Source of the DNA: Elusimicrobia bacterium GWC2_61_19
Lineage (GTDB): Bacteria; Elusimicrobiota; Elusimicrobia; Elusimicrobiales; UBA9959
Direction of reading: 5' to 3'
Length of the DNA: 32,245 nucleotides
Assembly (NCBI GenBank): GCA_001799795.1
Contig: MGUD01000005.1
Location: 1 to 32,245 of the forward strand
Below are positions 1-32,245 of the stretch, piece after piece. The notes under the pieces were generated by a model that did no database searches, was not told the DNA's origin, and saw only the letters and a list, made by a program, of their open reading frames with translations. Every line of letters begins with the position of its first letter. Positions within the stretch are counted from its first letter, which is position 1. Both the position numbers and the translations under genes were made by a program.

Positions 1-28
1 TTAAAGCTAAGTCGTTGATACTGACTCA
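1..28 (-). CDS. Start of a probable IS30-type transposase (partial, runs off the left edge)
   Basis: Only nine codons are visible (MSQYQRLSF, then the window ends). The start is well supported on the minus strand: an AAGGAG Shine-Dalgarno site (positions 36-41) lies seven bases before the ATG at 28. The peptide resembles the N-terminus of IS30-family transposases, which often read M-x-x-Y-x-x-L-(T/S) followed by a helix-turn-helix. That family call rests on very few residues, and another small regulator is possible. The bases outward of it look like an insertion-sequence end. Confidence 0.4.
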
Positions 29-80
29 TGTGCAACTCCTTATTCTTGCTGTAGTCTACAAGATAAGTGTTGCACTAGGA
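29..80 (-). mobile_element. Probable outer end of an insertion sequence
   Basis: Between the transposase-like start and the cyclase gene lies an AT-richer stretch. It contains the 11-base near-palindrome TGTAGTCTACA (50-60) and GTGTTGCACT (67-76). TTGCAC also recurs next to the start codon (minus-strand reading, 29-34). Ends with a GTGCAACAC-type sequence are common in IS30-like elements; this is from memory and the exact boundary is not determined. The other end lies outside the window. Confidence 0.3.
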
Positions 81-111
81 GCTTGAGGGAACCCTGCCCC
101 ATTTTCTTTTT

Positions 112-120
112 TGTTATACT
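112..120 (+). promoter_or_regulatory. Extended -10 promoter of the first cyclase gene
   Basis: TGTTATACT matches the extended -10 form TG-n-TATACT. No -35 box is visible at normal spacing. The hexamer ends at 120 and the ATG is at 128, so transcription would begin at or one base before the start codon. Confidence 0.55.
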
Positions 121-127
121 TTTTTCC

Positions 128-736
128 ATGAAGAAAAATATCGGCGGGATGAGCACTAAGAAATTCTTTGGGCTTGTGCGCGGGCGCAATGCGCGCAACG
201 CGGCCGCGCTGGACGCGCGGATAAACAAGGCCTGCGGGGCCGAGCTGACGGTCGTTTCCTGCGACTCCTCCGGTTTTTCCAGGAAGACGCACGAGCACGG
301 CATCATAGAGTTCATGGACAACATGGTGAAATGCCATGACGCCCTGGAAAAAATAGTGGCCCGGCACGGCGGCGTGACGCTGTCCGACAAGGCCGACAAC
401 CTTATGCTGGTCTTCGACGAGCCCGCGGCGGCGGTGGCCTGTTCCATAGAGATGCACCGCTGGCTTAAGAAGCGCAACAGGACCGTGCCCGAGCGCAAGA
501 AATACAATATCTGCGTGGGCATCCACCACGGGCCGCTGCTGCGGTTCGCGGACGACGCCTACGGCCCGGCCGTCAACGTGGCCTTCAAGCTGGGCGAGGA
601 TGTGGCGGCCAAGGACGAACTGGTGGTGAGCGGACAGGTGAACGAGGTTATAAAGAAAATGTTCCGCACCGATTATGCCAAACATACCACCATAGGCGGT
701 ATTACCTTCGACGTCTACAAGGTGAAATACAGATAA
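128..736 (+). CDS. Class III nucleotide cyclase homology domain protein, diverged active site
   Basis: This is a stand-alone cyclase homology domain of about 202 residues with no sensor or membrane part. Both metal-binding aspartates can be placed: D46 in CDSSGF and D90 in the position of the usual GDG. The later GP-x-VN motif (YGPAVN) is also present. However, the lysine that normally lies four residues before the second aspartate is serine (S86), GDG reads ADN, and the transition-state arginine after N-x-A is lysine (NVAFK). It may therefore be inactive, or use another substrate or a partner. I chose ATG 128 because a TATACT box ends seven bases upstream. An upstream TTG at 83 would place the promoter inside the gene, and ATG 149 with a GGCGGG run before it is the alternative. 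A strong terminator follows. Confidence 0.75.
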   Translation: MKKNIGGMSTKKFFGLVRGRNARNAAALDARINKACGAELTVVSCDSSGFSRKTHEHGIIEFMDNMVKCHDALEKIVARHGGVTLSDKADNLMLVFDEPAAAVACSIEMHRWLKKRNRTVPERKKYNICVGIHHGPLLRFADDAYGPAVNVAFKLGEDVAAKDELVVSGQVNEVIKKMFRTDYAKHTTIGGITFDVYKVKYR

Positions 737-761
737 AGCCGCGAAGTAAGCGGAAATAAGA

Positions 762-789
762 ACGCCCCGCGTGAACGGGGCGTTTTTTT
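762..789 (+). terminator. Rho-independent terminator after the cyclase gene
   Basis: ACGCCCCG (762-769) pairs perfectly with CGGGGCGT (776-783) around a six-base loop and is followed by a run of seven T. It overlaps the stop codon of the convergent phosphoesterase gene, and the moderately T-rich sequence on its other side may serve that gene too. Confidence 0.9.
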
Positions 790-1903
790 ATTCTTTCTTG
801 AGGATCAGCAGCGGGATCTCGGCGGGCGCCAGCCAGCGCAGCGGGGGACCCCAGGTGCCCACGCCGGAAGTGACGTAGAACGCGCTGTCTTTTATGCGGT
901 ACAGGCCGTAAAAATATTTATAGGCCAGCCGGGTGAAGGCGTTGAAAGGGAAGATCTGGCCGCGGTGGGTGTGGCCGGAGAGGGTCAGGTACTCGCCGGT
1001 TCGGGCTATCTCTTTATAGTAAACCGGCTGGTGGCTCATGAGCACCGTGAATTTTCCGTGCTGGCTCTTTTTCAGCAGGGCGGTGACTTCCTCAGCCGAA
1101 ATATTTTCGGTGTGAATGTCGCCCAGGCCTATAAGTTCTATATCTTTAAGGTCCAGGGCTTCGTTCTTAAGCAGTTTTATGCCGAAAGACTTATAGCAGG
1201 CCATGGCCTTGTCCAGGCCGTAATAGTATTCGTGGTTGCCCAGCGAGCCGTAGGTGCCCAGGCGGCTTTTCAATTTGAGGGACGCTTCCGCCAGGCCCTC
1301 CCTGCAGGTGAGGCCGGGGTCCACCAGGTCGCCGGTTATCAGCACTATGTCGGGTTTGGCCGCGTTTATGCGTTCCACTATGCCGTTGAACTGGCGCAGT
1401 TTCCAGCCGGAGTCCACGTGCATGTCGGAGATCTGGGCTATGCGGAAGCCCTCCAGCGCGGGCGGCAGGTCTTTCATCGCTACCGGTATTTCATTTATAT
1501 CCGGCGTCCTGAGGCCGCCGTAAAGTGCCCAGGCCAGTATGCCGGCCAGCGCGGTCAGGGTGAGGCGCGGCAGGTGGGGGAGTGCCGCGCTCTGGCCCGC
1601 GCGGCGCAGGATAAGGGCGGCCAGGTCGGAGCAGAAAAAGATAAAAGCGGCTATGAGTATAACGCCCATCCAGGCGTAGCCGGCGGCGTAGATGGCTTCC
1701 AGCACGGGGGTGTGGCACTTGTGCTTGAGGAACATGGTGAAGGGGGAGAGGAACGCCGCGGTGAGCAGGGCGAGGCGCAGCCAGGCGGTGGCGGCGGGTG
1801 CGAGGCCGAAGCTTTTTGAGAGCCAGCGCGCGGCGTAGAAATGGAGGCCTATGTAGAAGGCGATGAGGGCGATGAAAACGGGCAGGAAGTGGTGATGTTT
1901 CAT
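788..1903 (-). CDS. Membrane-anchored calcineurin-like metallophosphoesterase (YkuE/YaeI type)
   Basis: The protein has about 371 residues. The first 130 hold four or so hydrophobic segments that anchor it in the membrane. The rest is a metallophosphoesterase domain with the whole metal-binding set: D160-x-H162 (SDMHV), GDLVD at 191, GNHEYY with N223-H224, SHQP near 280 and SGHTHRGQ near 300. Family members hydrolyse phosphoesters or pyrophosphate bonds, often of lipid precursors; the substrate here cannot be read from sequence. I start at ATG 1903 rather than at 1939, because the upstream ATG lies beyond the promoter box at 1916-1921 and would place that box inside the gene. No Shine-Dalgarno site is visible. 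It shares a palindromic promoter with the divergent transporter gene. Confidence 0.85.
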   Translation of the reverse strand: MKHHHFLPVFIALIAFYIGLHFYAARWLSKSFGLAPAATAWLRLALLTAAFLSPFTMFLKHKCHTPVLEAIYAAGYAWMGVILIAAFIFFCSDLAALILRRAGQSAALPHLPRLTLTALAGILAWALYGGLRTPDINEIPVAMKDLPPALEGFRIAQISDMHVDSGWKLRQFNGIVERINAAKPDIVLITGDLVDPGLTCREGLAEASLKLKSRLGTYGSLGNHEYYYGLDKAMACYKSFGIKLLKNEALDLKDIELIGLGDIHTENISAEEVTALLKKSQHGKFTVLMSHQPVYYKEIARTGEYLTLSGHTHRGQIFPFNAFTRLAYKYFYGLYRIKDSAFYVTSGVGTWGPPLRWLAPAEIPLLILKKE

Positions 1904-1914
1904 GGGGCTTGGGT

Positions 1915-1926
1915 AATTATATAATT
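1915..1926. promoter_or_regulatory. Divergent promoter with one palindromic -10 box
   Basis: AATTATATAATT is a perfect 12-base palindrome, so TATAAT can be read on both strands (plus 1920-1925, minus 1921-1916). The plus-strand GTG start is at 1932, six bases after its hexamer. The minus-strand ATG is at 1903, twelve bases after its hexamer. The two promoters therefore overlap almost completely and should exclude each other. Confidence 0.6.
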
Positions 1927-1931
1927 TAGGT

Positions 1932-2843
1932 GTGACCATTACCCCACTGGGCGCTATCTGGCTGACCGTCTGTATAAATTCATTTATTCCTATTCTTGGT
2001 TTTTTCGCGGCGGGGCGGATCTCGCCGCCGCTTTTTGCGCTGGCGGGGTCGGCGCTGGGTTTCGCCTGTTTTGTGCCGTGGGCGGTTAAGAATAATATTT
2101 TCCCGGTCTACTTCAGGCGGGACTTATGGCCGCGGCTTTTTGCTATCGGGCTTTTTGGCAGCGCGCTGCCTATTGCGGCGCTGGTGCTGGCGCTGCGGTA
2201 TACTACGCCGGCTAATGCGGCTATTCTTGGCCAGATAGAGGCGGTTTATACTGTTATTCTTTCGCGGTTGTTCCTTAAGGAAAAGATCTCGGCGAGTCAG
2301 CTTTTTGGCACGGGGTTGGTGTTGGCGGGGACTATGCTGATAGCTTTTAAGGAGCGGCTGACTATCCGCTGGACTGGGGACTTGGTGGTGCTGGCGGTGC
2401 CGCTGATGTACCAGATCTCGCATTTATTCAGCAAGAAGCTGCCTAAGGACCTGTCGCCGGTTTTTGTGGCTTCGGCGCGCACGCTGTTCGCCACGCTGGG
2501 TATTCTGCCGGTTTTCCTGCTGGGCTTCGTTATGCCGGTGGCGGCTTTCGAGCCCAGTTTTGAGCTGCTGGGTATTGTGCTGGCCTGGGGGCTGGTGCTG
2601 ACGGCGCTTAATAATGTGCTCTGGTACAAGGCCATCCTGAATATGGACCTGTCCAAGGCCACGGCCATTGTGCTGTCCTACCCGGTGCTGACGGCGCTGC
2701 TCTCGTCCGCCCTCGGCCTGGAAAAGATCCAGCCCTACCAAATAATAGGCCTCGCCCTGGCCCTCGCCGGCGCCTACTGGGTAACGCTCCTGGTAAAAAA
2801 ACAACACAAAGAAGAAGTCCCTATACCGTTATCAGGGCTATAA
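1932..2843 (+). CDS. EamA/DMT-superfamily transporter
   Basis: This 303-residue protein is almost entirely hydrophobic, with about ten membrane helices in two similar halves, as in drug/metabolite (EamA) transporters. The first half ends in a typical segment (NAAILGQIEAVYTVILSRLF), followed by a short charged hinge at LKEKIS. The second half ends in a segment reading L-A-G-A-Y-W-V. The substrate is unknown. The GTG start at 1932 is six bases downstream of TATAAT, which suggests a leaderless mRNA. The last 20 or so codons recur about 1.5 kb downstream at 4275-4346. A 134-base inverted repeat with a T run directly follows and may end transcription. Confidence 0.85.
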   Translation: MTITPLGAIWLTVCINSFIPILGFFAAGRISPPLFALAGSALGFACFVPWAVKNNIFPVYFRRDLWPRLFAIGLFGSALPIAALVLALRYTTPANAAILGQIEAVYTVILSRLFLKEKISASQLFGTGLVLAGTMLIAFKERLTIRWTGDLVVLAVPLMYQISHLFSKKLPKDLSPVFVASARTLFATLGILPVFLLGFVMPVAAFEPSFELLGIVLAWGLVLTALNNVLWYKAILNMDLSKATAIVLSYPVLTALLSSALGLEKIQPYQIIGLALALAGAYWVTLLVKKQHKEEVPIPLSGL

Positions 2844-2856
2844 CACGCCCTTTGAC

Positions 2857-2990
2857 GGGGCTGCCGAGGGTATGGGATTTGAGGGCACGGCGTCGCGAAC
2901 ACCGTTCGCGCGCCTCGTCTCTCGGCCTCGTCGCTTGCGCAAGCCTCGGCCTCCGAGACGGCCCTCAAACCCCATACCCTCGGCAGCCCC
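2857..2990. repeat. 134-base inverted repeat with nested hairpins
   Basis: The outer arms (2857-2886 and 2961-2990) are 30 bases long and match at 29 positions. Inside are a 7-base-pair hairpin (CGCGAAC / GTTCGCG, 2894-2910) and the perfect palindrome GCTTGCGCAAGC (2933-2944), flanked by GTCTC and GAGAC. The right arm is followed by CGGTTTTTC. It could be a transcription terminator, a small non-autonomous mobile element, or both. No second copy is seen in the window. Confidence 0.7.
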
Positions 2991-3073
2991 TCGGTTTTTC
3001 AGGTCGTTAAAAAAGAGAAATTCGCCATCTCCCATCCCGTCGTAAACCCCGAAAAAATCTGACGCGCGCGAAT

Positions 3074-3107
3074 TTGACATCTTTGCCTGCACTCGGTAGA
3101 CTATATA
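3074..3107 (+). promoter_or_regulatory. Possible promoter for the second cyclase gene
   Basis: TTGACA (3074-3079) is followed 17 bases later by TAGACT (3097-3102), with an overlapping TATATA (3102-3107). It lies at the left side of the AT-rich island, upstream of the second cyclase gene. The long leader of about 230 bases would contain the 66-base palindrome. Confidence 0.35.
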
Positions 3108-3136
3108 GGGGTTCCTAACTTCCTATTTATCAGCAG
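3108..3136 (+). repeat. Truncated copy of the 80-base inverted-repeat element
   Basis: GGGG then TTCCTAACTTCCTA repeats the left arm of the elements at 5592 and 7018 with seven bases missing. It continues with CTATTTATCAGCAG, which matches the interior of the element at 4202-4215 at 13 of 14 bases. It seems to be the remaining left end of a damaged copy. Confidence 0.45.
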
Positions 3137-3188
3137 TCATATATTTAAATCTGCTTTGGGAAGGTATTAAGTCTATGGAAAAGCTGGG

Positions 3189-3254
3189 AAAGGGGTCAGG
3201 TCTTGATTCTTTACTTTTTATTGGATTAGGCAAAAGTAAAACCTCGACCCCTTT
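3189..3254. repeat. 66-base imperfect palindrome (REP/MITE-like)
   Basis: AAAGGGGTCAGGT (3189-3201) pairs with ACCT-C-GACCCCTTT (3241-3254). TTTACTTTT (3210-3218) pairs with AAAAGTAAA (3232-3240), with an eight-base bulge between the two stems and a 13-base loop. GGGGTCAGGTCTTGA-type palindromes recur between genes in many environmental bacteria, which suggests a mobile repeat. That parallel is from general familiarity, not a search. Confidence 0.55.
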
Positions 3255-3342
3255 GCGTTAAGAGCCCGCAGGAATGCTGCTAGCAGTTTTTGAAGTGCTG
3301 GAAATTAGTGCCTTCCGACAAAACCTAGTTAGGAGACCAAAT

Positions 3343-4143
3343 ATGGGGTTATTTAAGTTTAATGAGAAAGACTATTTTGTCCATGAGTTCTCCGATAGGA
3401 AACGTCGATGCGTTAAATTAAGCGAGTTTAAAAGATTTAACCCTGATGTTTTAGGGCTTGGCGAAATAAATGTTAAAGCAGAACGGAAAGAAGTTGTATG
3501 CGCAATATTCGATTTGTCAGGGTTTACTGATTTTTGCAAACAAATAGATCCTCGTCTTGCAATTCCAGCGTTTTTATCTGGATATTTGAATTGGTTCTTT
3601 GATACTCTTCGTGATTGTTTTGTGGACAAAAGAACAGACAGTGATGGAGGTGGAGTGGCATTATATTCAGACCCACCATTCTTCTGCAAGTTTATGGGAG
3701 ATGGGCTACTCCTCCTATGGGATGCAGAGAATCTAAATGCTATTCCTATGCATAATATTATTGGAATATGCGCTACGATATGTTCTAAGTATAAAAAAGA
3801 GTTTATAAAAACCACGTCGAAAACAATGGCATATTTGCCAGCCAGATTGCGATGTGGTATAGCAAGAGGGGATGTTTATGGGGTGGGGAATGGTAGTGAT
3901 TTCGTGGGCCCTTGTATTAATCTTGCTTCGCGATTGCAGAAACTGGGACCATTATCATTTGTTGTAAGTAAAAGAGGGTTTGATTTTAATGAGCATTTGG
4001 ATGAGTCGATGACCAAACTGTTTACGCTGCAAAGTGCGGTTGTAAGGGGGATTGGTAACCAGGAGTTAATATACATATTAACTGAAGAATTGCCATTATT
4101 AAACCGAGAAGATAGAAAAATAATACGACGCTTAATGAAATAA
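3343..4143 (+). CDS. Class III adenylate cyclase catalytic domain protein
   Basis: The protein has 266 residues and a complete class III active site. D57 lies in IFDLSGFT. K116 and D120 lie in KFMGDG, the lysine being the adenine-recognition residue. D186 lies in DFVGP, and N193 and R197 lie in NLASR. It should make cAMP from ATP, though specificity is inferred only from those residues. No sensor, HAMP or membrane segment is visible, so input must come from elsewhere. I start at ATG 3343, seven bases after AGGAG (3331-3335), instead of ATG 3274, which lacks such a site. The gene is far richer in A+T than its neighbours and sits in a repeat-bordered island, so it was probably acquired by transfer. 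It does not resemble the cyclase at 128 closely. Confidence 0.88.
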   Translation: MGLFKFNEKDYFVHEFSDRKRRCVKLSEFKRFNPDVLGLGEINVKAERKEVVCAIFDLSGFTDFCKQIDPRLAIPAFLSGYLNWFFDTLRDCFVDKRTDSDGGGVALYSDPPFFCKFMGDGLLLLWDAENLNAIPMHNIIGICATICSKYKKEFIKTTSKTMAYLPARLRCGIARGDVYGVGNGSDFVGPCINLASRLQKLGPLSFVVSKRGFDFNEHLDESMTKLFTLQSAVVRGIGNQELIYILTEELPLLNREDRKIIRRLMK

Positions 4144-4179
4144 GGGAAATATATAGGGGGTGCTGTCTACTAGGTAGAT

Positions 4180-4261
4180 GGGGGCGTTGTTTGCTAATTG
4201 ACTATTTATCAACAGAGCGGGATTGATTTCTTCAAATAGTTAAATAATCAAGAACGCCCCC
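4180..4261. repeat. 82-base inverted repeat, diverged member of the 80-base family
   Basis: GGGGGCGTT (4180-4188) pairs with AACGCCCCC (4253-4261), and a weaker match continues inward to CTATTT / AAATAG. Its left arm agrees with the elements at 5592 and 7018 at about 19 of 28 positions, many differences being transitions, and it keeps AGAGCG in the middle. It marks the right edge of the AT-rich island. Confidence 0.5.
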
Positions 4262-4274
4262 TATCTGCCCTCGC

Positions 4275-4346
4275 CTCGCCGGTGCCTACTGGGTAACGCT
4301 CCTGGTGAAGAAACAACACAAAGAAGAAATCCCTGATATTGCCTGA
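4275..4346 (+). pseudogene. Second copy of the 3' end of the EamA transporter gene
   Basis: These 23 codons plus TGA repeat the end of the transporter gene (2763-2825) with only about four base changes over 55 bases, then diverge. The reading frame is kept (ending LVKKQHKEEIPDIA against LVKKQHKEEVPIPLSGL), and the differences are mainly third-position, with one Val to Ile. The remnant therefore comes from a related coding copy that evolved under constraint, not from a fresh copying error. Its stop codon overlaps the Shine-Dalgarno site of the next gene. Confidence 0.8.
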
Positions 4347-4353
4347 GGTGGTT

Positions 4354-4779
4354 ATGAAACATATTCTTAAGCTCGCTGCGTATACTTTTGGTTTCCTGGT
4401 GCTGCTGGCCGGGGCTTATATTTATTCGGCGGTGAACCAGCGGCGGAAATTCATCGAGGAGTCAGTGGGGATCCTGTCCATGGTGAATGCGGCCGAGGAC
4501 GTGGCCAAGCTGGAGCCGGAGTTCCATCCGGAATTTATCTGGGTGCGTAAGTTCAAGGACGGCAGCTGGGCGGCGGCGCGTGCGCTGGACGAGGAGGAGA
4601 CGGATTACGGCTTTACGGCGGCGCTCATCTATACCGGCGGCGGCAAGTTCTGGCTGTCCAGCCACGGGTTCTGCGGTTTTGAGGGTGTGGAGGGGGAACT
4701 GGGGGCTATAAAAGCCGAAAGCGCGGCCGAATTTGTAGCGGGCGCGGAAGCGGGGTTGGGTTTTGAAAGGTATAGGTAG
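4354..4779 (+). CDS. Small membrane-anchored protein of unknown function
   Basis: The protein has 141 residues and I do not recognise a family. Residues 5-27 form one hydrophobic segment, an uncleaved anchor or signal, followed by a soluble part of about 110 residues with alternating hydrophobic positions that suggests a small alpha/beta domain facing the periplasm. ATG 4354 is preceded by GAGGTGG (4345-4351). That site overlaps the TGA of the transporter remnant, so the gene was once probably translated directly after a transporter gene. It may be the original operon partner of that transporter. A short inverted repeat follows it. Confidence 0.65.
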   Translation: MKHILKLAAYTFGFLVLLAGAYIYSAVNQRRKFIEESVGILSMVNAAEDVAKLEPEFHPEFIWVRKFKDGSWAAARALDEEETDYGFTAALIYTGGGKFWLSSHGFCGFEGVEGELGAIKAESAAEFVAGAEAGLGFERYR

Positions 4780-4793
4780 GGGGTGGAGTTCCG

Positions 4794-4833
4794 GGGATAG
4801 TATACAGAACTCCTAATTAAATATACTGTCGCC
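4794..4833. repeat. Short inverted repeat, copy 1 (GGGAYAGTATA type)
   Basis: GATAGTATA near the left end and TATACTGTC (4822-4830) at the right form imperfect arms. The element matches the copy at 6597-6632 through the consensus GGGAYAGTATACRGAACYCC followed by YAATT. It lies between a stop codon and the next gene, as does the other copy. Confidence 0.6.
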
Positions 4834-4856
4834 AGAACTACTACAAAGGGAATATT

Positions 4857-5579
4857 ATGAAAACAACTGTAATAGCCGCAGTATTTTTCTTTTTTGCGTC
4901 GTCGGTCATGGCGCAGGAGGCATTGGCGACTAAAAAGTGGAAAGACGCCGCTGAGCTCTCGTCCGTGCAGACCTCCGGCAACTCCAAAACCTCTACCATA
5001 GCCGCCAAGAACCTGTTCAACTACGATTGGAGTAAGACCGCGCTGGAAGTGGTGGCCGGGGGCCTCGGCACCAAGAGCAGGAATATCGTGACCGCCGAGC
5101 AGTATAACGCCTCGGAAAAGGTCAGTTTCAAGCTCACCGGCAAGAATTACGCCTTCGAGAAAGCCGGCTGGGACAAGAACCGCTTCGCCGGCATAAAGGA
5201 CCGCTACGATTTCGGCGTGGGCGTCGGGCGCCATCTGCTGGACCAGGGGAAAGATAATCTTTTCGCCGAAGCCGGCGGCGGCTACATCATCGAGGACCGC
5301 ACCCGCTCGGCCAACCAGTCCTTCGGCACCTACCGCGGCTACCTTAAATACATCCGGACCCTTTCCGCCACGGCTAACGCCAGCCAGGACTTCGAGTACA
5401 TCGGCAACATGCAGGACGCCAACGGCTACCGCATGAACACCGAGACCGCGCTGGTGGCTTCGATCTCGACCCACTTCACGCTGAAGACGTCCTACGTGTG
5501 GAAATTCTCCGGCAATCCCGGCGGCGGCTTCAAAAAGACCGACACCATGACCTCCATGGCTCTGATCGTTAATTTCTGA
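4857..5579 (+). CDS. DUF481 (YdiY-like) outer-membrane protein
   Basis: The protein has 240 residues. A signal peptide covers residues 1-20 (hydrophobic FFFFAS, cleavage likely after VMAQ or VMA). The mature part begins with the family's typical phrase, where ELSSVQTSGNSKTSTIAAKN matches the W-x-(G/S)-x-x-x-x-GNS-x pattern of DUF481 proteins. Alternating strands follow, ending in a C-terminal phenylalanine, as in outer-membrane barrels. These proteins are salt-induced or adhesion-linked in some bacteria; the role here is unknown. A weak Shine-Dalgarno site (AAGGGAA) precedes the ATG. An 80-base repeat follows and may end the transcript. Confidence 0.85.
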   Translation: MKTTVIAAVFFFFASSVMAQEALATKKWKDAAELSSVQTSGNSKTSTIAAKNLFNYDWSKTALEVVAGGLGTKSRNIVTAEQYNASEKVSFKLTGKNYAFEKAGWDKNRFAGIKDRYDFGVGVGRHLLDQGKDNLFAEAGGGYIIEDRTRSANQSFGTYRGYLKYIRTLSATANASQDFEYIGNMQDANGYRMNTETALVASISTHFTLKTSYVWKFSGNPGGGFKKTDTMTSMALIVNF

Positions 5580-5591
5580 CGGCAAGGCATG

Positions 5592-5671
5592 GGGGACGCT
5601 GCTTCCTAACTTCCTAAATCCACACGCTATCTCAGAGCGTAATAATTAGGAAGTTAGGAAGCAGCGTCCCC
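5592..5671. repeat. 80-base inverted-repeat element, copy 1
   Basis: The 26-base arms (5592-5617 and 5646-5671, beginning GGGGACGCTGCTTCC) are perfect inverted copies around a 28-base centre. The copy at 7018-7097 has identical arms, the same length and five differences in the centre. Size, perfect ends and spread suggest a MITE moved by a transposase in trans. As RNA it would form a very stable hairpin. Confidence 0.85.
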
Positions 5672-5687
5672 TGTGGGCCAAAAGACC

Positions 5688-5727
5688 GGGGCGGGGTGGG
5701 GCTTTGGGCTCAGGGAGGGAAGGGGGG
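5688..5727 (+). other. G-quadruplex-prone G-run tract before a promoter
   Basis: Seven runs of three or more G fall within 40 bases (5688-5691, 5693-5696, 5698-5701, 5706-5708, 5713-5715, 5717-5719, 5722-5727), with loops of one to four bases. The tract ends eight bases before the -10 box of the next gene, in the place of a -35 element. Confidence 0.7.
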
Positions 5728-5734
5728 AAAGCTG

Positions 5735-5740
5735 TATAGT
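5735..5740 (+). promoter_or_regulatory. -10 box for the DUF4105-like gene
   Basis: TATAGT ends six bases before ATG 5747, so transcription should start at the start codon. No -35 box is visible; the G-run tract occupies that place. Confidence 0.5.
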
Positions 5741-5746
5741 ATAGGT

Positions 5747-6535
5747 ATGAGATTTATTCTTCTTGTCCTTTCGGTTCCTTTGTTTGCCGCTAACACTTAC
5801 TCACAGACCAACGCTCTCGCGGACTTGATGGGCGCGCCTGGCGCCGCGGTTCTCGATGTGGCGGTGCCGGGGCCGGTGGCGGTGGAGAGCTATCCGGATT
5901 ATGAGCAGGACCGTAAGCCGGCCGCGCAGGTTTCCAACGCGGGCGGTGTGCGGGTGCTTGCCGGGGTGCGCTTCGAGCGGGACGCCAAGGCCAATATTTA
6001 CAGGTGGGGCGAGCTGAGGATAGAGGACGCGGCGCTTGAAGAGGTTTATTTCGGCTTCAGGTCGGCCAGTGTGGGGCACAATTTTATTATGTTCTCGTTT
6101 AAGGACGGGGCCAAGCTGGTGGTTGAAGTGCTGCCCTGGAAGAAGAGGGGGGAGAAGTTCGACCCTATAGTGGCCGGCACTACCGGCAAGTACGATCTGG
6201 TGTGGAACCTGGTTTCCTTCGACAGCTTTCTGGAGACCGCGGTGGGCAGCCAGGGGCTTTACGTGGATGTTTACCCCATGAAGCTGAGCCGCGAGGAGAA
6301 GCTGCGCATGCTGGACGCGGCCATAGCCGAGGCTACCCGGGACTACCGCGGCGAGAAGTACAACACTTTAACCAACTCCTGCAGCAGCAACGCCCTAAAG
6401 GTGTTCGCCAAGGGCACCGGTCATCACCTGGTGCTGGGCCGCATGCTGCCCTCCGTGGTTATAAAGCACCTCAAAATGCGCGGCTTCCTGGGCGAGGCGC
6501 AACACTACGATTCCTCCAACTGGAACAAGCTGTAG
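5747..6535 (+). CDS. Secreted DUF4105-like protein (permuted papain-like His/Cys pair)
   Basis: The protein has 262 residues with a signal peptide over residues 1-19. Two motifs fit the DUF4105 family, also known as the N-terminal periplasmic domain of Lnb: H111 in GHNFIMFSF and C212 in TNSCSSNAL. The histidine comes before the cysteine, as in circularly permuted papain-like enzymes. Members are periplasmic and one group has been linked to lipoprotein N-acylation, but this protein lacks any membrane domain, so that role is only a possibility. The protein encoded at 30929-32032 is a distant paralogue with the same motifs and spacing. I start at ATG 5747 because the TATAGT box lies directly upstream; an upstream in-frame start at 5696 would put the promoter inside the gene. 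A terminator follows. Confidence 0.7.
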   Translation: MRFILLVLSVPLFAANTYSQTNALADLMGAPGAAVLDVAVPGPVAVESYPDYEQDRKPAAQVSNAGGVRVLAGVRFERDAKANIYRWGELRIEDAALEEVYFGFRSASVGHNFIMFSFKDGAKLVVEVLPWKKRGEKFDPIVAGTTGKYDLVWNLVSFDSFLETAVGSQGLYVDVYPMKLSREEKLRMLDAAIAEATRDYRGEKYNTLTNSCSSNALKVFAKGTGHHLVLGRMLPSVVIKHLKMRGFLGEAQHYDSSNWNKL

Positions 6536-6556
6536 GGCTATCCTTTCAACTTGCTT

Positions 6557-6587
6557 AACCGCCGGGTAACCCCGGCGGTTCCGTTTT
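6557..6587 (+). terminator. Rho-independent terminator after the DUF4105-like gene
   Basis: AACCGCCGGG (6557-6566) pairs with CCCGGCGGTT (6571-6580) around the loop TAAC and is followed by CCGTTTTC. The stem has ten perfect pairs; the T run is short. Confidence 0.75.
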
Positions 6588-6596
6588 CTAGTTCCT

Positions 6597-6632
6597 GGGA
6601 CAGTATACGGAACCCCCAATTTATGCTGTCCC
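6597..6632. repeat. Short inverted repeat, copy 2 (GGGAYAGTATA type)
   Basis: GGGACAGTATA (6597-6607) and TATGCTGTCCC (6622-6632) are inverted copies at 10 of 11 bases. It matches the element at 4794 along most of its length. It lies just after a terminator and before the promoter region of the next gene. Confidence 0.65.
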
Positions 6633-6691
6633 ACCAAAACCGGAAGTTTGTATTATAGTGGGGAAGTCCGAGACCGCGGGGAGGAGGGGTT

Positions 6692-7009
6692 ATGGCGGAT
6701 GAAAAACATGTGTTCGTTGCCAGCCGGTGGACGGGGGGCAATTTCTTTTTTCCGGTGCGTATAGAGGTGACTCACGACCGGGTGGCCAGGATCAAACCCA
6801 GTCTTATCGGTTCCGACGAGGAAAGCATCTCTATGTACAAGGTGGCCTCGGTAAATATACACACTGGGCTGCTCTGGGCCGATATCAGGATAGATTCAAG
6901 CGGCGGGACCAACCCCATCCTGAGCCACGGGCACCGCAAAGCGGACGCTCAGGCCATACGCGCGCTTATAGAAGGCTTCCAGCACGGTACCCCCGGCGCG
7001 GCCGACTGA
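6692..7009 (+). CDS. Small PH-like protein of unknown function
   Basis: The protein has 105 residues. It consists of a run of short strands (VFVASRW, FFFPVRIEV, RVARIKPSL, SISMYKVASVNI, WADIRIDSS) followed by a final helix (KADAQAIRALIEGF). That order resembles small bacterial pleckstrin-homology-like domains. The fold is a guess from the strand pattern, and no catalytic residues stand out. There is no signal peptide, so it should be cytoplasmic. ATG 6692 follows a clear GAGGAGGGG Shine-Dalgarno site, and a TATTAT box at 6651-6656 could be its promoter. It is flanked by two different repeat elements. Confidence 0.6.
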   Translation: MADEKHVFVASRWTGGNFFFPVRIEVTHDRVARIKPSLIGSDEESISMYKVASVNIHTGLLWADIRIDSSGGTNPILSHGHRKADAQAIRALIEGFQHGTPGAAD

Positions 7010-7017
7010 CCGGCCCG

Positions 7018-7097
7018 GGGGACGCTGCTTCCTAACTTCCTAAATTCACACACCACCTAAGAGCGTAATAATTAGGAAGTTAGGAAGCAGCGTCCCC
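7018..7097. repeat. 80-base inverted-repeat element, copy 2
   Basis: Its 26-base arms (7018-7043 and 7072-7097) are identical to those at 5592-5671, and the centre differs at five of 28 positions. It begins nine bases after the stop codon of the small PH-like gene. Confidence 0.85.
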
Positions 7098-7143
7098 TCT
7101 CTCTCCACTCGGCTGTAAAATATCCCTAAATCTCCCAAAACAA

Positions 7144-7210
7144 CCCGACAATACGTTGTCGGGATGCTCTGCTATGCTATTTAAAGAAACTAGCCCTCCA
7201 AAGACGGAGG
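7144..7210 (+). promoter_or_regulatory. Two hairpins before the broken nuclease gene, one masking its ribosome site
   Basis: CCCGACAA (7144-7151) and TTGTCGGG (7156-7163) form a perfect eight-pair hairpin with loop TACG; it could be an operator or an attenuator. Farther on, CCTCC (7195-7199) can pair with GGAGG (7206-7210), which is the Shine-Dalgarno site of the gene at 7218. Masked ribosome sites are one way to limit expression. Confidence 0.45.
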
Positions 7211-7217
7211 TTAACAT

Positions 7218-8149
7218 ATGAGTAAGAATATTTTGGTTCTCCCCGCCGACTATGCTGCCTGGCTTATAAGTTTGAAGCGGCGGATCGCCAGCGCCCGGCA
7301 GCGGGCGGTTCTTATCGCCAACGAAGAACAAATACGCCTCTACCACTATATAGGGCGTGACATTCTGCTCCGGCAAAACCGCCAGGGATGGGGCGCTAAG
7401 GTTATTGACCGCCTATCCGCTGATCTCCGAGCTGCCTTTCCGGATATGAAAGGATTATCCACTTCGAATCTTAAATATATGCGGTTTTTTGCCCAAGAGT
7501 GCCCGGGAAGTACAATTGGTCAGCAGCCTGCTGACCAATTGCCCTGGTTCCATATTGTCACCCTGCTGACCAAAGTCTCCGAGCCTGGAATTAGGGAATG
7601 GTATGCCCGTGAAGTCATACAGCAAGCCTGGTCCCGGGATACCCTTACCATTTTGATTTCCTTGGGCTTGGCGATGAAGCACAAGAACGTGATATCGAAA
7701 ACGCCCTGATCCGCCATATAATGCGGTTCCTCATGGAACTGGGCGCCGGTTTCGCGTTCGTCGGGCGGCAGTTCCGTCTTGAAGTTGAGGGTGACGAGTT
7801 TTTCCTTGACCTGCTCTTCTACCACACCCGGCTCAAGTGTTATGTCGTGGTCGAACTTAAAGCTGCCGCGTTCAAACCGGAACATGCCGGTCAGCTAAAC
7901 TTCTACCTTGCCGCTGTGGATGCGCAGATCAAAGCATCCGACGATAAACCAACTATCGGTCTCTTGCTCTGTAAAAGCAAAAAACGTCTGGTGGCTGAAT
8001 ACTCTCTGTCCGGCATGGCCAAGCCCATGGGCGTGGCGCAATATCAATTGGTCCGCGCCCTGCCTCAGCCGCTCGACATTTGCCTCCCCACGATAGAGGA
8101 ATTGGAGGCGGAACTCTCACGTGAACTTAAACCTAAAGGACAACCGTGA
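7218..8149 (+). pseudogene. DUF1016 (YhcG-type) PD-(D/E)XK nuclease gene, broken by a deletion with frameshift
   Basis: The first frame (7218-7637) encodes the DUF1016 N-terminal domain up to QQAWSR. Sequence matching the rest of the family then resumes two bases out of frame from about 7640 (YHFDFLGLGDEAQE) and runs to 8149. The C-terminal nuclease domain looks intact, with the D...E-x-K pattern in FFLDLLFYH and VVVELKAA. Intact family members have about 40 residues between WSR and the DPYxFDFL motif; these are missing here, so a deletion of roughly 115-120 bases explains both the loss and the shift. The first frame ends early at 7709. ATG 7218 has a GGAGG site. Proteins of this family accompany restriction or mobile loci and act on branched DNA. 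A restart at ATG 7721 would yield only the nuclease domain (142 residues). Confidence 0.85.
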
Positions 8150-8191
8150 GTATATTGGTGGGAATATTTATCGGCAACTGGCGGGGTTCTT

Positions 8192-8599
8192 TCAGCGCAT
8201 GGCGTGCAGGCGCAGGGCAAAATGGTGGATGACGGCGACAAGGGAGATGGTGCCGGACCAGAGATGGAAGTGCACCACCTGGATCTTTACCGCTTTCTCC
8301 AGCGGGACCAGCAGCGTAAGCCCCAGGACGGCGCAGACCAGGAAAGAGGCCAACAGGACCCAGTTCCAGGAGATCCTTACCGCGCGGCGGCTCTGCGGAT
8401 ATTTGTGCGCGGCGGCCTCGGAGACGGCGGCCAAGGCGGCCGTCAGCAGGATCATCTGCGGGATATAGAACTCGAGGAAACGATTGCCCTTCTTCGGCGG
8501 CGGGGTCTGCGCTGAAACCGCGGGGACGGCAGGCTGCGGCAACTCGGCCGCGGCGGCGGGCATGGCCAGGAACATAAATAACAGTAGTGTTTTGTTCAT
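8192..8599 (-). CDS. Small three-helix membrane protein with histidine-rich last helix
   Basis: The protein has 135 residues. A signal-like first helix (residues 1-18, ending MPAAAAE) is followed by a proline-rich stretch and then three hydrophobic segments: YIPQMILLTAALAAV, WVLLASFLVCAVLGLTLLV, and a last one carrying H-x-H, then HH, then H. Such spaced histidines occur in small b-type cytochromes, but a full set of ligand pairs on two helices is not evident, so heme binding is only a possibility. I chose ATG 8599 because GAGGA lies just upstream and TATAAT lies at 8617-8612 on the minus strand; a longer reading from 8725 has no such support. It converges on the broken nuclease gene. Confidence 0.65.
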   Translation of the reverse strand: MNKTLLLFMFLAMPAAAAELPQPAVPAVSAQTPPPKKGNRFLEFYIPQMILLTAALAAVSEAAAHKYPQSRRAVRISWNWVLLASFLVCAVLGLTLLVPLEKAVKIQVVHFHLWSGTISLVAVIHHFALRLHAMR

Positions 8600-8630
8600 A
8601 GGGTCCTCATAATTATATATCAACAGGGGC

Positions 8631-8692
8631 CTAAGGGCCCAGGAAAACGGCGGCATTTTTCCGCGCCGGCTATGGGCTTTCGGCCCTGTCGC
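8631..8692 (+). other. Conserved structured element in a divergent gap, copy A
   Basis: AAGGGCCC (8633-8640), CGGCGGCA (8648-8655) and GTCGC (8688-8692) recur in the same order and almost the same spacing at 32074-32132. Between the last two blocks lies the hairpin GGGC-TTTCG-GCCC (8674-8686). Both copies lie between two divergent genes, in the same orientation, upstream of a -10 box. It could be a regulator site array or a small RNA. Confidence 0.5.
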
Positions 8693-8709
8693 CTGGCGGT
8701 CGTTTAAAG

Positions 8710-8720
8710 GATAATATAAG
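8710..8720 (+). promoter_or_regulatory. -10 region of the secreted caspase-like gene
   Basis: GATAATATAAG contains two overlapping -10-like hexamers, GATAAT (8710-8715) and TATAAG (8715-8720). The ATG is at 8729, eight bases after the second, so the mRNA has almost no leader and no Shine-Dalgarno site. Confidence 0.45.
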
Positions 8721-8728
8721 TACAACGC

Positions 8729-10150
8729 ATGAAAAAAACCATATTACCCGCCCTTTTGCTCGGTCTCGCCGGTGCGGCTTCCGCCGCGGGTTTTAATGAT
8801 CTGGCGATAAACGTTTCACAGATAAGGGCGCTGCCCGCCCCTGAAACGTCCGCGGTAACCCCGCAATTCTCCGACATGTTCGCGGCGGCCGAGCAGCCCT
8901 CCAGGTGGTACGGCAAGGATTCCCGCCAGGCGCGCATGCAGTTCACCTCCTATATCCACTACAAGGTCCCGTCCAATTATACCGGCGCGGTAACGCAGAT
9001 ACTTGATAATTCCTACCACCGCCAGAAGATCTCCGAACTGGTGGACCTGCAGCTGCAGCACATGTACGGCGCTTTCACCACGCACCCCGGCTTTGTGGAC
9101 AACCCCGGCATCCCTTCGGGCGACTATAAAGTTAAACTGCTCGCGGCCGAAAAGGTTACCAACGAGCCGTACGCCAGGGTCTCCTACTCCTACGACGACA
9201 TGGCGGTCTTCTCCAGCCGGATCTTCGGCGGCGGCGGCTCCGTGCGCATAAATTTCGTTCTGCCGAAAGACCCGCTTACCATCTACAGCAAGGGTTTTCC
9301 CACGCCCGCGTCGCGGGTGAACCGCTGTACCGACGCGCATTACAACAGCGAAGGGGATTTCTGGTATTTCTGGAATCCGTACCAGGACGGCTGCCCCATA
9401 ACCGGCGCGGACCTGGTGGGCGTGCAGACCGACCTTAAAACCCTGCCCATGACGCGCAACACCTACCCGGAATACGCCAGGCTTTACGGCGACAACGGCA
9501 ACGGGGAAATACTGCAGGTGTCGTACCTGGTCGGGGTGGACGGGAATTTTCAGAACGGGGACCTGGGCAAGAAGACGTTCAACGACGCTTTTGCAGGCCT
9601 TAAGGCCGCCGGTTTCCGCGTTACCGTGGACGAGGCCCGCCGCAAACAGCTCACCTATGACGCCGGCCCCAAACGCGCTCACGTGCAGATGCTGCTGCTG
9701 GACCCTAACAGCGTCGAGTTCGCCAGGGAAGCGGTGCGCGGCATGAAGTCCGACATCTTCATCTACGACGGCCACTCCGGCCTGGGCGCCTACCTAGACC
9801 CGGAGCGCCTTATGGAAGACTCCGGCCGTCCGCTGGCGCTGCCGCAGAAAAAGTACCAGATCTTCGTGTTCCAGGGCTGCTCCACCTACGCTTACTACAA
9901 CACCGCCTTCTTCCGCCTTAAAAAAAGCTCCGCCGACCCTAAAGGCACCAGGAATCTGGACATCATCACCACCGGCATAGGCGCGGCCTTCGACGTAGGC
10001 GCCAAGGTGGACACCGCTTTCCTCACCAGCGTCACCATGGGCCAGAGACCTTCCTGGCAGACCATCATGGGCAGGATGAGCGCTGCCGAAGGCGAAAACA
10101 CGGCCCTCACCCACGTAAATGGCGACGAGGATAATCCCGCCGCGCCTTAA
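8729..10150 (+). CDS. Secreted protein with a possible caspase-like (clan CD) His/Cys pair
   Basis: The protein has 473 residues. Residues 1-19 are a signal peptide (cleavage after ASA). I do not recognise a named family. The region 340-390 carries two motifs typical of clan CD peptidases such as gingipain, caspase and legumain: a hydrophobic strand ending in DGHSG (H349), and a second ending in FQGCSTY (C384). A histidine after a strand, then a cysteine at the end of the next strand about 35 residues later, is how that fold places its catalytic pair. Residues 90-300 form a separate N-terminal region with many aromatic residues and three cysteines. The activity is inferred from these motifs only. 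It is transcribed alone, away from the small membrane protein. Confidence 0.6.
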   Translation: MKKTILPALLLGLAGAASAAGFNDLAINVSQIRALPAPETSAVTPQFSDMFAAAEQPSRWYGKDSRQARMQFTSYIHYKVPSNYTGAVTQILDNSYHRQKISELVDLQLQHMYGAFTTHPGFVDNPGIPSGDYKVKLLAAEKVTNEPYARVSYSYDDMAVFSSRIFGGGGSVRINFVLPKDPLTIYSKGFPTPASRVNRCTDAHYNSEGDFWYFWNPYQDGCPITGADLVGVQTDLKTLPMTRNTYPEYARLYGDNGNGEILQVSYLVGVDGNFQNGDLGKKTFNDAFAGLKAAGFRVTVDEARRKQLTYDAGPKRAHVQMLLLDPNSVEFAREAVRGMKSDIFIYDGHSGLGAYLDPERLMEDSGRPLALPQKKYQIFVFQGCSTYAYYNTAFFRLKKSSADPKGTRNLDIITTGIGAAFDVGAKVDTAFLTSVTMGQRPSWQTIMGRMSAAEGENTALTHVNGDEDNPAAP

Positions 10151-10191
10151 TTAGGCCCGCCCCCGTCCATGTCCGCTATGTCCGGTTTTTA

Positions 10192-10237
10192 CCACTTCCG
10201 ATTCGTCCAATACTTCAGCCTGCTGATTTTCTATACT
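10192..10237 (+). promoter_or_regulatory. Promoter of the AraC-type gene with a conserved upstream box
   Basis: ATTCGTCCAATAC (10201-10213), preceded by CCACTTCC (10192-10199), lies 31 bases before TATACT (10232-10237), measured start to start. The same box with the same 31-base distance precedes the secreted-protein gene at 11255. It sits over the -35 position, as expected for an activator site. Confidence 0.6.
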
Positions 10238-10285
10238 GATAAAGCGTTGTTCCGGTGCAGGATAGTACTGGTGTGATTGGATCCA

Positions 10286-11110
10286 ATGGCTCGCAAACCG
10301 CCCAAAAAAATCGCTGGTTCCGACCCTAATGAACCCCGGGTATACGGCAGGAACCTGCCGTCCGACCCGCGGCTCGCCGGTTTGCTTGTCTGCTCGCACG
10401 CGACTTCGCGCGGCAAGCTCATGCGGCGGGACCTGGTGATGGTGCCGGACGGCCACCTGGAAATATTTCTGGATTTCCGCGCGGTAGCCGGGAAAAAAAT
10501 ACCCATGCTGGTGGGCATCCGGCCGAACGCCATAAGGTTAAAGACCGGCAGGCCGCTGGATATCATGGGCATTAAGTTCATGCCTGGGATGTTCTATTCT
10601 TTATTCCGCGCTTCTACGGCCGCCTTCTCCAAAGATTTCATACCCCTGAGCTCGGTGATCGGCAAAGCAGCTTTGCCTTTTAACGGGGTTTTTAAAGAGC
10701 GGACGCCGGCCGCCAGAATGCGGCTGCTCAACGCGATACTTGCCGACTGCGCGGGAAAAAGAGAACCCATGAGCCGCGAACTGAGTGCCGCTCTTGAAAG
10801 CATGTACGCCCGCAAAGGCAGGATCACCGTGGGAGAAATGGCCCGGACCGCCGGCTGGACCAGGCGCTGGTTCCTGGAGACCTTCAAGAAATGGATAGGA
10901 ACGAGTCCGCGGGCGTTCAGTAAAAATCTGAAGTTCGTGATCGCGGTGCGCGAGCTGAATGCCGGGAACAGACCGGTCGCCGCGGCGCATGAAGCGGGAT
11001 ATGCGGACCAGCCCCACCTAAACCGCGCGTTTAAAAGCCAGATGGGGCTTACGCCTGGAGAAACCTTTAAGTATAAACGGCACAGAAAAATACTCCCTTT
11101 GGAACCCTGA
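10286..11110 (+). CDS. AraC-family transcriptional regulator
   Basis: The protein has about 274 residues. Its C-terminal hundred residues form the two helix-turn-helix motifs of the AraC family: ITVGEMARTAGWTRRWF for the first, and VAAAHEAGYADQPHLNRAFK for the second, followed by the family's final phrase MGLTPGETFK. The N-terminal 150 residues probably bind a ligand; they begin with short strands and include VPDGHLEIFLDF, common in the AraC subgroup with a short beta-rich sensor. ATG 10286 is used; TTG 10277 is in frame and possible. No clear Shine-Dalgarno site is seen. Its own promoter and that of the next gene share a box, so it probably controls both. Confidence 0.88.
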   Translation: MARKPPKKIAGSDPNEPRVYGRNLPSDPRLAGLLVCSHATSRGKLMRRDLVMVPDGHLEIFLDFRAVAGKKIPMLVGIRPNAIRLKTGRPLDIMGIKFMPGMFYSLFRASTAAFSKDFIPLSSVIGKAALPFNGVFKERTPAARMRLLNAILADCAGKREPMSRELSAALESMYARKGRITVGEMARTAGWTRRWFLETFKKWIGTSPRAFSKNLKFVIAVRELNAGNRPVAAAHEAGYADQPHLNRAFKSQMGLTPGETFKYKRHRKILPLEP

Positions 11111-11114
11111 CCGA

Positions 11115-11130
11115 CGGAGCGGGAGCTCCG
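11115..11130 (+). terminator. Possible weak terminator hairpin after the AraC-type gene
   Basis: CGGAGC (11115-11120) pairs with GCTCCG (11125-11130) around GGGA. There is no immediate T run, only CCCTTTTAT some 15-20 bases on, so termination is uncertain. Confidence 0.3.
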
Positions 11131-11156
11131 CCCGGGTCCCCGATCCCTTTTATAGT

Positions 11157-11202
11157 CCGCTTCTCATTCGTCCAATACAAGGCCGCGGCGCTCTGTTATA
11201 CT
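11157..11202 (+). promoter_or_regulatory. Promoter of the secreted cysteine-containing protein with the AraC-linked box
   Basis: CCGCTTCT (11157-11164) and ATTCGTCCAATAC (11166-11178) precede the extended -10 box TGTTATACT (11194-11202). The box starts 31 bases before TATACT, exactly as in front of the AraC-type gene. The sequences between box and hexamer are unrelated, so the box itself is what is conserved. Confidence 0.65.
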
Positions 11203-11254
11203 CTTTACGGAAGCGGCGCGCTCAGCCCGCATCCATGCGCAATCTGGAGGTATT

Positions 11255-11860
11255 ATGAAAAAAAGCACTTTGTTGTTCACGGCTTTATTTGTAGCCGGGG
11301 CCGGCGCCAGCGCGCTTGCCGGGCAGCGGAAGGCTCCCGACGCGGCCCCGGATATGGCCGCCGCGTCAAAAGCGCCGGCGTCCATTGTGCAGCTCAGCGG
11401 GTCGGACGATAAGGAGAAAATAAAGATCCCGGTTCCCGAGGAAAGCGCGCGCGCAGCGGCCGCGCCGGTGGGGCGCAAATGCTGGAACTACAATAAAGAA
11501 CTGCTAACTATGACCTTCTCCGGAGCTGACCGGCTTACCATCGTTAAAAACGGTAATTCCTGCGTTGTGCTTCGCGACAGAACATATCCCGGCAGCCATG
11601 TGCCGCCGGAATACAAGAGCTGGTTCCGTTACCACGAGAACGCCAAAATAGACGAAAGCACCGGTTATGGGAGGGATAACCCCTGCACCAAGGTCTTTGG
11701 CGGGCATAAACCTGATTCTTCCGGACTTACCGGGGTATTCACGGAACTCAGACTGGACTCGGCTTTAGCCGATGCCGATTTCCGTAATTCAGCCAACATG
11801 ATATTCCAGGGGATCGGCGACGGCGCCGGCCCCGTGAAAGATAAGTTCATCTGTCGGTAA
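11255..11860 (+). CDS. Secreted cysteine-containing protein of unknown function
   Basis: The protein has 201 residues with a signal peptide over residues 1-22 (cleavage after SALA). The mature part starts with an alanine- and proline-rich linker of about 50 residues. It continues with a compact domain holding four cysteines (in RKCWNY, GNSCVV, DNPCTK and the final FICR), which could form two disulfides outside the cytoplasm. No family is recognised. GGAGG lies four bases before ATG 11255, and the leader from the mapped -10 box would be about 46 bases. Its promoter box is shared with the AraC-type gene upstream, so it is the best candidate target of that regulator. A strong hairpin follows. 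Confidence 0.7.
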   Translation: MKKSTLLFTALFVAGAGASALAGQRKAPDAAPDMAAASKAPASIVQLSGSDDKEKIKIPVPEESARAAAAPVGRKCWNYNKELLTMTFSGADRLTIVKNGNSCVVLRDRTYPGSHVPPEYKSWFRYHENAKIDESTGYGRDNPCTKVFGGHKPDSSGLTGVFTELRLDSALADADFRNSANMIFQGIGDGAGPVKDKFICR

Positions 11861-11877
11861 GAATAAGGCGGGTGTCG

Positions 11878-11910
11878 ATAAGGCCGGCAGGCGTTAACTG
11901 CCGGCCTTAT
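11878..11910. terminator. Strong hairpin between convergent genes
   Basis: ATAAGGCCGGCAG (11878-11890) pairs with CTGCCGGCCTTAT (11898-11910) over 13 bases around a seven-base loop. There is no long T run on either side, but its place between two convergent genes suggests a bidirectional terminator. Confidence 0.65.
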
Positions 11911-11948
11911 TGCGTCCTCGGCCCGCGTTTACCGCCTGCGGCCCGGCG

Positions 11949-13394
11949 CTAACCCTTTATCACTATCAGCGGCCTGAACCTGGCCACGCGGCGGGCTATA
12001 CCGGCTTCCGTTACTACGCGCACCACGGCGTCCACGTCCTTATAAGCTTCCGGCATTTCTTCGGCCAGGGTTTCGCGCCCGCTGGAGCGCACCCACACGC
12101 CTTTGGCGGCCAGTTCGCCGGCTATGTCGCGGCCTCTGGCGCGCCGGATGGCCTCGTGGCGGCTCATCAGGCGCCCGGCCCCGTGGCAGGACGAGCCGAA
12201 AGTCTGCCGCATCGCCTGCGCGGTGCCGGCCAGCAGGTAGGAGCAGCGTCCCATATCGCCGGGGATTATCACCGGCTGGCCCACGGCGGCGTACGCCGGC
12301 GGCAGTTCCGGGTGGCCCGGGCCGAAAGCGCGCGTGGCGCCTTTGCGGTGCACTATCACCTTGACCTTTTTGCCCCCCAGCTCGTGCTCTTCCAGCTTGG
12401 CGATGTTATGGGCCACGTCGTAAACCAGGTTCATGGCCAGGGCGCGCTCGCCCATGCCGAGGACTTTGCAAAATGTGTCCCTGGTCAGGCCGGTCAGCGC
12501 CTGGCGGTTGGCCCAGGCGTAATTGGCCGCGGCCTGCATAGCCCCGAAGTAGTCCTGCCCCTCCGTGCTGCGGAACGGCGCCGCGGCCAGCTGCGGGTCC
12601 GCCAGGGCTATGCCGTAGCGGCGGGCGGCGCTGCGCATCACTTCTATGAAATCAGTGCAGACCTGGTGGCCGAACCCGCGCGAGCCGGTATGGAGCATCA
12701 CCGTGATCTGGCCTTTGAACAGCCCGAAGGCCCGCGCCGCGGCCTCGTCGTAAATGTCAGTGACCTCCTGCACTTCCAGAAAATGGTTGCCCGACCCCAG
12801 CGTGCCCAGCTGGCCGCGCCCCCGCTCGAGGGCCCTGGCGCTTACCGCGTGGGGGTTGGCGCCGCTCATGGCCCCGCCTGACTCCGCGTAAATAATGTCC
12901 TCCGGCCGCCCAAGGCCGTTCTCCACGGCCCAGGCCGCGCCTTTTATCAAAGGCGCTTCCTGCTCGCGCTTGCCCACCCTTATGCCCCCGCCGGCGCCCA
13001 GGCCGGCCGGGATGTCCGAACGCAGCGCATTCGCCAGCGGCTCTAAATTTTCTCCGAGGCCGGCCAGGTCCAGCCCTGTGGCCAGCAGGCGCACGCCGCA
13101 ATTTATATCGTAGCCGACCCCGCCCGGCGAGATGACGCCGCTCTGCGCGTCGAAGGCCGCCACGCCGCCGATGGGGAAGCCGTAGCCGGTATGGATGTCG
13201 GGCATGGCCAGGACATTGCCGGCGAGCCCCGGCAGGGTGGCGGCGTTGGCGGCCTGGTCCAGCGCGCCCGCTTCCAGGAACCCTTCCAGGGCGGCGTCGG
13301 CGTAAATTATAGCGGAGCGGTTCATCCCCTGCTTGTAGGAGGGGAGTATTTCCAAACGGCAGGGGTCCAGGCGGATGATATTAGGGACGTTCAT
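11949..13394 (-). CDS. rtcB: RNA-splicing ligase RtcB
   Basis: The protein has about 481 residues, full length for the family. RtcB joins a 2',3'-cyclic phosphate or 3'-phosphate RNA end to a 5'-OH end, using GTP and manganese. All signature stretches are present: GGVGYDINCGVR with the metal cysteine, GTLGSGNHFLE, HTGSRGFGHQ, YDVAHN, HRKGATRAFGPG, and SSCHGAGR, whose histidine (H404 from this start) receives GMP. No archease or RtcA gene lies nearby, so it probably repairs tRNA or rRNA on its own. The start is uncertain: ATG 13394 gives the usual short N-terminus and GTG 13409 adds five residues, and neither has a Shine-Dalgarno site. It follows the ankyrin gene by about 50 bases on the same strand. 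Confidence 0.93.
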   Translation of the reverse strand: MNVPNIIRLDPCRLEILPSYKQGMNRSAIIYADAALEGFLEAGALDQAANAATLPGLAGNVLAMPDIHTGYGFPIGGVAAFDAQSGVISPGGVGYDINCGVRLLATGLDLAGLGENLEPLANALRSDIPAGLGAGGGIRVGKREQEAPLIKGAAWAVENGLGRPEDIIYAESGGAMSGANPHAVSARALERGRGQLGTLGSGNHFLEVQEVTDIYDEAAARAFGLFKGQITVMLHTGSRGFGHQVCTDFIEVMRSAARRYGIALADPQLAAAPFRSTEGQDYFGAMQAAANYAWANRQALTGLTRDTFCKVLGMGERALAMNLVYDVAHNIAKLEEHELGGKKVKVIVHRKGATRAFGPGHPELPPAYAAVGQPVIIPGDMGRCSYLLAGTAQAMRQTFGSSCHGAGRLMSRHEAIRRARGRDIAGELAAKGVWVRSSGRETLAEEMPEAYKDVDAVVRVVTEAGIARRVARFRPLIVIKG

Positions 13395-13445
13395 GCGGAT
13401 ACGTGTCACAGGGAAGGAAACTGTCAGGTGCGGGGTACGGGTGAT

Positions 13446-14138
13446 TTATTTTCTGCGGCGGCGGCCGGCCGGTTTTTCCGGCTGTTCGCCGCGCAGCTGG
13501 GCCGCCAGGTCCTGGTAGCCGCTGGAGGCGGCGATGTCGGCTGCTGTCTGGCCGGCGGTGTTGGTCTTGAACTGGTTGGCGCCCAGTTCCAGCAGCGCCT
13601 TCACCGTTTCCTCGCGGCCGCGGTTGGCGGCCATCATCAGCGGCGTGTTGCCGTTGGTGTCCTTGAATTCAAGGTTGGCGCCGCCTTCGGCCAGCGCCTG
13701 TATCACCTCGGTCCGGCCCTGCATGGCCGCCCACATCAGCGGCGGCCAGCCAAGGCGGTCCAGCGCCTCCATCCTGGCGCCGGCGCTTATAAGAATGCGC
13801 ACCGTTTCAAGACGGCTCCAGCGCGAGGCGATGTGCAGCGCGGTTTCGCCTTTCTTGTTGCGGGCGTCCAGTTTCGCGCCGCGCGAGACCAGCAGGCGTA
13901 TGATGTCGACATTGTCCTTGGCCGCGGCCCACATCAGCGGGGTCCAGCCGGCGGAGTCGGTGATATCGGGGGCGATGCCGGAGTCCAGCAGCTTGCGCAT
14001 GTTGCGGACATAATTGTTCCTGGCCGATTTGATCATGCGCTCGTTGGGCGTGCCGAGGGGAATATCGCAGCCGGAGGCGAAAACGGCCAGGGCCGCCGCG
14101 CAGGCGAGCAGGGAAAAAAGTCGTGTCCTGTATCTCAT
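13446..14138 (-). CDS. Ankyrin-repeat lipoprotein
   Basis: The protein has 230 residues. An N-terminal signal ends in a plausible lipobox (FASGC, cysteine at residue 24), so the mature protein should be lipid-anchored in the envelope. It continues with about five ankyrin repeats between residues 35 and 215, shown by the recurring G-x-TPLMWAA / ALHIAS phrase and the LLxxGA helix ends. The C-terminus is a basic tail (PAGRRRRK). Ankyrin repeats bind other proteins; no partner is evident. An AT-rich stretch at 14150-14170 upstream contains TATATT on the minus strand and may be a separate promoter after the fumarase gene. Confidence 0.85.
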   Translation of the reverse strand: MRYRTRLFSLLACAAALAVFASGCDIPLGTPNERMIKSARNNYVRNMRKLLDSGIAPDITDSAGWTPLMWAAAKDNVDIIRLLVSRGAKLDARNKKGETALHIASRWSRLETVRILISAGARMEALDRLGWPPLMWAAMQGRTEVIQALAEGGANLEFKDTNGNTPLMMAANRGREETVKALLELGANQFKTNTAGQTAADIAASSGYQDLAAQLRGEQPEKPAGRRRRK

Positions 14139-14195
14139 ATTCGAACAGACCTTAATATATAAATATTACCGGCCCGGCACAAGCGTTATGGAGCG

Positions 14196-15827
14196 TCACT
14201 TCGCCCCGGGGCCGGGCAGGCGGAAAAAATCCCCGCCCTTGTCGTCCACCAGGATGAAGGCCGGGAAGTTCTCCACGTCTATGGCCCAGACCGCCTCCAT
14301 GCCGAGTTCCGGATAAGCCAGCGCCCCCACTTTCTTTATGTTGCGTTCGGCCAGCAGGGCCGCGGGGCCGCCGGGCGAGCCAAGGTAGAAGCCGCCGTAT
14401 TTTTTGCAGGCGTCGGTGACGGCCTGCGAGCGATTGCCTTTGGCTATCATCACCAGGGATGCGCCGCGCGCCTGCAGGTTGTCCACGTAGGAGTCCATGC
14501 GGCCGGCCGTGGTGGGACCGAACGAGCCCGACGGCTTGCCCTTGGGGGTCTTGGCCGGGCCGGCGTAGTAGACCGGGTGTTCCTTGAGGTAAGCCGGCAG
14601 TTCTTTGCCGGCGTCCAGCAGCTCTTTGAATTTGGCGTGGGCGAGGTCCCTGGCCACGACTATGCGGCCGTTCAGGGAAAGGCGGGTGCCCACCGGATAT
14701 TTGGAAAGTTGCGCGCGCACTTCGGCCATCGGCCGGTTCAGGTCCACGCTGACACAGTTGGAACAGGAAGAGAATTTGGCGCGGATATCTTTGGGGATAA
14801 GACGGCCGGGGTCACGGTCCAGCTCCTCCAGCCACAGGCCGTCCTTATCTATGCGGGCCAGGATATTGCGGTCCGCCGAGCAGGAGACGCCCATGCCTAT
14901 GGGCGCGGAGGCCCCATGGCGGGGCAGGCGCACCACGCGCACGTCGTGGGCGAAATATTTGCCGCCGAACTGGGCGCCATAGCCCAGGCCGCGCGCGGCC
15001 ACCAGCAGCTCCGCCTCGAGTTTCCTGTCCCTGAAAGCCCGGCCGGTCTCGCCCGGCGTGTCGGGCAGCGTGTCGAGATAACCGGTAGAGGCCAGCTTTA
15101 CGGTCTTAAGGCACATTTCGGCCGAGGTGCCGCCGATGACAAAAGCCACGTGGTAAGGCGGGCAGGCCGCCGTGCCCAGCGACCGCATTTTCTCTACCAG
15201 GAAAGGTTTCAGTTTCTCCGGGGTAAGCGTGGCCTTGGTCTCCTGGTAAAGCATGGTCTTGTTGGCCGAACCGCCGCCCTTGGTAACGAATAAAAATTCG
15301 TAGGTGCTGCCGGGCTTGGCATAAATGTCTATCTGCGCCGGCAGATTATCGCCGGAATTCTTCTCGCGGTACATGTCCAGCGGCAGCGTCTGCGAATAGC
15401 GCAGATTTTCTCCCGTATAGGTCTCCCAGATCCCCTTGGACAGCAGTTCCTCGTCGTTAGCCCCCGTCCACACCTGCTCGCCCTTCTTCGCCATAACTAT
15501 GGCCGTGCCTGTATCCTGACAGAAAGGCAGCTCAAAATTAGCCGAGATGGCGGCGTTGTCCAGCAGACAGAAAGCCACGAACTTGTCGTTCTCGGAAGCC
15601 TCAGGGTCGGCGAAGATAGCCGCCACCTGGGCATTGTGCGCCGCGCGCAGCAGAAAAGACACCTCGCGCACCGCCTCCCGCGCCAGCCTCACCAGCGCCT
15701 CCGGCGCCACCTCAAGCATCTCCCTACCACCCGCCTTCACAACCTTAACGCCCTCTTTAGAGAGTAAGCGGAACTTGGCCTTCGGCTTTTCAAGCTGGAA
15801 CATTTCGGTATATTTAAATTCAGGCAT
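14196..15827 (-). CDS. fumA: Class I (iron-sulfur) fumarate hydratase
   Basis: The protein has 543 residues, the length of the single-chain class I enzymes in which the alpha and beta parts are fused. It converts fumarate and water to malate using an oxygen-sensitive 4Fe-4S cluster. Signs are PFCQDTGTA with the first cluster cysteine, [26 protein letters not shown] with a second, and [11 protein letters not shown]. The beta part begins near [15 protein letters not shown] and contains [15 protein letters not shown]. Class I enzymes are typical of anaerobes and of anaerobic growth. AAGGA lies six bases before ATG 15827. It follows sdhB on the same strand after a 186-base gap with two hairpins, so it may be in the same transcript or have its own promoter. 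Confidence 0.92.
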
Positions 15828-15912
15828 ATTATCCTTGATCGTGGGGCGGGGGGATATCTGAGGGGTAAATTCGCTGGTGACGCCGGGGCAGGATAAGGAA
15901 AACCGTCGTTGA

Positions 15913-15971
15913 GCCCGCCGCTTGCATAGCGCGGCGGGCGAATACCGAGCGAGGCCACGGTGTGGCCGAGC
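15913..15971. other. Two adjacent hairpins between sdhB and the fumarase gene
   Basis: GCCCGCCGC (15913-15921) pairs with GCGGCGGGC (15931-15939), and just beyond it GGCCAC and GTGGCC form a second small stem around GGT. There is no T run. They may slow or end transcription after sdhB, or protect the sdh message. The rest of the 186-base gap shows nothing recognisable. Confidence 0.45.
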
Positions 15972-16013
15972 GTGTTTTCCGTTCCTGCCCTGGCGGCGCC
16001 AGCCGCGTGCGGG

Positions 16014-16781
16014 CTACTTCTTAGAGAGCAAATTGGCCAGCAGGAACTCGCGGTTCATGCGGGCGATGTTGGCCACTTTCACTTCCTTGGGGCAGACGGC
16101 CTCGCACTCGTACTCGTTAGTACAGTTGCCGAAGCCCTGCTTGTCCATAGCCGCCACCATGTTTAGAGCGCGCGCCGACCGCTCCGGCCCGCCCTGCGGC
16201 AGCAGCGCCAGCTGGGAGATCTTCGCCCCCGTAAAAAGCATAGCCGCGCCGTTGGGACAGGCCGCCACGCAGGCCCCGCAGCCGATACAGGCCGCGGCGT
16301 CCATCGCCTCCTCGGCCTTGTCCTTCTCCACCGGGATAGAGTTGGCCTCCGGGGCCGCGCCGGTGTTCACCGAAATAAAACCGCCAGCGGCTATCATGCG
16401 GTCCAGCGCCGAGCGGTCCACCACCAGGTCCTTCAGCACCGGGAAAGCCTTTACGCGCCAGGGCTCCACCGTTATCACGTCGCCGTCCCTGAAGCGCCGC
16501 ATGTGCAGCTGGCACACGGTGGAATGCTCGTCCGGGCCGTGCACGTCGCCGTTCACCACCAGGCCGCAGCTGCCGCAAATGCCCTCGCGGCAGTCGCTCT
16601 CGAAAGCTATGGGGGTCTCCCCTTTCTTGATCAGCTCGTCGTTGAGGATGTCCAGCATCTCCAGGAAGGACATATCGGGCGAGATATCCTTGACCCTGTA
16701 GGAGACCATCTTGCCCGGTTCCGCCGGCCCGGCCTGCCGCCAGACGCGCACCGTAACTGAAAAATGCTTTGAGCTGGTCAT
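16014..16781 (-). CDS. sdhB: Succinate dehydrogenase/fumarate reductase iron-sulfur subunit
   Basis: The protein has 255 residues and carries electrons between the flavin subunit and the membrane subunit. All three clusters are visible: 2Fe-2S from [10 protein letters not shown] and the following QLH-preceding cysteine, 4Fe-4S from [12 protein letters not shown], and 3Fe-4S from [13 protein letters not shown]. Position 16781 is one base after the sdhA stop codon, so translation should be coupled. Whether the complex mostly oxidises succinate or reduces fumarate cannot be told from this subunit. Confidence 0.95.
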
Positions 16782-16782
16782 G

Positions 16783-18696
16783 TTATTTGTAGCTCCTTTC
16801 GGCCATCTTGATGTGCTCGAACGTCAGGGGTTCCTTGTGCAGCAGGGCTTCCTTGCTGTCGCCCTGGTATTCCCAGACGGCCGCGTGGGAGAAGTTGGCG
16901 TCGTCGCGCCTGGCCTCGCCTTCGGCCGTGCAGGACTCCTCGCGGAAATGGCCGCCGCAGGATTCCTTGCGCTCAAGGGCGTCCCGCACGAAAAGTTCGG
17001 AGAATTCCAGGAAGTCGGCCACTTTCATGGCCTTCTCCAGGGTCTGGTTCAGGTCCTTATCCGCGCCGGCGATGGCCACGTTCTGCCAGAACTCCTCGCG
17101 GATCTCGGGGATCTTCTTGAGGGCTTTTTTGAGCGACTCGGCGGTGCGGCCCATGCCTACGTCGTTCCACATGACGTTGCCCAGCTGCCTGTGCAGTTCC
17201 GAGGGGGTCTTCTTGCCCTTGATGGCCAGCAGGCGGTTCATCTTCCCCTGCACCTCTTTGGCCGAGTCGGCGAATTCGTGGTCCAGCGTGGTGGCGGCCT
17301 CGAACTTGGCCGAGGCCAGGTAGCCGCCCACGGTGGAGGGGGCTATGAAGAAGCCGTCGGCCAGGCCCTGCATCAGGGCGGAGGCCCCGAGGCGGTTGGC
17401 CCCGTGGTCGGAGAAGTTGGCCTCGCCCAGCGCGAACAGGCCGGGGATGGTGGTCATCAGGTTGTAGTCCACCCACAGGCCGCCCATGGTGTAATGCGGG
17501 GCCGGGTAGATGCGCATGGGCGCCTTGTAGCCGCTCTCGTCGGTGATCTGGTAATACATGTCGAAGAGATTGCCGTATTCGCCGCGAATATTCTCTATGC
17601 CTTTGCGCTTTATGGCGTCCCTGAAATCCAGGTAGACCGACTGCCCCGTGGGGCCCACGCCGTAGCCGGCGTCCACCACGGTCTTGGCGGCGCGGCTGGC
17701 TATGTCGCGCGGCACCAGGTTGCCGAAGGCGGGGTAGCGGCGCTCCAGGAAATAGTCGCGCTCGGCCTCGGGGATGTCGCCGGGCTTGCGCTTGTCGCCC
17801 TTGGTCTTGGGCACCCAGACGCGCCCGTCGTTGCGCAGGCTCTCGCTCATCAGCGTCAGTTTGCTCTGGTGTTCGCCGGAGCGCGGGATGCAGGTGGGGT
17901 GGATCTGAGTGAAGCAGGGGTTGGCGAAGCCGGCGCCTTTCTTGTAGGCGGTCCAGGCGGCGGACACGTTGCAGCTGGCCGCGTTGGTAGATAGGTAGAA
18001 CACGTTGGCATAGCCGCCGGTGCAGAGCAGCACAGCGTGGCCGGAATAGGCCTCCAGGTCGCCGGTGACCAGGTTGCGCACGGTGAGGCCGCGCGCGCGG
18101 CCGTTCTTAACGACGACGTCCACCATCTCGCGGCGGGGCATAACTGTGACGGTCCCGGCCGCCACCTGGCGCATCATGGCCGAGTACGCGCCCAGCAGCA
18201 GCTGCTGGCCGGTCTGGCCCCTGGCGTAGAAGGTACGGGACAGCTGCGCCCCGCCGAAAGAGCGGTTGGAGAGCAGGCCGCTGTATTCGCGCGCGAAAGG
18301 CACGCCGATGGCGGCGCAGTGGTCGATGATCTGGTTGGAGATCTGGGCCAGGCGGTAGACGTTGGCCTCGCGGGCGCGGTAGTCGCCGCCCTTTACGGTG
18401 TCGTGGAACAGGCGCCAGACCGAGTCCCCGTCGTTGGGGTAGTTCTTGGCGGCGTTTATGCCGCCCTGGGCCGCTATGGAATGCGCGCGGCGCGGGGAGT
18501 CCTGCAGCGTAAAGACCTTTACGTTGTAGCCCAGTTCGCCCAGGGAGGCCGCGGCGGAGGCGCCGGCCAGGCCCGAGCCCACCACCAGCACGTCGTATTT
18601 GCGGCGGTTGTTGGGGTTCACCAGCTTCAGGTCGAATTTATGGGCGTCCCACTTTTTTTCTATGGGTCCCGCGGGTATCTGTGCGTCTAGTTTCAT
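16783..18696 (-). CDS. sdhA: Succinate dehydrogenase/fumarate reductase flavoprotein subunit
   Basis: The protein has 637 residues and is the catalytic subunit, with covalently bound FAD. It shows the nucleotide-binding motif [10 protein letters not shown] near residue 41, the FAD-attaching histidine in [11 protein letters not shown], the substrate region HPTCIP followed by [12 protein letters not shown], and HYTMGG. The C-terminal segment with HFREE is also present. GGAGG lies four to five bases before ATG 18696, and sdhC ends 14 bases upstream. Length and the long C-terminus fit the subgroup paired with a single five-helix cytochrome b subunit. Confidence 0.95.
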
Positions 18697-18710
18697 AGTG
18701 CCTCCGGGCT

Positions 18711-19394
18711 TTATCTTATCACTACCACCTGGTAGCCGGCTTCGGCCGCTTTCAGGTCGATATTGAGCAGGTAGTACAGGGAGATCAGCGCGAAGCCGGT
18801 CATGGCCACGGCCACCAGCAGGCCGCCGGTCTTGATGAGCGGCGTGTATTTAGGGTGGTTCACGCCCAGCGTCTGGAAAGCGCTCTGCATGCCGTGGCTC
18901 AGGTGCAGGGCCAGGGCCACGGCGCCGGCGATATAGACGGTGACGAAGACCGGGCTGCGGAAGGCCGCGGTCACCATCTGGTAGAAGCCCATGGAATGGT
19001 CCACAAAGCGGAAGGTCAGCAGGTGGTAGGCCAGGTAGCCCAGAATGGCCGCCGCGGTGTAGAGCATGGTAGCCGAGCCGATGGTGCGGCCGCCCTGCCA
19101 CTTGCGGGCCTCGTAGCCGCGCGGGGCGTTGATGAAATCCTCCACGCGCACCCACACGCCGGTGATGATATGCGCGATGAAAAGCGCCAGCAGCCCGACC
19201 TCGAGAAAAGGCGTCACCGGGTTGGAGAGCAGCAGGTCCACCCAGGCGTTGTAGGCGGCCTCGCCTTTAAAGAGCAGCAGGTTCTCGGCCAGGTGCACCA
19301 GCATGAAGCCGCCCAGCGCCAGGCCGGAGACGGCCATCAGGGCCTTCCTCCCTATGGAGGTTGTTATGAAGCGTTTTATGAAGGTCAGGTTCAT
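18711..19394 (-). CDS. sdhC: Succinate dehydrogenase cytochrome b subunit (five-helix, single-subunit type)
   Basis: The protein has 227 residues with five membrane helices. Histidines lie in the expected helices ([34 protein letters not shown]), consistent with two b hemes as in B. subtilis-type complexes, where one anchor subunit replaces SdhC plus SdhD. It hands electrons to or takes them from quinone, probably menaquinone. I start at ATG 19394, which has GGGAG seven bases upstream; a longer reading to 19451 has no ribosome site and would run into the promoter region. It is first in the operon sdhC-sdhA-sdhB. Confidence 0.92.
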
Positions 19395-19567
19395 TATAAA
19401 ACTCCCTAAATTCGCGAATAAAAAATATCGTAAATAATAAAGGACGGCCAAAGCAAGGGCGTTCTTCTTACCGCGCTATTAGAAAAAATAATAACCGGCG
19501 GGGTTGCGGCCGGGGGAAAATTTTATAGAATAATCAGACCAACCTGTAAATAAGTGGAGGAAGTCCC
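19395..19567. promoter_or_regulatory. Divergent promoter region between sdhC and the NHL-protein gene
   Basis: On the minus strand TATTAT (19439-19434) would give sdhC a leader of about 35 bases. On the plus strand TATAGA (19524-19529) in an AT-rich patch precedes GGAGG (19556-19560) and ATG 19568. No clear -35 boxes or operators were seen. Confidence 0.4.
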
Positions 19568-22500
19568 ATGAAGCGCATTGCCATTTTTTCAGCTCTATTC
19601 TGCCTGCTGGCGGCCTCGGCGTCGGCGTACGAGAAGATAGAATTTAAACTTCAGCTGCTGAGCCCCGCTTTTCTAAAGCCGGCCGCGGTGGCGGTTAACG
19701 ACGGGCTGGTCTTTGTGGCCGACTCCAAGGCCAACGCCGTCTTCGTCTTCGACGCGGCGGGCAAGCAGCTGAAAAAGATAGAGGGCGGCCTTAAGGGCCC
19801 CGAGGCGCTGACTTTTGGCGCCGGCCGGCTTTACGTGGCCGATACGGGCAATTCCCGCGTGGCCGTGTTCGACACCGACGGCAAGCTGCTCTGGGCTTTC
19901 TCCGGCGAGGGATCGGCCCCCGGCCAGCTGGACGCCCCCAAAGGCATAGCTTACGGCCCCGACAACCGGCTTTACGTATCCAATACCGGCAATTCCCGCG
20001 TGGACGTTTTTAATTCCGACGGTATTTACCTCTACGGCTTCGCGGCGGCCAAGGCCGACGGCATCACCAAGCTCAATCCCGCCAAGATCTCGCTGAACCG
20101 CGCCGGGGAGATCTTTGTTTCCGACCCCGACAAGGCCCTGCTGCAGAAATACGACCGCGGCGGCCGCCTGCTCAGGGAATACGCGGTCGCCAATAACGGC
20201 GCCGTAGCCGACAAGCGCGGCCTGCTTTACATGATAAATTCCAGGGAAGGCAAGGTCAGGGAGGCTTCCGACACCGGCGAGACCATCGGCACTTTCGGCA
20301 CCAAGGGCAAGGGCAAGATGGAGTTCAAGGGCCTGCGCGACATCGCCATCGACGAGGCGGGCAACCTCTACCTCTGCGACGACGAGAACAAGAAAGTGGT
20401 GGCGATAAACCTGGAAAGCGCCGAGACCGGCCCGGAGCTGCCGCTGGCCGTGCTGCTGGACCGGTTCACCGTGAAAGGCCCGGCCGCCAAATACCCCTTC
20501 AAGGCCGACGTTTTCTCCGTTACCCCCGACAATAAGATAGTGGCCTACATGCCGGAGGCCAGGGAGATCGTGCTGCTGGACGGCGGCACCAAGAAGACCC
20601 TGGTGCGCGAGGGTAAACTGCAGGGGCAGGTGCGCGCGCCGCGCGGCATCTTTATCGACCCCAAGGGCCTCATCTATGTGGCCGATACCGGCAACGACAG
20701 GGTGCAGATCTTCAACCCGGACGGCACTTTCTCCAACATGTTCGGCGAGAGCGGCTCCGGCGACGGCCAGTTCAAGGGGCCGGCCTCGGTGGCGGTCAAC
20801 GCCAAGGGCAACATTTACGTGGCCGACGCCAAGAACCGCAAAATAAAGGCCTTCAGCCCGGACGGGATCTTCCTGTTCGCCGTGGGACCCGAGGTGGGCA
20901 ACCTCATCCTGGCCAACCCGGTGGCGGTGCGCTGCGACGAGAACAAGAACGTCTACGTGCTGGACGCCGCCCTGAAGAAAGTGATCGTGCTCGACGCCAT
21001 GGGCAAGTTCCTGCGCATCTGGGACGATTCCGGCAGCCTGCAGGACCCGGCCTCGCTGACCTACGACGGCAAGGGTTTCTTCTATATCCTCGACCGCGCC
21101 GCTTTCAACGTGAAGATCTTCGACGACGCCGGCAAGTTCACGGCCAGTTTCTTCGCCAAGGGCCGCGGCGAGCGCGAACTGTGGGCGCCGCAATACATGG
21201 CTTTCCGCAACGACAAGATCTATATCTCCGACGCCGAGAACGCCCGCATACTGGCTTTCGACATCAGCTACCTGCCCGAGGAGCCCTTCGACCTGAAGGC
21301 CGAGGCCGGCGAGAAAAGTGTGACGCTGGCCTGGAAGGCCAGGAGCAACGCCTGGACCAACGGCTCCAGGGTTTACCGCCGCCAGGGGGCGCACGGCGAG
21401 CTTAAGGAGGCCGGTTCGGCCAAGGCGAAAGCTTTCGAGGACGCAGGTCTGGCGCCCAACGCCACCTACTATTATTACGTGGCCGGCCTGTCCGTGACCG
21501 GCGTGCAGGGCGGGCTTTCCGCCCCCGCGGCGGTCTACTTCAAAGGCCCCGAAGTGACGGCCGAGGCGCCCGCCGCCGCGGTGGAGAACAAGAACGTCGC
21601 CCCGATGGAGATCCTGCCGGTGGAGCTCAACTACATCTTCTCCGCCAATTACAAGTATTACCAGAAGAACCCGGTGGGCCGCATAGCCGTGGTGAACAAC
21701 ACCGACAGTGACTTCACCAACGTCAAACTATCCTTCTACTTCAAGGACTTCATGGACTTCCCTTCGGACACCGTGGTGCCGCTGGTGAAGGCGAAGTCCC
21801 AGGCGGAGGTGGACCTGTCCGCCACGCTCAATAACCGCATCCTCAGCATCACCGAGGACACGCCTATCCAGTGCCAGCTGACGCTGACTTATTACGTGGA
21901 CGGGGCGGAAAAGACCTTCACGCTGAACAAGCCGGTGAAGGTGCTCTCCAAGAACGCCATCGTCTGGGACAAGCCTGCCCGCCTGGCCAACTTCATCACT
22001 CCCAAGGACACGCCGGTGTTCGGCTTCAGCCGCTATGCCTTGAACGAGAAGGCCAAATTCGAGGACGAGACCTCCTTCCTCAACGAGAACGCGCTGACGG
22101 CGCTGATGGTGTGGGAAGCGCTGGGCGAGCAGGGCCTGAGCTACCTGGCCGACCCGGTCAGCCCGTACTCCGTGCTGAAATCCTCCAAAGAAGTGGTGCT
22201 GGACACCGTGCAGTTCCCGCGCAGCACCCTCAAACTGAGGAGCGGCGACTGCGACGACCTGACCGCCCTCTTCGCCTCCATCTTCGAGGCCTCCGGCGTG
22301 CGCACGGCGCTGCTGGACTACCCGGCGCATATAGCGCTGATGTTCGACACCGGCTCCTCCGACGCCCGCGAAGTGGGCATCCCGGAAGAGTTCCTGATAA
22401 AGTACAACAACACCTGGTGGGTGGGGCTTGAGACCACCATGGTGGGCAAGGACTTCTACGACGCCGTAAAGCACGAGGCCGACCTCTACCGCCGCTCCAA

Positions 22501-23038
22501 GGACGAGGTGCGCGTGATAGAAGTGCGCAACGCCTGGGTGGAATTCGAACCGGTGACGCTGCCGGAGACCGAGGCCGAGAGCTACCCGGACAAGGCCAAG
22601 TTCACGGCCCGCGTGAAAGAGTCCGCCGCCGGGCTGCTGAAGGCCCGCTACGACTACTTCAAGAATTACTATGGGGAGATACTCCGGGAAACTCCCGGCG
22701 ACGCGGACGCCAACCTGAACCTGGGCATACTGACCGCCAGGAACGGGGAGGGCGCCGAGGCCGTGAAGTATTTCAACGAAGTGCTGGCCAAGGAGCCGTT
22801 CAACGCCGCCGCGCTCAACAACCTGGGGAACGTCTCCTTCGGGGAGAAAAAATACGACGAGGCGAAGAAATATTATTTCGACGCCGCCAAGGCGGACCCC
22901 TACGACGCGGAGATCTGGCTGAACCTGGCCCGCGTGTCGGAAAAGCTCGGCAAGAAAGAGGACGTGAAAGCTTTCGCCGAGCGCGCCGCCAAAATAGATC
23001 CCTCCGTAAAAAGCACGGGGGACAAACTTCTTAAATAA
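19568..23038 (+). CDS. Large secreted NHL / FN3 / transglutaminase-like / TPR protein
   Basis: The protein has 1156 residues. In order: a signal peptide (1-20); NHL beta-propeller repeats in two blocks (about 30-290 and 320-565), with recurring phrases VADTGNSRVAVF, VSNTGNSRVDVF and VADTGNDRVQIF; an FN3-like domain (about 571-663); a second beta-sandwich-like region (about 690-800); a transglutaminase-like region (about 810-1000) with C895 in GDCDD and H921 in YPAHIAL; and three TPRs (about 1045-1150). The third residue of a Cys-His-Asp triad is unclear, with WWVGLETT offering a glutamate. Propeller, FN3 and TPR parts bind proteins or glycans, so the cysteine domain could act on a bound envelope partner. 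GGAGG lies seven bases before ATG 19568. The next gene starts 18 bases after its stop. Confidence 0.85.
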   Translation: MKRIAIFSALFCLLAASASAYEKIEFKLQLLSPAFLKPAAVAVNDGLVFVADSKANAVFVFDAAGKQLKKIEGGLKGPEALTFGAGRLYVADTGNSRVAVFDTDGKLLWAFSGEGSAPGQLDAPKGIAYGPDNRLYVSNTGNSRVDVFNSDGIYLYGFAAAKADGITKLNPAKISLNRAGEIFVSDPDKALLQKYDRGGRLLREYAVANNGAVADKRGLLYMINSREGKVREASDTGETIGTFGTKGKGKMEFKGLRDIAIDEAGNLYLCDDENKKVVAINLESAETGPELPLAVLLDRFTVKGPAAKYPFKADVFSVTPDNKIVAYMPEAREIVLLDGGTKKTLVREGKLQGQVRAPRGIFIDPKGLIYVADTGNDRVQIFNPDGTFSNMFGESGSGDGQFKGPASVAVNAKGNIYVADAKNRKIKAFSPDGIFLFAVGPEVGNLILANPVAVRCDENKNVYVLDAALKKVIVLDAMGKFLRIWDDSGSLQDPASLTYDGKGFFYILDRAAFNVKIFDDAGKFTASFFAKGRGERELWAPQYMAFRNDKIYISDAENARILAFDISYLPEEPFDLKAEAGEKSVTLAWKARSNAWTNGSRVYRRQGAHGELKEAGSAKAKAFEDAGLAPNATYYYYVAGLSVTGVQGGLSAPAAVYFKGPEVTAEAPAAAVENKNVAPMEILPVELNYIFSANYKYYQKNPVGRIAVVNNTDSDFTNVKLSFYFKDFMDFPSDTVVPLVKAKSQAEVDLSATLNNRILSITEDTPIQCQLTLTYYVDGAEKTFTLNKPVKVLSKNAIVWDKPARLANFITPKDTPVFGFSRYALNEKAKFEDETSFLNENALTALMVWEALGEQGLSYLADPVSPYSVLKSSKEVVLDTVQFPRSTLKLRSGDCDDLTALFASIFEASGVRTALLDYPAHIALMFDTGSSDAREVGIPEEFLIKYNNTWWVGLETTMVGKDFYDAVKHEADLYRRSKDEVRVIEVRNAWVEFEPVTLPETEAESYPDKAKFTARVKESAAGLLKARYDYFKNYYGEILRETPGDADANLNLGILTARNGEGAEAVKYFNEVLAKEPFNAAALNNLGNVSFGEKKYDEAKKYYFDAAKADPYDAEIWLNLARVSEKLGKKEDVKAFAERAAKIDPSVKSTGDKLLK

Positions 23039-23056
23039 AAGGTGAGGGAGGCAGAG

Positions 23057-23584
23057 ATGAAAAAGATACTTTTAACGCTGGCGCTGGTGTTCTCCGTGAA
23101 CGCGGTCTACGCCGCCGATAAGGGCGACTGGAAAGACTGGTATGCCAACATGCTCAGGGGCCTGAAGGCCAAGGTGGAAAAACGGCTGGAGTCCAAGAAC
23201 CGCGTTTCGGCCGTGGCCGCCGTGCGCGGCGCCAAACAGGGCGGCGACGCCCGGGCGCTGTACTGGAAAGGCGGCGTGTCCGACGCGGCCCGCAAGAAGC
23301 TGGACGCCGAGCGCAAGCAGCTTACCGACGCCCTGCAGCTGGTGATGGACGGGAGCCTGCCCGAAGGCAAAGCCGCCATCGGAAAATTCATAAAGGACAA
23401 CCCGGACAGCGTTTACCTACCGGAGGCCAGGGAAGCCCTGGAGCGGCTGCCGGCGGAAGAGGCCAAACCGGCCGCGGAAGCCGCCAAGCCAGCGGAGGCC
23501 CAGCCCAAGGCCGAAGCGGCCCCCGCGCCTGAAAAGCAGACCGAAAAACAGACTGAAAAACCCGCGGAAAAGTCGGCCAACTGA
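23057..23584 (+). CDS. Small secreted protein with a charged Ala/Pro/Glu/Lys-rich tail
   Basis: The protein has 175 residues with a signal peptide over residues 1-19 (cleavage after VYA). It has a helical middle (about 25-135), and from about residue 135 a low-complexity tail of A, P, E and K with two EKQT units. No family is recognised; the segment DGSLPEGKAAIGKFIKDNPDS resembles a TPR-like helical pair. ATG 23057 follows GGGAGG; an in-frame start at 23042 lacks a ribosome site and would spoil the signal peptide. It follows the large NHL protein by 18 bases and ends at a strong terminator, so the two genes form one operon, and the proteins may work together in the envelope. Confidence 0.7.
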   Translation: MKKILLTLALVFSVNAVYAADKGDWKDWYANMLRGLKAKVEKRLESKNRVSAVAAVRGAKQGGDARALYWKGGVSDAARKKLDAERKQLTDALQLVMDGSLPEGKAAIGKFIKDNPDSVYLPEAREALERLPAEEAKPAAEAAKPAEAQPKAEAAPAPEKQTEKQTEKPAEKSAN

Positions 23585-23597
23585 GGCAACGGCAAGT

Positions 23598-23634
23598 AAA
23601 AAAAGAGCCCCGCACAGCGCGGGGCTCTTTTTTT
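23598..23634. terminator. Bidirectional rho-independent terminator
   Basis: GAGCCCCGC (23605-23613) pairs with GCGGGGCTC (23619-23627) around a five-base loop, with seven A before and seven T after. It serves the secreted-protein operon on the plus strand and the convergent lipoprotein gene on the minus strand. Confidence 0.95.
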
Positions 23635-23646
23635 ATTTCAAGGCGT

Positions 23647-24561
23647 TCAATCGTCCGGGGTTTCTTCGGGTGCTGTTTTCGCTTTCCATTCCCGGTCGGT
23701 CGGCTCCGGCGTGATCTGGGCGGGCGCGGGGGCGGCGGATTCCTTGGTGGGGACAGCCCATGTCTTGTCCGGAGGTTCCGGCGTTATTTTGCCTTCTTCA
23801 GCCTGCCCGTCGGCGGGCTGGCCCGGCAGCCAGGTCCTGTCGGGCGGCATGGGCGGGCCGGAAAGAACGGCGGCTTTCTCTTTGGGCTCAGGCCCCGGCG
23901 GGAGTTCCGCGGGGGCGCCGCCGGCCGCTTTCAGCCGCGCGTAAACGTCCGTGGCCGAACGCCAGAGCATCTGTTTGAGCAGGCCGGTTTCGCGCGCGCC
24001 CGGTGCGAAAAAGGGGTAAAGCGGGGCCAGCAGCAGATGGAAGGTGGTCTTATTGCGGCCTTCGGTCTCTACCCGCACCGGGCCGGCGGCGGCGGCGAAG
24101 TCCGCCGTGAGGAAATAGTTGACCCGCAGGGAGGCGGGGATGAGGAAAATGAACCCGGTATCCACCAGGAAGGAGTGGAACAGGTCCCCGTAGGTCCACT
24201 TGCCGAAGGTGGTCAGCTGCAGGCGCAGGGTGCCGTGGCCCTTCTCCCTGTTATAAAGCCCGGCCTCTTTGAAAATGGTCCTCGCCCGGGCGGCCAGTTC
24301 GGCGGTGTCCTCCGGCGGCATCGGCGCCGGCTTGGCGACCTTCGGCTTGGAGATGGAGCCCTCGCCGATGGAGTCGGTGGGGGCGCGGTACGGGAAGCTC
24401 TGCCAGGAGACCTGGATATCGGAGAAGGGGATAACCTGCTTGTCGGAGAACATGGCCTCGGCGGCCTCGCGGTCCACTCTTATGTCGCCCGAGTTGAAAG
24501 AGGCGCAGCCGCCCAGCAGGGACAGCGCGGCAAGGAGAAGGAGCAGTTCGTGTTTTTTCAT
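23647..24561 (-). CDS. Lipoprotein with a repeated proline-rich C-terminal tail
   Basis: The protein has 304 residues. The signal ends in a good lipobox (LLGGC, cysteine at residue 19). Residues 85-215 form the main domain, with a hydrophobic segment (FIFLIPASLRVNYFL). From about 220 the chain is rich in P, E and K, and repeats one unit three times: MPPDRTWLPG, TPEPPDKTWAVP and TPEPTDREWKAK. No named family is recognised; the main domain recalls lipoproteins that build surface or secretion structures, but this is weak. There is no Shine-Dalgarno site before ATG 24561. It stands alone between a terminator and the divergent acyl-transfer operon. Confidence 0.7.
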   Translation of the reverse strand: MKKHELLLLLAALSLLGGCASFNSGDIRVDREAAEAMFSDKQVIPFSDIQVSWQSFPYRAPTDSIGEGSISKPKVAKPAPMPPEDTAELAARARTIFKEAGLYNREKGHGTLRLQLTTFGKWTYGDLFHSFLVDTGFIFLIPASLRVNYFLTADFAAAAGPVRVETEGRNKTTFHLLLAPLYPFFAPGARETGLLKQMLWRSATDVYARLKAAGGAPAELPPGPEPKEKAAVLSGPPMPPDRTWLPGQPADGQAEEGKITPEPPDKTWAVPTKESAAPAPAQITPEPTDREWKAKTAPEETPDD

Positions 24562-24648
24562 TTATTTGATATCCGGCAATATGAAAAGGCCGTGATTTTT
24601 ACTATATTATATTATAAGACCGGCCTCTTCAAGGGCCACGGGGAGCAT
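24562..24648. promoter_or_regulatory. Divergent gap with AT-rich promoter patch for the acyl operon
   Basis: The stretch 24596-24616 contains TATATT and TATAAG on the plus strand, about 35-45 bases before ATG 24649, with GGGGAG as ribosome site. The minus strand towards the lipoprotein gene shows CATATT but no convincing promoter. Confidence 0.4.
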
Positions 24649-25845
24649 ATGGCGCATAAAAAGATAGAAAAGATCATCAAAGGCGAGGGAAAGCCCGACG
24701 TGGTGATACGCCTCGCCAAGGTGCAGGACATGCGCCGCATACAGATGCTCTACGCGGAGGTCTACGGCGGTTCCTATTCCGTGTCCATAGTCACGGACAA
24801 GGATAAGATGCGCCGCGCCATAGAGGATAACGAGTACTACTGGCTGGTGGCCGAGTGCCAGGGCCGCGTGGTCGGCAGTCTCGTCTACGCGCTGGACCTG
24901 CGCTACAGGAATTCCAAGGCCTTCGGCGCCGTGGTGAGCCAGGAGTTCAGAAAACTCAACCTGGCCTACACCATGATGAAGCTGGTGCTCGACGACATCA
25001 CTCACAACAAGGGCCTCGTCGACCTGGTCTACGCCACCACCCGCACCGCCAATTACGCCCCGCAGAAACTGACCGAGAGCCTCGGCTTCATAAAACTCGG
25101 TATCTTCCCCAATACGCATAAGGTCCAGGACAACGAGACGCACTGCCTGACCGGCTATTTTACAGAGGGCGCCATGCAGCGCCGCCGGGCCCGGCCGCGC
25201 ATTATCCCCGAGGTGGCGCCTTTCTACGAGATCGTGCGCAGGCAGGTGGATCTGGACCCCCCGCAGGTCAAGGACGTAAAAGGGGAGTACAGCGACCACA
25301 AGGTTAAGATCCCGCTGCTGAATTTCGAGGCCATCACGGCGCCCGAGTTCGTGAAGAACCGCTACCGCAAGGTGAAGTCCAACAGCTTCTTCGAGCATAT
25401 CTTCATGCCTTTCCACGAGCCGAACCTGATCCTGATCACGCCGGACCAGGGCACCGAGGTCTACCTGACCTTCAACCAGAAGGACAAGTACAGCGTGGTG
25501 GTGGGCGGCATGACCAACGAAGGTAGTTTCGCGGTGGTGCTGGAGAGCATAGCGCAGAAGGTCAGTCAGATGGACATGGCCTACGTAGAGGTGATCATCG
25601 ACGCCTACTCCCCGGCCATACAGCGCGACGCGCTGGACGCGCGCTTCATCCCCAGCGCCTATTTTCCCTGCGCCAAGCGCATGGGCGGCAAGCGCTATGA
25701 CTGCATAGTTTTCTCCCGGACCTTCGACATCCTGGACTTCCGCAACGTCAAGATCATCTCGCTCTATAAGAATTTCCTGCGCGAGTACCTCAAGCTGTGG
25801 CGCGAAAATTATATAGAGCTGGTCTTCAAGACGGAACCCAAATAA
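24649..25845 (+). CDS. GNAT-family acyltransferase with an additional C-terminal domain
   Basis: The protein has 398 residues. Residues 20-165 form a GNAT domain: VIRLAKVQDMRRI opens it, strands VAECQGRVVGSLVYALD and AFGAVVSQEFRK follow, then the acyl-CoA loop and helix (RKLNLAYTMMKLVL) and the end NYAPQKLTESLGFIKLG. Residues 200-398 are a second domain. Its late part (FIPSAYFPCAKRMGGKRYDCIVFSR) looks like the end of a second, non-canonical GNAT unit. GNAT enzymes transfer an acyl group from CoA or acyl carrier protein to an amine. I start at ATG 24649 with GGGGAG; a much longer reading from 24037 crosses the divergent lipoprotein gene and is not real. The next gene begins three bases after its stop, so the operon is tightly coupled. 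Confidence 0.75.
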   Translation: MAHKKIEKIIKGEGKPDVVIRLAKVQDMRRIQMLYAEVYGGSYSVSIVTDKDKMRRAIEDNEYYWLVAECQGRVVGSLVYALDLRYRNSKAFGAVVSQEFRKLNLAYTMMKLVLDDITHNKGLVDLVYATTRTANYAPQKLTESLGFIKLGIFPNTHKVQDNETHCLTGYFTEGAMQRRRARPRIIPEVAPFYEIVRRQVDLDPPQVKDVKGEYSDHKVKIPLLNFEAITAPEFVKNRYRKVKSNSFFEHIFMPFHEPNLILITPDQGTEVYLTFNQKDKYSVVVGGMTNEGSFAVVLESIAQKVSQMDMAYVEVIIDAYSPAIQRDALDARFIPSAYFPCAKRMGGKRYDCIVFSRTFDILDFRNVKIISLYKNFLREYLKLWRENYIELVFKTEPK

Positions 25846-25848
25846 ACT

Positions 25849-27018
25849 ATGGCCGACCTTTCAGCAGAAGACCGCCTGCCGCCTTTTTATAAGCCGCTGA
25901 AAAGCCGTGCCGCCGTGGACGCGCTGTTCGAAACCCCGGCTTTCGAGTATTCGCCCAAGACCTCCCGGGCCTTCTGCGCCGCCATGCGCGCGGCTTTGGA
26001 CTTTCAGGGTAAACGTGCCCCGGTCCTGAAGGCCCTGTATAAAACCGAAAAGTTCGCCCCGGCTTCGGTGAAGACCGAACGCGATATCGAAAAGATCCCC
26101 TTTATCTTCGTGGCCGCGCTGAAAGAACGCGACCTCACCACCCTGCCGTACTCCAAGATCGTCCTGGAGCTTAAATCCAGCGGCACCTCCGGGCAGCGCA
26201 GCCGCATGCAGCTCGACCGCGGCTCGCTGATGCGCGTGCGGCGCATGGCCTGGCGGGTGTTCGAAGGGCTCGGCCTGACCGACCTTGAGCGCGCGCACGA
26301 CTATATCTGTTTTACCTACGACCCCGAGGTGGCCAAAGACCTGGGTACCGCCTGGACCGACAAGCTGTTAAGCGGCTTCACTAAAAAAGGCGAGATCTTC
26401 TATACCTTCCGCTGGAGCAAGGCGAAGAACGATTTTTACTTCGACATCGACGGCGCCGTTTCGGCGATGAAAAAATTCGAGGCGGCGGGCTCGCTCGTCA
26501 GGCTGGTGGGGTTCCCCGCCTTCGCGCTGAAGCTTACCGAGGAATTCAAGAAGCGTTTCGGCCGCTATCCCCGGCTGAACCCCGGCTCCAGCGTGGTGAC
26601 CGGCGGCGGCTGGAAGACGCTGGCCGACGAGGCCATGGACAAGAAAGTTTACCGCAAGGTCCTGGCCGACAACCTGGGCGTGCCGGCGGAGAACGTGCGC
26701 GACCTGTTCGGCATGGTGGAGCACGGCGTGCCTTACGTGGACTGCCGGCTCGGCAATTTCCACGTGCCCAACTACGGCCGCGTGATAGTGCGCCACCCGG
26801 GGACCCTGGCGCCGCTCGGCTTCAATAAGACGGGCCTGCTGCAGTTCATTACGCCCTATCTGACCAGCTATCCTTCCCTTTCCGTGCTGTCGTCGGATTT
26901 CGGCCTGGTCCGGCCCCGCTGCGCCTGCGGCCTGCCGGGGCCGGTGCTGGAAATAAAAGGCCGCGCCGGCGTGACCAAGCTGAAGGGCTGCGCCATAAGC
27001 GCGGCGACGATGCTATGA
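25849..27018 (+). CDS. LuxE-type acyl-protein synthetase
   Basis: The protein has 389 residues and belongs to the LuxE group of adenylate-forming enzymes, which activate a fatty acid with ATP and hold it for reduction by LuxC. The ATP-binding phrase SSGTSGQRS (S110-S118) is clear, and GFPAFALKLTEEF, SSVVTGGGWKTL and the YPxLSVLSSDFGLV region fit the family. A CAC motif (RPRCACG) near the end resembles the one in the PaaK half of the next gene. There is no separate Shine-Dalgarno site; it starts three bases after the GNAT stop codon and its stop overlaps the next start as ATGA. Confidence 0.85.
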   Translation: MADLSAEDRLPPFYKPLKSRAAVDALFETPAFEYSPKTSRAFCAAMRAALDFQGKRAPVLKALYKTEKFAPASVKTERDIEKIPFIFVAALKERDLTTLPYSKIVLELKSSGTSGQRSRMQLDRGSLMRVRRMAWRVFEGLGLTDLERAHDYICFTYDPEVAKDLGTAWTDKLLSGFTKKGEIFYTFRWSKAKNDFYFDIDGAVSAMKKFEAAGSLVRLVGFPAFALKLTEEFKKRFGRYPRLNPGSSVVTGGGWKTLADEAMDKKVYRKVLADNLGVPAENVRDLFGMVEHGVPYVDCRLGNFHVPNYGRVIVRHPGTLAPLGFNKTGLLQFITPYLTSYPSLSVLSSDFGLVRPRCACGLPGPVLEIKGRAGVTKLKGCAISAATML

Positions 27019-29657
27019 AAATACACAACACCTATTTATTCGGGAAAGTCCTGAACAAGACCGCCTGGACCCCGGCCGAACTGGAAACTGTCGGCCGCCA
27101 GGCGCAGGCCGCGCGGGAACTTATGCGCGGCGCCTCGCGCGAATATATCACCGACACCCTGGCTAAAGCCGGGCGGCTGTTCGAAAAGGGCGGCAAGTAC
27201 CGCGCGGCGGCGCTGGCCCACCTTAAAGAACACATCACTTTCTCCGAGCCGGTGATAGACAAAAGTCTGGACGTGATACCGGAGCTGCTCAACAAGGCGG
27301 CGATGAACAAGCGCCTGACCATGGAGCTGTTCCTGCCCTACGCCCTGGAGGCCCCGGTGGAGCGCCGCGGTTACGACGGGCTGATCCGGGCGCTGCCCAA
27401 GGGCGTGGTGCTGCACGTGGGCGCCGGCAACGTTTTTCTGGGCATCCTGGATTCGCTGGTGATCGGCTTTCTCACCAAGAACGTGAACATCGTGAAGCTT
27501 TCCTCCTCGGGGTCCAGCTTTACCAATATTTTCATGGAAGCCCTCAAAGAAGTGGACGAGAAGGGCATACTTTCAAAGTCCGCTGCGGTGCTCAGCTGGA
27601 AAGGCGGCAGCCAGGGGCTGGAAGAGGCAGCGCTTAAGAACGTCAACGCGGTTTTTGTCTGGGGCGGTTACGAGGCGGTGCAGGCCTACCGCAAAATAGC
27701 CCCCATCGACGTGCGGGTGGAGGGCTTCGGGCCCAAGACCAGCGTGGGCGTGGTGTTCGAGAGCTGCGTGGAGAACGAAGGCATGGACGCCGTGGCGCTG
27801 CGCGCGGCCACCGACGCCTCGCTGTGGGACCAGGCCGCCTGCTCCTCGCTGCATACCCTTTATTTTATAGCGCCGGCCAAAAAACACAAGGCGCTGGCGG
27901 CGGATTTCCTTAAGGCGGCCAAAAAACATTTCGCGCGGCTGGCCAAAGAACTGCCGCCGGGGAAATTGTCGCCCGACGAGCAGGTGGAGATAAACAAAGC
28001 CCGCCAGCTCGCCCGCGTGGACGCCGCGCTGGGCGGCGCCTCTTATGAGAGCTCCGCGCCCAGGACCGACTGGACCGTAATTTACGAGGCTGACCCGGTG
28101 TACCGCGTCTCGCCGCTCAACCGCGTGCTGTACGTAAAGACCGTGGAGACCCTGGAGCAGGTGAAAGAACTGCTGATGCCGCTGCGCGGTTATATCCAGA
28201 CCGTGGGCGTGGGCGGTTCCATAGAGCGCAGGAAGGTGCTGGAGACCCTGGCGCCCGCCGGCATAGCGCGCGTGGTGAAGTTGGGGAAGATGCTGGAGGA
28301 GGCCAACGGCTCGCCGCACGACGGACTTTTCCCCATGATGTCGCTGGTGAACTGGGTGCCCATAGAGGAAAAACCGACCCCGCTGGACCGGCTGAGCGAG
28401 CTGGTGGAGTATGCCCGCGGCCGCAGCCCTTTCTACGGCCGCCATTTCAAGGGCGTGCCGAAGATAGTGAGCTTCGAGGATTTCGCCAAGGTGCCTTTCC
28501 TGGAGAAGCACCACGTGCTGGAGAATACGCCGCCGGACAGCGCCGACCTGCTGACCTCCAAGGTGCAGCGCGGCATTTATTTCGCCAGCGGCGGCTCCAC
28601 CGGCCAGCCCAAGTATGTTTTTTACGACCAGCACGAGTACGACCATACCTGCCGGATGCTCGCCTTCACGCTGGAGGCCGCGGGTTTAAGCGGCAAGGAC
28701 GTCATAGCCAACCTGTTCATCGCGGGCAACCTCTGGTCGAGCTGGCTGTCGGTGGAAAAGGCCATCGCCTACACCAAGGCCATCTCGGTGCCGGTGGGCA
28801 GCAACCTGCCGCTGGAGAACATCGTGGGTTATCTTGAGGATTTCAAGGTGACGGCGGTGATAGGGCTGCCTTCCTTCCTGGTGAAGCTGGCGGAGTACGT
28901 AAAGGCGAACCCGGGCAAACACAAGCTTTGCGTGAGCAAGATATTCTACGGCGGCGAATATGTGGGCGTGGAGATGGTGAAGTTCTTCAAGACCGTATTT
29001 CCGGGCGTGGACGTGCGCTCGGCGGGCTACGCCACGGCGGACGCCGGGGTGGTGGGGTTCCAGTGCCCGGTGTGCGTGAAGGGGCAGCATCATATTTTCG
29101 CCTTCAGCCAGTTCATAGAGTTCGTGGACCAGGATACCATGGCCCCGGTGAAGCCGGGCGATATCGGCGAACTGGTGGTGACGGGCCTGTCCAAGAAGCA
29201 CATGCCTATTATCCGTTACCGGGTGGGGGACCTGGGCCGCTGGCTGATGAAGCCCTGCGCCTGCGGCAGGAAGGAACAGCTGTTCGAGATCCTCGGCCGC
29301 TGCGACGACCGTATCCACGTGGGCGGGGCGCATCTGTTCGTCAACGACATCCAGAACGCGCTGGGCGGTGTGCCGGACCTGAGCTTTAATTTCCAGGTGG
29401 TCATCGACAAGAAAGGCCACAGGGACACGCTGGCCATCCGCGCAGAAGTGAAGGACGCGGCGGCGCTGGCGAGAGGCGGGGAACTGGCCGACCTGCTGTG
29501 GCGCCAGATAGAGGCCCACTGCGAAGACCTGCACGAGAGCGTGCGCATGAAATGGCTGGACAAGCCGCTTATCGACGTGCTCAAGCCCAACGCCATAGAG
29601 CGCATCCAGCGCACCGGCAAGATCCGCAAAGTCATCGACAAAAGAGTGAAAGTCTAG
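27015..29657 (+). CDS. Fusion of a LuxC-type acyl-CoA reductase and a PaaK-type adenylate-forming ligase
   Basis: The protein has 880 residues. Residues 1-450 form a LuxC-type reductase of the aldehyde dehydrogenase superfamily: LPKGVVLHVGAGNVF for the cofactor site, WGGYEAV, and C276 in DQAACSS as the cysteine that carries the acyl thioester. Residues 455-880 form a PaaK/coenzyme F390 synthetase-like ligase: SPFYGRHF at its start, ATP loop SGGSTGQPK (525-533), YRVGDLGRW, CACGR and the hinge GRCDDRIHVGG. LuxC reduces an activated acyl group to an aldehyde with NADPH; PaaK-like enzymes make acyl-AMP or acyl-CoA. I know no standard enzyme with this pairing. The start overlaps the LuxE-type stop (ATGA) and its stop overlaps the convergent gene's stop. 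Confidence 0.88.
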   Translation: MKIHNTYLFGKVLNKTAWTPAELETVGRQAQAARELMRGASREYITDTLAKAGRLFEKGGKYRAAALAHLKEHITFSEPVIDKSLDVIPELLNKAAMNKRLTMELFLPYALEAPVERRGYDGLIRALPKGVVLHVGAGNVFLGILDSLVIGFLTKNVNIVKLSSSGSSFTNIFMEALKEVDEKGILSKSAAVLSWKGGSQGLEEAALKNVNAVFVWGGYEAVQAYRKIAPIDVRVEGFGPKTSVGVVFESCVENEGMDAVALRAATDASLWDQAACSSLHTLYFIAPAKKHKALAADFLKAAKKHFARLAKELPPGKLSPDEQVEINKARQLARVDAALGGASYESSAPRTDWTVIYEADPVYRVSPLNRVLYVKTVETLEQVKELLMPLRGYIQTVGVGGSIERRKVLETLAPAGIARVVKLGKMLEEANGSPHDGLFPMMSLVNWVPIEEKPTPLDRLSELVEYARGRSPFYGRHFKGVPKIVSFEDFAKVPFLEKHHVLENTPPDSADLLTSKVQRGIYFASGGSTGQPKYVFYDQHEYDHTCRMLAFTLEAAGLSGKDVIANLFIAGNLWSSWLSVEKAIAYTKAISVPVGSNLPLENIVGYLEDFKVTAVIGLPSFLVKLAEYVKANPGKHKLCVSKIFYGGEYVGVEMVKFFKTVFPGVDVRSAGYATADAGVVGFQCPVCVKGQHHIFAFSQFIEFVDQDTMAPVKPGDIGELVVTGLSKKHMPIIRYRVGDLGRWLMKPCACGRKEQLFEILGRCDDRIHVGGAHLFVNDIQNALGGVPDLSFNFQVVIDKKGHRDTLAIRAEVKDAAALARGGELADLLWRQIEAHCEDLHESVRMKWLDKPLIDVLKPNAIERIQRTGKIRKVIDKRVKV

Positions 29658-30925
29658 CCGATTGCGGCGGACTGGCCGGCGAGGTAGCCGGTGGAGAAGG
29701 CTTCCTGCAGGTTGTAGCCGCCGGTGATGCCGTCGAGGTCCAGCAGTTCGCCGCAGAAATACAGGCCGGGCACCAGGCGGGATTCCATGGTCTGCGGGTT
29801 TATTTCTTTCAGGTCCACGCCGCCGCGGGTGACGGTGGCTTCCTGGATGGGGCGCGGCCGGGTTAAATGCAGCCTGAAATCGCCGAGCATGCCCGCTATT
29901 ATTTTACGTTCCGCCCCTGTGATGGCGGCGCATTGTTTGTCGCGCGCGATGCCGCAGCGGCGCTCGAACACGGGGGCCAGCGAACCGGGCAGCGCCGCTT
30001 TAACGTAACTGGCGAACATCTTGGCGCCGTTGGCGGCGAAATAATCCTGGATAGCCGCGGTAAGTTCTTCGGCGGATAGGTCCGGCTTCAGATTCACCGA
30101 AAGCTCCACTTTGTTGCCCGGCTTAAGCAGCGCGTCGGACGCGACGCCGCTCATAACAAGAAGTTTAGGACCGGAGACGCCGAAATGGGTGAACAGCAGT
30201 TCGCCCCTGTCCTCCGCCGCCTTTTTCCCGTTTACCAGGATAGAGATAATTACGTTCTGCAGGGGCAGCCCCTGCAGGTCTTTTATGAACGGCTCGTCGG
30301 ATTCCAGCGCCGTAAGGCCGGGGCGCAGCGCGACGATAGTGTGCCCGCATTTTTTAGCAAGGGCGTAGCCGTCGCCGGTAGAGCCGGTGGCCGGGTAGGA
30401 CAGGCCGCCGGTGGCGATGATCACTTTTTTCCCGCGCAAAACTTTCCCGTCCGTAAGCCTGACGCCTTCCAGGCCCGTCCCGTCGCGCAGCAGGAGTTCC
30501 GAGGCCTGCGCTCCTAAAATTATGGCGGCCTTGCCGCGGCTGGTATAGCACTTCAGCGCGTCCAGGACGCTTTGGGCCTTGTCGTCGGCGGGGAAGATCT
30601 TGCCGTCCGGGTCCGCGCGGGTGGGCACGCCGAACGATTTCAGGAAACCGGTTAAATTCTCGGCCGAGAACACGCTGAAAGCCCTGTAGAGGAATTTGCC
30701 GTTGGCGCCGAAAGCCGCTATAAAGCCTTTTATGCCGGCGTTGTTGGTGACATTGCACCTGCCGCCGCCGGTGATCAGCAGTTTGCGGCCCAGGCGCAGG
30801 TTCTTTTCCGCAAGTATGACTTTGGCGCAAAGCTCGCCTGCGCGGCCGGCCGCCATAAGGCCGGCCGGGCCGCCGCCTATGACGATTATGTCGGCGCTGT
30901 TCTGGTCTGACGGGGATCTGTTCAT
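29654..30925 (-). CDS. BaiN/HI0933-family FAD-dependent oxidoreductase
   Basis: The protein has 423 residues, usual for this family (YhiN, BaiN). The FAD-binding motif IIVIGGGPAGLMAAGRA lies at residues 13-29, followed by the family phrases KLLITGGGRCNVTNN and GKIFPADDKAQSV, with ATGGLSYPATGSTGDGY in the middle and GGVDLKEINPQTMES and LYFCGELLDLDGITGGYN at the end. BaiN reduces a bile-acid intermediate; most members have no known substrate. ATG 30925 follows the DUF4105-type gene's stop by three bases, so both are in one operon, although a shared job is not evident. Confidence 0.92.
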   Translation of the reverse strand: MNRSPSDQNSADIIVIGGGPAGLMAAGRAGELCAKVILAEKNLRLGRKLLITGGGRCNVTNNAGIKGFIAAFGANGKFLYRAFSVFSAENLTGFLKSFGVPTRADPDGKIFPADDKAQSVLDALKCYTSRGKAAIILGAQASELLLRDGTGLEGVRLTDGKVLRGKKVIIATGGLSYPATGSTGDGYALAKKCGHTIVALRPGLTALESDEPFIKDLQGLPLQNVIISILVNGKKAAEDRGELLFTHFGVSGPKLLVMSGVASDALLKPGNKVELSVNLKPDLSAEELTAAIQDYFAANGAKMFASYVKAALPGSLAPVFERRCGIARDKQCAAITGAERKIIAGMLGDFRLHLTRPRPIQEATVTRGGVDLKEINPQTMESRLVPGLYFCGELLDLDGITGGYNLQEAFSTGYLAGQSAAIG

Positions 30926-30928
30926 CCC

Positions 30929-32032
30929 TTACGGCAGGCGTGTGTTGAGGGTGGCGGCGTTGATGTCGGTGAATTCGGCGCCCAGGATGCCGCGCTCCTG
31001 CAGGTTGGTGACGACCATCAGGGGCATGGTGGCTTTCACGTTGTAGACCATGTAGGGGATGGTCCAGAGCTTGATCTGCTTGTCAGCCGGCAGCACGCGG
31101 TTGAAGAGGATCAGCAGGTTGTTGGTGCAGTTGTTGCGGATAGTGTGGTAGAACTCGCCTTCGCGGTCCACCGCGGCCAGCGCCATGGACTCCTGCAGCA
31201 GTTTCGCCTTCTGCTCGTGCGTGAAATTTACCGGGTAAGGCACCAGGTGGCCTTTTTCATGATAGATGGTGCGGGCGGCGTATTCTTCCCAGGTGGAAAG
31301 GGACCAGATGATGCCGAAAGAGTTGCGCAGGCCGGTCACGGGGGAGAAACTCTGCCCCTCGCGGGTGCGGCCCTCGATGCTGAGCGCCAGGGCCATCGGC
31401 TCTTTGCCCTGCGCGTCCCGCAGGCCGCCCTTCTCGAAAGTGAACACCAGGAAAGAATGCGCGGCCACGATCTCCGGCTTAAAGGGTTTCTTGATGAAAT
31501 AGACGTTTTTTATGAGTTCCGGCTTGATCGTCATGGTGGTCCAGTCGTAGGAGTCGGCCGGGGGGACTTCGGTCAGCATGGTGCGGACGTTGCCCAGCAC
31601 CAGGTCTCCACCCTTGTTATCTATGATGACGGCCTGGCGGCGGCGCGCCTGGTAGGGCGGGGGCGTTACTTCGCCGGCCTTGGGCGTGTATTCCGCGATC
31701 CTGGTGACTTTCAGCAGCGCCAGGTCGTCGGCTTGTTTGGCTTCGGCCTCTATAACTACGGTCTTGCCGTCGAATTTGCCGGCTTTGGCGGAGGACAGGT
31801 CCAGTTTGAAAAGGCGGCCGTCGGCGGTGTTTATGAACACCCCGGCTTCGTTCCTGGCTATGACGCCCTTTAGCGTGTAGGCCACGCCCCAGCTTTTATC
31901 CGCCGGCAGGTCGAGGCCGGGCATTTCGGCTATGCGGGCGGCGTTGAGGTTTTCCAGCTCCGAGAAGGTCTGCGCGGGGGCGGCTAAAGGAAAGGCGACC
32001 AATAAGGCGAAAGAAAGGGCGTTTAATTTCAT
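30929..32032 (-). CDS. Secreted DUF4105 (Lnb N-terminal type) protein with an OB-like N-terminal domain
   Basis: The protein has 367 residues with a signal peptide over residues 1-20. Residues 45-115 alternate short strands and look like an OB-fold-type domain. Residues 160-360 match DUF4105: H192 in AHSFLVFTFE and C302 in RNNCTNNLLILF, with a conserved spacer ending YPVNFTHEQKAKLL. It is a distant paralogue of the protein encoded at 5747-6535. Related domains belong to a permuted papain-like enzyme group and one branch is linked to lipoprotein acylation. ATG 32032 lies six bases after a TATTAT box and has no ribosome site, so the mRNA is probably leaderless. The flavoprotein gene follows in the same transcript. 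Confidence 0.8.
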   Translation of the reverse strand: MKLNALSFALLVAFPLAAPAQTFSELENLNAARIAEMPGLDLPADKSWGVAYTLKGVIARNEAGVFINTADGRLFKLDLSSAKAGKFDGKTVVIEAEAKQADDLALLKVTRIAEYTPKAGEVTPPPYQARRRQAVIIDNKGGDLVLGNVRTMLTEVPPADSYDWTTMTIKPELIKNVYFIKKPFKPEIVAAHSFLVFTFEKGGLRDAQGKEPMALALSIEGRTREGQSFSPVTGLRNSFGIIWSLSTWEEYAARTIYHEKGHLVPYPVNFTHEQKAKLLQESMALAAVDREGEFYHTIRNNCTNNLLILFNRVLPADKQIKLWTIPYMVYNVKATMPLMVVTNLQERGILGAEFTDINAATLNTRLP

Positions 32033-32038
32033 ACCTAT

Positions 32039-32044
32039 ATAATA
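32039..32044 (-). promoter_or_regulatory. -10 box of the DUF4105-type gene
   Basis: On the minus strand TATTAT spans 32044-32039 and is followed by ATAGGT and then ATG 32032. The six-base gap equals that at 1932 and 5747. Confidence 0.5.
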
Positions 32045-32071
32045 CCCTCCGGCCGGCCTTCCTTTAAGGTG

Positions 32072-32133
32072 CCAAGGGCCCTGTTTTCGGCGGCAATCTT
32101 CCCAGGCCCCGGTAGGCCCTTTGGACCGTCGCT
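32072..32133 (+). other. Conserved structured element in a divergent gap, copy B
   Basis: AAGGGCCC (32074-32081), CGGCGGCA (32088-32095) and GTCGC (32128-32132) match copy A at 8633-8692 in order and spacing (40 bases between the last two block starts in both). The hairpin is kept as GGCCC-TTT-GGACC (32116-32128 region) with changed bases. Like copy A, it lies between two divergent genes. Confidence 0.5.
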
Positions 32134-32159
32134 GAAACCGCGGCCGGGAAGGCCTCTTT

Positions 32160-32168
32160 TGTTATAAT
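32160..32168 (+). promoter_or_regulatory. Extended -10 promoter of the last gene
   Basis: TGTTATAAT fits the extended -10 form. The ATG is at 32209 with AAGGAG at 32198-32203, so this promoter gives a leader of about 34 bases. No -35 box is visible. Confidence 0.6.
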
Positions 32169-32208
32169 TTACGGGAAGCTTTTACCACCGACTTTTCAAG
32201 GAGCCGCT

Positions 32209-32245
32209 ATGAACCTGTTCTCGAAGACCCAGCTTGAAAAATACG
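32209..32245 (+). CDS. Start of an unidentified gene (partial, runs off the right edge)
   Basis: Twelve codons are visible (MNLFSKTQLEKY). The start is supported by AAGGAG six bases upstream and an extended -10 box at 32160. Nothing can be said about its function. Confidence 0.6.
   Translation, partial: MNLFSKTQLEKY

Follow-up and report, generated by a model that had tools for sequence, protein, structure and literature searches.

Enzymes that activate carboxylic acids and reduce them to aldehydes offer the closest described counterparts to the locus analysed here. In Nocardia-type CAR enzymes, a carrier domain lies between the adenylation and reductase domains. The fatty acid reductase of Photobacterium phosphoreum, solved as a LuxC-LuxE complex (7xc6), is encoded by adjacent luxE- and luxC-type genes; its LuxE bears a C-terminal acyl-accepting cysteine, and its LuxC combines an aldehyde-dehydrogenase-like fold with a catalytic cysteine. 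PaaK-type phenylacetate-CoA ligases, such as BT_0428 and PaaK1, are complete ligases with a P-loop and a C-terminal GK lysine. In grixazone biosynthesis, an adenylate-forming enzyme, GriC, is paired with GriD, which we take to be LuxC-like. GriC forms the acyl-AMP of 3-amino-4-hydroxybenzoate and GriD mediates its reduction to the aldehyde (PMC10179220). In Aeromonas, non-luminous luxE and luxC genes and an AMP-dependent synthetase lie in the glycosylation island of the polar flagella, which also has glycosyltransferases, a 3-oxoacyl-ACP reductase and an acyl carrier protein (PMC7874193). The open-licence literature searched contained no account of the operon described below.

Domain architecture of a GNAT, LuxE and LuxC-PaaK operon

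The window, which is the whole 32,245-nucleotide stretch of contig MGUD01000005.1 from Elusimicrobia bacterium GWC2_61_19, encodes three consecutive genes (Table 1) with a spacing of 3 bases between orf1 and orf2 and an ATGA overlap between orf2 and orf3, exactly as a preliminary description of this DNA had reported. The GNAT, LuxE and LuxC families that it had assigned from motifs were recovered with Pfam (PF00583, PF04443 and PF05893), and orf1 is further modelled as a tandem GNAT. The reading frame of orf1 is open upstream to 24037 in the ORF list; its start was taken at 24649 because a MAHxxIEK start at that point is common to the relative L045. Promoter-like sites, scored purely by consensus matching, number three in positions 24400–29900 versus a mean of 1.4 (sd 1.1) in shuffled sequences.

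Table 1 Features of the candidate operon in the window.
Feature	Position	Strand	Basis
Promoter-like hexamers, in the 87-base gap upstream of orf1	24581..24610	+	consensus match only
orf1, tandem-GNAT acyltransferase, 398 aa	24649..25845, stop included	+	PF00583, AlphaFold model, Foldseek, alignments
orf2, LuxE-type acyl-protein synthetase, 389 aa	25849..27018	+	PF04443, alignment with 7xc6 LuxE
orf3, LuxC-PaaK fusion, 880 aa	27015..29657	+	PF05893, PF00501, PF14535, model, Foldseek

Pfam recognizes a single GNAT domain in orf1 (E 8.5e-7, residues 54–147 only). The AlphaFold model (pLDDT 90.2, pTM 0.90) shows the strand-and-helix succession of a GNAT-like unit twice, as an N-terminal GNAT at about residues 18–172 and a C-terminal GNAT-like unit at about 227–360, the latter without Pfam recognition. 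All 50 Foldseek matches listed are single GNAT domains (TMq 0.32–0.36) and none of them is a full-length structural match. Family search, model and structural comparison agree on a GNAT fold. The CoA-binding P-loop motif of GNAT enzymes is [R/Q]-x-x-G-x-[G/A]. At this position most Elusimicrobia alignment rows displayed read R-x-x-[N/D]-x-A, which makes CoA use by the GNAT no more than putative; the Bacteriovoracaceae rows displayed read R-x-x-G-x-M, and the motif is canonical in three Streptomycetaceae. The alignments (A2, A3 and A4) comprised the window plus 43/76, 34/71 and 29/65 usable hits, respectively, after hits containing stops were dropped.

The LuxE match of orf2 (E 1.9e-33) extends to an alignment with LuxE of the solved complex, including the GC motif, in which a putative acyl-accepting cysteine near the C-terminus, C381, falls in register. 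Unlike the LuxE of luminous bacteria, this protein also has four near-invariant residues in the LuxE alignment (C299, H305, C358 and C360), which resemble the invariant Cys/His residues of the PaaK domain and, as a guess, perhaps form a metal site.

The orf3 protein comprises a LuxC acyl reductase (about residues 1–450; PF05893 E 1.9e-68, residues 47–447) followed by a PaaK-like adenylate-forming ligase (about 456–880; AMP-binding PF00501 E 8.9e-11, residues 525–724, and PF14535 E 1.1e-7, residues 771–877). Structure prediction had been proposed for all three proteins and a complex; it was carried through for orf1, giving the two units above, and for orf3, giving a LuxC-PaaK fusion (pLDDT 87.3, pTM 0.71) whose Foldseek matches include 4rvo_B (TMt 0.82) and 7xc6_A (TMt 0.77). 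Alignment with LuxC of 7xc6, the catalytic cysteine being in register, and with BT_0428 (4r1l) predicts C276 as the LuxC catalytic residue, K533 as the PaaK P-loop lysine and K869 as the PaaK C-terminal lysine. The fusion has both lysines of a PaaK-type ligase; unlike such ligases, it shares its chain with LuxC and has LuxE and a GNAT as partners. It also differs from Nocardia-type CAR in that Pfam found no carrier domain and the reductase precedes the ligase, and from the LuxC of luminous bacteria in carrying a ligase at all.

These similarities bear on two alternative substrates. A long-chain fatty acid reductase, in which LuxE and LuxC would yield a fatty aldehyde or alcohol for use as membrane lipid, wax or signal and the GNAT an N-acyl amine, is suggested by the match of both proteins to the Photobacterium phosphoreum fatty acid reductase and by the best NCBIfam model for orf2, long-chain-fatty-acid--protein ligase LuxE. 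The scores fall far below the equivalog cut-offs, at 85.4 bits versus 550 for orf2 and 130.9 versus 750 for the LuxC model and orf3, and we regard this reading as unlikely. The second alternative places the enzymes in specialised metabolism, as a reductase of aryl or other non-fatty carboxylic acids, with LuxC-PaaK acting like GriC-GriD and the GNAT acylating an amino group of the product; it is similarly doubtful. The best Foldseek matches of the C-terminal half of orf3 are PaaK enzymes, and the matches listed include structures whose titles name phenylacetyl adenylate (PaaK1, PaaK2), salicylic acid (NatL2) and 3-amino,4-hydroxybenzoic acid (ClxA), although an aliphatic ligase, 2-hydroxyisobutyryl-CoA ligase, appears among the same structure matches listed. 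The account of GriC and GriD (PMC10179220) provides a precedent for an adenylate-forming enzyme paired with an aldehyde-yielding reductase. Unlike that pair, the operon adds LuxE and a GNAT and has its ligase fused to the reductase; its separate cysteine-bearing LuxE is a component that GriC-GriD does not need.

Conservation and distribution of the gene set

In a named genome collection, the 80 best of 165 orf1 relatives correspond to 79 loci, 70 of which carry the triplet GNAT-LuxE-LuxC/PaaK in the same order; titles of the carrier MAGs name Elusimicrobia, Bacteriovoracaceae, Bdellovibrio, Oligoflexia, Cloacimonadota and simply ‘bacterium’. The ordered triplet recurs in 16 of 20 chosen regions from two further phylum-level sets. 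Across 294 genomes of the phylum, orf1 and an orf3 fusion occur together in 60, orf1 only in 5 and orf3 only in 1, counting orf3 among the matches listed and leaving out matches that span PaaK alone or LuxC alone. Chance adjacency was ruled out on the basis of the 70/79 ordered loci and this 60/5/1 co-occurrence. The preliminary description would have been refuted by absence of the three genes together in related genomes, or by related LuxC copies lacking the cysteine and cofactor residues; neither outcome was seen, the genes being found together and the cysteine being kept.

Residues were counted in distinct sequences with near-full profile coverage, window included, drawn from 105 fusion ORFs (92 distinct) and 123 LuxE ORFs (102 distinct). 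The LuxC cysteine C276 and the C-terminal lysine K869 are present in 92/92 fusions and the LuxE cysteine C381 in 102/102 copies; the P-loop lysine K533 is present in 88/92. Loss of the catalytic cysteines in some relatives was ruled out by alignments, one of 36 chosen rows (L061 and L122 being the same place) and that of the distinct sequences counted above. The four distinct fusions without K533 (L155, L156, L158 and L162), and also the fusions of three Streptomycetaceae (L175, L178 and L179) that lack it, all have a stand-alone PaaK adjoining the operon. PaaK therefore looks like a separate, needed activity; a stand-alone PaaK is also found in loci with an intact fused P-loop, so the replacement argument runs in one direction.

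It could be argued that three unrelated enzymes are kept together by drift or shared regulation only. Some loci do have unrelated genes inserted among the three: L045 carries NicO and DUF1007 there, and L049 carries DUF362 and a phosphonate-binding protein. The GNAT can also stand alone, without adjoining LuxE/LuxC, at L111, L121, L125 and L137 of the named collection and at L163 and L172 of the other phylum-level sets. Two of these genomes (L121, L125) encode an orf3 fusion elsewhere, while L111 and L137 have weak PaaK-like matches only, which indicates that the GNAT is able to occur without the reductase; neighbours of the lone GNAT (RtcB, a weak HEAT match, an acetate-kinase-like protein and uncharacterised proteins) share no theme. 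Insertions and lone GNAT copies also weigh against the pathway proposed in the Discussion. In opposition to drift, the order is kept across several phyla at 35–40% protein identity, GNAT and LuxE overlap by 4 bases in nine Bdellovibrionota loci, and catalytic residues are conserved while other neighbours change. The distance matrices of orf1, orf2 and orf3 correlate at r 0.973–0.978 over 84 loci, with 0 of 999 permutations as high, a value to which shared descent contributes. We consider association by drift or shared regulation highly improbable.

Genomic context

The preliminary description had noted the absence of luxAB and luxD nearby, and none was found among the 18 window proteins scanned. 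Luciferase (PF00296) had no match in 32 genomes of the genus, with the control positive in 10/14; a relic of luminescence was rejected on this result, which also argues against the fatty acid reductase reading. Unlike the LuxC-LuxE operons of luminous bacteria, this one begins with a tandem-GNAT gene and no luciferase was found. The wax-synthase family PF03007 likewise gave no match in the 32 genomes, a result of little weight because its control was silent.

Neighbours were counted at 36 loci. The largest other family reaches 6/36 loci, all from Bdellovibrionota sets, and a widely conserved fourth partner was rejected, with the proviso that genes in GC-rich loci escape the gene caller, so that the count of shared neighbours may be too low. 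At these loci, genes for lipid use do not commonly recur next to the operon, a further point against a fatty acid product, and neither there nor in the Streptomycetaceae comparison was a shared aromatic biosynthesis gene seen nearby, which speaks against an aryl product. The operon resembles the Aeromonas island in having luxE and luxC without luminescence and with an adenylate-forming partner, and differs in that a glycosylation-type gene set was not seen shared around it at the 36 loci.

Three Streptomycetaceae strains share the gene order PaaK-MFS-GNAT-LuxE-LuxC/PaaK. When 14 genes of L175 were compared, the five operon genes matched both other strains; beyond these, L175 has matches only in L179, where YafY is 35% identical and the LuxR-type gene matches over a stretch of 112 residues. 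An MFS transporter accompanies the set in these strains, in L159 and in divergent clusters, and in Streptomyces sp. NBC_00158 the set, transporter included, comes after an AraC-type regulator gene, a context that favours the aryl or non-fatty reading. On a plasmid of Streptomyces europaeiscabiei, a LuxE-LuxC pair lies near YcaO and MbnB/TglH/ChrH-family genes, which points the same way.

Discussion

We propose, with a rough probability of 0.45, that the three genes are a candidate self-contained biosynthetic operon leading to a small acylated aldehyde or alcohol. LuxE would adenylate a carboxylic acid and load the acyl group onto Cys381, as the conserved residues suggest. Transfer to Cys276 of LuxC and reduction by NAD(P)H would then release an aldehyde, like the LuxC-LuxE fatty acid reductase. 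The PaaK domain would adenylate another acid, or again the first, to give a CoA ester or adenylate, and the stand-alone PaaK may act where the fused one is broken. In the weakest step, the tandem GNAT might acylate an amine or a hydroxyl group. The analysis itself demonstrates the genes and their order, their fold class and catalytic residues, and their joint conservation; the reaction steps are read from these. Judged from sequence, the LuxE/LuxC-like pair probably reduces an acid to the aldehyde. The operon of acyl activation, holding and transfer that had been put forward is, by family and residues, real and conserved, whereas the long-chain acid, the lipid, signal or storage product and the supply of the GNAT from LuxE or LuxC that were proposed with it would go beyond these data.

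The same gene order in very different bacteria makes the set look like a compact pathway for a small molecule. A bolder, tentative extension is a minimal pathway of two acid activators, a cysteine-relay reductase and a two-domain GNAT, which might make a new class of acylated aldehydes or amino alcohols from primary metabolites in Elusimicrobia, relatives of the predatory Bdellovibrio, and Streptomyces.

Small conserved operons that lack a PKS or NRPS core are, we expect, likely overlooked by genome mining, yet this one persists across distant phyla and retains its catalytic residues. With its compact layout, the LuxC-PaaK reductase might be useful in biocatalysis, and since the set is carried by a named strain, Streptantibioticus cattleyicolor NRRL 8057, its product should be findable now.

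A conserved GNAT, LuxE and LuxC/PaaK operon

The open reading frames of the window confirmed the gene positions of the preliminary description, as well as the 3-base gap between orf1 (tandem-GNAT protein, 398 aa) and orf2 (LuxE homologue, 389 aa) and the ATGA overlap between orf2 and orf3 (LuxC-PaaK fusion, 880 aa). The window is part of contig 5 of an incomplete genome (1.36 Mb, 66% complete) whose sole LuxC-family match is orf3; near relatives bear Elusimicrobia titles.

Table. Coordinates of the operon genes, window neighbors and related loci (window positions unless a locus is named).
Feature	Location	Strand	Description
orf1	24649-25845		Pfam GNAT match restricted to residues 54-147
orf2	25849-27018		Pfam LuxE match over most of length
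orf3	27015-29657		Pfam LuxC at 47-447, then AMP-binding and PaaK-type C-terminal domains
Lnb_N protein	5696-6535	+	Lnb_N periplasmic domain (PF13387)
Lnb_N protein	30929-32032	-	PF13387; two genes away from operon
RtcB gene	11949-13409		11 kb from operon
NHL/TPR protein	19568-23038		Large NHL-repeat and TPR protein
180-aa protein	23042-23584		Follows NHL/TPR protein
Divergent cluster	L057:3244-13296; also L058, L059, L118, L173		MFS transporter in L057, L059, L118
Lone GNAT, orf1 family	L163:7501-9878		Begins 14 bases past RtcB-type RNA ligase gene
Lone GNAT, orf1 family	L172:6920-14892		Among same-strand genes, mostly of unknown function, including an acetate-kinase-like gene

The operon is real and conserved. 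Among 294 genomes of the phylum, 60 encode both orf1 and the orf3 fusion, five orf1 only and one orf3 only. For 50 of the 71 orf1 matches in these genomes, orf3 follows on the same strand at a distance of up to 6 kb; 12 are divergent copies that orf3 precedes on the same contig and strand, one has orf3 on the opposite strand, and eight have no orf3 on the contig. A named-collection scan for orf1 yielded 79 loci from the best of 165 relatives, titled mostly Elusimicrobia or Elusimicrobiota, followed by Bacteriovoracaceae, Bacteriovorax, Bdellovibrio, Bdellovibrionales and Oligoflexia, with one Deltaproteobacteria, one Cloacimonadota and several named merely “bacterium”. The gene order, whose conservation the preliminary description had proposed to check, was recovered in 70 of these 79 loci and in 16 of 20 regions chosen from the phyla of loci L138 and L140, where GNAT matches at E ≤ 0.001 occur in 97/290 (the weakest of them generic GNATs) and 27/39 genomes, respectively. 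The exceptions among the 79 are one rearranged locus (L118), four that stop at contig edges (L063, L104, L114 and L123) and four GNAT genes without adjoining partners; the fusion is present elsewhere in two of the latter genomes (L121 and L125), and the other two (L111 and L137) yielded nothing beyond weak PaaK-like matches. The remaining chosen regions comprise two rearrangements (L161 and L173) and two lone GNATs (L163 and L172). The three proteins' distance matrices show correlations of 0.973–0.978 across 84 loci, to which shared descent contributes.

The trio appears to form a complete unit, because no other family is widely shared across 36 diverse loci (the next occurs in six, all of them from the Bdellovibrionota sets), the GNAT and LuxE genes have a four-base overlap in nine Bdellovibrionota loci, and opposite-strand genes flank the trio on either side in L129, L130 and L136. 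Relatives of the NHL/TPR protein and/or the 180-aa protein occur upstream of the operon in several family loci.

Divergent clusters and Streptomyces carriers

Four genomes (G213, G226, G229 and G283) contain a divergent second cluster together with the first kind. It comprises a protein whose start is signal-like and which weakly matches a glutaminase family (PF18626, under the cut-off), a PaaK, a longer protein matching GNAT weakly, LuxE, LuxC-PaaK, an MFS transporter and a divergent GNAT; some copies lack one or more of these genes.

A protein search found the GNAT in four of 72,556 plasmid records, two from Streptantibioticus cattleyicolor NRRL 8057 and two from Streptomyces. The annotated order in Streptomyces sp. 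NBC_00158 is phenylacetate--CoA ligase, MFS transporter, GNAT, acyl-protein synthase and acyl-CoA reductase, the last an 853-aa LuxC and AMP-binding fusion. Streptomyces sp. BHT-5-2 and S. cattleyicolor share the five genes in this order, with identities of 50–75%; of nine further genes from the NBC_00158 region, only YafY (35%) and part of a LuxR-type gene were matched, in both cases in S. cattleyicolor.

Domain architecture and catalytic residues

Structure prediction depicts orf1 as a two-domain GNAT, with two GNAT-like strand/helix series (pLDDT 90.2, pTM 0.90; profile-guided, 44 sequences). Each of the 50 matches listed by Foldseek is a single GNAT domain, and the closing stretches of the two halves are alike by eye (VYATTRT...GFxxLGIFPN vs YxExxxDAY...FxPxAYFP). 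At the N-terminal P-loop, most Elusimicrobia alignment rows shown have R-x-x-[N/D]-x-A. A glycine occurs there in L059 and L060 and in the rows shown for Bacteriovoracaceae, and the three Streptomycetaceae carry the canonical motif. CoA is a likely, not a certain, donor.

By sequence, orf2 and orf3 retain the Lux reductase residues. Their profiles match LuxE (E 1.1e-38) and LuxC (E 8.2e-63) of the solved Photobacterium LuxC-LuxE complex 7xc6 with both cysteines in register. Both proteins score below the NCBIfam cut-offs of the LuxE and LuxC equivalogs. The LuxE cysteine is kept in 102/102 distinct copies and the LuxC cysteine, whose retention the preliminary description had made a test of its proposal, in 92/92 distinct fusions. 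The preliminary description had noted no luxAB nearby; 32 genomes of the genus yielded no luciferase-family gene. Structures that match the orf3 model (pLDDT 87.3, pTM 0.71) include 4rvo_B (TMt 0.82) and 7xc6_A (TMt 0.77).

In its C-terminal half, orf3 can be aligned with PaaK ligases; the C-terminal lysine of this half is present in all 92 distinct fusions and its P-loop lysine in 88, the exceptions being L155, L156, L158 and L162. The three Streptomycetaceae have lost the P-loop lysine too. Because all seven loci without it have an adjoining stand-alone PaaK, the PaaK activity seems to be a step distinct from that of LuxE; a stand-alone PaaK is also found beside fusions with an intact P-loop.

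Interpretation

The substrate could be a fatty acid, as for Lux, an aryl acid, as for the GriC-GriD reductase of grixazone biosynthesis (PMC10179220), or another acid. LuxE-LuxC pairs also occur without the GNAT: on a Chloroflexota plasmid (L177), ~3 kb from a gene annotated as heliorhodopsin, and on a Streptomyces europaeiscabiei plasmid (L176), where LuxE and an unfused LuxC adjoin genes of the MbnB/TglH/ChrH family and MBL-fold genes; YcaO and MFS genes lie farther upstream. These L176 neighbors are a hint that a peptide (RiPP) pathway may involve carboxyl reduction, and because of the YcaO and MbnB/TglH/ChrH-family genes a fatty-acid substrate should not be assumed.

We found no report of the trio in open-licence papers, and the operon is apparently undescribed so far; the enzyme kinds are already known, and the novelty lies in their arrangement. 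The best-supported statement is that the operon combines a carboxylic acid reductase of the cysteine-relay type with another acid-activating activity and an acyltransferase; its predicted product would be an acylated aldehyde or alcohol.
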